Assembly: GCA_951828385.1 (NCBI GenBank)
Contig: OX639973.1
Location: 2,164,470-2,228,469, forward strand
Reading direction: 5' to 3'
From: an uncultured Poribacteria bacterium
GTDB lineage: Bacteria; Poribacteria; WGA-4E; WGA-3G
Length of the DNA: 64,000 nt
Shown here: positions 1-64,000 of the stretch, piece after piece
Layout of the letters: each line of letters opens with the position of its first letter
How positions within the stretch are numbered: the stretch's first letter is position 1
The notes under the pieces: generated by a model
What the model saw: only the letters and a program-made list of their open reading frames with translations
What the model was told of the DNA's origin: nothing
Databases searched by the model: none
Position numbers and translations under genes: made by a program

Positions 1-64
1 CTTTGAATCCTAATCTACTATAAGCATATGCTAATTGAATATAGCCAGTAGCTTCTATATTCAT
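1..64 (-). CDS. Partial small hypothetical protein (N-terminus only)
   Basis: An ATG at 64-62 on the minus strand opens a reading frame that stays open for 21 codons to the window edge, beginning M-N-I-E-A-T-G-Y. A strong Shine-Dalgarno (AAAGGAG) lies 6 nt upstream, which is the main support. The upstream leader carries a GCGCG/CGCGC hairpin and a CCAACC motif, like the leader of the gene at 1680-1940. The protein is not recognisable from this fragment. It would be the last gene of the minus-strand run of small defence-island genes. Confidence 0.5.
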   Translation of the reverse strand, partial: MNIEATGYIQLAYAYSRLGFK

Positions 65-110
65 TGTTTTCTCCTTTGTCGGTTGGCGCGAAGAAGGTCT
101 CCCCGCGCAG

Positions 111-347
111 TTAGTTGGTATCGGATGATTTTATCTCAACATCATATTCACCAGCAAGAATATTTTCGATAAGGGTATATCCGTTTGTTAGAGATTTTAC
201 AGTGTTACTCAACATAACACGTCTACGAGGTGTTTTTAAGACACCTATGACAACATATTTATTAATGGGGCGCCACTCTACTTTGAATTCGCTAAAAGCA
301 TCAAGACTGTAGTAATGTCCGTTCATCTGAAACCAGCGATTTGTCAT
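111..347 (-). CDS. Small hypothetical protein
   Basis: A 78-residue soluble protein of unknown function. The start at 347 has a good ribosome binding site (AAAGGA, 7 nt spacing). The sequence alternates aromatic and charged residues in a pattern that suggests a small beta-rich domain. No signal peptide, membrane segment or cysteine motif is visible. It lies between the partial gene at the window edge and the nuclease-like gene at 518, on the same strand, inside what looks like a defence island. The shorter plus-strand frame over the same bases lacks a ribosome binding site and was discarded. Confidence 0.5.
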   Translation of the reverse strand: MTNRWFQMNGHYYSLDAFSEFKVEWRPINKYVVIGVLKTPRRRVMLSNTVKSLTNGYTLIENILAGEYDVEIKSSDTN

Positions 348-423
348 TATGGAATTCCTTTGTGAGAACGCAGTGAGTTAGATTCTGTACTGCCTACGGT
401 TTTTTAGACCACTCCCTAAAGGA

Positions 424-445
424 AGATTGTGCTACAATACAATCT
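424..445. promoter_or_regulatory. Diverged copy of an AGATTG/CAATCT palindrome with a -10-like core
   Basis: Six-base inverted arms AGATTG and CAATCT flank a core containing TACAAT. The same architecture, with TATAAT in the core, occurs in the two long direct repeats at 5520-5542 and 7088-7110. Flanking words (CCACT, CTAAA) also match those copies, so this is a third, more decayed member. A palindrome enclosing a -10-like box could be an operator-promoter. Function is inferred. Confidence 0.35.
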
Positions 446-517
446 CATTTTTCAATGGAAATCTTTGAAAAAAGGCGTGAGCGTATGTGGCAGGTTTCCG
501 CGCATCGGACGATAGAC

Positions 518-1312
518 TTACGAGTACAAGCCTGCAATGAGTGCCAATATCACGAATCCCAAAATCAGAATACTCGCCCATAAACGGCCATTTTTATTCT
601 TTACTTCTGCGACTTCAGTTTTTAGATATGCGATTTCATTTTTGAGACGCTGTTCAGATGCTCTCGCTTCTGTTTCTAAAGATGCAATGTGCTGTTTTGA
701 GGCATCTTTCCAGTCATTAAGTGCTTTTTTGAGATGCCACTCAGCTGCTGACTTGTAATCATTTTTGGTGATCCGCCTTTTCGCTTCTTGGTCGATTATT
801 GATTCTTTACGTGCTTCTATGTGTTTTCGAATTGCCAATTTCGTTGCTTCCTCCTCAATACGCTGTTCTTTCCGTGCTTGTATCCGGTTTTGGATATCTT
901 CTTGATTTTGCTTTTCGTTATTCAAGATATTAAAAAATTCCTTACGGCTTATTTCTTGTATGTCGTTGCGTCCATAATTTTCATAATACTTCCAGCTTGT
1001 AGGAATCCTGTTATTGGCAAACACCCCTAAACGCGTGTCTGTCGCACATAAATAACTGCGTAATTGATCTACGCCATCACCATTTTTCCCTTGTGCTTTA
1101 CACTCCACAATGGCTGCAATATGATCGAGGGGATCACTCGAAAGAGCAAAAGACTTATGATATATCACAACATCGGATTTACATCGCTTGCTCCCAATCT
1201 GAATTGTATATTGCCTTTTGGTATCAAATCCTTCTTTTTTAAAGTGGCGGACAACGCATTCTTCAATTTCAGTTTCAGGAGTTGACCGTAAGTTGATGTA
1301 CTGTTGTGCCAA
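518..1312 (-). CDS. HSDR_N-type PD-(D/E)XK nuclease-like protein with coiled coil and C-terminal membrane anchor
   Basis: The N-terminal ~110 residues resemble the type I restriction R-subunit N-terminal domain (HSDR_N). They show a PD-(D/E)XK pattern: S-D47, then IVE70-C-K72, then a Q-L-R helix. Residues ~125-240 are a charged coiled coil. Residues ~245-264 form one hydrophobic segment (LWASILILGFVILALIAG), so the nuclease domain is probably tethered to the membrane. I place the start at a TTG (1312) because AAAGGAG lies exactly 8 nt upstream. The ATG at 1345 would add 11 residues and has no ribosome binding site. There is no helicase or methylase partner next to it, so it is not an ordinary HsdR. 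A defence role is inferred from fold and context. Confidence 0.7.
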   Translation of the reverse strand: MAQQYINLRSTPETEIEECVVRHFKKEGFDTKRQYTIQIGSKRCKSDVVIYHKSFALSSDPLDHIAAIVECKAQGKNGDGVDQLRSYLCATDTRLGVFANNRIPTSWKYYENYGRNDIQEISRKEFFNILNNEKQNQEDIQNRIQARKEQRIEEEATKLAIRKHIEARKESIIDQEAKRRITKNDYKSAAEWHLKKALNDWKDASKQHIASLETEARASEQRLKNEIAYLKTEVAEVKNKNGRLWASILILGFVILALIAGLYS

Positions 1313-1395
1313 AATATATGCTCCTTTGTTGTTAACAAAGTGCACCGCTTGATTTTACAAGGGATTCCATGATAGAATATCGGTAAGTCAATAGG

Positions 1396-1451
1396 GGTTG
1401 CTGTCCTCCATGACTCAACAGGATACACGCCCCCTGTATCTCGCAGCAACC
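1396..1451. other. Nested inverted repeats between divergent genes
   Basis: Arms GGTTGCTG (1396-1403) and CAGCAACC (1444-1451) are perfectly complementary. A second pair GATACA/TGTATC (1422-1427, 1435-1440) nests inside. The structure lies between the minus-strand nuclease gene and the plus-strand small ORF. It could be a structured RNA or a bidirectional terminator. There is no clear U-tract on either side. Confidence 0.3.
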
Positions 1452-1513
1452 TGCTATAAGTATAACAACCGCGATGAGAATATCTTCGCGAAGCTGCTAC
1501 AGGGGTGTTTCCA

Positions 1514-1735
1514 ATGAAAGAAATTAGAGATTCCATGGCAGAAGTATTAAGGCGAAATGGGTTTGACAAAGAAAAATCTAACGCTACTGACTCAGTTCTA
1601 TCTGAAAAAGAACATATTCAAGAATTGTGTTTGGTGAGCAGGTATCTATCGGAGAACCTCGCTTATTATGCCGACAAGATCATGTTTTCTCTCGCAGGGG
1701 ATTCTGAGAAAACCAATGTGCCTGACATGCCTTAA
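1514..1735 (+). CDS. Small hypothetical protein, uncertain
   Basis: A 73-residue frame from the ATG at 1514 has a weak upstream purine stretch (CAGGGG). The predicted product is helical and charged (MKEIRDSMAEVLRRNGFDKE), with no recognised domain. It is the only plus-strand candidate in the first 12 kb. Its last 56 bp overlap the end of the convergent gene at 1680-1940, so one of the two may be spurious. The minus-strand gene has the better ribosome binding site. Confidence 0.3.
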   Translation: MKEIRDSMAEVLRRNGFDKEKSNATDSVLSEKEHIQELCLVSRYLSENLAYYADKIMFSLAGDSEKTNVPDMP

Positions 1736-1940
1736 CAGCGTTCATTAAGTCATCAAAGGTTGACAAAAGTTCTTCTTCTGTCTTGAATTCTATCCCTTTT
1801 TTACCAAACTCGCGATGGTGTATTAAAAGAACGTAGGAACTTTCTGCACTCCTGTGAGTCACTTGAGTTTCTATTGTTTGACACATTGCTAAATTTAAGG
1901 CTTTTCTCTGATTATGTTCGGTGTATTCAACGAAAAACAT
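1680..1940 (-). CDS. Small hypothetical protein
   Basis: An 86-residue soluble protein starting at 1940 with AAGGA 8 nt upstream. It is mixed alpha/beta: an N-terminal strand (MFFVEYTEHNQRKALNLA), a middle segment with VLLIHHREFGKKGIEFKTEE, and a C-terminal helix with ACQAHWF. No family was recognised. It lies directly downstream of the truncated membrane protein gene at 2025-2267 and behind a UUCG hairpin. It is probably part of the same minus-strand run of small accessory genes. Confidence 0.5.
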   Translation of the reverse strand: MFFVEYTEHNQRKALNLAMCQTIETQVTHRSAESSYVLLIHHREFGKKGIEFKTEEELLSTFDDLMNAVKACQAHWFSQNPLREKT

Positions 1941-1962
1941 GGTTTATTCCTTTTTAGGTTGG

Positions 1963-1980
1963 AGGGGACCGAAGTCCCTC
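1963..1980 (-). promoter_or_regulatory. UUCG tetraloop hairpin in the leader of the 86-aa gene
   Basis: Read on the minus strand the sequence folds as GGGAC-UUCG-GUCCC, the exceptionally stable C(UUCG)G tetraloop, with flanking GAG/CUC pairs. It sits 22 nt upstream of the start at 1940 and just after the preceding gene. No U-tract follows, so it is more likely a leader or mRNA-stability element than an intrinsic terminator. Confidence 0.4.
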
Positions 1981-2024
1981 ACAGTTGCGGTTAATTTTTT
2001 TCGGTTGACATACTGCTTGATACA

Positions 2025-2267
2025 CTAAACGGTATCGTATAACCGTCGGAAAAGTCGTTCTTGATTGAGATAGAAACCGTCCAACCCCCAAAAAGAGATT
2101 GTAGGAATCGCAGCTAACCAAACATACATCGGTTTGGAATCTTTTGTAGCAAATCCTAAAACGGCTGCAACGAAAATCACTGTCCATCCTTTTAAGAAAA
2201 ATGAACTGTTCGCCAACCGGTTGATGACATTTTGAATCAGTTCTAAATGCTTTAATTTTTTGGGCAT
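2025..2267 (-). pseudogene. Truncated two-TM hypothetical membrane protein
   Basis: The 80 residues match my memory of the N-terminal half of a widespread small membrane protein family of roughly 160-200 residues. It has an amphipathic start (HLELIQNVINRLANSSFFLKGW), two membrane segments (TVIFVAAVLGFA; VWLAAIPTISFWGLDGFYL) and a cytosolic QERLFRRLYD motif. In full-length members the chain continues after that motif. Here a TAG follows immediately and the next codons look non-coding. I therefore call it truncated, although a genuinely short gene cannot be excluded. The family is often seen in defence and mobile regions, and its biochemical role is unknown. Confidence 0.5.
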
Positions 2268-2420
2268 TGTGCATCATCACTCGCTCAGCAAGTGCCTCCG
2301 TTATGCGGACGCTAAATTTTGCATGAATTCCTATGTGGCACATTTGATGTTAGGATATTATATCAGAACCTAAATGTCAAAGAAAAAATGTGGGATGTGT
2401 AAATATTTGTCAGGTGTCTG

Positions 2421-2459
2421 AATCGCGGATTATCGCAGATTACACGGATTACGCGGATT
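2421..2459. repeat. Short imperfect tandem repeat of GCGGATTA/GCAGATTA type
   Basis: Four consecutive imperfect copies of an approximately 10-bp word (CGCGGATTAT, CGCAGATTAC, ACGGATTAC, GCGGATT) lie in the spacer between 2268 and 2560. Nothing else was recognised in that spacer. A related CCGCAGAAAT word occurs at 12231-12250. No function is assigned. Confidence 0.6.
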
Positions 2460-2560
2460 TTTTCGGGCTTTCAAAGCTTCCTACAAGAGAAGTAGGAGGC
2501 GTTTTCAACTCCGATAAATTAGGCATAGGGTCGGCAAGGAACTCATTCTGAGAAAGATCA

Positions 2561-3490
2561 TCAACGTTTAGGTTTCCAATGCCCATCATTGGTTAATTCA
2601 ACTTCCACTAACTCAAGTTGTTTGTTCTCGAAAAACTCTTTCATATCTTCAAAATGTTTTTCTACAGGCTCTGGGTCAATTATGCAGACCAGTTCACTCC
2701 CAAGTGAAGATAAGGATAATCCAGTAAGATTGAAATCCCAGTCGATCTCTTTTTTATCATCACGATGTTTAATCAGATAATATTTGCCTGCATATAGGAA
2801 AGGGACAGGTGGGTCTTCGGAATTACCTATAAAACACTTTTGTATCTCTAATACAGGTCCCAGGGCGAAAGAAGCTTGAATTTCATTTTCTAACAATGAA
2901 ACCTCATTTAAAAAGGATAACATCTTATTGGTTATTCCATACTTTCCAACAAGATAGATACTACTCTCGCCCCCAAAAGTGGGAAACATTGAATCATAGG
3001 TGCGTCCAGAGCCGCTTGGTTTGTCAAATGAAACGCATCCCGAGCAGAAAGTTCTGAATATTGATGCTGTTTTTGAATCTATCTGACCTAATAGTTTGAT
3101 GGCACGGATTGAAAAACTTCCAGGTCTTTTTATTTCCCCTGCAAGTATCCTGGCAAAGCGTTCTTGCATCTCTTCTGAACTTTTCTGGCATGCTTCATTT
3201 TCAAAAGTGTTGAGCCAATCATCTTCAAAAGGAAAAGGGTTGTCAGTATCAGAATGGGGGCCAGAAGCCTCTTGTTCTAAAATCTCTCTAGCACGTTGAC
3301 ATGTTTTACAAACATTTAACATCCTACTTTCGTTGATAGACGATAACCTTTGTTCGGATTGTGCCTTAAGCATCGCTAGATATTGAGGTTTAGACAACGA
3401 TGATGGAAGTAATTTTCCCATGTATCTAATAGCTCTTTCCTTATAGGAGTCCGGAGTTAGAGCTAAGGCAGTGAGTATTTCTGTAATCAT
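2561..3490 (-). CDS. DUF2806 family protein
   Basis: The 309-residue protein carries the DUF2806 signature near residues 90-135: an aromatic EDDWLNTFENEA segment, SSEEMQERFARILAGEI, then KRPGSFSIRAIKLL. DUF2806 proteins are widespread small defence-island proteins of unknown mechanism. The N-terminal third is helical with CKTCQ. The C-terminal half is beta-rich and ends in a lysine/arginine tail. An AAAGGAA stretch lies 13 nt before the start at 3490. It follows the methyltransferase gene on the same strand with a 91-bp gap, so it may be an accessory gene of that restriction locus. The family call is fairly firm. Any antiviral role is inferred from location. Confidence 0.75.
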   Translation of the reverse strand: MITEILTALALTPDSYKERAIRYMGKLLPSSLSKPQYLAMLKAQSEQRLSSINESRMLNVCKTCQRAREILEQEASGPHSDTDNPFPFEDDWLNTFENEACQKSSEEMQERFARILAGEIKRPGSFSIRAIKLLGQIDSKTASIFRTFCSGCVSFDKPSGSGRTYDSMFPTFGGESSIYLVGKYGITNKMLSFLNEVSLLENEIQASFALGPVLEIQKCFIGNSEDPPVPFLYAGKYYLIKHRDDKKEIDWDFNLTGLSLSSLGSELVCIIDPEPVEKHFEDMKEFFENKQLELVEVELTNDGHWKPKR

Positions 3491-3581
3491 TGGTAGCGTT
3501 TTATTCCTTTATTATTGCTTTGGATGCAACGAAAATTAGTTTCTTATTGAAGAATTTCCTCATCTTAAAAGTGACTTGACC

Positions 3582-5456
3582 TTACTCCACAATGACCGTT
3601 TCTTCGCCGAGCATGTCAATAATTTTTACGGCGACGCGGGCATCGGGACGCGGGAGTGATACTGTATATTCACCATCAACAAAATCTTCCTTTTTCTTTG
3701 GTACGTCGCTCTCAATAATTTTGAAATGTTCGCCTGTATAGTCGGTATCAATCAGGACACAATCAATCTGGGCAAGGAAATCGTCAATTTGCTCGTCAAA
3801 AATAGTGCGGTCTATGTCCATGCGTGCTAAAATGGTCGGACTAATGTACTCTGCGATGGTAATTTTGACACTATCTCCCTCTCTCTCGAAATTAACCTCT
3901 GCTGATGCAGGCTCAAACGTAGTGATTCCTTCGCTACCGATGTCACGCACAAAGATTTTATTTATTGCGCGCCGTCTGTTTTCCTCCTTGAGTTCCGCTT
4001 GAATGCCGCTATTGGTCCCGTAGCAAAATACCGTGATGTTGCGTGACTCATCCGGACGATTCTCAAGTTCATCTTTAATCGTCTGTATATCTAATGGCGT
4101 GAGTGGTTTGGTCAAGTCAATGATTTTGACCAGTGTTCCGTCCAGCGTGCCATCAAAAAATGCCTCTTGCCTATCGGTTTGTACGCCATATTTTTTGATG
4201 ACAATATCCCTTCGCTCCAAATGGGTGCTGGCATCGTAGTTATTGACGCGATAATGTACAACGCCGTGCTGCATATCAGGTAACTTCTGTAGTCTTTTTA
4301 TTGTCGTCTGGATCGCGCCTTTGTTAATATCTGCAGCGATCCAACGCCTGCCGAGTTTTTCTGCTACCGCAGCAGTGGTGCCGCTACCCACAAAACAGTC
4401 AAGGACAATATCGCCCTCATTAGAAGATGCTTTGATAATACGTTCAAGAAGTATTTCCGGTTTTTGAGTCGGATAATCAAGAATCTCTGTGGTCGTACCT
4501 TGCAAATTTGGAATATCATCCCATAAATTGTTCGCTAACTTTCCTTCATTTTGTCGTTCATTCCAATAAGCTTTTTCCTGAAGGGTATTTCCCTCTAAAT
4601 ATAACCTATTTTCATTTTCCAACGCTTTTAACTTTTCATATTTCATCCGCCATCCTTTTTCGGGACATTTCCATGTTTTTCCATTATTATCAATATAGTC
4701 GTATGTCGTTTCGGGACCAGGGCTAGCGGTTTTTTGTAAAGGATAAAGCCTATATTTTCCTCTACCATCTTCATCATCTTTAGTATACATAGCTTTGGTA
4801 GTAGCAGATAAGGGTTTAAAAACCGAGTTAAATGTGTAGTTATCACTTTTAGAAAACCAAAATATTGTATCTGTGTCCCTAGAAAAGTTTCTTGAGATTG
4901 TTTTCCCACTTGAACTTCTTTGCCAAATGATTTCATTATGAAAATTATCATTGCTAAACACTTCATCCAGAAGCATACGGAGATGATGGGTTTTACGCCA
5001 GTCACAGTGAAGGTATAGGCTCCCTTTGTTATTCAAGAGTTCGCGCATCAAGATAAGTCGTTCATACATGAATTGGAGATAGTTATCATTTGCCCAGATG
5101 TCGGTGTATTGCACCTGCTCAGCAACGGTGTGTCCTTCTGCCTCCAATTTCTCTCTTTTACCGCGTAATGCGACTTTCCGTACATAATCTGCCCCACTTG
5201 CAAACGGTGGATCAATATAAATTAAGTCTATCTTGCCACGGAACCCTTGCACCAGCAGTGTGGAGAGAATCTCTTTATTGTCACCTTGAAAAAGGAGATT
5301 AGGACCGTCTTTAAATTTGTCATAGGTCGGTTCTTTCTCTGGGTTCTCAACGTTATAGCTATCTATCAATTGTGCAGGATAGTTGCTTATTGTGTCAATT
5401 GGGCGTTTTCCTACCCAGTGGAGCATCGGTCTACCTTTAACTGGCTTTATTTTCAT
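3582..5456 (-). CDS. mod: Type III-like site-specific DNA adenine methyltransferase (Mod)
   Basis: A 624-residue beta-class N6-adenine methyltransferase. Motif IV (IDPPF) is at residues 81-85. The AdoMet-binding motif I (FVGSGT) comes later, at 355-360, followed by a WIAADI acidic loop. This IV-before-I order defines the beta class to which type III Mod subunits belong. The region between motifs is long and should hold the target-recognition domain. Residues ~420-624 form a beta-rich C-terminal domain. The start at 5456 follows GGAAG. The matching Res gene lies 3.9 kb away at 9401-12064, upstream in transcription order, rather than directly behind mod as is usual. It should methylate the recognition site and guide the Res helicase-nuclease. 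Confidence 0.88.
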   Translation of the reverse strand: MKIKPVKGRPMLHWVGKRPIDTISNYPAQLIDSYNVENPEKEPTYDKFKDGPNLLFQGDNKEILSTLLVQGFRGKIDLIYIDPPFASGADYVRKVALRGKREKLEAEGHTVAEQVQYTDIWANDNYLQFMYERLILMRELLNNKGSLYLHCDWRKTHHLRMLLDEVFSNDNFHNEIIWQRSSSGKTISRNFSRDTDTIFWFSKSDNYTFNSVFKPLSATTKAMYTKDDEDGRGKYRLYPLQKTASPGPETTYDYIDNNGKTWKCPEKGWRMKYEKLKALENENRLYLEGNTLQEKAYWNERQNEGKLANNLWDDIPNLQGTTTEILDYPTQKPEILLERIIKASSNEGDIVLDCFVGSGTTAAVAEKLGRRWIAADINKGAIQTTIKRLQKLPDMQHGVVHYRVNNYDASTHLERRDIVIKKYGVQTDRQEAFFDGTLDGTLVKIIDLTKPLTPLDIQTIKDELENRPDESRNITVFCYGTNSGIQAELKEENRRRAINKIFVRDIGSEGITTFEPASAEVNFEREGDSVKITIAEYISPTILARMDIDRTIFDEQIDDFLAQIDCVLIDTDYTGEHFKIIESDVPKKKEDFVDGEYTVSLPRPDARVAVKIIDMLGEETVIVE

Positions 5457-5486
5457 TGTGTGTTCTTCCTATATTGTAGGTTGGAG

Positions 5487-5729
5487 TGCCATCGGAAATT
5501 TGGGCCACTGTCTAAACCAAGATTGTGGTATAATAGCAATCTCACTGAAAGGAGTCTCCGATGGAGAACCAAACGAAGAAGATTCACCACCGATTATCGG
5601 ACAGGTGTCCAACCAGAAACGTCCGCACTTGGCATTAGGTAGAGTATTTGACACCTGTTGAATGTGAGCAATAAAACTTGTCTAACTGGACAGATTTTTG
5701 GTCTAAAGAAGTGTTGGTACCTCAGTTTT
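5487..5729. repeat. Long direct repeat, copy A, bounding the GT51/nucleotidyltransferase pair
   Basis: About 243 bp that recur as copy B at 7055-7277. Shared landmarks in order are TGCCATCGGAAATTTGGGCC, the AGATTG/CAATCT palindrome with TATAAT (5520-5542), an AAGATTCAC block, ACAGGTGTCCAACCAGAAAC, and ACTGGACAGATTTTTGG with GTCTAAA. Copy A also holds an AAAGGAG-ATG start-like signal facing plus and the last codons of the nucleotidyltransferase gene. The pair looks like the ends of a mobile or recombining unit. No transposase is present. Confidence 0.75.
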
Positions 5730-6407
5730 TTTCAACTGTTCGGCCAAGCATCTTAAGTTTAGAGATTTCTGTTGCACGAAACTATCCCAAGATGTGTAAC
5801 ATCGAATAGACGCTTTTTGCGGCTTTGGAGTGTCTTCAGTGTTTTTCAGTCTCTGGATTAAAAGTTCCATTGTTTTTTGTATTTTCCTTGCAGTAGGGTA
5901 TTCGGGACGGGAAGGAATTGTATTTGCATCAATAAACCCCCGATGGATATTATTTAAGCTTCGTTTTAAATTACTCTTCCAAAATCTTCTTTCACGATTA
6001 TTTTCCGTCAATCGCCCACATGTAAAGTCGTATGCCCAACGTGCAAAATCTTCTTTTAACTTTGCCAATAAATTATCTGAGATAATAAAAAAGTCAAGAT
6101 CCGACTTGTTATCAATAAAAGGGGCACCGAGTTTATTAGGGTCAAAAGATTTGCCTAACTGTGCACTTCCTACCAAACCAATTTCTTTTGCTTTAACCTC
6201 TAAACGATCTGCAATCCAACAACGAATGGAATCATATATGGCCGGACAAATACAAAAAACAGATGGTATTCCTTCAGATAACCAGAGTCTCGCAATAGCC
6301 TCTTGGGCTTCTTTACCACCTTCAAGTGCTACTTGAAGCAACAATGCTGGCTCAGGATAGTGGACAAGCAGCTTTCGGAGTGATGCTTCAATTTCAAAAG
6401 GTCTCAT
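5703..6407 (-). CDS. Nucleotidyltransferase-fold protein
   Basis: A 234-residue protein with the polymerase-beta-type nucleotidyltransferase signature. VG80-S81 precedes S-D103-L-D105-F, the two metal-binding aspartates typical of minimal nucleotidyltransferases. An insertion of about 15 residues lies between the two motifs. The C-terminal half is helical and basic (RRFWKSNLKRS, KIQKTMELLIQRL), plausibly a substrate- or RNA-binding helical domain. The gene overlaps the upstream GT51 gene by 14 bp and both starts share a CGGGAGATTC ribosome-binding context, so they are translationally coupled. Its stop codon lies inside direct repeat A. Possible roles are a toxin-type nucleotidyltransferase or a signalling enzyme. 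The fold call is reasonable, but the function is unknown. Confidence 0.65.
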   Translation of the reverse strand: MRPFEIEASLRKLLVHYPEPALLLQVALEGGKEAQEAIARLWLSEGIPSVFCICPAIYDSIRCWIADRLEVKAKEIGLVGSAQLGKSFDPNKLGAPFIDNKSDLDFFIISDNLLAKLKEDFARWAYDFTCGRLTENNRERRFWKSNLKRSLNNIHRGFIDANTIPSRPEYPTARKIQKTMELLIQRLKNTEDTPKPQKASIRCYTSWDSFVQQKSLNLRCLAEQLKKTEVPTLL

Positions 6408-7005
6408 TTTGAATCTCCCGATAAGATTTTAGACTTTCACTCATAATATTGGCTAGTGTTATTAAATGGCGGCCTCTACGCTGAATTTTCTCTAAATGTT
6501 CAGGCCCACATTTTCGAGGTTCTGGATATTTTAATCGAGCAACGAGCTTAGCAGCCTCAAAAACACTAATCGATTTTGGATTAATTCTCAGTCTTGTGCA
6601 AGCCTGCCTAAAATTGTTCATTCCCCAACCATAGTAAGCAATCCATAAGTAAAGAATTGGCAATCGATTTTTCGGGATATATCGCGCTAAACGGACAGCA
6701 AAAAAAATCTCAATAAATTTTCGCCTCCACGTTTTTTCATAACGACCTGTGACTGCTCTGACAAACTGCATAGCGATTGTTGAACCGCCTTGTTTTACTC
6801 CACAGAAAATAGTTTTCCAAAGTGCTCTACAAAGAGCAAACAGATCAACACCAGGATGTTCATAAAAGCGATGATCTTCGCCGACAATGAGCAGTTTACA
6901 CATTTGGGGTGTTGGGATGGGAAAATCAGTTTGAGCGATTTCTAACTCCAGTTTTTCGACTGAGTCACATAGTTGCTCCCATTGGACTTTAATCGGTACT
7001 TGCAT
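6394..7005 (-). CDS. Soluble, degenerate GT51 peptidoglycan transglycosylase-like protein
   Basis: The 203 residues match a glycosyltransferase family 51 domain: catalytic E43 in EDHRFYEHPGVD, then KQGGSTIAMQ (71-80), then a basic RRKFIEIFFAVRLARYIPKN segment. Two features differ from cell-wall enzymes such as MtgA. There is no N-terminal membrane helix, and the second conserved glutamate of the ILE-x-YLN motif is replaced (L115-P-I117-L-Y). The protein is therefore probably cytoplasmic and may not polymerise lipid II. The start at 7005 follows GGGAG. It is the first gene of a two-gene unit with the nucleotidyltransferase gene, and the unit lies between 230-bp direct repeats within a restriction locus. 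Confidence 0.72.
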   Translation of the reverse strand: MQVPIKVQWEQLCDSVEKLELEIAQTDFPIPTPQMCKLLIVGEDHRFYEHPGVDLFALCRALWKTIFCGVKQGGSTIAMQFVRAVTGRYEKTWRRKFIEIFFAVRLARYIPKNRLPILYLWIAYYGWGMNNFRQACTRLRINPKSISVFEAAKLVARLKYPEPRKCGPEHLEKIQRRGRHLITLANIMSESLKSYREIQNETF

Positions 7006-7054
7006 TAGAATCTCCCGTATATATGGTGAATTATAGAATTACGTATTACTGTAC

Positions 7055-7277
7055 TGCCATCGGAAATTTGGGCCACCATCTAAACCAAAATTGTGGTATA
7101 ATAGCAATCTCTCCGATGGCCGAACGCAGAAGATTCACTTCCGATTATCCTACAGGTGTCCAACCAGAAACGCCCTCACTCGGCGTTAAGCTATTTGAAC
7201 CCTGTCGGATGTGAGTCACAACACTTGTCTTAACTGGACAGATTTTTTGGTCTAAATAAACGTTGGCACTTCAGTTT
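7055..7277. repeat. Long direct repeat, copy B
   Basis: This second copy of the repeat at 5487-5729 is slightly shorter because the AAAGGAG start-like segment is deleted. It keeps the TATAAT-containing palindrome (7088-7110) and the ACAGGTGTCCAACCAGAAAC block. On its far side it supplies the stop codon and final residues of the small TPR-like gene at 7230-7457, which suggests that the repeat arrived by truncating that gene. Confidence 0.75.
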
Positions 7278-7457
7278 CTGAAGTAGAGCGTTGATATCAA
7301 CTCCCATGTTTTTGACAGCATTCAAATCAGATTTGGCTTTTTCAAATTCTCCAATCTGTAACCATCCCATACCTCGAAAGCTATAATATGTCGCGGCACC
7401 ATCCGAGTTAAGTTTTACGCAATAAGTAGTTTCGGGCTTGGTTAAATTTGGTTTCAC
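7230..7457 (-). CDS. Small TPR-like protein, probably truncated by repeat B
   Basis: A 75-residue frame begins with GTG at 7457 and overlaps the TGA of the preceding gene (GTGA), suggesting translational coupling. It contains one TPR-like helix pair (YYSFRGMGWLQIGEFEKAKS, then DLNAVKNMG). The last ~10 residues (RLFRPKNLSS) are encoded inside the direct repeat at 7055-7277, so the original C-terminus has probably been replaced. Function unknown. Confidence 0.45.
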   Translation of the reverse strand: MKPNLTKPETTYCVKLNSDGAATYYSFRGMGWLQIGEFEKAKSDLNAVKNMGVDINALLQKLKCQRLFRPKNLSS

Positions 7458-8098
7458 AGTAAATTTTTCACATAATCCGGTGCATACAATTGTATTTGTA
7501 TGTGATTCATAATCTCCATTAGGAAAGGGGAAGGTTGTCTATGAGTGCCTACTTGATCATTGTTGGAGGATTTTGGTATAATCCCTGTTATTATATTGAT
7601 TTTCTTTTCTTTTTGAAATTCGTATTTTCCATTAGTAACTATTTTGGAATTTCCTTTAAGGCATTCCTGAAGAGAAAAGTATGGGCATGATAGAATAAAT
7701 ACTCTATCATCTTTAGTAAGGTCTTTACCTTCATAAGAATTCAAAATCTCTTGAAGTTCGTTATGAAAGTATGCAACTTCTGCATTGTATTTCTTTTCTA
7801 TGAATTCACGAAAATCCCCTTTCAAACAAGGATATATTTTATCAATGCAATGTCCATATCGATTAATTTCAGTCCTTCCAAAAACATTTGAGTGAGATAA
7901 TTCCCACATGCTTTTTATAGCCAGTTCAAATATCGTGGCAGATAAAAATTGATTAGCAAGCATGTTGTTACCATCTAATTCCACAATTGCTGGATTTATT
8001 TTTTCCATTCCACATTCTATATTATGAAAAACACCTTTCATAATAATAAATTTTTGATTCACGTTTCTCTGATATTCAGTGAAGTTTTGTCTATCCAA
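7454..8098 (-). CDS. Hypothetical protein in the defence island
   Basis: A 214-residue, mostly helical protein with no family I can name. The start is a TTG at 8098, chosen because AGGAGGT lies 5 nt upstream. An early helical block (NQFLSATIFELAIKSMWELS) and a second helix around FREFIEKKYNAEVAYFHNEL resemble the helical bundles of HEPN- or ApeA-like accessory proteins, but I see no R-x4-6-H motif I would rely on. It lies between the truncated TIR gene and the TPR-like gene, with which it overlaps by 4 bp. Confidence 0.5.
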   Translation of the reverse strand: MDRQNFTEYQRNVNQKFIIMKGVFHNIECGMEKINPAIVELDGNNMLANQFLSATIFELAIKSMWELSHSNVFGRTEINRYGHCIDKIYPCLKGDFREFIEKKYNAEVAYFHNELQEILNSYEGKDLTKDDRVFILSCPYFSLQECLKGNSKIVTNGKYEFQKEKKINIITGIIPKSSNNDQVGTHRQPSPFLMEIMNHIQIQLYAPDYVKNLL

Positions 8099-8156
8099 AA
8101 TAGACCTCCTATTGAAATTGGTTATTTCTATTTTAACATCTCCACGCTCGGTAGCA

Positions 8157-8306
8157 CTACACTTCGTCCCCTAGGGTGAGTTGGCAATCACTCCAAGTTA
8201 CCAACTCGTTTTGCTGCTCCATTACAGCAAGACGTTCTCGTAATTCGTCTTTTTGTTCTGCATCCTTGTGTGAATAGGTAATGAATCCTTTTAATGGTTT
8301 GCTCAC
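8157..8306 (-). pseudogene. N-terminal fragment of a TIR-domain protein
   Basis: A 49-codon frame starts with GTG at 8306 and overlaps the TGA of the preceding gene (GTGA). The product begins KGFITYSHKD, followed by a helix DELRERLAVMEQQN and then VTWSDCQLTLGDEV. These match the first strand, first helix and BB-loop of bacterial TIR domains (typical wording ISYSHKD...W.D..I.PG). A TAG stops the frame after the BB-loop, so most of the domain, including the catalytic glutamate region, is missing. It is too short for a functional TIR NADase and is best read as a remnant of a TIR defence gene. Confidence 0.65.
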
Positions 8307-8668
8307 GATTGTTTCTCCATGACCCCATGTTTTGAGTGGCGGGAATCTTTTAGCGTGGAGAGAATATCCAAGGTTTTATCCAATTGCGGTGGGTGCTCGG
8401 TATTAAGCAGATAGGTGAGCATCTGCGGACTGAGATTTGTCCATGTAACAAGTTCTTCAATTCCGCCTTGCGCCTCTGCAATATCTTTCATGGCAAGTAA
8501 TAGTATCTCAATGTTGCCATCTTTATCAAAATTTTGGAGCGCAGTTTCAAAATAGCCTTTTGCAAATTCTGGTTGTGCCAGGTCTTTAAGGAGATAGTCT
8601 TTAAAAGGGACTGTGCATTGCTGAAGTTTAATGTCTGTATTCATCATGATTATTTTTTCAGTGGTCAT
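8303..8668 (-). CDS. Addiction-module antidote-like HTH protein (HigA-like)
   Basis: A 121-residue protein matching the small antidote family whose members read DGxIExxLLALxDVAEAQGG...GLSxxxLYxxLSxxGNPxL. Here this appears as DGNIEILLLAMKDIAEAQGG at about 51-70, followed by a helix-turn-helix (LVTWTNLSPQMLTYLLN). Such proteins normally neutralise a RelE-like killer encoded next to them and repress their own promoter. The nearest toxin (8715-8984) already has its own antitoxin. Downstream it overlaps the truncated TIR gene through GTGA. It may have regulated that gene or be an orphan antidote. Confidence 0.65.
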   Translation of the reverse strand: MTTEKIIMMNTDIKLQQCTVPFKDYLLKDLAQPEFAKGYFETALQNFDKDGNIEILLLAMKDIAEAQGGIEELVTWTNLSPQMLTYLLNTEHPPQLDKTLDILSTLKDSRHSKHGVMEKQS

Positions 8669-8714
8669 AACACGATATTACCCACAACCCCAATTATTTC
8701 GTAAACCCTAAATC

Positions 8715-8984
8715 TCAAAGTTGACCAAGCAACTTCTCATATTCTGTATGTGGACCGATCCAGAACCAAACGATTACTCCATTGTCAAAAACTCCAACCG
8801 CTCGATAGTTGATATTGATACGAACAGCGTAAATTGGTTCAGTGTCGTGTACCTTCTTGAATTGCAGGCTTGGATGGTGTGAATTTTCCGTGAACAGTTT
8901 GTAGGCTCCTTTAGCTTGTTGTCGGATATTGCTTGGTAATTTCGCCAGCATCTGACGAAAGCGTTTTGTCGTTCTTGAGTTCAT
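8715..8984 (-). CDS. RelE/ParE-superfamily toxin
   Basis: An 89-residue toxin of the RelE/HigB-like superfamily. The typical segments are TTKRFRQMLAKLPSNIRQQA (N-terminal helices), HHPSLQFKKVH, YAVRININYRAVGVF (core strands) and a terminal VWFWIGPHTEYEKLL. Family members usually cleave mRNA on the ribosome or act on topoisomerases. The start overlaps the end of the antitoxin gene (ATGA at 8981-8984), the classic coupling of antitoxin-first modules. Confidence 0.85.
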   Translation of the reverse strand: MNSRTTKRFRQMLAKLPSNIRQQAKGAYKLFTENSHHPSLQFKKVHDTEPIYAVRININYRAVGVFDNGVIVWFWIGPHTEYEKLLGQL

Positions 8985-9199
8985 AGTTGGTCTGGATTGA
9001 GTTCCTTGGTTTGACCGCTACGATGTTCAATAATTGCTTCAGAAGCCAATTTGGATAATACCTCTTGAGAACTGGCGAATAATTTATCCCATTTTTTTTC
9101 TGAGCGGAGTTCAGCAAGTAACCAATCTGCCAGTGCATCTTGTTCCTTCGGTGGGAGTTTTGATGCTTCTGTAAAAGCTTGTTCAAGGCGTGTTGTCAT
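8981..9199 (-). CDS. Antitoxin partner of the RelE-like toxin
   Basis: A 72-residue antitoxin beginning MTTRLEQAFTEASKLPPKEQ, with an ALADWLLAELRSEKKWDKLF helix and a disordered C-terminal tail that would wrap the toxin. I start it at 9199 because GGAGG lies 6-7 nt upstream. A longer frame from 9259 has no ribosome binding site. It is first in the module and overlaps the toxin by 4 bp. This antitoxin type has a short helical DNA-binding N-terminus and commonly autoregulates the operon. Confidence 0.82.
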   Translation of the reverse strand: MTTRLEQAFTEASKLPPKEQDALADWLLAELRSEKKWDKLFASSQEVLSKLASEAIIEHRSGQTKELNPDQL

Positions 9200-9329
9200 T
9201 GGGATACCTCCATACAAAAAGTGGTTAGCGATACCAACACTATGGTAAAGTGCAAGCATCTGATTGCAAGCCTGATTAAGTATAAGGCATTTTTAGCAAA
9301 TTTTCAACCTTTTTAGAGAGTAAAATCTA

Positions 9330-9390
9330 TGCTACAAGTGATACTTGTCAGTCACAGGAAACCAACAGCCTATGCTACAAGGTCTCACTT
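9330..9390. repeat. Interspersed CTATGCTACAAG-type repeat
   Basis: Two copies of CTATGCTACAAG flank a segment with AGGAAACCAACAG. Related words occur at 12100-12130 and 20699-20735 (GCCACAG, ACTAAC, GTCT, CTATGCTACA) and in the tandem array at 15789-15888 (AGGAAACCGTTGGTCTCCT). These are dispersed copies of one small palindromic repeat family. No gene is visible in the 9200-9400 spacer. Confidence 0.5.
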
Positions 9391-9400
9391 TATACCAAAC

Positions 9401-12064
9401 TCACGCTAAATTATTTTCACCATCGTTCTGCAAAGGTTCGTTGGCATAAATCCATTCGCGGATAGTTTGCATTTCGTCTAAGTTCTCTTGGAGAAAAGCG
9501 TCCTTTGTATAAATGACTTTATACTCAAAGTGAGCATCGGGTTGCAATTTTGCCAGACGTTTTACTGCCTTCTTTTTCGCCACTACATCCGGGTGGCCGC
9601 GTTCGTTTTCAGATTTAATCTCAACGACGTAGAATTCCCCAGTGTTCTTGACGATGACGAAATCGGGAAAATAGCGGTGATAATTGTTATCAGTGCCTTT
9701 GTATTCAAAGTGAAAATCGGTTTTCTTGGTATTCGTCAAGCTTCCGGTAAACAGAAATACTTCAACATCTGCAATAGAGTCATTCAACGTTAACAGAATT
9801 GTCTTAAAAAATTGTTGTTCGGGTCCGCTATCAAAATCGTAAGGCATATAATGAAAACTCACATCGTGGTTGTCATCTAAGTCTTGTTCACTGAGGAGAA
9901 GGTCAGCCTTACTCTTACGCAAGCGCACCTTGTGAACGTAGGAGCCGTCCGTATCATCTTTTTCAAAAAGTAGATTGCCGTCGTCATCGTGGATACGGAT
10001 AAGCGCGAGGTGTTCTGCAATATGTTCCTCAATCACTTCGTAATTTTGCTGCTGGTCTTCCACCTGTTTACATAGCGAATCGAAGTGTGCATAAGGGATT
10101 TGCCCCTCTGGATACAGTTTTTTGAGGTTTTTGAGGGTTTCCATCACAGAGAGGTGATAGTTTGTTGCGAGTCGTCTCGCGAATGTATAGCAATCCGTTG
10201 TCCGATTGGTTATCTCAACTTCGTCCTGCGCGCCTAACGCTGTTAGCGGCGAAGCACCGCGTTGCGTAAAGTCGGGAGTCAGAATACTGCGAAAAGCAGG
10301 TGGAGTCTCTCTAATGTCTGTAGGGATATGCAACTGAATTGCTTTAGGCGTATTTTTCAGCGGGACAACGCGGCGCACCAATTGCATAATTTGTAATTTA
10401 GGCAAATCGGGTTTGCGAATGCGGAGTGCAACCTCTTCCGTTTCCGCGTCTTGTTTACGCAGTTCACCGAGTGTGGTACCGAAGTTTGCCTGTAACTCTT
10501 TATCTAAAATCGTACTGTTTTTTGTATCCAAAAAGATTTTTGCCGTCCGTGTGTTGCCTTTCACTTGACGGAGGCATCGGGTTGAGGCTTGCAAGATAAA
10601 GTTGCTACTGGTCGTCTGTTCCTTGATAAGGGCGCAAGCGAATAGGCTTGGACAATTCCATCCCTCTGTCCCTTTGCCAATAAGGAGAATGATACGTTTC
10701 TGACTGTCAGAGTCGTTCAGTCGGTTGAACTCATCAATCTCGGTTTGACTGGATTTTTGGGTATTAACGAGTATTTGGGTGGTACTTTCTCCGATTTCTG
10801 TGAGTGCGTTTTGGATTTGCTGATGGGAGGCATCTAAATGTTCTTGTGTTCTGAAGTAAAAGGCGATTTTCGCTTTCGCACCATCGGGTAATCCTACATC
10901 ACCGTAGTTATCAAAAAAATCGTTGATAACGCTACTGATTACATCTTCGTCAGGAATAATTCCGATAGGGTACTGAACGATACCGTTGTGAAGACTTTTG
11001 AGAATGTTGTCTTTAATTCCTTCACCGAGACTATACCACGCAACAACCTCTCTAAGCATTTGCCGCTTAGCGTAAGGCGTACCGGTAGTATTGATAACAG
11101 CAACGAGAGGCGTTTTCTCATGTATGTAGTTAACTGTTTCTCGCACACGCTTGAGTTCTTTGTCTATTGTATTGCCGTAAGTATGGTGTGCTTCGTCTGA
11201 AAATATCCCTAAATTAGGCAAACTTGTTATTTTTTGAAGTCGGAGATTTGCCTCTAATTCTGCTTGTTCCTTCTTTTCCTCAAACGCAAATTCTGTCTGA
11301 TTGCTTCGCTTTTTGACGTTTGCCCGCAGTGCTATTTTCTCGGTGTTTGTGACAATGACGTTGAAAGCACTCCCTGCTTGGACTTGAATTTCTTTTGCGC
11401 CGGTTTGTGGATAGGTGATTTTAAGGTTGGCGAGAAAGTCGCGGTGTAGACTGGGCGGTAGAATCTGGTCAAAAGGAACCTCGCTGATTTCACGGAGACT
11501 CTCAATAATCGTTGTGCCGGGGGCAAAGACGAGGGCGTTTTTCATAAATTCGTTTTCGGGATAGCGGAGTGCCATCGCGAATTCGGTTGCGATGATAGTG
11601 CCGATAAGAACCGTCTTACCCGTTCCCATTGCAAGCGCGAAGATATAACTTGGATATGGAAGCGTCACAGCCTCGTAAACCGGGTCAATTCCCTTCCTTT
11701 TAACGAATTCAGGCTCTTCTTTTACTAAGTCAATGAGCTGGTCAATTTTACGAATCAATAATACTTCTTCTGGAGTAATTGGGATGCCGAATGCTTCACA
11801 GAAATCGCGTATATCGCCAGTGTCGTAGTAGTGTCTGTAGAGTTTAACAATATGCGGTGTTTTCAACACTAATCGCAAATACCAATAGAGTTCCAGTGAC
11901 TGGAATTGCGGTTCGCGGAGGTATTTGAGGTGCACACGATCATCTGCTTCGCCTTCAAACTGATAGCGTAGTATTTCTCCGATGAGTGGGTAATCTTGGC
12001 ACGGGTATCCTTCTTTGCGCCAGTTCAGTGTGTCGTCACGTAGTTTTTCAAAAAGGTGTTGCAT
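9401..12064 (-). CDS. res: Type III restriction enzyme Res subunit (DEAD/DEAH helicase-nuclease)
   Basis: An 887-residue superfamily 2 helicase fused to a nuclease. Walker A is AMGTGKT (residues 145-151), Walker B is SDEAHH (289-294), and the helicase C-terminal motif lies around LASTRCLRQVKG-type residues. The last ~90 residues carry a PD-(D/E)XK endonuclease: P800-D801-F, then VVE815-I-K817. The start at 12064 follows AAGGGAA. This is the restriction partner of the Mod gene at 3582-5456. It should translocate or slide on DNA and cleave when two unmodified sites are met. Both motifs are intact, so the enzyme looks functional. Confidence 0.87.
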   Translation of the reverse strand: MQHLFEKLRDDTLNWRKEGYPCQDYPLIGEILRYQFEGEADDRVHLKYLREPQFQSLELYWYLRLVLKTPHIVKLYRHYYDTGDIRDFCEAFGIPITPEEVLLIRKIDQLIDLVKEEPEFVKRKGIDPVYEAVTLPYPSYIFALAMGTGKTVLIGTIIATEFAMALRYPENEFMKNALVFAPGTTIIESLREISEVPFDQILPPSLHRDFLANLKITYPQTGAKEIQVQAGSAFNVIVTNTEKIALRANVKKRSNQTEFAFEEKKEQAELEANLRLQKITSLPNLGIFSDEAHHTYGNTIDKELKRVRETVNYIHEKTPLVAVINTTGTPYAKRQMLREVVAWYSLGEGIKDNILKSLHNGIVQYPIGIIPDEDVISSVINDFFDNYGDVGLPDGAKAKIAFYFRTQEHLDASHQQIQNALTEIGESTTQILVNTQKSSQTEIDEFNRLNDSDSQKRIILLIGKGTEGWNCPSLFACALIKEQTTSSNFILQASTRCLRQVKGNTRTAKIFLDTKNSTILDKELQANFGTTLGELRKQDAETEEVALRIRKPDLPKLQIMQLVRRVVPLKNTPKAIQLHIPTDIRETPPAFRSILTPDFTQRGASPLTALGAQDEVEITNRTTDCYTFARRLATNYHLSVMETLKNLKKLYPEGQIPYAHFDSLCKQVEDQQQNYEVIEEHIAEHLALIRIHDDDGNLLFEKDDTDGSYVHKVRLRKSKADLLLSEQDLDDNHDVSFHYMPYDFDSGPEQQFFKTILLTLNDSIADVEVFLFTGSLTNTKKTDFHFEYKGTDNNYHRYFPDFVIVKNTGEFYVVEIKSENERGHPDVVAKKKAVKRLAKLQPDAHFEYKVIYTKDAFLQENLDEMQTIREWIYANEPLQNDGENNLA

Positions 12065-12230
12065 GTATTCCCTTAGGTTAAATACAAGTGAGAAATGCTT
12101 GCCACAGACTAACAGTCTATGCTACAGGGCTGCATTTTTATTTCTTGCGCGTCAAAAACTTCGCACACGCGGAGTTTACCATATTTGGCAACTGTTGTCA
12201 AGAAAAATTAATTCTATAAACATAATGAAG

Positions 12231-12293
12231 AAATCCGCAGAAATCCGCAGAAACACCCAAGCAAAAACACCAAGCAAAAACACCCCAAGCAAA
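12231..12293. repeat. Short tandem repeats
   Basis: Two copies of AAATCCGCAG are followed by three imperfect copies of AACACCCAAGCAAA-type words. They occupy part of the 12065-12597 spacer between Res and the DUF5916 gene. No coding potential was seen. Confidence 0.6.
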
Positions 12294-12318
12294 TAAACCT
12301 TATAGGACTGAGGAGGCT

Positions 12319-12508
12319 TTTGAAGTCATCAAGGTTTTCGCGTAGTATCCGGTTCGGTTAGGAAACCGAACCTACCGGACCTGGGGACCGAGACGGGCTT
12401 CAAGAGGGTTTGAAGTCATCAAGGTTTTCGCGTAGTATCCGGTTCGGTTGGAATGCAGGTCGCATTTGGGTGAATACACCGCAAAACCGAACCTACCGGG
12501 CCTGGGAC
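12319..12508. repeat. Tandem duplication of a hairpin-bearing intergenic repeat
   Basis: Two copies (12319-12398 and 12409-12508) share TTTGAAGTCATCAAGG, TTTTCGCGTAGTATCC and a palindrome with arms GGTTCGGTT and AACCGAACC. In the first copy the arms are separated by 4 bases. In the second a 35-bp insertion separates them. The CTACCGG and CCTGG..ACC words follow in both. This is a stable cruciform/hairpin repeat of unknown role. The rest of the 12065-12597 spacer holds only smaller repeats. Confidence 0.75.
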
Positions 12509-12597
12509 CAAAACGGTTATTTTTTCTAAAATTGGCACCTATGGAGGATCTCTCGGTCGTAACTTCTACTGACTGCTGAGCACGGAAAACGGATATG

Positions 12598-14856
12598 CTA
12601 TAGATTATAGAGATACGTTACTTTAACCACAACAACTCGATTTTCCAACACTAACTCACGATTCAGCCCTGTTCCAATAGGGACATCCGCCCAAGTTTCG
12701 TTATAGGCGACAAAAAGATGACTCTTCGGGCTATATTCCCATCCGAATAGAAGGCTTAGCAGATAATTCTCATGAATTTCCGCCGATAGCGGACGTTCCC
12801 GACTCGCTTGCGCGAACATCCGCAAAAACGATTCACGCGTGAATAGATAAGTTGCACGCAGAGAACTGACGAAAAATCTGCCATCGATAGCACCTGCCAA
12901 ATCGAGGCTCTGCGCGTAACTGCTATCTAATTCTATCGAAAAATTACTCTGTGGACGTAAAGTAGACTCGAGCGTGAGGCTCCGCTGCTTCCCCGCCTGT
13001 TGCCGTCCGAAGTTAAAATAGTCGGAAAAGTCCATTTCAATACCGATAGCGATCGGGTTCGTGGAGTTCGTATCGATCGAAAACCCGTATCCGTCTGCTA
13101 TAAATATCTCGGTCAGTTCTACCTCTCGGCTACGATAGTAGTATGCGGTAATATCGTCTAAAAAGGTTTCCCTGAAGTCCATCCCGACGTTAGCACTAAC
13201 GTTCCACCTGAACAGGTCCTCCTCAAATTCAGATGAGGGGGAAAGGTCTGGATTCCGTTCTTTCCATCCGTTAAAATATTCTGGCGTATAAAGACTTTGT
13301 GAAAGACGCGTGGTGATACCGGAGAAAAACTGACGACTGCCCCACTGTGGCGAATAAGAGACGCGCGTATGGACACGCTGCCAACCACGGTTGCGTTCTT
13401 TCCGTAGGAACCCGGTCTGGTTAATCTCAAAGTGCGGCGCGACCCGTTCAAATCCGATATTGCTGCTCCAGAGGTAGTTCCGCTGCGCGAAGTCAACCGT
13501 GTACGCGAAGTTATCTTGATCCGCGCCTCGGTGGAAACTTCCAGCGTACTGCCCCGTAAGATGATATGTTTTGCCAAGCGCAAGATTCATATCAATGCCG
13601 CCGACTCTACTGTGTGCCCAATGATCGCCGCCCGGTTGTTCCTTGTTCACAAATAGAATCCCAACATTTGAGCGTTTGAGAATATCGCGTTTAATTCGGA
13701 TGGCGGAAAACCACGCCTTCTCCTTTGTAGCATAACCTGTTAGGTTGTGCCCCTCCGAAGCATCCCCAGAAAGTCTGAACTCACCCGTTTGGTTGCCCAA
13801 GACGCCAATAGAATAATCGCCTACCTTCCCCGTGACTTTGCCACCCCAAAGGATATTCCCACGACTCCCGATACGACGACTGAACATTAAGTCATAAGGC
13901 GTTTCAAAGAAACTGTTGCCTTCAACGAAAAAGGGTCGCTTTTCTGGAAAACGCGTCGGAAACCGAGTTAGATTAATCTCCAATTGGTCCGCCTCAACTT
14001 GTGCGAAATCGGGATTGACAGTGACATTTGCTTTCAACGCACTTGTCGGACTGTATTGGACATCCAAACCCGTACCGAGTTGACGCGTAATGTCCGCATC
14101 AGCAGCACCGGCGGCACCGCCTAAGGCATACGGCGTGATTTCAAAATTCTTTCCTGTCTCAATCCCCTGAATCCCGACTATATGTCCTAAATCGGACATC
14201 CGCGTAACAACACCCGCTTGTGTCAACTGTTTCCACACCGTTACTTCGCTTTTTCGCCGATTTACACGCTCTACGTCAAAACCCCAGATTTGTGTCGGTC
14301 TGTCAGTGAATCGGAAGTTGGAAAACGGGATTTTAAACTCGGCACTCCATCCCGATCCATCAATATTGCTTTCAACCCACCAAATCCCTTTCCAGTTGGA
14401 GTCGCGTTGCGTGTCCTCATACCGATAATTATCGCTTTGAACTCCGGCTGGGTTTGTGGCAAATTTATAGCCAGTGCGATGATCATGATGTGGGTCGATG
14501 AAGAAAGAGATGACATCTGAGGCATAGACATCGCCGCGCCGCGTCATCCGATTCACAATTTTGTCGGGTTCGGCATCATAACATCGGAAGGCGACGTAGA
14601 GATTATAGGCATCATAAGCAATTCGGAATTCTGTGTCATCCGTTGCCGGGACACCACGTGCGGGTTCAAGTTGAATGAAATCACTACGCGGTGCTGCCTG
14701 CTGCCATACCGCATCATCCAGCACCCCGTCAATCTGTGGCGGTTCACCTTCGATGCGGTAAGCCTCAACGACGTGTTCACCTGTCCCTTCCGGGTGTGCA
14801 AAGAGAAACATTGGATATGAAATAGTTAGCAGTAGGATAATTATAAGTCTCAGCAT
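12598..14856 (-). CDS. DUF5916 outer-membrane protein with CBM9-like N-terminal domain
   Basis: A 752-residue exported protein. The N-terminus MLRLIIILLLTISYPMFLFA is a signal peptide. A CBM9-like carbohydrate-binding domain follows (IDGVLDDAVWQQA, FRIAYDAYNLYVAFRCYD). The remaining ~500 residues have the alternating polar/hydrophobic pattern of a DUF5916 beta-barrel and end in a strand with VVVVKVTYLYNL. Homologues are outer-membrane proteins of uncertain substrate. I start at the ATG at 14856, since the frame's TTG at 14892 is the -35 box of a consensus promoter. The gene would then be transcribed from its own start codon without a leader. Confidence 0.82.
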   Translation of the reverse strand: MLRLIIILLLTISYPMFLFAHPEGTGEHVVEAYRIEGEPPQIDGVLDDAVWQQAAPRSDFIQLEPARGVPATDDTEFRIAYDAYNLYVAFRCYDAEPDKIVNRMTRRGDVYASDVISFFIDPHHDHRTGYKFATNPAGVQSDNYRYEDTQRDSNWKGIWWVESNIDGSGWSAEFKIPFSNFRFTDRPTQIWGFDVERVNRRKSEVTVWKQLTQAGVVTRMSDLGHIVGIQGIETGKNFEITPYALGGAAGAADADITRQLGTGLDVQYSPTSALKANVTVNPDFAQVEADQLEINLTRFPTRFPEKRPFFVEGNSFFETPYDLMFSRRIGSRGNILWGGKVTGKVGDYSIGVLGNQTGEFRLSGDASEGHNLTGYATKEKAWFSAIRIKRDILKRSNVGILFVNKEQPGGDHWAHSRVGGIDMNLALGKTYHLTGQYAGSFHRGADQDNFAYTVDFAQRNYLWSSNIGFERVAPHFEINQTGFLRKERNRGWQRVHTRVSYSPQWGSRQFFSGITTRLSQSLYTPEYFNGWKERNPDLSPSSEFEEDLFRWNVSANVGMDFRETFLDDITAYYYRSREVELTEIFIADGYGFSIDTNSTNPIAIGIEMDFSDYFNFGRQQAGKQRSLTLESTLRPQSNFSIELDSSYAQSLDLAGAIDGRFFVSSLRATYLFTRESFLRMFAQASRERPLSAEIHENYLLSLLFGWEYSPKSHLFVAYNETWADVPIGTGLNRELVLENRVVVVKVTYLYNL

Positions 14857-14863
14857 ACGTATA

Positions 14864-14892
14864 ATTATAGTAGAGATACACTGTCTTGTCAA
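14864..14892 (-). promoter_or_regulatory. Consensus sigma70-type promoter giving a leaderless mRNA
   Basis: TTGACA (14892-14887), a 17-bp spacer and TATAAT (14869-14864) form a perfect consensus on the minus strand. Seven bases separate the -10 box from the ATG at 14856. The transcription start should therefore fall on or one base before the initiation codon. Confidence 0.75.
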
Positions 14893-15362
14893 ATTTTGTC
14901 ATTTTTCCATTTATGCACCTTTTCTGCTCCAAAATTATCTCTTTAATAGGAAAAGTATGTTCCGTGACATCTTCTTAATCAGATTATGCAGTTTTTTCAG
15001 TTTAACTGGGATTTCTTAAAGGCACTCAAAAGCCATTACCTATCAATGTTCTCTCAATATGCGGTTATGAAAATGCTAAAAAATGATCATTGATAGATAC
15101 CCATTACGTGAAAAATAAACCTTACTTTCAATACAAAATAGAATAAAATCGTCCATTAAATCGGTTTTTTATAAGTATTTCGTATTGATGTTATTAGGTT
15201 CAGAGGAATTAGAAAACTTTCACGCCTGTAAAATATGTGTGCGCTTGTTTTCACGAAGTCAATGGCCATAGGGGTAAAAAGTTTCATTAGCACTTATTTT
15301 TTACATGAACCGAGCAAGTGTGAGAGATCCCAGTTTAAAAATTCGTCTTTAATAATAGGGGC
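14893..15362. other. Intergenic stretch without recognised gene
   Basis: About 470 AT-rich bases between the DUF5916 promoter and the glycoside-hydrolase remnant. I saw no plausible reading frame, RNA or repeat. It may be decayed sequence that once held the 5' part of the remnant downstream. Confidence 0.5.
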
Positions 15363-15692
15363 ATGAACTGTATCACATTTTTTAATTTTACAACAATGAG
15401 CCTCATACACGCTGATGATTATGTACTTTATAATGTTGGCGATTCACATTCAAATTATTGGTATCCATTCTGGGATGCCGACCTCGGTCAACCCGTCGGC
15501 GAGAAATCGAAATTGTATCAAAACCGCGAGGGCGTATTCCTCCGTGAGTTCACCAACGGCTGGATGGTCTACAACCGCAGCGGAAACGAGCAGAAGATCC
15601 GTTTACCGGAGCAAGCATCCGGTGTCGCAAGCTGGACTACTGCGGTTAATCACACCCTCTCTGATTTAGACGGTGAGATTTATCTGAAATAG
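15363..15692 (+). pseudogene. C-terminal remnant of a putative glycoside-hydrolase-like gene
   Basis: The frame encodes SLIHADDYVLYNVGDSHSN, WYPFWDADLGQPVGEKSKLY, then REFTNGWMVYNRSGN and a final HTLSDLDGEIYLK. This reads like the last ~95 residues of the putative glycoside hydrolases (GHL-type) common in Planctomycetes and Poribacteria, where an active-site barrel precedes it. That N-terminal part is absent, the ATG has no ribosome binding site, and the TAG stop is formed by the first bases of the MITE-like element at 15689. I conclude it is a broken gene. Confidence 0.55.
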
Positions 15693-15761
15693 GACTTACG
15701 CAGCTTCCTCGCCAGCGGCGTGTAGTAGTAGCGAGCTGTAAGAACATTGCGTAAGTCCTAT
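15689..15761. mobile_element. 73-bp MITE-like element with 14-bp perfect terminal inverted repeats
   Basis: Arms ATAGGACTTACGCA (15689-15702) and TGCGTAAGTCCTAT (15748-15761) are perfect inverted repeats around a 45-bp centre. GGACTTACGCA-type ends are known from several bacterial insertion sequence families, so this is probably a deletion derivative mobilised in trans. It supplies the stop codon of the upstream gene remnant. Confidence 0.65.
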
Positions 15762-15788
15762 GAAATACTAAAGTTTGGACAATTTTTT

Positions 15789-15888
15789 GTACCGTAGGAA
15801 ACCGTTGGTCTCCTGTAGCTCTTTCGTACCATAGGAAACCGTTGGTCTCCTGTGGCTCTTTGTACCATAGGAAACCGTTGGTCTCACG
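15789..15888. repeat. Three tandem copies of a ~37-bp palindromic unit
   Basis: The unit reads GTACC(G/A)TAGGAAACCG, TTGGTCTCCTGT, (A/G)GCTCTTT. Copies start at 15789, 15826 and 15862, and the third is cut short next to the IS982 end. AGGAAACC/GGTCTCCT make each unit hairpin-like. There are no unique spacers, so it is not a CRISPR array. Confidence 0.75.
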
Positions 15889-15890
15889 AC

Positions 15891-17010
15891 TTGTGCTAAT
15901 TAATGTTGTAAGCATAGATATATCCTTATGCGAGAACGAGGTCTTTGAGTTTCATCAAGGGGCGTCCGAGACATTGATTCACGAAAGCACCTAGCAGACA
16001 ACTGCCGAACTTATTGCTCATACGCGTCAGCAACCCCCAATGCTTCAACGCACGCACACGAGACACATGAAACTGGTCTGTCAACTGACCGATGGTCGTC
16101 TCAATGCGGCGACGTATCCGCACTTGAAGTTTACGAAACTCATCGGGATATTGTCGCTTCTGATTGCGTTTGAGCGTCGGTAATAAGACGCTCCCTTCGG
16201 TCTCCATGAGTTCTGTCTGAAGGTCTTCAGAGATATAACCTTTATCGCCAAGAAGAATCGGATACTCGCCCTGCTCCGCAAGATGCCGAAGAACCTCTCG
16301 GTCATCTGTATTCGCAGCGGTCATACAGAAGTCAACAGGAACACCGATACCTGTCGTTATCAGGCTGCAGCGAAAACCGAAAAACGTTCCAAGACCTTTC
16401 GTTGCACAGTGTCCATAAGTCGCATAAGTTCCGGTGCCATCTGCCCACTTGAAATCAGACTTTGAAGTATTCGCACGCTTGAAATCGCAGACAGGGACTG
16501 GAAAAGAATCCACGATAAAGACTTCTGTCTTCGGTAAGTAGGTCGTCAAAGCACGACGGATCACTTCACTCGCGGCACAAAGATTTCTCCGTCGGCGATT
16601 GAAACGCGAACGCTCCGGTAAGTTCGGAAAGACGGTTTTCAGTTCTGCCTTGATCCGTTGATACCCTTTGTTCTCGCTGTCTTCACCGATGTATTCAAGC
16701 AACCATGCGACTGTGAGGATATCGGCATCTTGGGAGTCGGGGTTGCGTCCCGGACGGCGTGCTTCGGCATTCGGGAAGTGGGTATCATAAAGTGTTTTCA
16801 TGATCTTCTGGAAGACCCGCGCAACCCGACGGAGGGTGCGCGGTTGATTTTTCAGTTGCAAAGCATAACGTTGTAAAGTAAACTGTAAGTCCATCCTTAT
16901 GTCTCCTTTTGTTTAGTGACTTATAGGATAACATAAGGATGGAACAAAAACAATGAGCACAACGCCTTAATTATGTGAAAAAATATATTACAATTAGTTA
17001 TTTAGCACAA
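15891..17010 (-). mobile_element. IS982-family insertion sequence
   Basis: It contains one transposase gene. The left end TTGTGCTAA at 15891 is matched by its complement at the right, either at 17004-17010 (TTAGCACAA, with TTACAATTAG inside also resembling the left end) or at 16956-16962. An ATCCTTATG word is also inverted near both ends. I prefer the outer end, giving ~1.1 kb. No convincing target duplication was seen, so the ends are approximate. It appears to have inserted into the third unit of the tandem repeat. Confidence 0.65.
15926..16894 (-). CDS. IS982-family transposase
   Basis: A 322-residue DDE transposase. The acidic residues occur in IVDSFPVPVC (first D), LLGDKGYIS (second D) and RIETTIGQL (E), with the spacing of the IS982 family. 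The N-terminal region with RSRFNRRRRNLC is the usual DNA-binding part. The start at 16894 has AAAGGAG upstream. The frame is intact and the residues are present, so the element may still be active. Confidence 0.88.
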   Translation of the reverse strand: MDLQFTLQRYALQLKNQPRTLRRVARVFQKIMKTLYDTHFPNAEARRPGRNPDSQDADILTVAWLLEYIGEDSENKGYQRIKAELKTVFPNLPERSRFNRRRRNLCAASEVIRRALTTYLPKTEVFIVDSFPVPVCDFKRANTSKSDFKWADGTGTYATYGHCATKGLGTFFGFRCSLITTGIGVPVDFCMTAANTDDREVLRHLAEQGEYPILLGDKGYISEDLQTELMETEGSVLLPTLKRNQKRQYPDEFRKLQVRIRRRIETTIGQLTDQFHVSRVRALKHWGLLTRMSNKFGSCLLGAFVNQCLGRPLMKLKDLVLA

Positions 17011-17113
17011 CCCGTTATACTTTTATGTTTTCATGCTGATAAAAACCTGATAAGCATAATCAGTGCCGTTTTATAAATCACCGTAAACCTGTTACTGGAT
17101 AGGAGGGATAGAT

Positions 17114-20100
17114 ATGAAAAACAATATGGTAAAGGTCTGGCACATTTTGAATATCATTGGCATACTCACTTTTCCATTCATCTTATGCTCATGTGCGATT
17201 CCAGCATTAAGTACTATTAAAAAAGTTGACAGGCTTTTTTCAGAGGCTGAGGCGTTGGATCATTCTGGATCTTACAACGCAGCTATTGATAAATATAAAG
17301 CCGCCCTCAAAGAATTCAGGAAATCTGGAGTTTTTCAACCTCTTCGTCGACATCTTGATGAGGGTTTCCCAGTCTTTGTCAACGATAGAATTATAAGATG
17401 CTGTTCAAAACTCGCTAATAGTTTTTTTTTAGAAGCTGAAAAGTCATATCATCAGGAAAATTATTCAGAGGCGATTAAAAAATATAAAGTTACTATTAAA
17501 GAACCTGAAAAGCACGGAGTCCCTTATAGCCGCCTTGAAGACATTAGTCCTGATTTTCCGACATCTATGCTCGTTAACTTTAGGATAGCGAGCTGCTATT
17601 CAAAACTCGCTGAACAGTCAGATGATTCTGAAATTCTTTATTCCAATGCAATCACCTATGCCAAAAAAGCTGTCATGTCCAAAACTTATAGCATATATAA
17701 GGCAAAATCCTATTACTTATGGGGCAGCCTTCTCCACAAATCAGGGAAACATGATAAGGCAATACAGAGATTCAGGATGTTTGTTGAATATTTTCCAGAA
17801 AATCCTTTGGTAGCAGAAGCATTGTATCGTATTGGCATTTTTTACCATAACCAAGAAAACTACCTGCTTTCCCGGAAAGCCTTTGAGCAAATTTTGAATC
17901 AATTCCCATCCTCGCGATTTCAAGACGAGGCACAGTATCGAATTGCACAGTCATTTTTTAAAGAGTTGGACTATGAACAAGCCTATGAGAGATTTGTTAA
18001 GGTCTACGAATCTGATTTTCAAATTGAATCTCGGTATTATGCCGCTTACTGCCTTTACCAACTTGGTAAGCATAGTGAAGCTCTCATCCAGTACGTTAAC
18101 TTTACTAGAGCGCATCCCAAAAGTCAATACACTATAGCAGCGCGTATTACTATGGGCAAGATATATTTTAAAAAAAAGGATTACAGAAAAGCACTTTCCA
18201 GTTACCAATTAGCCTTACAAAACACTAAAGAACAACCTCTTAAAATTGAAATTCAGCTAGCTATCGCTGAGGCACACTTCGCCTTAGGAAAGATGGACTT
18301 CGGAAAAAAGGACTACAAAAAAGCACTCACCAATTATCGGTTTGCTTTACGGAACACCGAAAAACAACCCCTCAAAACCGAAATCCAGTTAGCTATGACC
18401 TTTGCCTACCTTAATCACGACGACGCTAAGAATGCCATAGCTACTTGTAAGCGTATACTGTCAGGTACTGAGAGGGATATCGCCACTGTGCTAACCATTG
18501 ATCCAACTGCTGGAGAAAAATTAACTATAGCGAAGGGAATTCAATTCTACCTTGAAGCTGAAAACACTGCTTTTCTTGCAGGTTATAAAGGGGCAGTTGC
18601 TAAATACAAAGCTGCGCTCATTAAGATCCAGAACAGCATTCCAACAACAGTTGGAGCCGAATATCAAGCTGATCTCAATTACATTTTGGGTAACCTTCTC
18701 TATAAGATTGAGAGATTCGAGTCAGCGGAACGGCAACTTACTAAGGTAATTGATGACTTTTCGGACAGTAACTTTGTGGATGACGCGTGGTACGCTATCG
18801 GAGATATGAACTATAAATTACAAAGTTATACAGAATGCCGGGATGCCTTTAGAAAAATTCTGGAAAATTTCCCAAACTCCGATTTGCAGGATGATGCACA
18901 ATATTTCGTTGCAAAATCGCTATTGGAGGAGTTGGACTATGAGGGAGCTTATCTTGCGTTTGATGGACTTACCACTAAGAGATTTCAAAAGTATCCAAAC
19001 TTTCAAGACGATGCAAGGTATTATGCCGCTTATTGTCTAAATTTGCTCGGTAGAGACGATATGGCTACCCGCCGGTATCAAAATTTTCTTGCGCATTATC
19101 CAAACAGTTCATACCGGGTTGATGCGTACTTTGATCTCGGCACAATTTATGCAGGACAGCAAAATTATGAAAACGCCCGTAGTAATTACGCTTTGGCGAT
19201 GCAGCATACAGACGACCAAGCACTCCTCTCTGAAATACAGATGGCTATTGGACATACCCATTACAACCAAGGTGACTACAAAAATGCGATTGTCGCACAT
19301 ACGTCGCTTTTAGAAAAATATCCAGAAAGTGACTTTATCATAGAGGCTAAACTCGGTATCGCTAACAGCCATTTTCGCATGAGAGCATGGCAAGAAGCTG
19401 CTAATGCTTACGAACGCGTCATTAATGAACATCCGGAAGCCACAAATTTTACCCCATATTGTGCCTATCAGGTTGGCGAGGCACATTACGGGTTAGCAAC
19501 CCATCATAGCGAACAAGACAAGACCGAACTGGCAGTGAAAAATTTTCACAAGGCGTTGGAGTGGTATCAGAAAATCATTGATGATTTTCCAGCAGAAGAT
19601 TCCAATAATCAGAGTGAAATCACTGAACTTCTTATCACAAGTCTCACGCGGATGCACAACGACTCAAATGTTTCCAAAGAACTGCAAAGCCTTGCGCAAT
19701 CAAAAAAAGGTGATAGTTACTTAGCTACTGAACAGTATGGAAAGGCTCTCGCTGAGTACACCACCTTTGTTCAGATGTTTCCTAATAGTCCCAGAGGTCC
19801 CTCTGTCCAAGACAGGATTAAACAGGTCCAGGAGTCCATTATTTCTAAGAACTTGCGACAAGAAAAAGTAAGGACGACTGTAGAAGTTTCGATAGAACAA
19901 CAGATTGCCCAAAAAGCCTTAACCTCTACCGTGCTCATACTCACAACGGATGCCACTGGAGATCCAATGGCACTGGGGAGTGGTTTCTTTATCAGCAACG
20001 ACCAGATTGTCAGCAATTGGCATGTTGTTGAAGGAGCAACAACCGCTTATGCATTATCGGTTGATGAGAGAACGAGGTATAAGATTGATGGAATTCTCGC

Positions 20101-20482
20101 AATGAACCCGAAACAAGACTTAGTTATCCTAAAGATTTCTGGAGAAGGCAGCCCTCTACCATTGGGAGATAGCAACATAGCCCAAATTGGTGAGTCTATT
20201 TACGTCACGGGCAATCCCAAAGGATGGACAGGAACCTTCTCTATTGGTGTTATAAGCAGTTTCCAGATGCGTTATGCCGGCAAACGCATCCAGATTACTG
20301 CGCCGGTCTCGCCTGGGAGCAGTGGCGGTCCCGTACTAAACGATAAAGGTGAAGTAATTGGTGTTGTCTACGCTGTCCACGGTGGACCCGATGCTCAGAA
20401 TCTCAATCTTGCTATTCCGGTTAATTATTTGAAGGCACTGCTCAAACGGGTAGGTTCACCTATACCTCTGAGTTCAAGATAA
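17114..20482 (+). CDS. TPR lipoprotein fused to a C-terminal trypsin-like (S1C) serine protease
   Basis: A 1122-residue exported protein. The signal peptide ends in a lipobox LCSC, so C27 is the likely lipidated residue. Residues ~35-870 are many tetratricopeptide repeats of the kind seen in outer-membrane assembly proteins (YRIAQSFF, ALYRIGIFYHNQ, DAQYRIA). Residues ~930-1122 form a chymotrypsin-fold protease with an intact triad: H970 (NWHVV), D1002 (KQDLVIL) and S1070 (GSSGGP). There is no PDZ domain. TPRs may recruit the substrate or assemble a scaffold while the protease cleaves it in the periplasm. GGAGGG precedes the start. A simpler paralog of the protease domain lies at 62959. Confidence 0.85.
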   Translation: MKNNMVKVWHILNIIGILTFPFILCSCAIPALSTIKKVDRLFSEAEALDHSGSYNAAIDKYKAALKEFRKSGVFQPLRRHLDEGFPVFVNDRIIRCCSKLANSFFLEAEKSYHQENYSEAIKKYKVTIKEPEKHGVPYSRLEDISPDFPTSMLVNFRIASCYSKLAEQSDDSEILYSNAITYAKKAVMSKTYSIYKAKSYYLWGSLLHKSGKHDKAIQRFRMFVEYFPENPLVAEALYRIGIFYHNQENYLLSRKAFEQILNQFPSSRFQDEAQYRIAQSFFKELDYEQAYERFVKVYESDFQIESRYYAAYCLYQLGKHSEALIQYVNFTRAHPKSQYTIAARITMGKIYFKKKDYRKALSSYQLALQNTKEQPLKIEIQLAIAEAHFALGKMDFGKKDYKKALTNYRFALRNTEKQPLKTEIQLAMTFAYLNHDDAKNAIATCKRILSGTERDIATVLTIDPTAGEKLTIAKGIQFYLEAENTAFLAGYKGAVAKYKAALIKIQNSIPTTVGAEYQADLNYILGNLLYKIERFESAERQLTKVIDDFSDSNFVDDAWYAIGDMNYKLQSYTECRDAFRKILENFPNSDLQDDAQYFVAKSLLEELDYEGAYLAFDGLTTKRFQKYPNFQDDARYYAAYCLNLLGRDDMATRRYQNFLAHYPNSSYRVDAYFDLGTIYAGQQNYENARSNYALAMQHTDDQALLSEIQMAIGHTHYNQGDYKNAIVAHTSLLEKYPESDFIIEAKLGIANSHFRMRAWQEAANAYERVINEHPEATNFTPYCAYQVGEAHYGLATHHSEQDKTELAVKNFHKALEWYQKIIDDFPAEDSNNQSEITELLITSLTRMHNDSNVSKELQSLAQSKKGDSYLATEQYGKALAEYTTFVQMFPNSPRGPSVQDRIKQVQESIISKNLRQEKVRTTVEVSIEQQIAQKALTSTVLILTTDATGDPMALGSGFFISNDQIVSNWHVVEGATTAYALSVDERTRYKIDGILAMNPKQDLVILKISGEGSPLPLGDSNIAQIGESIYVTGNPKGWTGTFSIGVISSFQMRYAGKRIQITAPVSPGSSGGPVLNDKGEVIGVVYAVHGGPDAQNLNLAIPVNYLKALLKRVGSPIPLSSR

Positions 20483-20835
20483 CAACATTCGGAACAGATA
20501 ATTCTACTTGTACGGATTGGCTTTAAACAGGGCACTTACCCAGCCCAAAAGCCTCACCAACTATAAAGAAGTTGAAAATAAAACTGAAGCGTCTAACTTT
20601 TTGCAAGTCCAAAACGACTAATTTCGTTTTTATAGTAGATTTCGTAATTACTTATACACTCGTATAGTCGCGCGAACCGTGAAGTTACGTCCTATACTGC
20701 CACAGGAACTAACGGTCTCCTATGCTACAAAGTTGATGCGACAAGTGTAAATTTATTTTCGGATTTTACTATAAACAATTTTTTCAATCCCAAAATGACT
20801 AAGTGCGTATTTTATTTGTTTATAGAGAAAATATC
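20483..20835. other. Intergenic stretch with interspersed repeats
   Basis: This 353-bp spacer between two convergent genes holds a copy of the GCCACAG-ACTAAC-CTATGCTACAA repeat at 20699-20735. It also holds two loosely similar AT-rich words (AACGACTAATTTCGTTTTTA and AATGACTAAGTGCGTATTTT). No gene or clear terminator was recognised. Confidence 0.5.
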
Positions 20836-21873
20836 CTATACAATCGGTACTGAACGACCAATTCTCGCTGATTCATAGAGGGCATCAAAGATTTTCGCGA
20901 CGTTCAACACCTCTTCCGCAGGTACCGGAGACGGTAAGCCTTCCCGAACAGCCTTGTGGAACGATTCAAATTCACTCAGCAACCCTGTGAGAAGTTTCGG
21001 TGTCTCATTCACCATCTCATCTTTCTTATCACGGTAAATCTGGAGCGGTTCATAAGTTGCACCCGCTAAATCACCCATAAAGAACGTACCACCGATGTTC
21101 TCAATGTGTGATGCCCACGCGGTCTCCAAGGTTACCGTCAATCCACCCTCAAAGCGGATTGTGCCCATCGCGAAATCTTCGACTTCAAAGTCTTCAGGAT
21201 TCCATTTACCCCACGGGTTGATGACATCCTTTTTATGTCCAAACTTTGTTACCGCCATTCCGAATGCCTCAACCGGTTTCGGGCAACCGATCATCCAGAG
21301 CAACACATCTAAGATATGCACGCCGATGTCAATCAGTGGGCCTCCGCCTGCGATCGCTTTACTCAAAAACGATGGCGAAGCAGGGACACCGCGTCGTCGC
21401 ATCGCCATTGCCCGCGCATAATAGATATCCCCGAAAAACCCTTCGTCGTAGAGTTTCCGTAGCGTGCGTGCTTCAGCACGGAACCGAGATTGTAAGCCAA
21501 TCTGTAGAACTTTACCGCTCGCTTTCTGTGCGTCTACCATCGCTTGTCCGTCAATTGCGTTGGCAGCAATGGGTTTTTCACAGATAACGTGTTTCCCAGC
21601 GTTCAAGGCGGCAATCGTCGGTCCAGCGTGGAAATTATTCGGCGTGCAAACGCTGACTGCATCGAGTTCATCCATCTCAGCCAATTTCTCATAATCGCTG
21701 AAAACGTGTGGAATGTCGTGCTGTTTCGCGAACGCTTTCGCGCGGGCTTCGTCAATGTCGCACGCGGCGATAATCGAAACACCCTTGACACCTTTATGAC
21801 CGGGAAGGTGTTTACCGCCAGCAATACCACCACACCCAATAATACCTACCTTAACTTCCTTAACTTTAGCCAT
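20836..21873 (-). CDS. Gfo/Idh/MocA family oxidoreductase
   Basis: A 345-residue NAD(P)-dependent dehydrogenase. The Rossmann motif is VGIIGCGGIAGGKH at the N-terminus, ACDIDEARA is the strand-2 acidic end, and HVICEKPIA contains the catalytic EKP lysine. The C-terminal alpha/beta domain ends in LYESARIGRSVPI. Substrates in this family are usually sugars or cyclitols. I start at 21873, where AAGGAG is 5-6 nt upstream. The frame extends 7 codons further without a binding site. It is followed upstream on the same strand by a PhyH gene 28 bp away, so the two are probably co-transcribed (PhyH first). Confidence 0.87.
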   Translation of the reverse strand: MAKVKEVKVGIIGCGGIAGGKHLPGHKGVKGVSIIAACDIDEARAKAFAKQHDIPHVFSDYEKLAEMDELDAVSVCTPNNFHAGPTIAALNAGKHVICEKPIAANAIDGQAMVDAQKASGKVLQIGLQSRFRAEARTLRKLYDEGFFGDIYYARAMAMRRRGVPASPSFLSKAIAGGGPLIDIGVHILDVLLWMIGCPKPVEAFGMAVTKFGHKKDVINPWGKWNPEDFEVEDFAMGTIRFEGGLTVTLETAWASHIENIGGTFFMGDLAGATYEPLQIYRDKKDEMVNETPKLLTGLLSEFESFHKAVREGLPSPVPAEEVLNVAKIFDALYESARIGRSVPIV

Positions 21874-21900
21874 TTTTGCTCCTTCTTCACGCATGCTAAT

Positions 21901-22749
21901 TTAAACGGTCACCACTTGCGGTGCCTGTTCTAAGTTCAGATTGTGCGCCGTTGCCCATTCTGTACCAGCCCAGTGGACACCGTTCGGATCGCGTCTACCT
22001 TGCGTATCCGTGGCTGCGCCGAGAAACTGCCTACCCAGATCATCCAGATTTTCAACTACCGTTTCATCGGGTTGCAGGCTGTCATTGTAATATCGTAGGT
22101 AGTAATCGGGTTTAACCCAGCGATAGTGGTATCCGTAGATGACCACCTTAGAGATGTGCTCTCTGAAATTCAACCCCGCGGCGTGATAGATACGACTTTC
22201 AAACAGAAACGCATCGCCTGCCCGAAGCAGCGGTTCATCATACACAGGCGGATCGACTTCATCTTCAGGAATACGCAGCGGTTCACCCAACTTATGGCTT
22301 TGCCGGACAAACCATGTCGCCCCTGAGTTCGGGACGCTGAAATCTGTTAAGCAATAGCCTACCTTCAAACCGACACGTGGACACCCTTCGTGCCCGACAT
22401 CCAAATGCACGCCGACATCTCGATGCCAGTTGCGGTTTTCGGGTTTCTCTGGTGCCTGCGGATGTTTATAGATAAGCGCGGTATTCGTAATATGGATATT
22501 TGTACCGAGCAATTGAAGAATCAACGGCACCGCCTTTGATTGTGTTGCAAGATCAGCAAAGGCAGGCTCTTGCACCAAACCGTCCCGCCGATGCGCGTAA
22601 TAACCGTGGTATTCAAACGATTCCATGAGTCGGTCGCCTGTCTCAGTCAAACGACCAATCATCTCGCTATCAATTGCAGAACGTACGATGAGGTAGCCGT
22701 TCGCATCAAACTCTTGACGTTGTGCGTCAGTCAACTGAACAAATTCCAT
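21901..22749 (-). CDS. Phytanoyl-CoA dioxygenase (PhyH) family protein
   Basis: A 282-residue Fe(II)/2-oxoglutarate oxygenase. The iron-binding facial triad is H109-x-D111 (NWHRDVG) and H189 (SRIYH), on a double-stranded beta-helix core. Start at 22749 has the leader AACCGCAAGGAAAATTAG, also seen before the PhyH gene at 46046. It is about two-thirds identical by eye to the protein at 33065-33883, including the identical tail LEQAPxVVT(V/I). Substrate unknown. Poribacterial expansions of this family are established, and individual roles are not. Confidence 0.88.
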   Translation of the reverse strand: MEFVQLTDAQRQEFDANGYLIVRSAIDSEMIGRLTETGDRLMESFEYHGYYAHRRDGLVQEPAFADLATQSKAVPLILQLLGTNIHITNTALIYKHPQAPEKPENRNWHRDVGVHLDVGHEGCPRVGLKVGYCLTDFSVPNSGATWFVRQSHKLGEPLRIPEDEVDPPVYDEPLLRAGDAFLFESRIYHAAGLNFREHISKVVIYGYHYRWVKPDYYLRYYNDSLQPDETVVENLDDLGRQFLGAATDTQGRRDPNGVHWAGTEWATAHNLNLEQAPQVVTV

Positions 22750-22860
22750 TTTTCTAATTTTCCTTGCGGTTAAGGCGAGTGGATTTGGGGTTTGACGTTC
22801 CTTTGCTTATGTCAAACGCATGTTCATAGATGGATTTGCAAGCCGCACTCTAATAGAGGC

Positions 22861-22889
22861 TTGATAGACACGTGGAAGTATGTTATCAT
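22861..22889 (+). promoter_or_regulatory. Sigma70-type promoter for the TPR gene
   Basis: TTGATA (22861-22866), 17-bp spacer, TATCAT (22884-22889). The start point would fall near 22896, giving a leader of about 36 nt before the ATG at 22932. That leader has no clear Shine-Dalgarno. Confidence 0.5.
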
Positions 22890-22931
22890 GAATGCAAAAT
22901 CGTGTCTACAGATTAACAGAACAACAGAACA

Positions 22932-24074
22932 ATGAAAACATACCTCTTCTGCTCTTTTCTATTGATTTTCTTATCCTTAGTGTGTCTCATGTCAGCGGGA
23001 CAAGGCACACCAACCGAGGCAGCACGCGCATACCAAACAGGCTTGCAAGCACTTGCCCGGAAAGATGACCGCGCTGCGCTCGCTGCGTTCCAGCAAGCAG
23101 TAAAACTGGACGCATCGCACGCTAAAGCACATTATCAACTCGGTGTGCTTTACGGCAAACAATCGCAGTGGAAACCGGCGATTCAGGCACTTCAGACGGC
23201 TATTAACCTCACGCCTGATTTCGCGGATGCACACGTTCGCCTCGGCGAGGCACATCTGATCGGTATGGCGAACGCGAAAGATGCTGTTGAACCGTTGCAA
23301 CGCGCGTTACAACTGCAACCCGATTTCTTTAAAGCACGCAGGCTTTTAGGCACCGCCTACCTCCGTCTGAACCGAATCGACGAAGCAATTCATCACCTCA
23401 AACAGGCACCGCAGGATAGTGCAGCACGCTACCTCCTCGGTCTCGCCTACTTCCAAGCGGAGGATTTTAGGCAAGCAATACCATATTTTGAAGCGGTTAT
23501 TAAACGTCAGAACCGGCACGCGAAAGCACATTTCAATTTGGGGAACTGTTACCTGCGCACAGGGAAAATTGCCGAGGGACGCGCTGCACTCCGTACATTT
23601 GAGAAGCTCACCCGTGAAGAGGCACAATTAGCGACCTTACAACGTCTGATTCTTGATAACCCTCAACGCCTTCAACCGCGTTATCAACTTGCGGAACTGC
23701 ACATCAAGCGAACAGAATGGAGACCCGCTATTGTAGAACTCAAAGCGTGCCTTGCTATCGCTCCAGATGATGAGAAAGCATCCGAACTGCTCGGCTATAT
23801 CTACCTTCAAACAGAGGCATACTCGGAAGCACTTGAGGTATACGGACCGCTCGTTGAATCACATCCAGAGAGTGCAATATACCGAAATAGCCTCGGTATT
23901 GCATATATGATGCTCAAAAGAATGCGGCAGGCGATTACGCAATTTGAAACAGCAGTCCGTCTTAACACAACGAACCCGCAACTGTATCGAAACTTAGCAA
24001 ACGCCTATCGGCAAATCGGTGAAGAGGCGAAAGCAAAACAAGCGTATCAACGCTATCGTACCTTGATAAAATAA
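22932..24074 (+). CDS. Exported TPR-repeat protein
   Basis: A 380-residue protein with an N-terminal signal peptide (MKTYLFCSFLLIFLSLVCLM, cleavage near SAGQG). It has about nine TPR motifs, e.g. AHYQLGVLYGKQSQWKPAIQ, ADAHVRLGEAHLIG and PQLYRNLANAYRQIGEEAKA. It is a solenoid scaffold without a catalytic domain, probably periplasmic. It is followed 8-29 bp later by a GMC oxidoreductase on the same strand, so the two form an operon, but no functional link is evident. Confidence 0.82.
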   Translation: MKTYLFCSFLLIFLSLVCLMSAGQGTPTEAARAYQTGLQALARKDDRAALAAFQQAVKLDASHAKAHYQLGVLYGKQSQWKPAIQALQTAINLTPDFADAHVRLGEAHLIGMANAKDAVEPLQRALQLQPDFFKARRLLGTAYLRLNRIDEAIHHLKQAPQDSAARYLLGLAYFQAEDFRQAIPYFEAVIKRQNRHAKAHFNLGNCYLRTGKIAEGRAALRTFEKLTREEAQLATLQRLILDNPQRLQPRYQLAELHIKRTEWRPAIVELKACLAIAPDDEKASELLGYIYLQTEAYSEALEVYGPLVESHPESAIYRNSLGIAYMMLKRMRQAITQFETAVRLNTTNPQLYRNLANAYRQIGEEAKAKQAYQRYRTLIK

Positions 24075-24103
24075 ACCTCAATTTGCAAGCATCACACAAT
24101 ATT

Positions 24104-25657
24104 ATGAATAACTCACAATCTCGATCTTCAAGAATCAATATTTTTTTCTCCTCGCTGCGGCAAAAGAAACTGCATCAGCAAGAGCACGCCGACGTATGCG
24201 TTATCGGTTCTGGAGCAGGTGGTGCAGTCGTCGCAAAAGAACTTGCCGAAGCCGGATTATCTGTCGTTATTTTAGAGGCAGGCGAAAATCACAACCCAAG
24301 TACCTTCGGCAGCTACGAACCTGAGATGCTGCGTCGCCTTTTTTGGGATAGTGGCTTACGGCGCACACGGGACAACGCCATTATCATTTCACAAGGCAAA
24401 GGTGTTGGCGGTTCAACAGTACATAATCTCTGTTATGCGGTCCGCCCAGCCCAAGCACTATTATACAAGTGGCAGGTCCCAGAGATTTGGCCCCACTTCA
24501 ATCAAGTGGAGCAGACCCTCGGCGTTACACAGATCCAAGAAACAGATGTGAATCCATTAAACGCCGTTATCCGCCGTGGGTGTGAGGCGATGCGGTGGCG
24601 CGGTGGCGTGCAAAGGCACAATCGCGGCGAATGCCCTACATGTGGTGCACAGTGTCTTTTCGGATGTCCTGTTTCCAAAGCAGCACAAAGCGATTCGACA
24701 GGAACGGGGAAGCAGAGCATGGCGGTTACCTATATCCCTTTGGCACTTGCGGCGGGTGCGAAACTTTACAGCGACTGCATGGCTGAGAAAATTCATGTGG
24801 AAAAAGGGAGCGTCACCGGCGTTTCTGCACGGTTGCCATCCGGCAGATTGGAGGTCCAAAGCAAGATCATCGTCCTTGCCGCGGGGGCCATCAACTCGCC
24901 GCAGCTCTGGCTGAAAAGTCGACTCCCAAATCTGAACCGACGCGTCGGAAAAAATCTCCATCTGCATCCCGCTGCTTTCGTCGGTGGAGTCTTTAACGAA
25001 ATCATTGATGGACATCTCGGCATCCCGCAAAGTTACTATATTGATCAGTTTCTGGATATGAAACGCCTGCCGGACAGCGGCTATTTGCTCATGCCTGCCT
25101 TCGGTTCACAGATGATCGTAGCGGCAAGCCTGCCCGGATTCGGTGAAGATCATCGGGAATTGATGGAACGCTATCGTCACATTGCCGCGCTCCTCGTTCT
25201 CCTTCATGACAGAACAACTGGACGCGTATCGGTCAATTATGGTGGCACCCCGAACATTGCCTACCGACTGGGCCATTCCGATAGAAAGGTATTAGTGGAA
25301 GGGATAATCAACGCCGCTCGCTTACTTTTCGCCGCAGGCGCAACGGAAATTCTGATGCCTTACACCCAACACGTCCCTATCAAAACAGAGGCGGACCTCG
25401 ATATTATCCGCCAACGCGGCATCGTACCAAACGACATCATGATGGCATCCAGCCATCCGCAAGGCACACTCCGAATGGGGGAGAACCCGAACAGGGCGGT
25501 CGTCAAACTTTCCGGAGAATCCTACGCGGCTAAAGGCTTATTTGTCGCCGATGCAAGCCTCTTTCCAACTTCTGTCGGTGTGCCACCGACGTTGACGATC
25601 GCTGCGCTCGCTACGCATGTTGCAGGTCAGATAATTGAGAGTGGTATCGTCCAGTAG
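24104..25657 (+). CDS. GMC-family FAD-dependent oxidoreductase
   Basis: A 517-residue flavoprotein. The FAD-binding Rossmann motif is CVIGSGAGGAVVAKELAEAG with VVILEAGE. A QGKGVGGSTVHNLCYAVRP flavin loop follows. The GMC C-terminal domain contains ASSHPQGTLRMG and VADASLFPTSVGVPPTLTIA. A cysteine cluster ECPTCGAQCLFGCPVSKAAQ replaces the C-x2-C-x3-GC loop typical of long-chain alcohol oxidase-like members and is followed by QSMAVTYIPLALAAGA. It probably oxidises an alcohol or sugar. Neither the ATG at 24104 nor the upstream TTG at 24083 has a ribosome binding site. I prefer the ATG. Confidence 0.82.
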   Translation: MNNSQSRSSRINIFFSSLRQKKLHQQEHADVCVIGSGAGGAVVAKELAEAGLSVVILEAGENHNPSTFGSYEPEMLRRLFWDSGLRRTRDNAIIISQGKGVGGSTVHNLCYAVRPAQALLYKWQVPEIWPHFNQVEQTLGVTQIQETDVNPLNAVIRRGCEAMRWRGGVQRHNRGECPTCGAQCLFGCPVSKAAQSDSTGTGKQSMAVTYIPLALAAGAKLYSDCMAEKIHVEKGSVTGVSARLPSGRLEVQSKIIVLAAGAINSPQLWLKSRLPNLNRRVGKNLHLHPAAFVGGVFNEIIDGHLGIPQSYYIDQFLDMKRLPDSGYLLMPAFGSQMIVAASLPGFGEDHRELMERYRHIAALLVLLHDRTTGRVSVNYGGTPNIAYRLGHSDRKVLVEGIINAARLLFAAGATEILMPYTQHVPIKTEADLDIIRQRGIVPNDIMMASSHPQGTLRMGENPNRAVVKLSGESYAAKGLFVADASLFPTSVGVPPTLTIAALATHVAGQIIESGIVQ

Positions 25658-25669
25658 TAACAACTGTTT

Positions 25670-26650
25670 ATGATTGAATCAATTCCACACCATTCACTCG
25701 GCAACTTCCCGACACCCGTGCAGCGTCTCTCAAACCTTGAGCGCACCCTCGGCTTTGAATCGCTCTGGATAAAACGAGATGATCTCAGTGGCCCGCTGGG
25801 CGGTGGGAATAAGGTCCGAAAACTGGAGTACATGTTCGCAGCAGCACATCCCGATGGTGGTGAAAGAAAAAGGCTTTTCACAATCGGTCCAACGGGTTCT
25901 AATCATGTGCGAGCAACGGCAGTCTACGGCAAAGCCGCTGGATTTCAAGTAGAATGCTTACTTTTTAAACAACCTCCGACCGAGTACTCTGAAACAAACT
26001 ATCGCGTAATTTATGAACACGCAGCTCAGGTTCATGAAGTCAAACGTATGCACACGATGTTCATCCGTTACGCGTATGAACAAATGAAAACGGTACTTGG
26101 GTTTGGTGAGGAACGCTACTTTATTCCCGCAGGCGGTTCGTCGCCGCTCGGCTCTGTCGGCTATGTGAAAGCGGTTTTGGAACTAAAATCACAGATTGAG
26201 GAAGGCATCCTTCCAGAACCACGATTCATCTTTGTACCAGTCGGGACATGTGGGACAATGGCAGGCTTAGAAGTCGGGGTCAGACTTGCGGGGTTGCGAT
26301 CCCATGTTGTTGGTATTCGTGTCGCTGATCTGGTAGTGGCAAACACGTGGGCAATCTCTCGAATGGTGCAGCGCATCTTGCGTCTTATCGGAGCAGTAGA
26401 TACCGACAATATTAACCCAAGCGACATCGAACTTTGGCACGGTGATTTTGGTGAAGGATACGCAATCCCAACAGAAGCAGACACACGCGCGATCGCGATG
26501 ATGGCTGAACATGAAGGTATCACGCTTGAAAGCACCTACACTGGAAAAGCACTGGCAGGACTCATCCACTATGTAACGGCGCGGCACTGCAAAGGCGAAC
26601 CGATCCTCTTTTGGCATACCTACGGTGGAGCACAACAAAACACGGTGTAA
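25670..26650 (+). CDS. D-cysteine desulfhydrase / ACC deaminase-like PLP enzyme
   Basis: A 326-residue fold-type II PLP enzyme. The PLP lysine is K48 in GGGNKVRKLEYMF. The following GPTGSNHVRATA loop contacts the cofactor and carboxylate. The phosphate-binding loop is VPVGTCGTMAGLEVG. The family includes D-cysteine desulfhydrase (D-cysteine to pyruvate, ammonia and sulfide) and 1-aminocyclopropane-1-carboxylate deaminase. I cannot separate the two here. It starts 12 bp after the GMC gene stop. The C-terminus FWHTYGG is the usual family ending. Confidence 0.82.
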   Translation: MIESIPHHSLGNFPTPVQRLSNLERTLGFESLWIKRDDLSGPLGGGNKVRKLEYMFAAAHPDGGERKRLFTIGPTGSNHVRATAVYGKAAGFQVECLLFKQPPTEYSETNYRVIYEHAAQVHEVKRMHTMFIRYAYEQMKTVLGFGEERYFIPAGGSSPLGSVGYVKAVLELKSQIEEGILPEPRFIFVPVGTCGTMAGLEVGVRLAGLRSHVVGIRVADLVVANTWAISRMVQRILRLIGAVDTDNINPSDIELWHGDFGEGYAIPTEADTRAIAMMAEHEGITLESTYTGKALAGLIHYVTARHCKGEPILFWHTYGGAQQNTV

Positions 26651-26677
26651 TCTAATCACAAAGCGAGAGGAAAATAT

Positions 26678-27841
26678 ATGGGAAGAGACTTTTGTCAAGC
26701 AAGTTTTCGGCGTGCAAGCGGCACCGACTTTCGTCAAGCAAGTTTTCGGCGTGCAAGCGGCGCCGAAAATTCCAAACCGAGTTTCGTTCAGGCTGGCATG
26801 TCTATCATCGACTGCGATCTCCACAATCGGCTACCCTCACATCAGATGCTCTATCCGTACCTACCCGATTACTGGTGCGACTATTGCGAAGAATCGGGTT
26901 TCCCAGGACCGGATGCAAACGACTATCCTGACGGTGTTCCGACCTCAACACGTCCAGAAATCGCGCATCCAACAGAAGATCGACCCGCATCGGATTTGGC
27001 ACTGCTACGCAAGCACGCACTTGACTTCTGGGATGTCGAATATGGGATACTTACGTGCGGGTATCGCGTACAGAGCGTCCACAATGAGGACCTCGCAGCA
27101 GCACTCGCTTCTGCTGTCAACGATTGGCAAATTGAGCATTGGCTTGATCCTGAACAGCGTTTACGCGCCTCACTGATTGTGCCAAGCCAAAACCCCGAAC
27201 TCGCAGCACGAGAAATTGAACGTTTAGGTGAGCATCCAGCCTTCGTCCAAGTAATGCTACCCGCCCGATCGCAGGTGCCTTACGGCAACAGACGCTATCA
27301 CCCAATTTATGCTGCAGCTATCCGTCATCAACTCGTCATCGGTATCCATTACGGCGGTGCACCCGGACTGCCACCGACTTCAGTAGGCTGGCCCTCAACC
27401 TATCTGGAGGAATACGTCGGCATGTCGCAGGTATTTCAGGCACAAGTGTTGAGTCTCGTCTCTGAGGGCGTTTTTGACAAGTTCCCTGACTTACGCGTCG
27501 CGCTCATAGAAACCGGTGTTACATGGATGCCATCGCTCATGTGGCGGTTTGATAAAGAGTGGCGCGGTTTGCGCAGTCTAACACCGTGGGTCAAACGCCC
27601 ACCATCAGCGTATGTCCGCGAACATATCCGCTTGACACTCCAACCCATTGACGCACCACCCACTGCAGCAGAACTGCTTCAGATTGTCGGTCAGCTCGAC
27701 TCCGAGGACATGCTCATGTTTTCAAGCGACTATCCGCACTGGCATTTCGATTCACCTGATGAAGCGTTTCCTGCACAGTTACCCCAGTCATTGGCACGCA
27801 AAATCTTATCCGAAAATGCCCGGGAATTCTACCGCTTCTAA
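26678..27841 (+). CDS. Amidohydrolase family 2 protein with an N-terminal repeat insertion
   Basis: A 387-residue TIM-barrel hydrolase of the amidohydrolase-2 (ACMSD-like) type. It has an N-terminal metal motif IIDCDLHN, a central VIGIHYGG histidine, a KFPDLRVALIETGVTW segment and MLMFSSDYPHWHFDSPDEAF carrying the metal aspartate. Members decarboxylate or hydrolyse aromatic or small carboxylates. A good ribosome binding site (GAGAGGAA) precedes the ATG at 26678. Residues 4-29 are two copies of a 13-residue repeat (DFxQASFRRASGx) absent from the paralog at 31953, whose sequence begins near IIDCDVHN. The natural start may have been the ATG at 26798. Confidence 0.82.
   Translation: MGRDFCQASFRRASGTDFRQASFRRASGAENSKPSFVQAGMSIIDCDLHNRLPSHQMLYPYLPDYWCDYCEESGFPGPDANDYPDGVPTSTRPEIAHPTEDRPASDLALLRKHALDFWDVEYGILTCGYRVQSVHNEDLAAALASAVNDWQIEHWLDPEQRLRASLIVPSQNPELAAREIERLGEHPAFVQVMLPARSQVPYGNRRYHPIYAAAIRHQLVIGIHYGGAPGLPPTSVGWPSTYLEEYVGMSQVFQAQVLSLVSEGVFDKFPDLRVALIETGVTWMPSLMWRFDKEWRGLRSLTPWVKRPPSAYVREHIRLTLQPIDAPPTAAELLQIVGQLDSEDMLMFSSDYPHWHFDSPDEAFPAQLPQSLARKILSENAREFYRF
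26687..26764 (+). repeat. Two tandem 39-bp repeats inside a gene start
   Basis: Copies at 26687-26725 and 26726-26764 differ at two positions. Each is in frame and adds 13 codons. The second copy continues into CGCCGAAAA (26761-26769), which is the perfect complement of TTTTCGGCG (26743-26751). The DNA therefore also forms a 9-bp hairpin. Confidence 0.8.
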
Positions 27842-27950
27842 AGAAATATGGAAAGATCCCTCATTTCTTTTCTCTTGCAATCAACTTCAAAGGACTGTAT
27901 AATTAGGAAAAGAATCGGAATTGAGGAGACAATCCTCAACCTGTGATAGA

Positions 27951-28384
27951 CCCCTTGCTAAAGCATAGGGGAAACCTCCGCAAAGTTTATGCGAAAGCAT
28001 TTGTGGCTTCAAACGACATTGCTTATTTTGAGAATGTCAAAAACAAAGGCTTACTATGCCTAAGCACAAGGGACGCTACCCCGACCCCGCACCGAAGTGC
28101 CTTATGAACATTTTGATGTGTCTGAAAGGTTATTAACCTCTTACATTCTCGTGGGATACAACATGACTTGGATTTCCCGAACACATGTTAAGCATATTTT
28201 AGATATTTCTTGAGGCGTATGAGGCTTTTACACAGTTGTCTCAAATACCAAGCAATATACCAGTGCATCAACTGTAACCAATGCCGAATACAAAGAAAAG
28301 TGTATCACAGTTTTAGGCAAAAGTCAAAGGTTTTTTTGACACAATACAGGAGCGGTTCTGTATCCCCCGTCTAAAGACTAAGGG
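27951..28384 (+). mobile_element. Putative non-autonomous IS200/IS605-like element (no ORF)
   Basis: The 576-bp gene-free stretch 27842-28417 contains two end-like hairpins with the same loop word. They are CCCCTTGCTAAAGCATAGGG (27951-27971) and CCCCCGTCTAAAGACTAAGG (28364-28384), both C-run, CTAAAG, G-run. The second is nested in arms CGGTTCT/AGAACCG. A further perfect hairpin TTGAGGA/TCCTCAA lies at 27921-27939. The 54-kb element has the same paired CTAAAG hairpins. A short frame with C-x2-C-x2-C (QCINCNQCR) near 28262 may be a decayed transposase or TnpB scrap. No intact gene is present. Confidence 0.4.
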
Positions 28385-28417
28385 TTTTAGAACCGAAGAT
28401 TATGATAAAAGTTTATT

Positions 28418-28603
28418 ATGAAGGTTCGACAACTCATAAAATTAATTCGAGATGATGGCTGGTATTTAGTCCGAACACGCGGAAGCCATAGGCAGTTTAA
28501 ACATCCAACAAAACTTGGAACTGTGACAGTCTCCGGAAACATGGGCTTGGATGTCCCCAAGGGCAGACTCAACAGTGTGCTGAGGCAAGCTGGTCTCAAG
28601 TAA
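28418..28603 (+). CDS. hicA: HicA mRNA interferase toxin
   Basis: A 61-residue double-stranded RNA-binding-like toxin. KVRQLIKLIRDDGWYLVRTR is the N-terminal helix and strand, and G22-S23-H24-RQFKHP carries the catalytic histidine. VPKGRLNSVLRQAGL is the C-terminal helix. HicA cleaves mRNA and tmRNA when free of HicB. HicB follows 16 bp downstream, the standard HicAB order. All key residues are present. Confidence 0.92.
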   Translation: MKVRQLIKLIRDDGWYLVRTRGSHRQFKHPTKLGTVTVSGNMGLDVPKGRLNSVLRQAGLK

Positions 28604-28619
28604 TGAGGTGGAAAAACTC

Positions 28620-28862
28620 ATGGAATACGTCGTTATTTTTGAAAAGGGAGAGAACAGTTACGGTGCTTCTGTCCCAGATCTTCCTGGATGCATCGCTGTC
28701 GGTGAAACAATGAAGGAAGTCAAGGAATTGATCGCTGAAGCCATAGCGTTTCATATTGAAGGACTACGCGAAGATGGGGATGTTGTGCCACCGCCATCGT
28801 CACACCTCCTTGTTCAAAGCGATCCAGATGTGTCATCTGCATTGATCGCGGTGCAGGTTTAG
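28620..28862 (+). CDS. hicB: HicB antitoxin
   Basis: An 80-residue HicB partial RNase H-fold domain: MEYVVIFEKGENSYGASVPD, LPGC, then ELIAEAIAFHIEGLREDGD and VPPPSSH. The ATG at 28620 is preferred because GAGGTGG lies 8 nt upstream. A GTG 12 nt earlier is possible. No separate DNA-binding domain is evident, so autoregulation would depend on the short C-terminus. The stop overlaps the end of the convergent DUF433 gene by 4 bp. Confidence 0.9.
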   Translation: MEYVVIFEKGENSYGASVPDLPGCIAVGETMKEVKELIAEAIAFHIEGLREDGDVVPPPSSHLLVQSDPDVSSALIAVQV

Positions 28863-29071
28863 ATGCCCCGTAATTCCCGCGCGTAATCAAGACAAGCTTG
28901 AATCTGTATTGCTTTGACATCAGGAAATTCAGCGATAATTTCGTCTATTGTGTGATCAGCCGCCAAGTATCCGAGGAGAAGGCTTACAGGGATTCTTGTT
29001 CCCTTGATACGCGGTTTACCTCGCAATATCTCCGGTGTGCTAACAATGTGATCTCTCCAATGAATTGGCAT
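28859..29071 (-). CDS. DUF433 family (VapB-like) protein
   Basis: A 70-residue DUF433 protein: WRDHIVSTPEILRGKPRIKG, TRIPVSLLLGYLAADHTIDE, then IIAEFPDVKAIQIQACLDYA. DUF433 has a winged-helix-like fold and is usually the antitoxin-like partner of a PIN- or Mut7-C-type (DUF5615) protein. No such partner is adjacent here, so it may be an orphan. I start at 29071 (GGAGGG 6-8 nt upstream) rather than at the longer ATGs. It is convergent with hicB. Confidence 0.82.
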   Translation of the reverse strand: MPIHWRDHIVSTPEILRGKPRIKGTRIPVSLLLGYLAADHTIDEIIAEFPDVKAIQIQACLDYARELRGI

Positions 29072-29265
29072 GTACATCCCTCCCAGACGTAGAAGACATC
29101 TTATTTGAAGAATAGCACATCCAGAGCCAGTTTTCAAGTGAAATTATTCCAACTTCATTTCAAACCTTTGCCAAAACCTTACACATTTTCTAACTGCTTT
29201 TTTCTTCATACTCGGATAAAATCTTGTATAATGCGAAATTAAACTCATGCATGAAGGAGACAGCG

Positions 29266-30654
29266 ATGACAACTCACGACGGACTTGAGGTAAAAGTTGA
29301 TCAACTGTTTGCAGAATGGAACAAACCAAACTCCCCCGGTGCCGCTGTAGCAGTTACGAAAGATAGTAAGCTTATCTATAAACAGGGATACGGGACGGCG
29401 AATCTGGAATACGACATCCCGATTACGCCGACGACCATCTTCGACATCGCTTCAGTATCCAAGCAATTTGCAGCGTTTGCCATTGCCTCTTTAGCGCACG
29501 AAGGAAAACTTTCATTAGATGGCGATATACGGGTCCACCTACCTGATGTTCCAAACTTCGGTCACACAATCACAATACGGCATCTCTTGCATCATACCAG
29601 CGGACTACGGGATTGGGTACAGTCGCTTGTCATCGCCGGTGTTACAATGGAGGATGTCATTTCGTTCAAACATATCTTGAAAATGGTCCGGCATCAGAAA
29701 GCACTCAATTACGAGCCCGGGACAGCATATTCATACAGCAATACCGGTTACAACCTGCTCTCCGAAATCGTCGAAAGGGTGACTGGAGACTCCTTCAGAG
29801 AATGGACGGATACCAACATCTTCAAACCGCTCGCGATGACGAACACCCACTTTCACGATGACCATCAAATGATCCTGAAGAACCGAGCGTATTCATATCA
29901 AGCGGTCGAAAATGGTGGGTTTAAGCATGCTGTCAACAACACAACCGCCCTCGGTTCAAGTTCGCTTTATTCAACCGTGGAAGATTTAGCGAAGTGGATG
30001 CTAAATTTTGACGACACACAAATTGGCGAACAGACAGTGATTGACCAGATGCACCAGCGCGGTGTGCTAAACAACGGGGAGCAGATTAGTTACGCTTTGG
30101 GACTGAACATCGGTGAATACAGAGGATTGAAAACAGTCGGACACAGCGGATCGTGGCGAGGATTTCGGAGCCATCTCATCCGTTTTCCAGATCAGAAATT
30201 TGGTGTTGTCATCTTATGCAACCTGAACACCTTTAACCCACTCCGTTTAGCAGAAAAGGTCGCCGATCTCTATCTCGCCGATGTCCTCGCTCCGGTAGAA
30301 GAAGCATCCGAGTCAGAGAAAGCAGCACCTGCTGAGGACATCAAATCTGAACCGCTGACACCAGAACAGTTGGCAGAATTCGAGGGTGACTATTATACCG
30401 AAGAACTCGATACAACCTACAGCATTCGCGTACACGGAAACCAACTCACAGCACAACATATACGGCATGATGACATATCACTAACCCACGCCGGTGATCA
30501 TTTCCACGGGGATTCCTGGTTTTTCCCAGAGATCCGTTTCACACGAGACGACACTGGACGCGTTACAGGTTTCAGGTTGACAGGAGGTCGAGTCAGAAAT
30601 CTACATTTTGAGAAAAAGACGTGTGAAGAATCGACAGATATGCAGCCTAAGTGA
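29266..30654 (+). CDS. Serine hydrolase of the class C beta-lactamase/PBP4-like family
   Basis: A 462-residue enzyme. SxxK is S63-V-S-K66 (DIASVSKQF), YxN is YSNTGYN, and the third motif is HSGSWRG. The core (about 1-340) is the beta-lactamase class C-like fold used by many esterases and D-amino-acid peptidases. A linker rich in E/A/P precedes a C-terminal lipocalin-like beta domain (EGDYYTEELDTTYSIRV). No signal peptide is visible, so it is probably cytosolic. I chose the ATG at 29266 because AAGGAG lies 6-7 nt upstream. A TATAAT at 29227-29232 is a plausible -10 box. Confidence 0.85.
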   Translation: MTTHDGLEVKVDQLFAEWNKPNSPGAAVAVTKDSKLIYKQGYGTANLEYDIPITPTTIFDIASVSKQFAAFAIASLAHEGKLSLDGDIRVHLPDVPNFGHTITIRHLLHHTSGLRDWVQSLVIAGVTMEDVISFKHILKMVRHQKALNYEPGTAYSYSNTGYNLLSEIVERVTGDSFREWTDTNIFKPLAMTNTHFHDDHQMILKNRAYSYQAVENGGFKHAVNNTTALGSSSLYSTVEDLAKWMLNFDDTQIGEQTVIDQMHQRGVLNNGEQISYALGLNIGEYRGLKTVGHSGSWRGFRSHLIRFPDQKFGVVILCNLNTFNPLRLAEKVADLYLADVLAPVEEASESEKAAPAEDIKSEPLTPEQLAEFEGDYYTEELDTTYSIRVHGNQLTAQHIRHDDISLTHAGDHFHGDSWFFPEIRFTRDDTGRVTGFRLTGGRVRNLHFEKKTCEESTDMQPK

Positions 30655-30716
30655 CAAGAGATAAACGTCCTGTAGGTCAACCGTTTTCCAAACTGTGGGC
30701 CGATTTCCTTCAAAAG

Positions 30717-30745
30717 TTGACAGTTCAGAAAATTCATGATATACT
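30717..30745 (+). promoter_or_regulatory. Near-consensus sigma70 promoter of the TIR-like/GIY-YIG-like pair
   Basis: TTGACA (30717-30722), 17-bp spacer, TATACT (30740-30745). Transcription should start near 30752, about 60 nt ahead of the ATG at 30813. A seven-codon micro-ORF (MKYETCF) begins right at the predicted start and ends before the gene's own ribosome binding site. Confidence 0.65.
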
Positions 30746-30812
30746 TAAAACAATGAAGTACGAAACTTGTTTTTGAAAAAGTTTCTACGTAGGTGAAATC
30801 GAGTAGGAATCC

Positions 30813-31439
30813 ATGCAGTCAACCCATTATAATGACAATGTTTTTATCAACTGTCCATTTGATTCGGCTTACAAGCCATTGTTTGATGCAATGGTATTTA
30901 CTGTGCATGATTGCGGTTTTGTTGCACGCTGTGCGCTTGAAGAAGGAGACGCAAGCCAAGTTCGGATTGATAAAATTTATAGCATTATTGAAGACTGCCG
31001 TTATGGAATTCATGACATATCCAGAACGGAATTAGATGAGACTTTACTTCTTCCTCGGTTTAACATGCCCTTGGAGTTAGGAATCTTCCTCGGGGCGAAA
31101 AGATTCGGCGTAGAAGAACAGGAAAGAAAACAGTGTCTTGTAATGGACAAAGAACAGTATCGGTATCAGAAATTTATTTCGGATATTGCAGGTCAAGACA
31201 TTTCTGTTCATAACGACTCCTCTGAAGAAGTCGTAAAGGTTGTCCAATATTGGCTTTTCACTGCATCGAAACGCCAGACGATTCCAGGGGGAAGCACTAT
31301 TTGGCAACGTTACCAAGATTTTTTACACGATTTACCTCAACTGGCTCGAAGGTTGCAGCGAGATGTTGCAGACCTTGAGCACTTCAATGCTTATACTTTT
31401 GCTGTTGCGGAATGGCTGAGTCTGCAGCCAAGTGGTTAA
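30813..31439 (+). CDS. TIR / nucleoside deoxyribosyltransferase-like protein
   Basis: A 208-residue protein. Residues 9-100 read as a flavodoxin-like TIR/deoxyribosyltransferase domain: an opening strand NVFINCPFD, a helix YKPLFDAMVFTVHDCGF, then ARCALEEGDASQVRIDKIYS and CRYGIHDIS, and MPLE88LGIFLGAKRFG. E88 sits where the NAD- or nucleoside-cleaving glutamate occurs in these folds. Residues ~105-208 are helical and finish with a QRYQDFLHDLPQLARR segment. Proteins with this head are often found in defence neighbourhoods. The gene has its own strong promoter and is followed 29 bp later by a GIY-YIG-like gene. The fold is inferred from motif order. Activity is unproven. Confidence 0.62.
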   Translation: MQSTHYNDNVFINCPFDSAYKPLFDAMVFTVHDCGFVARCALEEGDASQVRIDKIYSIIEDCRYGIHDISRTELDETLLLPRFNMPLELGIFLGAKRFGVEEQERKQCLVMDKEQYRYQKFISDIAGQDISVHNDSSEEVVKVVQYWLFTASKRQTIPGGSTIWQRYQDFLHDLPQLARRLQRDVADLEHFNAYTFAVAEWLSLQPSG

Positions 31440-31468
31440 CCCGAATATGTTTTGAGGAGGTAATTAAA

Positions 31469-31780
31469 ATGGCAAGACAAAGAACCGTCAAGTACCCGCC
31501 TAAACGGGGACAATTCTCAAGATCAAAAATTGAAAAAGCAGTCAAGGAAGTTCTTGAGGCTAGAGGGGTCCGTACAGAACCTAAGCGTGATACTTATAAA
31601 TATCATCTAAAGCAAGGGAATAAAATTATCCGCAGTGGAATTACTAACAATTTAGACCGTCGTGAAAAAGAACACCAGCGCGAACTCGGAAATGATGTTC
31701 ACATTCAGCAGGTTGGGAAGCGTACAACACGAGAAGGTGCTAAGGAGTGGGAAAAGAAGCAAAGACGCGGTACACTTTAG
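31469..31780 (+). CDS. GIY-YIG-like small nuclease-fold protein
   Basis: A 103-residue basic protein. Residues 43-70 (YKYHLKQGNKIIRSGITNNL, then DRREKEHQ) follow the GIY-YIG scheme: a degenerate GIY strand, the strand G-x-T, and the L-x-x-R-x-x-EH helix. The tail GKRTTREGAKEWEKKQ resembles the helix carrying the metal glutamate. The N-terminus is lysine/arginine rich. GAGGAGG 10 nt upstream fixes the start at 31469 within a longer frame. It is probably co-transcribed with the TIR-like gene. It could be the nucleic-acid-acting partner, but the family assignment is tentative. Confidence 0.55.
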   Translation: MARQRTVKYPPKRGQFSRSKIEKAVKEVLEARGVRTEPKRDTYKYHLKQGNKIIRSGITNNLDRREKEHQRELGNDVHIQQVGKRTTREGAKEWEKKQRRGTL

Positions 31781-31787
31781 TGATGAA

Positions 31788-31880
31788 ATGTTTGAGGTTA
31801 TGAAAGATATTGCGGAGCGCGCTGTATTATATTACTTTTCTAAGTACGGCGAAGATTATTTCACTAATTTTTCTGATTGA
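31788..31880 (+). CDS. Possible 30-residue peptide
   Basis: ATG at 31788 opens MFEVMKDIAERAVLYYFSKY followed by GEDYFTNFSD and TGA, immediately after the GIY-YIG-like gene. The composition looks protein-like, but there is no ribosome binding site. It may be a translationally coupled peptide or the decayed end of a longer gene. Confidence 0.2.
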   Translation: MFEVMKDIAERAVLYYFSKYGEDYFTNFSD

Positions 31881-31952
31881 ATAATCAACTATGGTGAAGT
31901 ATACAATATATGATCAAGCTGCTCATAGTGAGGCAGGACTCTTAACTGTAAG

Positions 31953-33044
31953 ATGGACACAAAAATGAAGAAAATAGGAACACCTGAAAAAAAACAAAAA
32001 CCACCAATCATCGACTGCGATGTACATAACACCCTCGCTTCCGAGACGGTGCTATACCCCTATCTTTCGGAACGGTGGCGCAAGCATCATAAGATGGTCG
32101 GCACAACCGATCGCGTCGGTGCATACATCCCGCGCGCCCATCCTTTCGGTGCAAGATACGACGCTTGGACACCCTCCGGACACCGTCCCGGCTCCGATCT
32201 TGACTTCCTACGCGAGCAACTACTGGATGCATTCAACATCGAATTCGGTATCCTCAATTGCTTGACACCCGTCTGTGAGATGCCGAATCTCGCGTTCGCC
32301 GCAGCGTGGGCAAGTGCCGCGAACGATTGGCAAATCGAAGAATGGCTCGAAAAAGAACCGAGATTACGCGCCTCAATGGTTGTCGCATGTGATGACGCAG
32401 AGTTCACTACCGCCGAAATTAAGCGACTTGCAGACCATCCGGGGTTCGTGCAAATACTGCTACTCGCTCGGACGATGGAACCCTTGGGACGGCGTAAGTA
32501 TTGGAAGATGTATGAAGCAGCAGTCGAACGTGACCTCCCAATAGGCATCCACTTCACCGGTGTCGGCGTAGGACCAATCACCGCTGTCGGTAGACCCTCA
32601 CACTACATCGAAGACCACGCAGGAATGACGCAGGCGTTTCAGACACAGGTCACCAGCCTCGTTTGTGAAGGAGTCTTTGAACAGTTTCCAACGCTCAAAG
32701 TTGCCCTAATTGAAGGTGGATTCGCTTGGCTACCACCGTTGATGTGGCGACTCGACCGCGCATGGAAAAAGTTACGCGATGAAGTGCCAGAACTGAAACG
32801 GTTGCCGTCTGAGTATATCCGGGAACACTTCTGGATTACCACACAACCGATTGAAGAACCTCCCAAACAAGAATACTTTGATCAACTCCTCGCGCAGCTC
32901 AACTTAGATGACAGGTTAATGTTCGCAACCGACTACCCACACTGGGACTTCGACTCACCCGATCAGGCACTCCCGAAAAACCTCGCACCGACACTCAAAC
33001 GCAAAATCATGGCGGAAAATGCACGTGCCTTCTACAAGTTCTAA
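31953..33044 (+). CDS. Amidohydrolase family 2 protein
   Basis: A 363-residue paralog of the protein at 26678-27841, with the same landmarks: IIDCDVHN near residue 19, DLPIGIHFTG, QFPTLKVALIEGGFAWLPPL and MFATDYPHWDFDSPDQALP. The two align along their whole length except that this one lacks the N-terminal repeat. It is a predicted metal-dependent TIM-barrel hydrolase or decarboxylase. It converges on a PhyH gene 20 bp beyond its stop. The ATG at 31953 is followed by a second ATG four codons later. Neither has a strong binding site. Confidence 0.82.
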   Translation: MDTKMKKIGTPEKKQKPPIIDCDVHNTLASETVLYPYLSERWRKHHKMVGTTDRVGAYIPRAHPFGARYDAWTPSGHRPGSDLDFLREQLLDAFNIEFGILNCLTPVCEMPNLAFAAAWASAANDWQIEEWLEKEPRLRASMVVACDDAEFTTAEIKRLADHPGFVQILLLARTMEPLGRRKYWKMYEAAVERDLPIGIHFTGVGVGPITAVGRPSHYIEDHAGMTQAFQTQVTSLVCEGVFEQFPTLKVALIEGGFAWLPPLMWRLDRAWKKLRDEVPELKRLPSEYIREHFWITTQPIEEPPKQEYFDQLLAQLNLDDRLMFATDYPHWDFDSPDQALPKNLAPTLKRKIMAENARAFYKF

Positions 33045-33064
33045 GAAAAGAGAGTTAAAGTCAA

Positions 33065-33883
33065 TCAGATTGTGACGACGTGTGGTGCCTGTTCTAACGT
33101 CAGATTATGTGCTGCTGCCCACTGTGCTGCCGCACCGCCACCACCACCGAGAAACTGTTTCCCCAAATCATCAACGTTTGCCAGTACTTCTTCATCAGGC
33201 TGTTGTCTGTCATTGTAATACATTAAATACCCTTCTGGCTTGAGCCACGCGTAATGGTAGCCGTAAATAACAATCTTGGCTGTCTTATCGGTAAAGTTGA
33301 GTCCGGTTGTATGGTAGATACGGCTTTCAAAGAAATACGCGTCTCCTGCTCGGAGCAGCGGTTCGTCGTAGGGTTCAATCGGATCAATCTCACCCTCAGG
33401 AATGCCCAAGGGTACCCCCGACTTGTGGCTCTTCGGAATAAACAGCGTCGCACCAGAATTCGGTACATCACAGTCAGTTAAGCAGTAAGCCACCTTCAAC
33501 CCAACGCGCGGGCAAGCCTTGTGTCCGAGATCCAAATGTACACCAGCATCCCGGTGCCACCCACGCTGCTCGGGGAGTTCGTGTGGCTGCGGATGCTTAT
33601 AGAGAAGTGCCGTATTGGTAATGTGCAGATTCGTACCAAGAAGTTGAATCACCAAGGGGATCGCTTTCGTTTGTGATACAAGTTCCGCGAAGGCGGGTTC
33701 TTGCACCAACCCGTCTCGTCTGTGTCCATAATGTCCACCGTTGAGATCCAACGATGCCATTAAGCGATCTCCTGCCTCGGTTAAACGACCTATCATCTCG
33801 TCGCCAAGTACCGAGCGCATAATGAAGTATCCGTTCTCTTCAAATTCCTGCCGTTGTGCTTCTGTCAACTCGACGAATTCCAT
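33065..33883 (-). CDS. Phytanoyl-CoA dioxygenase (PhyH) family protein
   Basis: A 272-residue Fe(II)/2-oxoglutarate oxygenase with H110-x-D112 (GWHRDAG) and a distal histidine in ESRIYHTTGLNF. It is the close paralog of 21901-22749. It carries a short GGGGGAAAQWAA segment near the C-terminus where that protein has a longer loop. AAAGGAG precedes the start at 33883 by about 8-9 nt. It is convergent with the amidohydrolase gene. Pairing of a PhyH with an amidohydrolase-2 paralog in both halves of the window suggests an ancestral segment duplication. Confidence 0.88.
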   Translation of the reverse strand: MEFVELTEAQRQEFEENGYFIMRSVLGDEMIGRLTEAGDRLMASLDLNGGHYGHRRDGLVQEPAFAELVSQTKAIPLVIQLLGTNLHITNTALLYKHPQPHELPEQRGWHRDAGVHLDLGHKACPRVGLKVAYCLTDCDVPNSGATLFIPKSHKSGVPLGIPEGEIDPIEPYDEPLLRAGDAYFFESRIYHTTGLNFTDKTAKIVIYGYHYAWLKPEGYLMYYNDRQQPDEEVLANVDDLGKQFLGGGGGAAAQWAAAHNLTLEQAPHVVTI

Positions 33884-34038
33884 GGAGTATGCTCCTTTAC
33901 CTCAAGAAATCAGGGTGATAGAAATGTCTAAATATGGTATCATGAATGAAAATAGAAATCTACTAATACCGAGAAAGTGTCTGAAATTATGCACCCTTTC
34001 TTCCACAAAATAGCGTCTTTAACTATTATAGTGGGTTT

Positions 34039-34062
34039 CCTTTCACAAAGTGACGTGAAAGG
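34039..34062. promoter_or_regulatory. Perfect 8-bp inverted repeat upstream of the ABC operon
   Basis: Arms CCTTTCAC and GTGAAAGG with an 8-base loop lie 84 bp before the ABC ATPase start and inside the divergent region shared with the PhyH gene. It could be an operator or a hairpin. No U-tract follows. Confidence 0.35.
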
Positions 34063-34145
34063 GCACACGGTCTTCGATAAAAACGTTAACATCATAAATC
34101 AAAACCGAAAATAGATAGTTCCAAACTACGAGGATTAGCAAGAAT

Positions 34146-34925
34146 ATGATTCAAGTTTCACATCTCACCAAGAAATACGGACAAAATACGGCAGTTGACG
34201 ACATTAGTTTTGAGGTACAACAAGGTGAAATCGTCGGTTATCTCGGTCCCAACGGTGCTGGGAAAAGCACAACGCTCAAAATGCTCGTAGGCTTGCTGCA
34301 ACCGACATCCGGCGAAATCTCTGTGGCGGGATACAATGCCGAAACGGAGCTGCTTGAACTAAAACGGCACATCGGATACGTGCCAGAAGAAGCGCAACTC
34401 TACGAACACCTCACCTTGGTAGAACACCTTCAGTTGATCGGCAGGCTCTATCATTTAGAGGAGCACCTCATCGCGCAGAAAATAAAAGAACTCGCCAAGC
34501 TGTTTGATATGGCATTTCAGGCAAACCAAAGGATAAGCGGTTTTTCACAGGGAATGCGGCAGAAGTGCATCATTATGTCCGCGCTCATGCACAATCCGGA
34601 TGTCCTGTTTTTAGACGAACCATTCACCAACCTGGATGTCGGAACGGTAACCCTCATGAAAGCGTTACTCCAACGTTTAGCCGAGCTGGGAAAAACGATC
34701 CTCTATTGCACGCACATTCTCGAAGTTGCCGAAACGCTCTGTCCGCGAATCATGATTATCAATGCTGGGAAACTCATCGCCGATGCTCCAGTGGAGGAAT
34801 TGCGCCAGCAGACAAACCAGACTGCACTCAACGAGATTTTTACGCAGCTGACTGACACAACAGGGATTGATGAGAAAACTGAGGAAGCCATTCGGATTGT
34901 GATGGGGGACACCCCGAATGCTTGA
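34146..34925 (+). CDS. ABC transporter ATP-binding protein
   Basis: A 259-residue ABC-2 type ATPase: Walker A GPNGAGKST (34-42), signature SGFSQG (131-136, a variant of LSGGQ), Walker B VLFLDE (153-158) and an H-loop at YCTHILEVAE. GAGGA precedes the ATG by 9 nt. The stop overlaps the first permease gene by 8 bp. It should energise one or more of the three tandem permeases. The divergence of LSGGQ to SGFSQG is common in this ABC-2 branch. Confidence 0.93.
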   Translation: MIQVSHLTKKYGQNTAVDDISFEVQQGEIVGYLGPNGAGKSTTLKMLVGLLQPTSGEISVAGYNAETELLELKRHIGYVPEEAQLYEHLTLVEHLQLIGRLYHLEEHLIAQKIKELAKLFDMAFQANQRISGFSQGMRQKCIIMSALMHNPDVLFLDEPFTNLDVGTVTLMKALLQRLAELGKTILYCTHILEVAETLCPRIMIINAGKLIADAPVEELRQQTNQTALNEIFTQLTDTTGIDEKTEEAIRIVMGDTPNA

Positions 34926-36585
34926 CACTTCTAACAGCAAGTTTTGCAAGCTACGCCAAAAAATAGTAGCAATGCTCGGTGCTTCTCCAACCCAATATAG
35001 ATATCTCCTACAAACCGAAAAGCTGGTCGAAAAGCGAGCATTAGAGGGAAAACGCTTTGTCAACCTGTCACTGGGGTTAACCTGTTTATTCTGTTTCGTC
35101 ATGAGTATCCCCATTGCTTTTATGATGCTCCTTCCTATAAGTGTATTCATGTACGCTGTTATGGGCATTACTATGTCTATGTTCATAGTAGGCATCTGGA
35201 CGATCCCGTACTTTGATATTCTTCTTAGCCCTATAAACTACCCCGTAGTTGCACACACCCCAATTTCATCACGAACCTATTTTCTCGTAAAGTTAACGAA
35301 GATCTTCACCTACACAGTCTTATTGTTGGCCAGTTCAGGTCTATTACCTGCTATTGGCGGCATTTGGCTCCGTGGAGGAGAGGCTGCCGGGTTTCGATTT
35401 CTTTTTCCACTCGTGTACCTACCCATCGTCTTTATTTCTGGTTTTTTCATGATTGGCGTGATGACTACGTTCGCAGGGTACTTGACGAAACTTTATACCA
35501 AAAAAAGCCTCCGAAATATCGCACAATACGCACAGTTTATATTTCCAATGCTTTTTCCGGTGATGTTGATCCTTCTTCCTCACTTACTACCAGAAGATTT
35601 CACATTTGATAAATTAACTTCGACTCTGAAATGGTTTTATGTGCTTCCGAACGGTTGGTTTGCCAGCACAGTATCGGTTGCCCTCGGAGAAACAGATTCG
35701 CGCTCTCTTACTTTAGCAGGACTGGCTGTTGCTTCAACGTTTATTTTGGTATTGGTACCACTTCGGAGTATTGCGAGGAGTTATTCGGAATATCTCTCTT
35801 ACCTATTGGAATCTGGGAGTCGCCAAAAATCCGATTTACAAGTGAAAACGCCGCTACTTGCCAGAATGTTCCCTAACGCCACTATTCGTGCAGGGTTTTG
35901 TCTCGGCACTGCGTATCTGTATCGGGATAAGAGGATCCTGCAACAATTTTTCATTTCTGTTGGGAGCATCATTATGATTGCGGTTTTTTCTGCACAAGAG
36001 ACACTATTTCCGTTGAAGTGGATTCATTATTCCCATGCTATCGGACTAAGTCCAGGCTTCTCTATTATGTTCTGCTTTGTTGGTATGACCTTCGTCGATA
36101 GTTTCATCGCACCCGTGAGATATTCAGAACATTGGAAAGCGTCATGGATGTTAACGCTTGCACCACTTTCAGCACCGAATGACCTATGGCGAGGTGTACA
36201 AGCAACCACGCTCCTCTACCTCGTTGCTCCGTGTACGATTTTATTGTTTTGTATTGCTACTGTTTTTTGGGGAACTTTAGGTATATTTTATATATTACCG
36301 GGGTTAACCATTTTACTCTACTATGTCATCTTTTACCCGAAACCGTCGTCTGGCTTGCCACTTGCAGAAGCGTATGTCCAAAAACGGACAGCTGCAGCGA
36401 TTTGGCTTCCTTTCATCTGTAACCTGCTTGCTATTGGCATCTTCATAGGTATCCAATTTCTAACTAATCTGCTGAATGTTTGGGTTTATTATGGCTTCTA
36501 TTGCGGCACGGTTGTAGGTGGTCTTATCGGTTTTATTTATTTCCTGAAAAAAAATAAACGAGTGGAGGAAACCGTAGATGCTTGA
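34918..36585 (+). CDS. ABC-2 type permease, paralog 1 of 3
   Basis: A 555-residue membrane protein with about 11-12 hydrophobic segments. Shared landmarks with its two neighbours are MLGASPTQYRYLL, LVEKRALEG, YFDILLSPINYPVVAHTPIS, SRTYFLVKLT, LRNIAQYAQF, LPNGWFA and YLSYLLESGSRQKS. The C-terminus FLKKNKRVEETVDA is cytosolic. It starts inside the end of the ATPase gene (ATGCTTGA overlap). It has a 10-residue N-terminal extension (TSNSKFCKLR) that the others lack. Substrate unknown. Confidence 0.83.
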   Translation: MLDTSNSKFCKLRQKIVAMLGASPTQYRYLLQTEKLVEKRALEGKRFVNLSLGLTCLFCFVMSIPIAFMMLLPISVFMYAVMGITMSMFIVGIWTIPYFDILLSPINYPVVAHTPISSRTYFLVKLTKIFTYTVLLLASSGLLPAIGGIWLRGGEAAGFRFLFPLVYLPIVFISGFFMIGVMTTFAGYLTKLYTKKSLRNIAQYAQFIFPMLFPVMLILLPHLLPEDFTFDKLTSTLKWFYVLPNGWFASTVSVALGETDSRSLTLAGLAVASTFILVLVPLRSIARSYSEYLSYLLESGSRQKSDLQVKTPLLARMFPNATIRAGFCLGTAYLYRDKRILQQFFISVGSIIMIAVFSAQETLFPLKWIHYSHAIGLSPGFSIMFCFVGMTFVDSFIAPVRYSEHWKASWMLTLAPLSAPNDLWRGVQATTLLYLVAPCTILLFCIATVFWGTLGIFYILPGLTILLYYVIFYPKPSSGLPLAEAYVQKRTAAAIWLPFICNLLAIGIFIGIQFLTNLLNVWVYYGFYCGTVVGGLIGFIYFLKKNKRVEETVDA

Positions 36586-38197
36586 AAGAATCGTAGAAAT
36601 GCTCGGTGCCTCTCCAGTACAGTACAGGTTGCTGCTAAAAACAGAAAAATTGGTAGATAAGCGGGCACTCGAAGGCAGAAACGACCTATCCAATATGTCG
36701 CTCGCTTTGACCTGTGTTGTCGGATTCATATTCAGTGTTTTATTCACATTTATGCCGTTCGTTTTATCGATGGACACGTTTACCTTCTCACTTATCGGTA
36801 TCACGATGTCTATGGCGATGATAAGCCTCTGGATAATTCCATACTTTGATATTCTTCTTGCACCGATAAACTATCCGGTCATCGCACATACCCCCCTGTC
36901 ATCAAGAACCTATTTTCTCGTGAAGTTGACACAGATCCTCACTTACACGGTTCTGTTATTAGGCAGTTTGAACCTAATGCCTGCTATCGGCGGTATCTGG
37001 GTTCATAAAGGCGATTTTTCTCTGTTCCGACTCCTTTTTCCTGTTGTTTACGTGCCAATCGTCTTTATGTCCGGTCTTTTCACAATTGGCGTAATGACAG
37101 TTTTCGCGGGATATTTGACGAGATTTTACAGCAAGCGGATCCTCCGAAATATCGCACAATACGCGCAGTTTATAGTGCCGGCACTCTTGCCCGTGACGTG
37201 GATACTCCTTTCGCGTCTGATACAATACATTCCAAAAGAGCAATTGGCTTCGGTTCTTAAATGGCTCCACGTGCTTCCGAACGGTTGGTTCGCCGGAACT
37301 GTCTCGCTGATGCTCGGAAAAATAGAACTGCGTTTCTTGATTTCAACAGGACTGACTGTCATATCAACCCTGTTTCTGGTCTTCGTTCCGCTTCGGAGTA
37401 TCGCGCAGCGTTATTCAACATATCTCTCTTATCTCTTGGAATCCGGGAGTCGGCAAAAGGCTAAAATCCGAGTGAAAACGCCGCTGTTTGCGCGAATGTT
37501 CCAAAATAGCATTATCCGTGCGGGACTTTGCCTCTGTGCTGTGTACATACGCCGCGATAGGACGCTGTTGAAGCAACTTTTCGCTGCACTCGGAAGCGTT
37601 CTTATGCTCATAGTCATGGTTCAACAAGGGTGGATGCATCATTCTTTCGCTATTGGATTCAGCCCTGGTTTTTCCATGATGTTCTACTTCGTCGGTTTCA
37701 GTCTCGTTGGCAGTTTCATGTCACCCATAAGATGTTCGGAACATTGGAAAGCGTCGTGGATGTTAACGCTTGCACCAATCCGTGCACCTAAGGACTTGTG
37801 GCGAGGTGTGCAGGCAACGGCTTTCGTCTATATGGTTGCGCCGTGTACCCTCCTTATGCTCTGTATGGCGACCGCTTTTTGGGGCGTTTTAGGCATATTT
37901 TACGTTTTACCGTTAGTCATCATTTTACTCAATTTCGTCGTTCTCTACCCGCAACCGCAATCTGGGTTGCCACTCGCCATAGAGTTTGTCCAAAGCCAGA
38001 TGTCAGGCGAAACTCTAATTCCTTTTTTATCAAGTCTCTTTATCACTGGTGTCTTCGTAGGCATCCAATTTCTAACATATCTGCTGAATATATGGGTCTA
38101 TTACGGCTTCTATTGTATCACCGTTATGGGCGGTCTTATCAGTTTTATTCATTTTCTACAAAAAAATAAACAAGTGGAGGAAATCGTAGATGCTTGA
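36578..38197 (+). CDS. ABC-2 type permease, paralog 2 of 3
   Basis: A 539-residue paralog with the same segment order: MLGASPVQYRLLLKTEKLVD, YFDILLAPINYPVIAHTPLS, LRNIAQYAQF, LPNGWFAG, YLLESGSRQKAK and QKNKQVEEIVDA. It starts with the same ATGCTTGA 8-bp overlap, and GGAGGAAA lies just before it at the end of the previous gene. The protein is more diverged in the middle (YIPKEQLASVLKWLHV). It is probably a subunit of a heteromeric exporter with its neighbours. Confidence 0.83.
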   Translation: MLERIVEMLGASPVQYRLLLKTEKLVDKRALEGRNDLSNMSLALTCVVGFIFSVLFTFMPFVLSMDTFTFSLIGITMSMAMISLWIIPYFDILLAPINYPVIAHTPLSSRTYFLVKLTQILTYTVLLLGSLNLMPAIGGIWVHKGDFSLFRLLFPVVYVPIVFMSGLFTIGVMTVFAGYLTRFYSKRILRNIAQYAQFIVPALLPVTWILLSRLIQYIPKEQLASVLKWLHVLPNGWFAGTVSLMLGKIELRFLISTGLTVISTLFLVFVPLRSIAQRYSTYLSYLLESGSRQKAKIRVKTPLFARMFQNSIIRAGLCLCAVYIRRDRTLLKQLFAALGSVLMLIVMVQQGWMHHSFAIGFSPGFSMMFYFVGFSLVGSFMSPIRCSEHWKASWMLTLAPIRAPKDLWRGVQATAFVYMVAPCTLLMLCMATAFWGVLGIFYVLPLVIILLNFVVLYPQPQSGLPLAIEFVQSQMSGETLIPFLSSLFITGVFVGIQFLTYLLNIWVYYGFYCITVMGGLISFIHFLQKNKQVEEIVDA

Positions 38198-39818
38198 CAA
38201 AATCGTAGCAATGCTCGGTGCCTCTCCAACACAGTACAGGTATCTCCTGAATACAGAGAAATTGGTCGAAAAGCGAGCTTTGAAAGGGAATCGCTGGGTC
38301 AACCTATCGCTTGGTTTGAGCTGTGGAATTTTCTTTATCGTCGGACTTTCGAGCGCGTCTATGCTACTTGTCTCTTTGAACGTGTTCACCTACGCGCTGA
38401 TCTGCATCACCATGTCTATGGCGCTGATAGGCATCTGGACGATCCCATACTTTGATATTCTGATTGCGCCTACACATTACCCTATTGTAGCGCACGCTCC
38501 CGTTTCATCGCGCACCTATTTTCTTGTGAAACTAACGCAGATACTCACTTACACTGTGCTGTTGTTAGCCAGTTTCAATCTGCCACCGGCGATCGCGGGT
38601 ATCTGGATTCATGTCCGAGAGTCTTCTCAACTCCTATACCTTTTTCCGCTCGTCTATCTGTTTATCGCGTTTATGTCTGGTTTCTTTACGATTGGCGTGA
38701 TGACAGTCTTCGCAGGATATTTGACGAAACTCTATACCAAGAAGAGTCTCCGAAATATCGCGCAATATGCACAGTTTATATTTCCTGCGCTTTTCCCTAT
38801 GGTATGGATTCTCCTCCCCCGTTTAGCACCATCATTATCAGATGGCGGAATGGATAAATTAACCGAATTTGCGAAATGGTTCTATGCCCTTCCGAACGGT
38901 TGGTTCGCCGGAGCCGTATCGCTTGGCGTAGGAGAAATAGGATCACCCCATATTGTGAGAAATCTGATTTTAACAGGATTGGCTATCGTTTCAACACTTA
39001 TTTTGGTATTCGTTCCACTTCGGAGTATCGCGAGAAGTTATTCAGAATACCTCTCTTACTTGTTGGAATCTGACAATCAACAGAAATCCGAGTTGCGGGT
39101 GAAAATACCGCTATTCGCGAAGCTGTTCCGAAATTCCGTTATCCGTGCTGGATTTTGTCTCGGTTCAGCATATATGTGCCGCGATAAACACATATTGCGA
39201 CAACTTTTCAGTAATTTAGGTGCCATCATTATACTCGTGATTTTATTTATGCAAGACGAAACGTTTTCTTTCAAGTGGGTTCAAGACGCTTACGCTATCG
39301 GCTTAAGTCCAGGTTTCTCGGCGATATCCTGCTTTGTTGGTGTAGGTTTTATCAGTAGTTTCATTTTACCTGTCAGGTATTCAGAACACTGGAGGGCATC
39401 GTGGATGTTAACGCTCACACCGATCTCAGCCGCGCATGATTTGTGGCGAGGTGTACAAGCAGTTGCACTTCTTTACATTGTCGCCCCATGTACGCTTCTT
39501 ATGCTTTGCATTGCGACCGTTATTTGGGGCGTTTTAGGCATTTTTTACGTCTTACCGGCATCAATCATTTTACTTTATTACGTCATCTTTTACCCAAAAC
39601 CGGTATCTAACTTACCACTCGCCGAAGAATTCGTCCAAAAACGGATGGTCACCGGAGCTTGGATACCAGTTGTATTAAGTCTCTTGGGTATTGGTGCCTT
39701 CGTGGGTATCCAATTTTTGATTCATCTACTGAATATGTGGGTTTATTACGGTTTCTATTGTGTTATGATCGTAGCAGGATTTATCGGTTGGCTCCACTTT
39801 TTTAGAAAAAAATCGTAA
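38190..39818 (+). CDS. ABC-2 type permease, paralog 3 of 3
   Basis: A 542-residue paralog beginning MLDKIVAMLGASPTQYRYLL and again overlapping the previous gene by ATGCTTGA. It shares SRTYFLVKLTQILTYTVLLL, KSLRNIAQYAQFIFPALFP, LPNGWFAGAV and LRSIARSYSEYLSYLLESDN. It lacks the charged VEExVDA tail of the other two, ending WLHFFRKKS. It is closer to paralog 1 than to paralog 2 in several blocks (KLYTKKSLRNIAQ), which suggests successive duplication or gene conversion. Confidence 0.83.
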   Translation: MLDKIVAMLGASPTQYRYLLNTEKLVEKRALKGNRWVNLSLGLSCGIFFIVGLSSASMLLVSLNVFTYALICITMSMALIGIWTIPYFDILIAPTHYPIVAHAPVSSRTYFLVKLTQILTYTVLLLASFNLPPAIAGIWIHVRESSQLLYLFPLVYLFIAFMSGFFTIGVMTVFAGYLTKLYTKKSLRNIAQYAQFIFPALFPMVWILLPRLAPSLSDGGMDKLTEFAKWFYALPNGWFAGAVSLGVGEIGSPHIVRNLILTGLAIVSTLILVFVPLRSIARSYSEYLSYLLESDNQQKSELRVKIPLFAKLFRNSVIRAGFCLGSAYMCRDKHILRQLFSNLGAIIILVILFMQDETFSFKWVQDAYAIGLSPGFSAISCFVGVGFISSFILPVRYSEHWRASWMLTLTPISAAHDLWRGVQAVALLYIVAPCTLLMLCIATVIWGVLGIFYVLPASIILLYYVIFYPKPVSNLPLAEEFVQKRMVTGAWIPVVLSLLGIGAFVGIQFLIHLLNMWVYYGFYCVMIVAGFIGWLHFFRKKS

Positions 39819-39997
39819 GAAAAAATGGGTTATTGACATTCGCGAACAGTGTGCAGATGCTGACGTTGCTTTTTTCTTTAAACAGTGGGGTGGTAAACGT
39901 AAATCGAAAACAGGACGGGAATTGGAGGGCAGAACTTATGACGAGATGCCGGTCTGAACGTTCGTCAAATCCGGCATCTTGGGCGTTAACCTTAAAC

Positions 39998-40435
39998 TTA
40001 AATTCTCGGTAAATCGTCAGCGAGCAACGCTTCAGAAACAGATTTTTTCGTCGATTCTTGTTCAGGACGTTCAACATGAAAATAACGGAACCAGTCTTTA
40101 AAATCTTCAGCGGGAAAATTTCCGTCATAGCGTTCCTTGAACTTATCATGAAAGTCTTCCATATAGAGGCGCAAATAGCCACTCGTGCGTTCAAGTGCCT
40201 TCCAATCAAAGATATTTGAAGGTATCTCAACAACCCCTCCCTCAAGCAGGTTACGCCGCATTTCCAAGTAGTAAGAGTAGCGAGTCCCGACTATAAAATC
40301 AACAAGTCTGTCAAAGATTTTTGAGGGGATCTCAGCGAGACGCCCTTTGAAAATCTTATGCCGAACTCCCATCTCCTTTTCCAAATTTCTATTGAGCATA
40401 AAGCCGATAATAACATCAAAAATTTTTTCTAACAT
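39998..40435 (-). CDS. Hypothetical protein
   Basis: A 145-residue, charged, helical protein with no recognised family: MLEKIFDVIIGFMLNRNLEK, IFDRLVDFIVGTRYSYYLEM, then VVEIPSNIFDWKALE and RYDGNFPAEDFKDWFRYF. AAAGGACG precedes the start at 40435 by about 6-9 nt. An overlapping frame on the same strand (39802-40245) has no binding site and was rejected. It is convergent with the permease array and divergent from the ZIP-like gene. Confidence 0.5.
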   Translation of the reverse strand: MLEKIFDVIIGFMLNRNLEKEMGVRHKIFKGRLAEIPSKIFDRLVDFIVGTRYSYYLEMRRNLLEGGVVEIPSNIFDWKALERTSGYLRLYMEDFHDKFKERYDGNFPAEDFKDWFRYFHVERPEQESTKKSVSEALLADDLPRI

Positions 40436-40590
40436 TCATTCGTCCGTCCTTTATCAGATAGCAAAGTATAGATTAACACCCGACTCGGGCTGCGTTCGCG
40501 TCTATTTGCATAGCAGCCAAAGTCAATTATATCATTAATCCACAAACACGTCAATTGAAAAATGCGGTAAACGAGTGTACAGAATTTAGA

Positions 40591-40619
40591 TTGCAATGCA
40601 ATCCGAATTTTGCTATATT
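40591..40619 (+). promoter_or_regulatory. Promoter giving a probable leaderless mRNA for the ZIP-like gene
   Basis: TTGCAA (40591-40596), exactly 17 bp, TATATT (40614-40619), then 6 nt to the ATG at 40626. The predicted +1 is the A of the start codon. The same geometry is seen at 14864-14892. Confidence 0.6.
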
Positions 40620-40625
40620 TATACC

Positions 40626-41372
40626 ATGCTTATATTTTATCTGGCAATCGCGGTGGTGACCGTCCTACTCGGCGCAGGAATCGCTTTTGTATCCCAAATA
40701 CAGCAAAAACATTTTGGAAACATATTCGGGTTAACCGCTGGCGCAGTCCTGGGTGTCGTTTTAGTCATGATGATACACCTGTACACCGAGATAGGGTACG
40801 TTACCATCCTCGTAATGTGGGGTGGGTTCCTCCTAATCTCAGTGATAGAACACCTTACAACGCATCGTCGGGATGAGACCGAAAGCAACGCCGAGAAAAA
40901 AAAGTTTGGGTGGGGAGTCAACTTAACGGTCTTTGGCTTGTCGATCCACTCGCTCACAGATGGACTCGCTTTGGTTATCGCAGCAAGAGAAGAGGTCTTG
41001 GGGGGTGCCCTGGCATTCGGCGTATTGATCCATCGCCTGCCTGTTGGGACGCTTATGACCGTCGCGCTCCTTCGAGACCAGACATTTGTTAAAGTTTTGG
41101 CGCGGTTGACACCACTGATAATTGGACCAGTGGTCGGCGCAATATTAGGAGAGCAGCTGCTTCACGGGGCGTTCGCGGAATTAACAGAGTACCTAACAGC
41201 ATTCGCTGTAGGTACGTTGCTGCATGTCGTGATGGATGGGTTCCGTGGCAAATATACCACTGAGGAGACTGGATTAAGCCGCACCGCGAAAGTGCTGTTT
41301 GTCATCGGATTCGCGCTGACCTTCTGCTTTATCTACTTCTTTCAGGGATTTGAAGGTAAACATGTCCATTAA
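40626..41372 (+). CDS. ZIP-family-like metal transporter with altered metal site
   Basis: A 248-residue membrane protein with about 8 hydrophobic segments and a ZIP-like layout. In transmembrane helix 4 the usual HNxPEG becomes H108-SLT-D112-G. In helix 5 HKxPEG becomes H136-RLP-V140-G, so one conserved glutamate is conservatively changed and the other is lost. A cytosolic histidine/charged loop (EHLTTHRRDETESNAEKKKF) lies after helix 3. It may transport a different metal or have lost transport. The ATG at 40626 is favoured by the promoter position. An ATG at 40596 overlaps the -35 box. Confidence 0.65.
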   Translation: MLIFYLAIAVVTVLLGAGIAFVSQIQQKHFGNIFGLTAGAVLGVVLVMMIHLYTEIGYVTILVMWGGFLLISVIEHLTTHRRDETESNAEKKKFGWGVNLTVFGLSIHSLTDGLALVIAAREEVLGGALAFGVLIHRLPVGTLMTVALLRDQTFVKVLARLTPLIIGPVVGAILGEQLLHGAFAELTEYLTAFAVGTLLHVVMDGFRGKYTTEETGLSRTAKVLFVIGFALTFCFIYFFQGFEGKHVH

Positions 41373-43893
41373 AACGCGGCACCTGATGCCTCTAAACGCG
41401 ACACGGTATAAGAAGGGGCTCCCTACGCTCATTGCCGTATTTTGTTTTCTGATGTCTGCTCTGCCAGCAAAAAGTAATGAAATTCCGATTGCTGTTTCTG
41501 GCGAACCGAGGGCGACACTCCAGATTGGCGCGAATGCCTCGGAGCAGGAACAATTCGCCGCCGAGGAACTTCAAACCTTTATCCAGCAATTCACCGGGGC
41601 GAAGCTCGACATTCGCACCAATCGACAACAGACAGAAACCCCGACAGTGATTGTGTTAGGGACCCCTGAATCAAATCCGACGATTGCGGGGCTACAGGCG
41701 AACATAGAACTCTCATTGAGCGCAGAACTCGGAGACGAAGGGTATCGTATCAAAACGGTTGAGGTCGGCACTGAGATCGTTATTATTCTGACAGCACACA
41801 CCGCAAGAGGTGTTATCTACGGCGCGTATGCTTTCATCGAAAAATGTATTACGGCATTAACTGGCTTAACACCCGTGCATCCGGAGGTCGCAGTTACCAG
41901 AGCGCAGGCACTACTCGTGCCGTTCATAAATGAGACATCAGCACCGTTTTACCCCGTGCGTGCTGTGTTAGAGATAGAAAACCCGGATTGGCTTGCACGC
42001 CACCGTATCAACATGAGTGGCGGCGAAGGGATTTGGACAGGCACTGGGATCGAAGACGGATTCGGGACGGCTTTCAAATATGTGGATACACCGGCATTTG
42101 AAGCACTACAGGATGAACCGATAGCACAACGACGCAACCGTATCGCAACGCTACAAGATCGGTTTAATGCACTCAAACGGCGCGGCATCGATGCTTACCT
42201 TTTCATGTATGTGACCGGTGAGCCGACAGAAGCACTGATTCGGCAGCGTCCGGACGTTTTAGGACCAGAAGTACTTTATGGCGCATCGCGGAACGAAGTG
42301 TCTTACCGACCGTTCTGCTGGTCCAAACCGGAATTCCACACGCTCGCTAAAGAACTGATTCAGACGATTGTACGTACGTATCCAACACTTGCCGGTTTTC
42401 ATCTCAGGTCATGGGGACATGAGACGCGCGCATGCAATTGTCCAGATTGTGGTGATAGAACAGAACAGGGACAAGCAAAACTCTGGCAAGTCTACTTTAC
42501 AATTATTGATGCCGCACGAGAGGTGCGCCCGGATTTCAAATTCTACATCTCCGGGTATGACAGCAGTTGGCTTAAGGATGCTGCAGGGGACTATGCACGC
42601 CAATTGCCGAAAGGGACTATTTTCTCGCGAAAGTGGGGCGCAGATGGCGAACCGGTCGCAGATGCGGGGGTGCCTATCCCACAAATCAGAGCACTTGGTG
42701 AAATTGGACATCGCTTCATAGTACTATCCCACGAAGTGGAAGAGGTCATGCCGTTCTGGATGCTGGAGAGCGACCTGTTCGTACAAGGTGTCCGACAACT
42801 CGCCAACGATCCCGAAGTCGTCGGTTTAGGTGGGTTTACCGTCCAAGGCGCAACACAGGGATTGGGATACCTTGACAGGCTCGTCAGTGCGCACCTCAAT
42901 TGGGATATCGAACTTGACTATTTTCAGCTACTCCTTAATGAATTGATAGCCCGATACGGTGCTGAAGCAGCACCACATATTCTGAATGCTTTACGCGTAA
43001 ATGGATGGAACATGGCGAGTTATTTTTCTGATTACGCTGGTGCCTTAACCGTGGGCGGCACCTACGGGAGCGGTTCTGCTGGACTCGCAACACGATTCTG
43101 GACACTGATTGGACCACGGGCTGTAGAGGATACACTCTCTATCCCCGAATTTAAGATCGCTAAGTTTGCATCAAACCGGTTTACCGCACTTTTGGCACCG
43201 CAACAGCAATCTGCAAATGAGATAAGGGCGGCAAGCGAGATTGCAGAGCCCTTTGACCTTGAGGCAACTGAGGATTTAAACGACGCGATTCATTTGATGG
43301 AGCTATGGGTGCTGTTATTTGAAAGCCGAACGAAATTAATAGAAGCGATAATGCTCGGCTACCAACTCGGAACAGAAGAGGCAATCCGGGCAAAACTTAT
43401 AAGTGCTACAGAGTTCTCGAAGTCCATACAACCGCACATCAAAGGCGTTAAAGAATTTATTCCACTTTTTGGGTATTCACATCAGACGATTGAAGCAGAG
43501 TTACTGATCACTTTAAATGCTGAAGTCGCTTGGTTAACAAATTTCGATTATAAGACGCTTCAGCAGCATGATACGGACTTCTCGCCAGAGGATGCCGCTC
43601 TTCAAATTTGGGATATTCATAACTACCCAAATCCTCTGAAGCGAGAAACGACATTTACTTATCGGTTGTCGCTGGATGTAGATGAAGTCTCTATCACAAT
43701 TTACACAACATCCGGGCGGAGGGTAACAGTCTTGAAAGAGGCTTCAGGCAACGAAGGCTACAATGAGCATCTGTGGGACGGACGAAACGATGATGGCGTG
43801 TTGCTTGCCAATGGTGTCTATTTTTACAGAATACGCGCTGTCGTCGGAGAACAAACCGCACAATTACTCGGACGTTTAGCGGTTTTGAGGTGA
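41362..43893 (+). CDS. Exported glycoside-hydrolase-like protein with FlgD-type Ig tail
   Basis: An 843-residue secreted protein. The signal peptide is LPTLIAVFCFLMSALPAKS. Residues ~30-160 resemble the alpha-glucuronidase/hexosaminidase N-terminal domain (EQEQFAAEELQTFIQQFTGA, VIYGAYAFIEK). The middle is a TIM-barrel-like region with RSWGHETRACNCPDC and FYISGYDSSW. The last ~90 residues are a FlgD-type Ig domain (NYPNPLKRETTFTYRL, GRNDDGVLLANGVYFYRI), the usual sorting tail of exported proteins in this lineage. I start at 41362 because GAAGGT is just upstream. It overlaps the ZIP-like gene by 11 bp. Catalytic residues cannot be assigned with confidence. Confidence 0.72.
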   Translation: MSIKTRHLMPLNATRYKKGLPTLIAVFCFLMSALPAKSNEIPIAVSGEPRATLQIGANASEQEQFAAEELQTFIQQFTGAKLDIRTNRQQTETPTVIVLGTPESNPTIAGLQANIELSLSAELGDEGYRIKTVEVGTEIVIILTAHTARGVIYGAYAFIEKCITALTGLTPVHPEVAVTRAQALLVPFINETSAPFYPVRAVLEIENPDWLARHRINMSGGEGIWTGTGIEDGFGTAFKYVDTPAFEALQDEPIAQRRNRIATLQDRFNALKRRGIDAYLFMYVTGEPTEALIRQRPDVLGPEVLYGASRNEVSYRPFCWSKPEFHTLAKELIQTIVRTYPTLAGFHLRSWGHETRACNCPDCGDRTEQGQAKLWQVYFTIIDAAREVRPDFKFYISGYDSSWLKDAAGDYARQLPKGTIFSRKWGADGEPVADAGVPIPQIRALGEIGHRFIVLSHEVEEVMPFWMLESDLFVQGVRQLANDPEVVGLGGFTVQGATQGLGYLDRLVSAHLNWDIELDYFQLLLNELIARYGAEAAPHILNALRVNGWNMASYFSDYAGALTVGGTYGSGSAGLATRFWTLIGPRAVEDTLSIPEFKIAKFASNRFTALLAPQQQSANEIRAASEIAEPFDLEATEDLNDAIHLMELWVLLFESRTKLIEAIMLGYQLGTEEAIRAKLISATEFSKSIQPHIKGVKEFIPLFGYSHQTIEAELLITLNAEVAWLTNFDYKTLQQHDTDFSPEDAALQIWDIHNYPNPLKRETTFTYRLSLDVDEVSITIYTTSGRRVTVLKEASGNEGYNEHLWDGRNDDGVLLANGVYFYRIRAVVGEQTAQLLGRLAVLR

Positions 43894-43913
43894 TACGAAA
43901 AAGGAGGTCAATA

Positions 43914-45017
43914 ATGCTTCGTGTGTATATTGTGTGCCTGACGCTTTTACTTACAATAATCGGTTGTAAATCACAAACTTTGCAGGAACATCTTTTAGAA
44001 CCACCACCGCCTCTCGTTAATTTCGCATTGAGTCGAAACGGCGCAACTGCAGATTCCTCACAAGCCGTGCCAAATCATCGCGCCGAGGAGGTCATCGATG
44101 GCGATACCACTTCTGAGACCTGGGATGAGGGCAGTGGTTGGGGGAGCAGCTTAGAACATCTCCGCACCTCGGATTTGAACAAGCGGCCTTATGTATCCGT
44201 AACTCTTGCGAAACCTGTTGACATTCGCAAAATTGTCATCTGGACGATTGACTCTGAGAAATATCCGGCACCGCAATTCGGATTGAAAGACTACCGGATT
44301 GAGTATTGGCACGGCACTGGCTGGGGGCTTATTCCGTCAGGGGACACGAAAGATAAACAGTATACAGCACGGAATAACACGAAAGGCAAGCGGGTTCACG
44401 AAATCCGCAAACGTCTCATTGCAAGTAAAATAAGGCTTGTCCCGGTCTCTTCAAACGACACGGTCCGGAATTACCAACACATGGCAGGCAAACGACCTGT
44501 GTACGATGTAGAAGGCATCGCACGGGTAATGGAACTTGAAGTATGGGGATATGCCGCACCGGAGGTATACACCCTTCAACAGATTGTGCAGGGCATCCCT
44601 CCCGAAGCAGTGGGACATGTTGTACAGACAGAGATACAAGGCAAAAAAAATCAAGCTGAACCGACTATCAAGGAGACCATCCGGAACGTCTTAAATCGAT
44701 ATGAAAATGGATATGACATGGCGGATCTGGCACAGGTTATGTCCTGCTTCTCGGAGGCGTATCTATCAAACGGACGCACATATCAAGACGTTGAATCCAA
44801 GGTATCACACTTTTTTGAAATGTATCATCAAATTGACATGACGCTAACTGATGTTAACATCCATCCGAATATCGTTGATGACACCGCAATTGTAACCGGA
44901 GGGTACACGTTGCAATATGTCACGAAAGCGGATGGGCAGGTTAAACAGACATCAGGCAAAGTGACGCTGGTCCTCGCTAACGAAGCGAAGACATGGCAAA
45001 TCATCCGAGCAGAGTAG
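43914..45017 (+). CDS. Lipoprotein with F5/8 type C-like and NTF2-like domains
   Basis: A 367-residue lipoprotein. MLRVYIVCLTLLLTIIGC gives a lipobox with C18. Residues ~35-220 look like a discoidin/F5-8C carbohydrate-binding domain (AEEVIDGDTTSETWDEGSGW, PYVSVTLAKPVDIRKIVIWT, ELEVWGYA). Residues ~255-367 look like an NTF2/SnoaL-like cone (YENGYDMADLAQVMSCFSEA, WQIIRAE). AAAGGAGG 8 nt upstream fixes the start at 43914, 20 bp after the preceding stop. It probably binds glycans at the envelope together with the preceding hydrolase-like protein. Confidence 0.72.
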   Translation: MLRVYIVCLTLLLTIIGCKSQTLQEHLLEPPPPLVNFALSRNGATADSSQAVPNHRAEEVIDGDTTSETWDEGSGWGSSLEHLRTSDLNKRPYVSVTLAKPVDIRKIVIWTIDSEKYPAPQFGLKDYRIEYWHGTGWGLIPSGDTKDKQYTARNNTKGKRVHEIRKRLIASKIRLVPVSSNDTVRNYQHMAGKRPVYDVEGIARVMELEVWGYAAPEVYTLQQIVQGIPPEAVGHVVQTEIQGKKNQAEPTIKETIRNVLNRYENGYDMADLAQVMSCFSEAYLSNGRTYQDVESKVSHFFEMYHQIDMTLTDVNIHPNIVDDTAIVTGGYTLQYVTKADGQVKQTSGKVTLVLANEAKTWQIIRAE

Positions 45018-45046
45018 TTGCAAACCCGATTTACAGAGGAACTGAA

Positions 45047-45871
45047 ATGGTACAAGAACAGTCTAACCTTTGGGCGAAATCATACATAAACGATGGATAT
45101 TTGATGCTTCCAGATATGATTACATCCGAAGAATGCGACGCTTTGAAAGCGGAGATGCTGAAAATCTTCCGTGGTGATTACCCTTGCGACGCAATTCCAC
45201 CAATGCCAGAAACGACGAACGAACTGGAAATATTAGATAGAATCATGTGCGTCGGCGAACCGCACGTTTTTAGTCCGTTGGTCCGCCAGTATATCGAACA
45301 TCCAAAAATCTGTGAAGTGCTTCGAGTGATTGTCGGCGCGCATATCCCGTTTTGGGATGGGGGTGTAAAATGCATGCAGTCAATGATGTTGAGCAAAGTA
45401 CCCGGACATACCGGCAACCCGTGGCATCAGGATGAACACCCAATTCCGACACGGGATCGATCACTCCTCGGTGTATGGATAACATTGGACGATGCAACAA
45501 TTGAGAACGGTTGTCTCTGGGTGTTGCCGAATAGCCACCGCTCCGGTATAATCTATGACCGTTTTCCACACGACAAACGCCATGAATTTGATAGTTGTCA
45601 CGAAGCCGCAGGCTTTGATGATACTGACGAAATTCCGATTGAGATGTCAGCAGGGAGTGTCCTCTTTTTCAACGGCTACCTTTTACACCGATCAAAAAAG
45701 AATCGTAGCCATACATATCGGCGCATCTTTGTGAGCCACTACTGTTCAACGGCATCGTGGTTAGGCTGGAAAGGACAGCGGAATTATCGCGGGGTTATCA
45801 CTGTCACTGGTGAAGATCCGTATCTTGACGAAGGATATATCACCCCAAATGTCTGGGCGCGATGGGAGTAG
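45047..45871 (+). CDS. Phytanoyl-CoA dioxygenase (PhyH) family protein
   Basis: A 274-residue Fe(II)/2-oxoglutarate oxygenase with H127-x-D129 (NPWHQDEHP), distal H214 (YLLHRSKKNR) and R220, the probable 2-oxoglutarate-binding arginine. AGAGGAA precedes the ATG at 45047. The longer frame starts inside the previous gene. It is a different subfamily from the two PhyH genes at 21.9 and 33.1 kb, with a long acidic N-terminal helix region and HQDE instead of HRD. Confidence 0.87.
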   Translation: MVQEQSNLWAKSYINDGYLMLPDMITSEECDALKAEMLKIFRGDYPCDAIPPMPETTNELEILDRIMCVGEPHVFSPLVRQYIEHPKICEVLRVIVGAHIPFWDGGVKCMQSMMLSKVPGHTGNPWHQDEHPIPTRDRSLLGVWITLDDATIENGCLWVLPNSHRSGIIYDRFPHDKRHEFDSCHEAAGFDDTDEIPIEMSAGSVLFFNGYLLHRSKKNRSHTYRRIFVSHYCSTASWLGWKGQRNYRGVITVTGEDPYLDEGYITPNVWARWE

Positions 45872-45884
45872 GGTCAACAACGTG

Positions 45885-46037
45885 CTGCTTAACCTAAGCG
45901 CACCTAATCGAACCGCAAGGAAAATTAAGGGTTCTTGCCTTCTTTGTAGAGAGTTTGTAGTCCGTAATGGAATGGAGGACGGATATACGGGAACGGACTG
46001 CTTAACCTAAGCGCACCTAATCGAACCGCAAGGAAAA
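45885..46037 (+). repeat. 40-bp direct repeat, one copy forming a PhyH leader
   Basis: The word CTGCTTAACCTAAGCGCACC followed by TAATCGAACCGCAAGGAAAA occurs at 45885-45924 and 45998-46037. The second copy ends in the ribosome binding site of the PhyH gene at 46046. The first copy has the same AAGGAAAA but no gene follows it. AACCGCAAGGAAAA also precedes the PhyH gene at 22749 on the other strand. Confidence 0.8.
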
Positions 46038-46045
46038 GTAAAAAG

Positions 46046-46861
46046 ATGAAACTGACAGAACATCAAGTGAATTTTTTCAATACGTTTGGTTACCTCGCGA
46101 TACCGGGGCTGTTTTCGCCAAGCGAGATAGAATGGATTATAGAAGAATTTGAGATGACAATTCAAGAATTCGGGGGCGGTAAAGACCACGATGGAACACA
46201 TCGCACAATGTTTGGTGGTCCTATTGAACACCGGTCTCGACTCTGTACCTTGCTGGATGATGAACAGGTCAAGGGGCTCATCGGTGGCGTGATCGGTGAA
46301 GACTTCAACTACGCCGGTGGTGATGGAAATTATTACACCGGCGACACCGGTTGGCATCCTGACGGGAGCTGGGGTAGACTCTTCGCCTGTAAAGTGACCT
46401 TTTATCTTGATCACCTGACAAAAGACACCGGATGCTTGCGCATTATCCCCGGTAGTCAAAACCCAACACATTTTGTCAGAGCTCAAAAGATTGATCCGAA
46501 CCAATCAGAAGCACTCTACGGCATTCCACCTCGCGACTTTCCAACCAGTATCGCCTTAGAAACCACGCCGGGTGATGTCGTGATTTTCAATCACGATACT
46601 TATCACGCATCTTTTGGCGGTGGCACCCGACGACGGATGTTCACGATGAATTGTACGCAACATTGCACAACCGAACCAGATTTAGAGACGTTGCATCAAT
46701 ATCTGAGTGTCCATTCGGCGGGTGGGTATCAGATTGACACCGGTGCAGGTATGTTTTTCCCAACGATGGTTGATACCGCAGATGAAAACCGGAGAATCCA
46801 TCTCCAGCAATGCAGCGACATCCATGATGAACTATTCCCACAGTATGCTCGACGCGCTTAG
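46046..46861 (+). CDS. Phytanoyl-CoA dioxygenase (PhyH) family protein
   Basis: A 271-residue Fe(II)/2-oxoglutarate oxygenase with H104-x-D106 (TGWHPDGSWG), distal H187 (DTYHASFGG) and a nearby arginine cluster (TRRRMF). AAGGAAAA lies upstream in a conserved leader. The PhyH proteins at 45.0 and 46.0 kb share only the core motifs, so this is not a recent tandem duplication. Its C-terminus (RIHLQQCSDIHDELFPQYAR) is longer than in the other family members here. Confidence 0.87.
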   Translation: MKLTEHQVNFFNTFGYLAIPGLFSPSEIEWIIEEFEMTIQEFGGGKDHDGTHRTMFGGPIEHRSRLCTLLDDEQVKGLIGGVIGEDFNYAGGDGNYYTGDTGWHPDGSWGRLFACKVTFYLDHLTKDTGCLRIIPGSQNPTHFVRAQKIDPNQSEALYGIPPRDFPTSIALETTPGDVVIFNHDTYHASFGGGTRRRMFTMNCTQHCTTEPDLETLHQYLSVHSAGGYQIDTGAGMFFPTMVDTADENRRIHLQQCSDIHDELFPQYARRA

Positions 46862-46975
46862 CATATATTGTTCAGAACCTGCACAAAATCCCTCGCTGAT
46901 GAAGGTTTTAAACCTCCTCAACGGCATCTAATGTGTGAAAGACATGGAAAAAATGCGTGAGTTTTGGGATTTTTG

Positions 46976-47004
46976 TTGCAATTTTCGCTGTTTTGTGGTA
47001 TTCT
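46976..47004 (+). promoter_or_regulatory. Promoter deciding the start of the SppA-like gene
   Basis: TTGCAA (46976-46981), 17-bp spacer, TATTCT (46999-47004). It lies inside the long open frame that begins at 46935, so the natural start must be downstream. The ATG at 47064 is the first good choice. Confidence 0.5.
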
Positions 47005-47063
47005 ATAGTGCAGATTTTAAACCGTGGTTTAGCGTGATTTCCCCACTTGCGGATTTATACGCA

Positions 47064-49538
47064 ATGAGAAGCACATTTATTGGTACACCTCCATATAACA
47101 AGTACTCAGGGTACATCAGGAAGGCTGTTATCTCGGCAGCGTTCATCTACGGGATGAACACGTTTTGCGCCGTCGCCTCCCACTCACCCAAAGTCCGCAC
47201 CCACTTACCCGCCAGTTCCATCGCGGTAAGCGACGATGCCTTAGCCACTTTCTTTAATCCCTCGGGTCTGGGTACAGGCCGCGGTTTAAACCTATACTAT
47301 CTCCGAACATACCAGAGCGATTGGGCAGGCGATGATGCTTTTTTCCTTGCTGTCCCCGGGGCAGGCTTCGGCATGGAATTTGTTACTGCCGACGCAGACA
47401 CAGACTTCACGCGTTACACACTCTCCGGCGGACACCACTTGGGCAAGGCATTTTACTGGGGCACAGGGTACAGTTGGATGAATTCGGACGATAAAGGTTA
47501 CGATGCATTCCGATCTATCTCCGTCGGCTTGATGTATCGACGCCGTTACTTTTCAATCGGGGCAACCGCACGCGATCTCAACAAGCCTAAATTGCTCGGA
47601 GAAAAACTCGGTCGCACTTATGACTTGGGATTAGCACTCCGTCCGGGGACATGGCGGACCACACTCTCGATTGACATGCAGAAAACGCAAGGTGTGGAGG
47701 ATTTAGCATTTCGATATGCTTTAGAAGTGCGCCCCATCCGTGAACTCATGCTTCGCGGCACCCTAAACAGCGACCTGAGTTTTGATGTCCGTTTCGGTAT
47801 AAATATTGGGAATTGGGGGGTCGGCACAGGAAACGCCTTTGACAAAAACCGAGACGCACAAACCGGGGTCGGCTATTTCCATTTCTCCAATGCTATTAAA
47901 ACAAAACCGATACCCCGCCGTCGGATGTTCCTTGACCTGCCGATGCGATCTCTCAAAGAGGTCCTCCCGATAGCAAAATGGGACGACAATGTTGCCGGGA
48001 TTCTCATCCGTATCAATGGGAGCGATTACGGCATCGCACAACTTCAAGAGATGTCAGACGCTATCTTGGACTTCAGGGAATCCGGGCGTGTTGTACTCTG
48101 TTACATCTCTAACTGCTCCACCGGCGATTACATCGTCGCATCTACGTGCGACGGCATCCTGATGCATCCTGCCGCCGAAGTACGGTTGATCGGGTTGCGG
48201 ACAGAACGTTCTTTTTATAAAGGGGCCTTAGACATGCTCGGTATCAGAGCTGATCTTGAACGGATCGGTAAGTACAAATCAATGACCGAGCCATTCACAA
48301 GGCAAGAGATGTCGGACCTACACCGTGAGATACAGAATATTATTCTTGATGATCTCTATAAACAACTCGTAGAGATTATCGCAGATGGCCGCGGGTGGAC
48401 ACACGAAAACGTCAAAAAACGGATTGACGAGGGACCCTACACAGCACGTCAAGCACTCGCTATTGAACTCGTAGACCGACTCGCCTATGAGGATGAACTC
48501 AATGATGTTGTAACCGAACTCACGGATACTCGCACCGATTTGGTGACATTAAGTGGCTACGCGAATAGTCGGTTGTACGTGCAAGATTGGCAGGTACCGC
48601 AGCCGAAGATCGCCATCGTTGAGGCGAAAGGATTGATGTTAACCGGCGATAGTTTTATTGATCCGCTTTTGGGAACACAAGTGATGGGTGCAGATACAAT
48701 CGCACGGGTTATCAGACAGCTAAAAGACGACGATGACATCAAGGCAGTTGTCCTGCGAATTGATAGCGGCGGTGGACTTGTTGCTGCAGCCCATACGATA
48801 TGGCGTGAATTGGTGCGACTGACAGAGGTCAAACCGCTCGTGGTCTCGATGAGCGATGTCGCAGCATCGGGCGGCTATTACATAGCAGCCCCGGCAGATA
48901 CTATCGTCGCCGAACCCGGAACAATTACCGGGTCTATCGGCGTTGTTAGTGGCAAGTATAGTTTCAAAGGGCTGTATGAAAAACTCGGCATCCATAAAGA
49001 AATCCTCAAACGGGGCGAACACGCCGATTTTTATACAGACTATGGAGATTATCCACTGGCAGAGCAAGCGATCGTACAGAAACAGGTTCAGGAGATTTAC
49101 GACGATTTCATCAAAAAGGTGGCACTTGGGCGCGCGGAGTTGACAGTAGAAGATGTGGACAGGCTCGGACAGGGGCGGATCTGGACGGGTAGGCAAGCAA
49201 AGGAAAACGGACTTGTCGACGAGTTAGGCGGTTTAAGCCTGGCACTCGCAATCGCGCGGCAGCACGCAGGCTTGGGAGAAAAATCGTTTGAAATCGTCCA
49301 ATTCCCTAAAAGAGCATGGCTGTCACAAATATTTGGGAACCTACTATTTCCATTTACGACCCTATCTCACACCAGACTTGGAAACGGTGGTGTAGAGAAT
49401 GCGGAAGTGGAAACCGAATCTCCGCTATGGTTGATTACCCGTTATGCGGGTTTGAACACCACCGCGAGACTTTTAAACATAATCAAGAAACAGAGGCTTT
49501 TTCTCCTGATGCCTTATCACATAAGTGTGAGTAATTAA
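47064..49538 (+). CDS. Signal peptide peptidase SppA-type (S49) protease fused to an outer-membrane barrel-like domain
   Basis: An 824-residue protein. A hydrophobic export segment (AVISAAFIYGMNTFCAVAS) is followed by ~270 residues resembling PorV/UPF0164-like barrels (SDDALATFFNPSGLGTGRGL, YYWGTGY-type strands). Then come two S49 domains as in the long SppA. Catalytic lysine K405 lies in GKYKSMTEPF (first domain) and catalytic serine S602 in VAASGGYYIA (second domain), matching the cross-domain dyad of Escherichia coli SppA. SppA cleaves leftover signal peptides. The barrel fusion would place the protease at the outer membrane or periplasm. Start choice rests on the promoter at 46976. Confidence 0.82.
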   Translation: MRSTFIGTPPYNKYSGYIRKAVISAAFIYGMNTFCAVASHSPKVRTHLPASSIAVSDDALATFFNPSGLGTGRGLNLYYLRTYQSDWAGDDAFFLAVPGAGFGMEFVTADADTDFTRYTLSGGHHLGKAFYWGTGYSWMNSDDKGYDAFRSISVGLMYRRRYFSIGATARDLNKPKLLGEKLGRTYDLGLALRPGTWRTTLSIDMQKTQGVEDLAFRYALEVRPIRELMLRGTLNSDLSFDVRFGINIGNWGVGTGNAFDKNRDAQTGVGYFHFSNAIKTKPIPRRRMFLDLPMRSLKEVLPIAKWDDNVAGILIRINGSDYGIAQLQEMSDAILDFRESGRVVLCYISNCSTGDYIVASTCDGILMHPAAEVRLIGLRTERSFYKGALDMLGIRADLERIGKYKSMTEPFTRQEMSDLHREIQNIILDDLYKQLVEIIADGRGWTHENVKKRIDEGPYTARQALAIELVDRLAYEDELNDVVTELTDTRTDLVTLSGYANSRLYVQDWQVPQPKIAIVEAKGLMLTGDSFIDPLLGTQVMGADTIARVIRQLKDDDDIKAVVLRIDSGGGLVAAAHTIWRELVRLTEVKPLVVSMSDVAASGGYYIAAPADTIVAEPGTITGSIGVVSGKYSFKGLYEKLGIHKEILKRGEHADFYTDYGDYPLAEQAIVQKQVQEIYDDFIKKVALGRAELTVEDVDRLGQGRIWTGRQAKENGLVDELGGLSLALAIARQHAGLGEKSFEIVQFPKRAWLSQIFGNLLFPFTTLSHTRLGNGGVENAEVETESPLWLITRYAGLNTTARLLNIIKKQRLFLLMPYHISVSN

Positions 49539-49593
49539 AATATAGTATACTTACAACTAAACTCTTAAAACTGATGTCCGGAGCAGAGTTAAA

Positions 49594-50256
49594 ATGCTGT
49601 TCGCTAAAAACCATTCAACACTGCGCCGAAAAATGGTACAAAACCAAATCGAAGCGCGTGGTATCTACAACCCTCAAGTACTTGCTGTCATGCGAAAGGT
49701 GGAACGACATCTCTTTGTAAAACCGCAATACCGCAATGTGGCATATAAGGATGGACCGCTACCGATTGATTGCGACCAAACAATCTCGCAACCGTACATC
49801 GTTGCACTGATGACAGACCTGCTCGAGCTCACGCCAACATCAAAAGTGCTTGAGGTCGGCACAGGATGCGGCTATCAAACCGCGGTACTTGCCGAGTTGG
49901 CGAAGGAAGTTTATTCTCTTGAGATTATACCAAGGCTTGCCAAAAGTGCGAAAACACGATTGGAGGGACTCAACTATCACAATGTCCATCTCAAAAAAGG
50001 AAATGGACACTATGGATGGCAAGAATACGCGCCTTACGACGCTGTGCTTGTCGCCGCTGCACCTAAGGACGTACCGAAACGACTCATTGAGCAGCTCGCA
50101 ATAGGCGGGAGAATGGTGATTCCGGTCGGCGATTCTGAACAAAATCTGCTTTTAATTCGGAAAGGTTTCCAAAGTCAAAAGAACGCAGCACCTATTATTG
50201 AGACAAACGAGGTTACGCCAGTCAGTTTTGTACCAATGACAGGGACGCTCAGATAA
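49594..50256 (+). CDS. pcm: Protein-L-isoaspartate O-methyltransferase
   Basis: A 220-residue AdoMet-dependent repair enzyme. The AdoMet motif is KVLEVGTGCGYQTAVLAELA, with VYSLEI as motif II and YDAVLVAAAPKDVP as motif III. DQTISQPYIVALMTDLL is the conserved substrate-binding segment, and GGRMVIPVG is typical near the C-terminus. It methylates L-isoaspartyl residues in aged proteins. CGGAG lies upstream. It stands between SppA and an outer-membrane barrel gene, an envelope and protein-quality neighbourhood. Confidence 0.93.
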   Translation: MLFAKNHSTLRRKMVQNQIEARGIYNPQVLAVMRKVERHLFVKPQYRNVAYKDGPLPIDCDQTISQPYIVALMTDLLELTPTSKVLEVGTGCGYQTAVLAELAKEVYSLEIIPRLAKSAKTRLEGLNYHNVHLKKGNGHYGWQEYAPYDAVLVAAAPKDVPKRLIEQLAIGGRMVIPVGDSEQNLLLIRKGFQSQKNAAPIIETNEVTPVSFVPMTGTLR

Positions 50257-50349
50257 GTCTCCCTTCAAAACCCTACAACGCTTGCGACACAGAAGATGTT
50301 GATTCGGAAGTGAAACAAACGATATGATTGACTATAAAGGAACGATAAA

Positions 50350-51297
50350 TTGAAACACATACTTCATCTGCTTCTGTCTATCACGATGTTTGCTCCAGCT
50401 GTCACCTTCGCTGCATTTAATGACATCGGCGTTGGCGCAAGACCGTTAGGTTTAGGGGGCGCATTCGTCGCACTTGCTGATGATAGCAACGCTGCGAACT
50501 ACAACGCCGCAGGATTGGGATATATGGAGGCAATCCACCTCGGTGGAACACACGCCCAGCGTTTTAATGGACTCATTACTTATAACGCCATTAGTGGCAT
50601 TATCCCCTTTGGGAAAATAGGTTCGATTGGGGCAAGTTTCGGGGACTTGGCAGAAGACTCCGACGTTTACCATGAACAGACAGCGCGTATCTCTTACGGA
50701 AATGCGCTTTTCAAACAATTTGCAATCGGTGCAAATCTGAAACTCTTCCGCACCTCTTTTAACGAGGCAAACGAATTCGTCGCCGATAACCCATATTTCG
50801 CCCAAACAGCCAGTTCAGCCGTTTCTTTTGATCTTGGGGTGATCGCAAAGCCGTTTCAAAGTTTGAGCCTCGGGGCATCCATAGAGAATTTACTGCCTGC
50901 TGATACGAGTATCTCTCACGAGGAGACAGACCCGGTACCCCTAAACATCCGCGCGGGCTTAGCATATAGACTTGAATCTATCGCAGAGATGAGCGCGCAA
51001 GGCGCAGCGGTCAGCAATTTATTAAAAGGGAGTTTAGGAACTTTCGAGGTCGCATCTCGCAATGGAGAGATTTATGTACGCACAGGCGTAGAAATCTGGT
51101 TGAATAAAGCTATCGCTGTCCGTGGGGGGTACGGGTTAAAGAATGGTGGTAATTCTGCGACGACCTTGGGTTTCGGTGGAAGTGCCAGACTGCCAGTCAG
51201 CGGTGCCGCCCTCCAAATTGATTACGGGTTTCAACTGCTCAGCGAAGGCTTTCAAGGCAATACAACACACCGGTTCTCCATCAATTTGATACTTTAG
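50350..51297 (+). CDS. PorV/UPF0164-like outer-membrane beta-barrel protein
   Basis: A 315-residue protein with a signal peptide (HLLLSITMFAPAVTFA), then DIGVGARPLGLGGAFVALAD, DSNAANYNAAGLGYM, and repeated amphipathic strands to the end (TTHRFSINLIL with a terminal aromatic/hydrophobic strand). The motif is that of the PorV/FadL-like family, whose PorV members act in type IX secretion as shuttle barrels. The start is a TTG at 50350 because AAAGGAA lies about 9 nt upstream. It precedes a FlgD-Ig-tailed protein by 15 bp, so the two form an operon. Confidence 0.78.
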   Translation: MKHILHLLLSITMFAPAVTFAAFNDIGVGARPLGLGGAFVALADDSNAANYNAAGLGYMEAIHLGGTHAQRFNGLITYNAISGIIPFGKIGSIGASFGDLAEDSDVYHEQTARISYGNALFKQFAIGANLKLFRTSFNEANEFVADNPYFAQTASSAVSFDLGVIAKPFQSLSLGASIENLLPADTSISHEETDPVPLNIRAGLAYRLESIAEMSAQGAAVSNLLKGSLGTFEVASRNGEIYVRTGVEIWLNKAIAVRGGYGLKNGGNSATTLGFGGSARLPVSGAALQIDYGFQLLSEGFQGNTTHRFSINLIL

Positions 51298-51312
51298 AAA
51301 AGAGCGTACTTC

Positions 51313-52749
51313 ATGAAAAATATAGTGATTGCTTTAACACTTATTGTAAGTCTATTTATCGCCATGAGCAGTTATGGCGCGGTTACCTCCGTTGGAGAAA
51401 TAAACGTCGTTGGGCAAACGAAGGGCGTTGTGCCTGCCAGTTCAACGGTACCACTGGTTGTGACGCTTGTAGTAGACAGGTCACTCGCGGAACTGGGTGA
51501 AGAAATTAAAACCATTGAAATCACAATGCCACCCGGATTCCTGACGCAATCGTCCTACTTCAAAGGTATCTTGCGAGACCGCAACCCAATTGTAGCCCGA
51601 GCCGTCGTCTCCGGCGGAAATGTGCTGCGTGTTGAACTCGCAGATCTCATCGTCGATACGCAGAGCTCAATCTACGAAATTACTTTTGACTGCCAAACAC
51701 CGAATACTGTCACATTAGAGGCAACCTTCAGAGCGCGCTTGCGCAATCTTGATGACGCGCCTATCGGTGAATTTATACGAGGCCGACCAGCAGATGGGAA
51801 ACGTAATAACGACGATTTTACATTGCAGGTGATCCCGAATGTACCCCCTAACCTTGTTATAGGTTTCACCGCTGAAGCCGACACAACCGGCGAAAATGAT
51901 GTGACACTGCACTGGCAGAAATCAACGGACCCGGATGTCAACGGTTATCTTATCTATAGGGGTAAAGAACTCCCTATTAATGTTGAACAACGTTCCTCAA
52001 CCACCTTTCGGGATGTAAACGTTCCACCGGGAACACATACGTATCAGATAGCTGCTTACAAGACGCTTTTCCTGCAATCGGAACGTTCGCCAATACAGAC
52101 TGTAAATGTATCACCAGATACAGCTGCACCGGAACCGCCGATGATGATTGACATTACCCATCTAACAGATCGTGTGGAGGTTTTGTGGAAACCGAGCGTC
52201 AGTCGGGATGTGATACGGTATCAAGTCTTGTTCAGTCGTTCAGAAACCGATAAACCCGAACCTCTTCACGAGGGGGAAATAGAGGTAATACCAGAAGATG
52301 AACTTACAGAATACAAATTCATTGATGAGCGTCAATCGTTTGTTGCCCGCACATTGTCTAATACCCCTGGATGGCCAACAGGCAATTACACTTATGCAAT
52401 CATCGCAATTGACGAAGTAGGTAACGCATCCGAACCGATCCAGAAAAAACTACGTATCTTTGATAAACCGTATCCAAACCCATTTACCCCGATGTCTTCA
52501 AGTGACGATTTCAATAAAGTTGTTTTCCCGGCGAGCGCGCTTGAAGATGGATCAGGTGAATTCACAGTGCTTATCTACGACATTGATGGAATGCTGGTCA
52601 AGACCTTGAATCCAGATGGGCCCGATGCAACGAAATTGACCTGGGACGGGCGTGATGAAGCTGGGGAAATTGTAGAAAGTGGTATCTATGTCTACCAACT
52701 TCAAGTCGGGGAGAGTTTTACAATAGGCACATTAATCATCGCTAAGTAG
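51313..52749 (+). CDS. Exported protein with fibronectin-III-like domains and a FlgD-type Ig tail
   Basis: A 478-residue protein. The signal peptide is MKNIVIALTLIVSLFIAMSS. Residues ~25-170 form a cohesin/ancillary-type beta domain. Residues ~180-270 and ~275-375 look like fibronectin-III domains (VTLHWQKSTDPDVNGYLIYR, EVLWKPSVSRDVIRYQVLF). The C-terminal ~90 residues are a FlgD Ig-like domain (PYPNPFTPMSSSDDF, LTWDGRDEAGEIVESGIYVY). No catalytic domain. Its operon partner is the PorV-like barrel, consistent with cell-surface delivery. Confidence 0.78.
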   Translation: MKNIVIALTLIVSLFIAMSSYGAVTSVGEINVVGQTKGVVPASSTVPLVVTLVVDRSLAELGEEIKTIEITMPPGFLTQSSYFKGILRDRNPIVARAVVSGGNVLRVELADLIVDTQSSIYEITFDCQTPNTVTLEATFRARLRNLDDAPIGEFIRGRPADGKRNNDDFTLQVIPNVPPNLVIGFTAEADTTGENDVTLHWQKSTDPDVNGYLIYRGKELPINVEQRSSTTFRDVNVPPGTHTYQIAAYKTLFLQSERSPIQTVNVSPDTAAPEPPMMIDITHLTDRVEVLWKPSVSRDVIRYQVLFSRSETDKPEPLHEGEIEVIPEDELTEYKFIDERQSFVARTLSNTPGWPTGNYTYAIIAIDEVGNASEPIQKKLRIFDKPYPNPFTPMSSSDDFNKVVFPASALEDGSGEFTVLIYDIDGMLVKTLNPDGPDATKLTWDGRDEAGEIVESGIYVYQLQVGESFTIGTLIIAK

Positions 52750-52855
52750 CATCATCGATTGAGATTCGCCACGACAGCGGCACGGAGCAGCTAAATTTTT
52801 AGACGCGCGCCGCTACTTACGACATAGGGCAGCTTTGCCGCAACTGAAAAAACTA

Positions 52856-52885
52856 TTGACTTAATTCCCAATTTGAGGTTATATT
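52856..52885 (+). promoter_or_regulatory. Promoter of the Ycf48-like gene
   Basis: TTGACT (52856-52861), 18-bp spacer, TATATT (52880-52885). Transcription would start near 52892 and carry a leader of about 125 nt. Confidence 0.5.
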
Positions 52886-52901
52886 ATAATTTTAATTAAC
52901 G

Positions 52902-52918
52902 ACAAGCCTTTGGCTTGT
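52902..52918 (+). promoter_or_regulatory. Perfect hairpin at the 5' end of the Ycf48-like transcript
   Basis: ACAAGCC-UUU-GGCUUGU is a perfect 7-bp stem located about 10 nt after the predicted start of transcription. It could be a 5' stability hairpin or an operator. Confidence 0.4.
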
Positions 52919-53018
52919 TAATGCGCATTAAATTTTTTTAACAGCGATTTTGGATCCCTGCAAAATACATCAAAAAGGGCATGCTGTTAACCGAACACCA
53001 AAAGGAGATATAATAACA

Positions 53019-54047
53019 ATGAACAGGCTTGAGTCACGCCTCTTCTGGCGGATAACACTACTCGCAATCGTCGGCATCTTGGCAACATCTTTTACTGTTG
53101 CAGCAAATTGGGATATCCTTCAAAAACAGGACCCCGAAATTCGGGACTATATGTCGATCTCGTTCACAAGCACAAAAAATGGTTGGGCAGTCGGCGTCTC
53201 ACCACTCGAATTAGACTATCCCGGTTTTGTCGGATATACGACAGATGGTGGAGCAACATGGAATAAAGCCGAAATTGATGTGGATGCTCAACTCGCCAAC
53301 CTCTATTTTCTTGATGACAAGCACGGCTGGGCAATCGGTGAAAAAGGCAAGATTGTCGCCACAACTAACGGTAAAGATTGGGAAATACAAACCAGCAAGG
53401 TTGACAACCCGCTTAAAGGAATCTACTTCGTCAATAAAGATGTAGGATTCGCTGTCGGGGCCAACGATACCATTCTCTCAACACAAACCGGTGGACGTAC
53501 GTGGAAGGTCCTTCAAGGTGGACAAATCGGTGCCGTTGGTGATGATGAAGCAACAATGTACAATGCCGTTCAGTTCATTGATGAATCCACAGGCTGGGTT
53601 GCTGGTGTACACCTTGTTCCTCAAGTCAGTCAAAATAGCGTGATTCAGAAAACGATGGATGGCGGACAGACTTGGGATGCACAAGAGACTGGCGCTGAAG
53701 ATGTGCTTGAAGACATCTTTTTCTTAGATGGTAAGCACGGTTGGGCAGTCGGTGAAAACGGTCTTATTCTCCACACAAGCAATGGCGGCGACAGATGGAC
53801 AGTCCAGATGAGCGGCACTGAAGAAACACTGAGAAGCATCCAATTCGCTGACAAATATATGGGCTGGGCAGTCGGTGGAGACTTAGGCGTCGGTGTGATT
53901 GTACATACCAATGACGGTGGTAAAAACTGGGAAGTCCAAGATCCGGGTGATGACATGGTCCAACGGTTCCGGATGAATAGTGTTTTCATTTTAGATAAAC
54001 GGGTCTGGTTAGCAGGCGGAAACGGCGTAGTCTTGTTAGGAAAATAG
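53019..54047 (+). CDS. Exported Ycf48-like beta-propeller protein
   Basis: A 342-residue protein with an export signal (FWRITLLAIVGILATSFTVA). It has about six propeller blades, each marked by a GWAVG-type turn: NGWAVGVS, HGWAIGEK, VGFAVGAN, TGWVAGVH, HGWAVGEN, MGWAVGGD. Threonine/tryptophan-rich strands such as TTDGGATWNK and TNDGGKNWEV separate them. The fold is that of Ycf48/BNR proteins, used as assembly factors or surface proteins. There is no sign of photosynthesis here, so the role differs from cyanobacterial Ycf48. AAAGGAG 11 nt upstream decides the start at 53019. Confidence 0.83.
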   Translation: MNRLESRLFWRITLLAIVGILATSFTVAANWDILQKQDPEIRDYMSISFTSTKNGWAVGVSPLELDYPGFVGYTTDGGATWNKAEIDVDAQLANLYFLDDKHGWAIGEKGKIVATTNGKDWEIQTSKVDNPLKGIYFVNKDVGFAVGANDTILSTQTGGRTWKVLQGGQIGAVGDDEATMYNAVQFIDESTGWVAGVHLVPQVSQNSVIQKTMDGGQTWDAQETGAEDVLEDIFFLDGKHGWAVGENGLILHTSNGGDRWTVQMSGTEETLRSIQFADKYMGWAVGGDLGVGVIVHTNDGGKNWEVQDPGDDMVQRFRMNSVFILDKRVWLAGGNGVVLLGK

Positions 54048-54053
54048 GTGAAG

Positions 54054-54475
54054 CCCCGTTGGCAAGGACCGAACAACTCATATTGAGTCATCAGTCAACT
54101 ACCCAAGCCTAAAGACTTGGGCTTGTTAAAGCCTAAGTCTCGTGCTTCGTTCTTGTTTCTCGCTTCACAGAGGGTGGTAACCCACCGCTCTCCACGAAGC
54201 CCCGCAGCAGGGCTAAAAAATAGTTTCTCGCTGGCGGTTAAGCCGATACAGTGCGAGTATGTCCTTCACCAAGTCTCTGTTTCTTTTCCGTATCGTGCTG
54301 TAGCTTTACACGAGTCGCACACGGGGGTAGCGAACAGCAGCATAACTCGCAACCTTACACTACATAGTAGTAGACGTGTAAGAAACTAAAAGGTTTAGGT
54401 TAATTTTAAACATTTGGTCTAATTAACGAAAGCGGTTTTTCCTCCCAAAGCTAAAGCATTGGGCTTCCAAACCGT
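54054..54475 (+). mobile_element. RNA-like IS200/IS605-type element without transposase, flanked by 12-bp direct repeats
   Basis: AAAATAGGTGAA occurs at 54042-54053 and again at 54476-54487, bracketing 422 bp that contain no gene. Terminal hairpins are CCCAAGCCTAAAGACTTGGG (54102-54121) and CCCAAAGCTAAAGCATTGGG (54444-54463), both with the CTAAAG loop typical of IS200/IS605 and IscB-associated ends. The insertion lies right at the stop codon of the propeller gene and upstream of the aminotransferase. It looks like a non-autonomous element needing TnpA in trans. Confidence 0.55.
54095..54260 (+). ncRNA. Possible HEARO/omega-RNA-like structured RNA
   Basis: The segment begins GTCAACTACCCAAGCCTAAA, a start I associate with IscB-linked omega RNAs (HEARO). 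It contains several hairpins in order: the CCCAAG stem, GCTTCGT/ACGAAGC arms enclosing GGGTGG-UAA-CCCACC, and GCCC-CGCAGCA-GGGC. No IscB or TnpB gene is adjacent. Identification is from memory of the consensus. The boundaries are approximate. Confidence 0.4.
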
Positions 54476-54512
54476 AAAATAGGTGAAATGGCTAATAGAC
54501 GGAGGTAGAATT

Positions 54513-55685
54513 TTGGAAACATCCACATTCGCAACGCGAATGAGTCGATTGGGAACAGAGTCCGCTTTTGAGGTGCTTGCTAAAGCGAAGCAGCTTGAGG
54601 CACAGGGCAAAGACATCATCCACCTTGAAATAGGACAACCGGATTTCCCAACACCGAGGAATATCATTGAGGCAGCATACCAAGCAATGAAGGACGGTCA
54701 TACCGGTTACTGTCCATCTGCAGGTGTACCCGAATTTCGAGAAGTCGTCGCGGAACATATAACCGATACGCGCGGGATTACAATACACCCTGATGAGGTT
54801 ACGGTAACACCCGGCGCGAAGCCGATTATCTTCTTCACAATTCTTGCCTTAATAGACGACGGCGATGAAGTGATCTATCCTGAACCAGGTTTCCCTGTCT
54901 ATGAGTCCGTTATTGACTTCATCGGCGGAAAAGCGGTGCCACTCCCCCTTCGCGAAGAGGTAGATTTCCGGTTCCGACTCGAAGACCTCGCCGACGCAAT
55001 CTCCGATCGAACAAAACTGCTAATCCTCAATTCACCTCAGAATCCGACAGGTGGGATACTCACCCTCGAGGACCTTGAAGCGATCGCTGAATTGGCACAG
55101 AAACACAATTTTTATCTACTGACAGACGAAGTCTATTCACGCATCCTCTACGAAGGTAAACATCATAGTGTCCTGAGTCTCCCCGGCATGAAGGAACGGA
55201 CAATTTTGATCGAAGGGCATTCTAAAACTTACGCGATGACAGGGTGGCGACTCGGTTACGGCATTGCACCGCAGGCAATCGCTGATAAAATTACCCAGTT
55301 AACTATTAACTCGAACTCGTGTACGGCTACCTTCACACAACTTGCTGGAATAGAGGCACTCACGGGCCCCCAAACTTTTGTCACAGAAATGGTTACGGAA
55401 TTTCAGAAACGGCGTGATGCAATTGTGGACGGACTCAATGCAATTGACAGAGTCAGTTGTATCAAGCCTCTCGGTTCATTTTATGTGTTTCCAAACGTGA
55501 CGCAATTGCCCCTTTCATGTGAAGCGCTCGCCGATTACATCATGGAAGCGGCAGATGTAGCACTTTTACCCGGAACCGCCTTTGGTCAGTATGGTGATGG
55601 GTATCTCCGGCTTTCGTACGCGAACTCCTTAGAGAACATCCAAGAGGCATTAAGCAGAATGGAAACTGCAATCTCAAAATTGTAA
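54513..55685 (+). CDS. Class I/II pyridoxal-phosphate aminotransferase (aspartate-type)
   Basis: A 390-residue fold-type I aminotransferase: LEIGQPDFPTP near the N-terminus, GHTGYCPSAGVPEFREVVAE, NSPQNPTGGILT, and the PLP lysine in GHSKTYAMTGWRLGY. A C-terminal LRLSYANSLENIQEAL includes the substrate-carboxylate arginine. The resemblance is to aspartate/alanine-type subgroup Igamma enzymes. I start with a TTG at 54513 because GGAGGT lies 6 nt upstream. The frame from 54483 has no binding site. The gene lies just downstream of the 422-bp RNA-like element, which may have separated it from an earlier promoter. Confidence 0.9.
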   Translation: METSTFATRMSRLGTESAFEVLAKAKQLEAQGKDIIHLEIGQPDFPTPRNIIEAAYQAMKDGHTGYCPSAGVPEFREVVAEHITDTRGITIHPDEVTVTPGAKPIIFFTILALIDDGDEVIYPEPGFPVYESVIDFIGGKAVPLPLREEVDFRFRLEDLADAISDRTKLLILNSPQNPTGGILTLEDLEAIAELAQKHNFYLLTDEVYSRILYEGKHHSVLSLPGMKERTILIEGHSKTYAMTGWRLGYGIAPQAIADKITQLTINSNSCTATFTQLAGIEALTGPQTFVTEMVTEFQKRRDAIVDGLNAIDRVSCIKPLGSFYVFPNVTQLPLSCEALADYIMEAADVALLPGTAFGQYGDGYLRLSYANSLENIQEALSRMETAISKL

Positions 55686-55707
55686 CTTTAAATATTGGGT
55701 TTTCGCT

Positions 55708-55758
55708 CCGATTTGTCCCCCCTTCCCAGTAACGGGTGGGGACCCCTGTCCAAATCGG
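55708..55758. terminator. Long inverted repeat after the aminotransferase gene
   Basis: Outer arms CCGATTTG/CAAATCGG (55708-55715, 55751-55758) enclose inner TCCCC/GGGGA and CCC/GGG pairs. GGGTTTTCGCT flanks both sides. The strong fold and position between two same-strand genes suggest a transcription terminator or attenuator, though the T-run afterwards is short. It may equally be another dispersed repeat. Confidence 0.4.
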
Positions 55759-55837
55759 GTTTTCGCTTGGGACCGAGTCATTAGTTTTGAATAAGGTTCA
55801 AAGCGACTCGATAGCGAAAACTGTTGAGTAACCAACA

Positions 55838-56782
55838 ATGGAACTTATCCGCAAGGAAATACAAAAATACCAGAAAGCTACCGCACGTATCCCAGCAAGT
55901 ACGACAAACCTCGGACCCGGGTTCGATGTGCTCGGACTTGCCCTCCAACTCTATAGTGAAGTCACGTTGGAAACCACCGAAACCGACACCCAAGTCGTTG
56001 TTAGCGGCGTAGATGCTGATAAAATACCAAGTACGCCAGAACATATCGCGTTTCAAGCGGTAGAACTTGTCTTTGACCGAAGTGGCACTAAACGTCCAAA
56101 AGGCTTCAAATTGCAGATAGAGAATGGAATACCTGCGATCCGTGGATTAGGTGGGAGTGGGACAGCCATTCTTGGTGGGTTACTCACGGCGAACGCCCTG
56201 TGCAGTTCTCCGTTCTCTGACGTAGAACTCCTCAATTTCGCAACAGAATTAGAAGGGCATCCGGATAACGTTGCCGCTTCATTGTATGGCGGCATCGTCG
56301 TCTCAGCACAGGAGAATGCCGAAGTGCATACAATTCGGTTGGAATGTCCACCTGTACTTTCAGTTGTGCTTGCTATCCCGGATTTCCCGCTATCAACGGA
56401 ACAAGCGCGCGGGGTACTACCAACTTCAGTAGGTTTCGCAGATGCCATATACAATACAAGCCGAAGTACATTGTTAATCGCAAGTATTGCCACAGGGCAA
56501 TTTGAGATGCTCCGTATCGCTATGAAGGATAGATTGCATCAACCCTACCGGGCCGCCCTGATCCCAGGGTTTGACGATGTCGCAAAAGCTGCTACCACCG
56601 CTGGCGCACTCAGTGTCGCTTTGAGCGGCGCGGGACCGACTGTTGCAGCCTATTGTCTGGAGCATACAGAACAAGTGGCGGAGCAGATGCAGTCTGCCTT
56701 CAGCAAACATCAGATTGCATCTGATATTAAAATTCTAAAGCCTGATGTTGATGGCGCGAGTCTTCACGTTGAAAACCCCTGA
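55838..56782 (+). CDS. thrB: Homoserine kinase
   Basis: A 314-residue GHMP-family kinase. Motif 1 is ARIPASTTNLGPGFDVLGLA. The ATP-binding loop is IRGLGGSGTAILGGLL, a variant of the usual GLGSSAA. Motif 3 is ALSGAGPTVAAY. EGHPDNVAASLYGG is the typical homoserine kinase segment. It phosphorylates homoserine on the route to threonine. There is no strong ribosome binding site before the ATG at 55838. The aminotransferase upstream could supply the aspartate branch, but a shared operon is doubtful because of the inverted repeat between them. Confidence 0.9.
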   Translation: MELIRKEIQKYQKATARIPASTTNLGPGFDVLGLALQLYSEVTLETTETDTQVVVSGVDADKIPSTPEHIAFQAVELVFDRSGTKRPKGFKLQIENGIPAIRGLGGSGTAILGGLLTANALCSSPFSDVELLNFATELEGHPDNVAASLYGGIVVSAQENAEVHTIRLECPPVLSVVLAIPDFPLSTEQARGVLPTSVGFADAIYNTSRSTLLIASIATGQFEMLRIAMKDRLHQPYRAALIPGFDDVAKAATTAGALSVALSGAGPTVAAYCLEHTEQVAEQMQSAFSKHQIASDIKILKPDVDGASLHVENP

Positions 56783-56974
56783 GAGCTAATAATTGAGAAT
56801 TGATTTAATAACTAAATGCTCAGGTGTTTTAGTCCAGAAATTCTCTCTGGCAATTATAATAGACTTTATAATAACGATAGACCGTTGATCGGCACGCTTC
56901 GTAAGCGGGCTTATCAGCAGATGTCTACATATTTTCGTATATCATCATAAACAACACTGAAAAGTAAGAAAAAG

Positions 56975-59836
56975 ATGTCAAATTTTCATACAGAAAACAT
57001 TGCATCAATACTGAACAAATTCGATTCTAACATGGACCAAGGGTTGAGCGCAGAAGCCCTTGAGAAAGCGGAAGCGCGATACGGCAAAAACGAGTTTGCT
57101 TCAGAGAAAAAAATATTTCCGCTTAAGGCGTTTCTGGAACCGCTACTGACATGGCGTATCATCGTTTTGGCACTCGCAACGGTCATCTTGGCCGCCTTTT
57201 TTTCCAGCGGCACGAGCAGCGTTACCCTTCACACAGTCGGTATCGTTGCAGCAGTGTTAGTTATCCATATCGCATACGCGGGGGCGATAGTGTATCGCAC
57301 TTGCAGTCGGAATGCCAATATTGGCAAACTCATGGCGCATCGTATCAAAGTGATTCGACAAGGAAAATTTGAAAAATGTGCACCCGAGGACATTGTACCC
57401 GGCGATTTACTCTCGTTGACTGCAGGGGATTACGTGCCTGCGGATGCCAGAATCATTGAATCTGAAGGGATTATGATCGATGAATCGGCACTCTTCGGCA
57501 CCGAGGGACCCGTACAGAAAATAAGCACGGATATTCCAGAACCTGCCTTACCACCAGAAAAACAGAACAATATCGCATTTGGCGGAACATACGTCGTAGC
57601 AGGACATGGATTCGCAATCGTTGTGAAGACTGGAAAACAGATAGAAATATGGAAGCAACATCAAGATGCCCCCCCGGTATCTATAACGAACACTCTCGCT
57701 GAAAACGAAACACAGGATTTAAATACCATAATAAAAATAGGAGGCATAGTTGTCGCAGCTATAGCTGTCGCCATCAGTTGGTGGTTTGAATATCAGAATC
57801 GAGTTACCGATTGGCAGTCCTTAATCCTTCTCGGCTTGCTATTCGCACTGGCATCTGCACCGGGAAATGTTATTGGATTGCTCCGATTGTCGTTTTCTAA
57901 ACATGCCGAAAAATTAAGGGAAAAAGGGATCACACTCCGCAATTCAAGCAGCCTTGAAAAATTGAGTCGCATCACCCTCTTTTGTGCAAATGAAAATGGA
58001 CTGGCGACGACGCGTGCCCTAACAATCTCCAATCTTTTCGTTGATGAACAACTCGTTGATGGTAATACGTGGCGAACATGGTTGGATTCCCTGAAGGAGC
58101 TTTCCGCCACAGAACGACAGAAAGTCGTTGCAGCGATACCACAAGGTGGGAAAATTCCGCAAGGTGCCCCGCACTTAGTGTTCACTGCTGGACTTGGCAC
58201 CTCTGACGGGCGGAATATGCCGACCGCAGCGACTTCCGAAGCTGAATCTAACGAGACAGCACCTTCACCCAAGGCTACTATCCGAAAGAATATGGAAAGA
58301 CTCGGCTATCAATTCGATAGTGTCAAGGCTAAACTCCCTTTGGTGGATGCATACCCTTCTACACGTAACTATGGGTACCAAATGCAAGTGTTTGAGTCAG
58401 CGCCAGAGGACTATCTTAATGTTATTTTTGGAGACGCACGGACAGTACTTGACACCTGTGGTTCCGTACTTGTTAATGGCGAAATTACACCCCTTTCGGA
58501 CGACAAGTATGAAATGTATCATGAAATCATAGGCTATTTGCTTAGCACCAAATCCCAGGTTTATGGCGTCGCCTTTCATTCCTCTGATGTGATTCTGAAG
58601 CCACAAGAAATGGAGGACAATCCTATCTTCTTAGGATTTATGAGCTTCTCTATCAGCAATGATGAGGAAACGAAAACAGTTCTGAAATCCAGTCTTGACA
58701 CCGGTCTTAAAATTATCCTCATCTCGGAAGGTAAAGAGCAAGAGACTGTTGATTTGGCGAAAGATCTCGGCCTTGTTCACAACCGGAAAGCAGTCGCATC
58801 CAGAGAAGAACTTGACGCAGTTCCCCGTGAACAAATCGACACCGAAACAGCAAACTGGTTTGCTTATTCGCAGCCAACTTGGGAACAGCGTCGGAATATC
58901 GTCCTGAGTCTAAAGCGTCAAGGACACGCCGTAGGATTTTTGGGCCAAAATAGAACCGATCTACGCGCAATGAATGTCGCCGATATCGCGCTTGCTAATA
59001 ATGCACACGCATCACATGTCGTTCAAGCCACTGCCGATGGCCTAATCAGCAATAAAGGCTTTCAAGCCGTAAGGGATGCGCTACTTCATGCCCGTGAGGC
59101 GTATCACAACGCAGCTGGATTCCTACGTTGGAATCTTTCCTGTACGCTCTCCCTACTTTTCACACTTACTATTGGAACGGTACTGCACTACCTCTATAAA
59201 ATGCCGATGCCGTTGACGCTAACGCAGATAATTTGGGTGCAATTTCTCACAACTTTACTACCATCATTAGGGATAGGCGCAGAACAGATATTCGCTGATG
59301 CCGATAATAGTGACTGGCACCACCGACCGACGCTCTTTTCAAGAGCGCGTTTTCTCTCAAGAACAACAGGCATAGATATTATTTGCCGTGCCCTGACTAT
59401 TAGTCTGATGGCACTCATCCCGTTCTTCTTTATGTTGTGGCGTTCACCCGCATTGTCGGATACGCTCGGCGTTTCGACACTCATGAGAGAGGTATTATCC
59501 GTCGGAAATGCTGGAACTCCAATTTCCCCGGATATCGCGGTCGCGCGAACAGTCGTATGTACGACGCTCATCCTGACGCAATTGGCGACATGCTGGCAAG
59601 CTTTGCGCTACCCATGGGAATCACTCTTTCAAAGAATATTCGCAAATTCCCGGCTCATCGTTATCTCCCTCGTCATTATCGCACTTCATCTGACAACACT
59701 CTATATCGAACCTGTCGCGCAGTTTTTAGGGATGGCACCACTCAAATGGGAATGGCAATGGACGCTCCTGTTTAGCCTGACGTTGTTCTTATTGCCACTA
59801 AATCTGGCGATAAACTCGCGCCCAGACGACGATTAA
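56975..59836 (+). CDS. P-type ATPase homologue lacking the catalytic motifs (pseudoenzyme)
   Basis: A 953-residue protein with the full P2-type ATPase layout: a cation-ATPase N-domain, A-domain, M1-M10-like segments and a C-terminal six-helix block. Every catalytic motif is altered. The phosphorylation motif DKTGT reads N339-E-N-G-L, so the acceptor aspartate is asparagine. TGES reads FGTE near 174-177. The M4 PEGL reads PGNV near 296-299. The hinge GDGVND reads GQNRTD. The rest of the fold is well conserved and the frame is uninterrupted, so it is maintained, presumably as a sensor, regulator or scaffold rather than a pump. Confidence 0.85.
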   Translation: MSNFHTENIASILNKFDSNMDQGLSAEALEKAEARYGKNEFASEKKIFPLKAFLEPLLTWRIIVLALATVILAAFFSSGTSSVTLHTVGIVAAVLVIHIAYAGAIVYRTCSRNANIGKLMAHRIKVIRQGKFEKCAPEDIVPGDLLSLTAGDYVPADARIIESEGIMIDESALFGTEGPVQKISTDIPEPALPPEKQNNIAFGGTYVVAGHGFAIVVKTGKQIEIWKQHQDAPPVSITNTLAENETQDLNTIIKIGGIVVAAIAVAISWWFEYQNRVTDWQSLILLGLLFALASAPGNVIGLLRLSFSKHAEKLREKGITLRNSSSLEKLSRITLFCANENGLATTRALTISNLFVDEQLVDGNTWRTWLDSLKELSATERQKVVAAIPQGGKIPQGAPHLVFTAGLGTSDGRNMPTAATSEAESNETAPSPKATIRKNMERLGYQFDSVKAKLPLVDAYPSTRNYGYQMQVFESAPEDYLNVIFGDARTVLDTCGSVLVNGEITPLSDDKYEMYHEIIGYLLSTKSQVYGVAFHSSDVILKPQEMEDNPIFLGFMSFSISNDEETKTVLKSSLDTGLKIILISEGKEQETVDLAKDLGLVHNRKAVASREELDAVPREQIDTETANWFAYSQPTWEQRRNIVLSLKRQGHAVGFLGQNRTDLRAMNVADIALANNAHASHVVQATADGLISNKGFQAVRDALLHAREAYHNAAGFLRWNLSCTLSLLFTLTIGTVLHYLYKMPMPLTLTQIIWVQFLTTLLPSLGIGAEQIFADADNSDWHHRPTLFSRARFLSRTTGIDIICRALTISLMALIPFFFMLWRSPALSDTLGVSTLMREVLSVGNAGTPISPDIAVARTVVCTTLILTQLATCWQALRYPWESLFQRIFANSRLIVISLVIIALHLTTLYIEPVAQFLGMAPLKWEWQWTLLFSLTLFLLPLNLAINSRPDDD

Positions 59837-59849
59837 AACCCGGTATCAA

Positions 59850-61829
59850 CTACACCCAAAATCCGTAGGTCGGAATCCCAGCGATAATCCCTAAGATTGT
59901 CCACAGACTCCCGATGGTGAATTCCCCCAAGATTAACCCTAAAAAGAAGGGGGCTACCTTCCGATGCCGCACAACACCGCCATATTGAAGTATCAACCAC
60001 TTAATTAACCAACTCATGAAAAGACAACTCCACGTAACATGCATGCCCCAACTCGTAGAGATGGCAAATCCCGCAGGATGGAAGGGCCACCATACAAATC
60101 GCATCCGAAAGAACATCAGCACTGTCGTCAGGAGGAAGCCGATACCCATAAATCCACTTTCAGCAATGAGTGTCTCTTCAGGCGCTTGCAACCACCCCGC
60201 AAGACGACGGTACGGTTCTATCCCGAAAGCACTTAAAGAGGGCCAATAAGCGCGCACTTCCATGCCAAGTCGGTAGCCACGGTCAATTAATGCCCAGAAC
60301 CCCGCCAATGAACCTAAAACGCTCGCAAGCACTAACGCGAAGACGATACGATGCATCGTCATATTGGTGCGTTCCATGATTTTAAAGCCCTCTAACTGAT
60401 GCGGCATCGGATGGCTCCGATGCGCCCGATTAATAAACCAAAACATAGAGAACATAATCAGGTTGTCTCTTCCTAATTGACGTGTGCCAACAGTCCGAGT
60501 CAGAATTTCATCAGGACCAGAATAGTGCAGATCATGCACAGGCGTACCGAGTTCGGCGCGCATCCGGGTGATGGCGATCGAAATCATGTAATAGATAACA
60601 AAAAATGCGAACATCACCCAAAGCTCCGCACCACCATAGTAGCAGAAAAGCACAAGGAATACCATTACAGCAATAAGACCGAGCGTCGCCCCGCGATAGG
60701 ACATCGCTTCTTGTGTTTCGCGCCCTGAAGCACTGACGACAGTATTCGCCTGTTGGGTACTCAGTCCCGCAACAGTTTTCGCAACGTGCAGTAGATGCCG
60801 CCGACTCGCCCAAATTGCCAAAACGCACAGCGCGAGGTAACCCCCCGCGGCTTGCTCATTCATGTATGGGAAGCGAGGGAGCGTGCGTAGACCCAGCGCA
60901 GCACCAAGCACACGCATAAATCGCCAATACCAGAAGAAGAACCAGCATGAAAACGAAAGGTCTAAAGGGATAAAGAAACCGAGCCCGATTGCAAACGGAT
61001 ACAGCGAAAACGGGATGCTGCCCATAGCGTTCCAAGGGCTCTCCGTAAAAACTTGAATACTCCGCACACGGGTTCTGAATTCGGGTAAGATTGGATATAG
61101 ATAGTTGATGCCGTTCCAGAGGGCGAGCCCACCAGCAATGCCAAAACCGAGCCACATCAATTTGTTCTGAAAAAGCCGATTCTGGGGTGTCTCTGTTAAC
61201 TGGAGCGGGAGTTGAATTATCGGATAACTTAACTTTTCATGCTCAATCCATTGCTTGCGGACAATTATATTGATGCAGAGCATTCCGAAAATCAACACAG
61301 TAATAAAAGCAGTCCACCAAAGTACAGGTGTCGCCCATCCGAGCAAGGTCTCAGTTGTATAGAGGGGCAGCTCACCCTCATAATATCCACTTAAAAGGGA
61401 TGGATCGCTGACAGTGAGCCACTCTGGGAGGAAGGGGACGAACAACTGCTGCCACTCATTTTCCGGGGTAGCAAAGCGGAACGCATGCCCTAACATCGGT
61501 ACCAAAATTTCAAGCATGTCGTGTCCAGTGATACCCGAAGCAATAGACAGCATCAGGTAAACAACGACCAATTCGCTCTGGACTAACGCCATACTCGGCA
61601 CAAAACGGCGCAATAATTGATTCACACCGATAACTACGAACAGACTGAAAATTACGTTAAAAAAGAGGGAGATCGTCACGGGGTGGCCCGAATACCGAAT
61701 CACCTCCATCTCAATGACCCAATAGCAGTTAATCGGTATGAGGATAACAGCAATAAGAATAGATTTGAGTGTAACACCGTGGGCAGGAATGTGTGATGAC
61801 GCTGACGATGCGGAAGTTTCAACTTCCAT
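59850..61829 (-). CDS. DUF6785/DUF6784-type polytopic membrane protein
   Basis: A 659-residue integral membrane protein with about 14 hydrophobic segments, e.g. ILIAVILIPINCYWVIEMEV, VVVYLMLSIASGITGHDMLE and GFLLTTVLMFFRMRFVWWPF. The layout and motifs (VRKQWIEHEKLSYPIIQLPL, FFIPLDLSFSCWFFFWYWR, NEQAAGGYLAL, WRFIGP-type end FLGLILGEFTIG) match the OPT-like DUF6785 plus DUF6784 proteins abundant in Planctomycetes and Poribacteria. Function unknown, probably transport. It is convergent with the P-type ATPase homologue gene, 13 bp apart. The start at 61829 has GGAG at a long distance. Confidence 0.78.
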   Translation of the reverse strand: MEVETSASSASSHIPAHGVTLKSILIAVILIPINCYWVIEMEVIRYSGHPVTISLFFNVIFSLFVVIGVNQLLRRFVPSMALVQSELVVVYLMLSIASGITGHDMLEILVPMLGHAFRFATPENEWQQLFVPFLPEWLTVSDPSLLSGYYEGELPLYTTETLLGWATPVLWWTAFITVLIFGMLCINIIVRKQWIEHEKLSYPIIQLPLQLTETPQNRLFQNKLMWLGFGIAGGLALWNGINYLYPILPEFRTRVRSIQVFTESPWNAMGSIPFSLYPFAIGLGFFIPLDLSFSCWFFFWYWRFMRVLGAALGLRTLPRFPYMNEQAAGGYLALCVLAIWASRRHLLHVAKTVAGLSTQQANTVVSASGRETQEAMSYRGATLGLIAVMVFLVLFCYYGGAELWVMFAFFVIYYMISIAITRMRAELGTPVHDLHYSGPDEILTRTVGTRQLGRDNLIMFSMFWFINRAHRSHPMPHQLEGFKIMERTNMTMHRIVFALVLASVLGSLAGFWALIDRGYRLGMEVRAYWPSLSAFGIEPYRRLAGWLQAPEETLIAESGFMGIGFLLTTVLMFFRMRFVWWPFHPAGFAISTSWGMHVTWSCLFMSWLIKWLILQYGGVVRHRKVAPFFLGLILGEFTIGSLWTILGIIAGIPTYGFWV

Positions 61830-62144
61830 ATAAACTATGACTCCAATGGGCGCGAACTGATGTCTTTTATTCCGAGACGAGCCGAGAGGCGATGATGTCT
61901 TTTAAAATTCCGTCTTATAACACACCAGTGAATAATTTTACACAAATTTATCACACCTGCTATAACATGTCAACCCTTAAAGCCATAATTCGGCGGTAGA
62001 TTTGAAATTGTCTGTCAACCGAGATCGTTACAGAAAATAGACTTTATTTTTATAACTTTTTCATGTTATAATGGAATTTGGCAAACGTGCTTGTAAGTTG
62101 TGCCTTAATCGCAACTGGCGACAACAGATCAGGATGCAAAAAAC
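61830..62144. other. Divergent intergenic region
   Basis: A 315-bp AT-rich spacer between the membrane protein gene and uppS. It contains two direct copies of GATGTCTTTTA (61860 and 61893 region) and the uppS -10 region. No gene or RNA was recognised. Confidence 0.5.
62064..62072 (+). promoter_or_regulatory. Extended -10 promoter of uppS
   Basis: TGTTATAAT is a consensus extended -10 box (TG-N-TATAAT). Only a weak -35-like TTTATT lies 17-18 bp upstream, as expected for extended -10 promoters. It lies about 73 nt before the uppS start. Confidence 0.5.
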
Positions 62145-62948
62145 ATGAAACCATTCCGCTACATTAAAAGACAAATTGAGAAATTTTTTTATAGGGCTTA
62201 CCAGCGGCGTTTGGAATCCCAGGCAAACACATGGAAAATTCCACGTCACATCGGTGTCATCCTTGATGGAAACCGCCGTTACGCGAAAGCCAGTGGGCTT
62301 GAAAATGTTATCAAAGGACACCACGAAGGGGCAAACAAATTAGAAGAGGTGCTCCACTGGTGCGATGAACTTGGGGTTGAGATTTTCTCAATATGGATTT
62401 TCTCGCTTGATAACTTCAAGCGCGCAGCACATGAAGTCGAAGGTATCCTTGGACTGATTGAAGGAAAAATGCGCGAACTCGTCACAATTGAGGGACTCCA
62501 CGCCAACCAGATTAAGGTACGCGCAATGGGGGAAATAGAACTGCTACCGCCGAGCCTTCAAGAAGCGATTCGGGAAGCAGAAGAAGCGACACAACATTAC
62601 GAAAAGTTCATCTTAAATGTCGCTGTTGCTTATGGCGGGCGCGAAGAAATCATTGAGGCTTTTCGGGGACACCTAAAAGCCGAAAGTGATACTGGTAAAT
62701 CCGTTCGCCAAATCGCAGATGAACTCACTGTGGACAAGATTACACCATACCTATACACCTCGAACCTCCCAGACCCTGAGTTAATCATTCGTACCAGTGG
62801 AGAGGTGCGGCTATCCGGGTTTTTACTCTGGCAGAGCGTTTACTCGGAATTCTATTTTTGCGATACCTATTGGCCCTCGTTCCGTAAAATTGATTTCCTC
62901 CGTGCCTTGCGTGCCTATAGCCAACGCAAACGCCGATTTGGGAAGTAA
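62145..62948 (+). CDS. uppS: Isoprenyl transferase (undecaprenyl diphosphate synthase type)
   Basis: A 267-residue cis-prenyltransferase. GVILDGNRRYAKASG holds the catalytic D41. IFSLDNFKRAAHEVEGI and IIRTSGEVRLSGFLLWQSVY follow, with YSEFYFCDTYWPSF completing the isopentenyl-binding site. It condenses isopentenyl diphosphate on farnesyl diphosphate to make the C55 carrier for peptidoglycan. An N-terminal extension of ~15 basic/aromatic residues (FRYIKRQIEKFFYRAYQRRL) may be membrane-associated. The next gene starts 10 bp after the stop. Confidence 0.92.
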   Translation: MKPFRYIKRQIEKFFYRAYQRRLESQANTWKIPRHIGVILDGNRRYAKASGLENVIKGHHEGANKLEEVLHWCDELGVEIFSIWIFSLDNFKRAAHEVEGILGLIEGKMRELVTIEGLHANQIKVRAMGEIELLPPSLQEAIREAEEATQHYEKFILNVAVAYGGREEIIEAFRGHLKAESDTGKSVRQIADELTVDKITPYLYTSNLPDPELIIRTSGEVRLSGFLLWQSVYSEFYFCDTYWPSFRKIDFLRALRAYSQRKRRFGK

Positions 62949-62958
62949 AGGAAATATC

Positions 62959-64000
62959 ATGGAAAACATTATGAAGAAGAAAAGAAAAGTACTGTGCAGT
63001 CTTACAATCTTATGGTTTTTGCTATGCTGCACCATAATTGCCGGGCAAGCCCAAACCCCTGAACAGATCGCGCAAAATGCTTTGAATTCAACAGTCATCT
63101 TAACAACCACTATTGGCAGAAACTCCCAAGGAAGTGGGTTCTTCGTCGGAGATGGCGTGGTCGTAACGAACCATCACGTTATTAAAGGGGCTACAGCAGC
63201 TACTGTAAAATTGGTAGGAACGGAACAAGAGTCGGATATTGAAGGGTATATTGCGATTGACGCGGATCGCGATCTTGCTATACTCAAAGTAGCGAACCTT
63301 TATGCGCCGCCGCTCCCGCTTGGCGATAGCGATACTATTCGAGTTGCTGAAACTGTTTACGCTGTCGGCAATCCGCGTGGGTTAGAAGGCACAGTCTCAG
63401 AAGGCATTATTAGTAACATCCAACCGGATGGTAACTCAGGCATACGCGGCGAAGTCATCCAAATGACAGCACCTATTTCCGAAGGCAGCAGCGGCGGGGC
63501 AGTACTTAACAGTAGGGGAGAGGTCATTGGAATCGCTGCCAGCGTCCGAAATGATGGACAAAACCTCAATTTCGCTATCCCGGTAAACGCTCTCAAAGCA
63601 CTGCTTAACCGCGCGGGCCCTGTCCGACCCCTCGTTGCAGAACCTTCAGACGCTAAGCAAAACACCCTCGCAAACCTTTTAAATCTAATCATTCTGAGTC
63701 TCACTGTTTTCGGGGTAATCCATTTTTTGCCGACAGTGAACGCCAACGGTTGGATCACAGCAGCAGGAATTGCAGCCGGATTCGGCGTTATCAAAGTCGT
63801 GGGCATCGGAATTATGACAAACCCCGCATTACCGGAAGGGGTTGAAATTTTCCTCACCGCCCCACCTCCGAATGATATTGTCCACGCCTTAAATTGCGCG
63901 AATTGCTTCCCTAAACTACTCGTCTATATAATAAAACCACTCGCTTACATCACTACCACCGCTTTTCTACTCGGAATTGCCAATAAGGCAGTTCCGAAAT
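62959..64000 (+). CDS. Trypsin-like serine protease with C-terminal membrane segments (runs off window)
   Basis: The 347 residues in the window begin with a signal segment (VLCSLTILWFLLCCTIIAG). A chymotrypsin-fold domain with an intact triad follows: H73 (NHHV), D105 (DRDLAIL) and S178 (GSSGGA). After residue ~215 come two or three hydrophobic segments (ANLLNLIILSLTVFGVIHF; PLAYITTTAFLLGIA), unlike HtrA, which has PDZ domains instead. AAAGGAA precedes the ATG at 62959. A second ATG lies 4 codons later. The domain is close to the C-terminus of the TPR-protease at 17114-20482. Confidence 0.85.
   Translation, partial: MENIMKKKRKVLCSLTILWFLLCCTIIAGQAQTPEQIAQNALNSTVILTTTIGRNSQGSGFFVGDGVVVTNHHVIKGATAATVKLVGTEQESDIEGYIAIDADRDLAILKVANLYAPPLPLGDSDTIRVAETVYAVGNPRGLEGTVSEGIISNIQPDGNSGIRGEVIQMTAPISEGSSGGAVLNSRGEVIGIAASVRNDGQNLNFAIPVNALKALLNRAGPVRPLVAEPSDAKQNTLANLLNLIILSLTVFGVIHFLPTVNANGWITAAGIAAGFGVIKVVGIGIMTNPALPEGVEIFLTAPPPNDIVHALNCANCFPKLLVYIIKPLAYITTTAFLLGIANKAVPK

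Follow-up and report, generated by a model that had tools for sequence, protein, structure and literature searches.

Poribacteria, a phylum of bacteria associated with sponges, carry a membrane protein that preserves the complete architecture of a P-type ATPase and has lost the residues on which pumping would depend. In the 64,000-nucleotide stretch analyzed here (the window), taken from a host genome assembled as one contig of 6.66 Mb, this protein is encoded by an intact reading frame (Table 1), and it is very probably a pseudoenzyme that descends from a P2A Ca2+-ATPase and extends through the phylum. P-type ATPases are usually considered dead without their phosphorylated aspartate. Read across the class, the full pump architecture is retained under selection, and the residues needed to bind ATP, form the aspartyl-phosphate, remove it again and coordinate Ca2+ are missing class-wide.

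The reading frame opens with an ATG at 56975 and closes with a TAA at 59834-59836, comprising 953 codons with no internal stop; both coordinates and frame agree exactly with a preliminary description of the gene as a full-length P-type ATPase. Three P-type domains score above their Pfam cut-offs, PF00690 (N-terminal), PF00122 (A domain) and PF00689 (cation C-terminal), whereas the HAD P-domain model finds no match in the same search. The best NCBIfam model is TIGR01522, the PMR1-type Ca2+-ATPase (E = 2e-57), although the score of 194.6 bits does not reach the curated equivalog cut-off of 798.3. Profile-profile alignment with hhalign against active SERCA-type pumps extends over 876 columns (E = 7e-123). 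The solved structures matched are SPCA1, LMCA1 and SERCA, with LMCA1 (6zhf, E = 5.5e-146 with the family profile) and SPCA1 the best among them. Judged by sequence comparison, the homology to P2A ATPases is far above chance. The layout is that of SPCA/SERCA-like P2A pumps, with an N-terminal domain, an A domain, a split P domain bearing the N insertion, and a C-terminal membrane bundle.

Table 1. Features of the pseudopump gene and of the conserved genes upstream of it (window coordinates; all on the forward strand)
Feature	Position	Strand	Basis
Ycf48-like beta-propeller protein, first of the conserved gene string	52950..54047	+	Pfam PF14870, E = 2e-29; synteny
Class I/II (aspartate-type) aminotransferase	54483..55685	+	Pfam PF00155; synteny
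thrB homoserine kinase, which directly precedes the pseudopump in most members of the class	55838..56782	+	NCBIfam TIGR00191, 281.7 bits, over cut-off; synteny
Pseudo-P2A-ATPase, 953 aa; A, P and N domains and ten predicted membrane helices	56975..59836	+	ORF, Pfam, NCBIfam, hhalign
A-domain TGES, degenerate: F174-G-T-E177; E183 position is Thr176	57494..57505	+	alignments
M4 PEGL, degenerate: P296-G-N-V299; Ca2+ ligand E309 position is Gly297; Pro296 invariant class-wide	57860..57871	+	alignments
Phosphorylation loop DKTGT, degenerate: N339-E-N-G-L343 (Asp to Asn339)	57989..58003	+	alignments
Nucleotide-binding KGA, degenerate: F485-G-D487	58427..58435	+	alignments
HAD motif II TGD, here S584-E585-G586; S/T584 mostly retained, 585 acidic in nearly all pseudopumps	58724..58732	+	alignments
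HAD motif III, K684 position is Arg639; K/R except in two tallied family rows	58889..58891	+	alignments
GDGVND, degenerate: G657-Q-N-R-T-D662; D703 position is Gln658, D707 position is Asp662 (retained)	58943..58960	+	alignments
M5 ion-site positions: N768 is Thr724, E771 is Leu727	59144..59155	+	alignments
M6 ion-site positions: N796 is Gln756, D800 is Thr760	59240..59254	+	alignments

Numbers such as D351 follow SERCA, and the motif residues are given the roles which we take to be theirs from established SERCA knowledge. The degenerate motifs sit at canonical positions in alignments to SPCA1 and to active bacterial SERCA-type pumps and in profile-profile alignment, and the earlier readings of Asn339, FGTE, PGNV and GQNRTD are thereby confirmed. 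Misalignment of the motifs is ruled out by conserved flanking residues (C337, G342, G657, D662 and P296) that anchor every motif in several independent alignments. The losses listed in the preliminary description are correct, but the list was too short: KGA (now FGD), DPP, TGD and the M5/M6 Ca2+ ligands have also gone, and the five ligands E309, N768, E771, N796 and D800 read G, T, L, Q and T. Its view that all catalytic motifs are destroyed holds for the motifs, which are degenerate, but not for every active-site residue, since D707 persists as D662 and K684 as the conservative R639.

The protein shares full-length homology with the P2A Ca2+-ATPases (SPCA/PMR1, Listeria LMCA1, SERCA), with A, P and N domains and helices in the same order. 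In contrast to these pumps, its class lacks the phosphorylation-loop Lys, the TGES Glu, the first Asp of GDGVND, the KGA Lys and the Ca2+ ligands, and the phosphorylated Asp itself is gone in the genus and in several other lineages. A non-catalytic nature is strongly supported by this pattern of residues; such a protein would be unable to run the Post-Albers cycle and is presumably not an ion pump.

Of the 83 genomes of the class, which are mostly MAGs produced by separate studies, 82 contain an orthologue; the sole genome without a match, G065, is 81% complete. With one divergent copy (L091) from the deeper lineage G060, 83 pseudopumps were extracted, fragments included, of which 78 span the four key columns. 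Within the genus, each of the 38 genomes has an orthologue of full or nearly full length that is free of internal stops (relatives at 68-95% identity), and orthologues in the rest of the class lie at about 18-65% identity. D351 and K352 occur together in none of the 78 scorable copies, and D703 likewise in none (0/78). E183 is absent from all scored copies, the lone apparent Glu (L074, LFIESATP) being an alignment shift around an insertion. The preliminary description had named DKTGT and TGES in sister genomes as the mark of an isolated decaying copy or a sequencing artefact, and its proposal withstands this check, for every one of the 38 genus genomes, the window's included, is degenerate: K352 is Glu in 38, D351 is Asn in 37 and His in one, and D703 is Gln or Glu in 38. 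The same class of changes recurs across the phylum. Position 351 may be D, N, H, S, E or Q across the family; outside the genus, many relatives keep Asp351 but lack K352 and D703.

The pseudopump is the only Cation_ATPase_C protein in each class genome where that model matches. An intact P2 pump elsewhere in the host genome was sought and none was found. The sole other P-type ATPase found there (L087, G000:C1:961000-967500) has 797 aa, resembles P1B metal pumps and keeps TGES, DKTGT and GDGIND intact. Beyond the phylum, a search of plasmid records returned annotated P-type ATPases at 20-27% identity as its best matches.

Rates of substitution were estimated by the Nei-Gojobori method with Jukes-Cantor correction, and the median dN/dS of the pseudopump over within-genus pairs (dS 0.05-1) is 0.126, a value from pairs that share branches and are not independent. 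In a matched gene set the pseudopump stands at 0.122, with the aminotransferase at 0.045, thrB at 0.078, the ycf48-like gene at 0.131, DUF6785 at 0.052 and uppS at 0.049. The gene is under purifying selection. By region, the P-domain pieces are lowest (0.060 and 0.078) and the A/M1-M3, M4 and N regions lie at 0.14-0.16; constraint is therefore strongest in the domain that lost its catalytic residues. The degeneracy of every canonical motif might bring to mind a decaying pseudogene or a sequencing artefact, a reading with next to no credibility, because 82 of the 83 genomes of the class retain an open frame, dN/dS stays at about 0.12 with the P domain most constrained, and gene order is retained. 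The case that the preliminary description made against recent decay and for a conserved pseudopump is borne out by this spread of orthologues and by median dN/dS values of 0.12-0.13.

Conservation by column, measured as entropy in a 30-sequence family alignment, gives a picture of the same protein at residue level. The most variable columns include E309, N706, D627, D601, T353 and E183 (entropy percentiles 0.84-1.00; E309 0.99, N706 1.00, D627 0.98, E183 0.84). Among the most conserved are the fold residues P308, G516, G354 and G702, together with D707, and the membrane helices M5, M6, M8 and M10 belong to conserved regions. S/T584 (24/30), K/R639 (29/30) and D662 (29/30) retain HAD motifs II and III and the second Asp of motif IV. 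Position 585, equivalent to G626, is acidic in 28 of the 30 sequences and in the deep copy L091 as well, whereas it is Gly in every active pump. This pattern looks like a P-domain pocket that has been rebuilt rather than one that has simply eroded.

The losses were stepwise, not simultaneous as had been proposed at first. The copies from the class fall into a single clade, and L091 and the class copies together split from the active P2A pumps and the P1B outgroup with support of 97/99. An AU test speaks against grouping L091 with the active P2A pumps (p = 0.035), and the degenerate copies come out as monophyletic relative to active pumps, both results being subject to the caveat of long branches. 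The Asp/non-Asp state at position 351 changed at least six times on the tree, and K352 was lost in the class but is retained in L091. The likely order is that E183 and D703 went first, then K352, and then the Asp repeatedly. Among the lineages sampled, the two deepest are alone in having intact P2A pumps; all others have the pseudopump as their sole P2-type protein. One of these pumps is L095 in G061. G060, whose gene content calls for caution as it is listed as 6% contaminated, also carries two half-pumps with intact motifs on separate contigs (L092, L093) and an intact P3-like pump (L094).

The pseudopump lies at the end of a conserved gene string, in which a ycf48-like gene, an aminotransferase gene and thrB precede it on the same strand. 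The string is found in family f1 and recurs, sometimes with gaps, in most of the other families belonging to the class. This order is retained down to about 24% pump identity. The spacing from thrB to the pump is 1-403 bp where the string is kept and 192 bp in the window, and the genes of the string may be co-transcribed. A promoter and terminator scan found such sites no more frequently than in shuffled sequences. In f1 a DUF6785 gene follows downstream in convergent orientation. Exceptions are G050 and six genomes of genus g5 (family f4), in which the pseudopump lies away from the string, and G051, which has only the ycf48-like neighbor, 83 bp upstream, and no thrB. In g5 the pseudopump has moved off thrB at loci L063, L065-L068 and L072; by eye, the genes upstream at L063 resemble an RNase E/G-type protein and ribosomal protein L27.

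Further genes were noted in other parts of the window. At 34146-39818 (forward strand) an ABC-type ATP-binding protein of 259 aa is followed by three overlapping tandem paralogues of 539-555 aa, the first 61% identical to the second and 66% to the third, with no Pfam match; the arrangement suggests an ABC exporter whose membrane subunit has been triplicated. A 1122-aa protein at 17114-20482 (forward strand) combines a long TPR array with a C-terminal trypsin-like peptidase domain, and an 887-aa reading frame at 9401-12064 (reverse strand) has no Pfam match.

Like pseudoenzymes generally, the pseudopump combines a conserved fold, lost catalytic residues and purifying selection. The preliminary description knew of no family with this set of changes. 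A partial analogue does exist in human TMEM94/ERMA, a protein of P-type architecture in which TGES is absent and GDGVND is replaced by GSSANL (PMC12134183, PMC13322241), and the known pump structure most similar to TMEM94 is SPCA in the E2P state (PMC12134183). This closest described analogue is eukaryotic and retains the Asp-Lys pair (DKQGIL), whereas the pseudopump reads NENGL and has lost the Lys class-wide and the Asp in many lineages. The 60 top-ranking PDB matches of the pseudopump do not include TMEM94. The activity of TMEM94 is disputed: a cryo-EM study reports no ATPase activity (PMC12134183), whereas ERMA is reported to mediate ATP-dependent Mg2+ uptake that requires D427 (PMC13322241). 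Among the open-access papers searched, none links the term "P-type ATPase" to "pseudoenzyme" or "pseudo-ATPase", and none deals with bacterial pseudo-P-ATPases. A term search of the Palmgren review of P-type families (PMC10654040) turned up neither "inactive" nor "TMEM94", nor any passage about a family of pseudo-pumps.

The ERMA report raises the prospect that the poribacterial protein is a non-canonical active pump, with another residue replacing the Asp or with a weak cycle as claimed for ERMA/TMEM94, so that ATP-driven transport goes on. ERMA also lacks TGES and GDGVND, and the pseudopump retains D662, K/R639 and S/T584 and, in many relatives outside the genus, Asp351. This prospect is nevertheless very unlikely, given that position 351 varies whereas D427N abolishes uptake by ERMA (PMC13322241), that K352, D703, E183 and K515 have gone together with the Ca2+ ligands, and that the other group detected no ATPase activity in TMEM94 (PMC12134183). 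A passive or secondary transporter would share the loss of catalysis with our reading and differ in the job performed: the membrane domain would pass an ion, a lipid or a neutral metabolite either downhill or by coupling to a gradient, and the cytoplasmic domains would serve as a cap that regulates it. The conserved regions that include M5, M6, M8 and M10 fit such a role, as does the lipid seen in a gorge near M4 of human TMEM94 (PMC12134183). The M5/M6 Ca2+-site positions are uncharged and fixed within the genus (T724, L727, Q756 and T760, each 38/38; position 309 is not fixed), which suggests a defined new site. However, the core Ca2+ positions in M4-M6 hold no conserved acidic residue and nothing independent hints at a substrate, and we regard transport of this kind as unlikely.

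A bolder form of our reading is that the sole P2-type pump of the phylum would have been made into a dedicated non-catalytic membrane sensor or scaffold, with P-domain pocket and ion site rebuilt, tied to threonine/aspartate-family metabolism, and that it would be a prokaryotic, independently evolved counterpart of TMEM94. We regard this form as possible, though less likely than not. Residue retention and gene neighborhood point, tentatively and with real doubt, to a membrane-embedded scaffold or sensor as the specific mechanism. A small ligand or a partner would bind to the remodeled pocket (S/T584, the new acidic 585, K/R639 and D662) and to the A and N domains; binding would cause a change of shape that is passed on to the M4-M6 bundle, and this change may in turn regulate a membrane partner or the adjacent enzymes of the aspartate/threonine pathway. 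The AlphaFold model (alignment of 26 close relatives) was poor, with pLDDT 45 and pTM 0.43, and the pocket geometry is accordingly a putative one.

In almost all known Poribacteria, a former Ca2+-type pump has probably been converted into a non-pumping membrane protein. Annotation pipelines could call such proteins calcium pumps and thus predict Ca2+ export falsely in this phylum. Through this family, the dispute over TMEM94/ERMA could also be approached in bacteria. Selection has retained the P-type fold phylum-wide while catalysis and ion binding went stepwise, and living lineages preserve the intermediates, first Asp without Lys and then Asp lost. With the fold retained and these intermediates preserved, the function of a P-type fold without ATP becomes testable.
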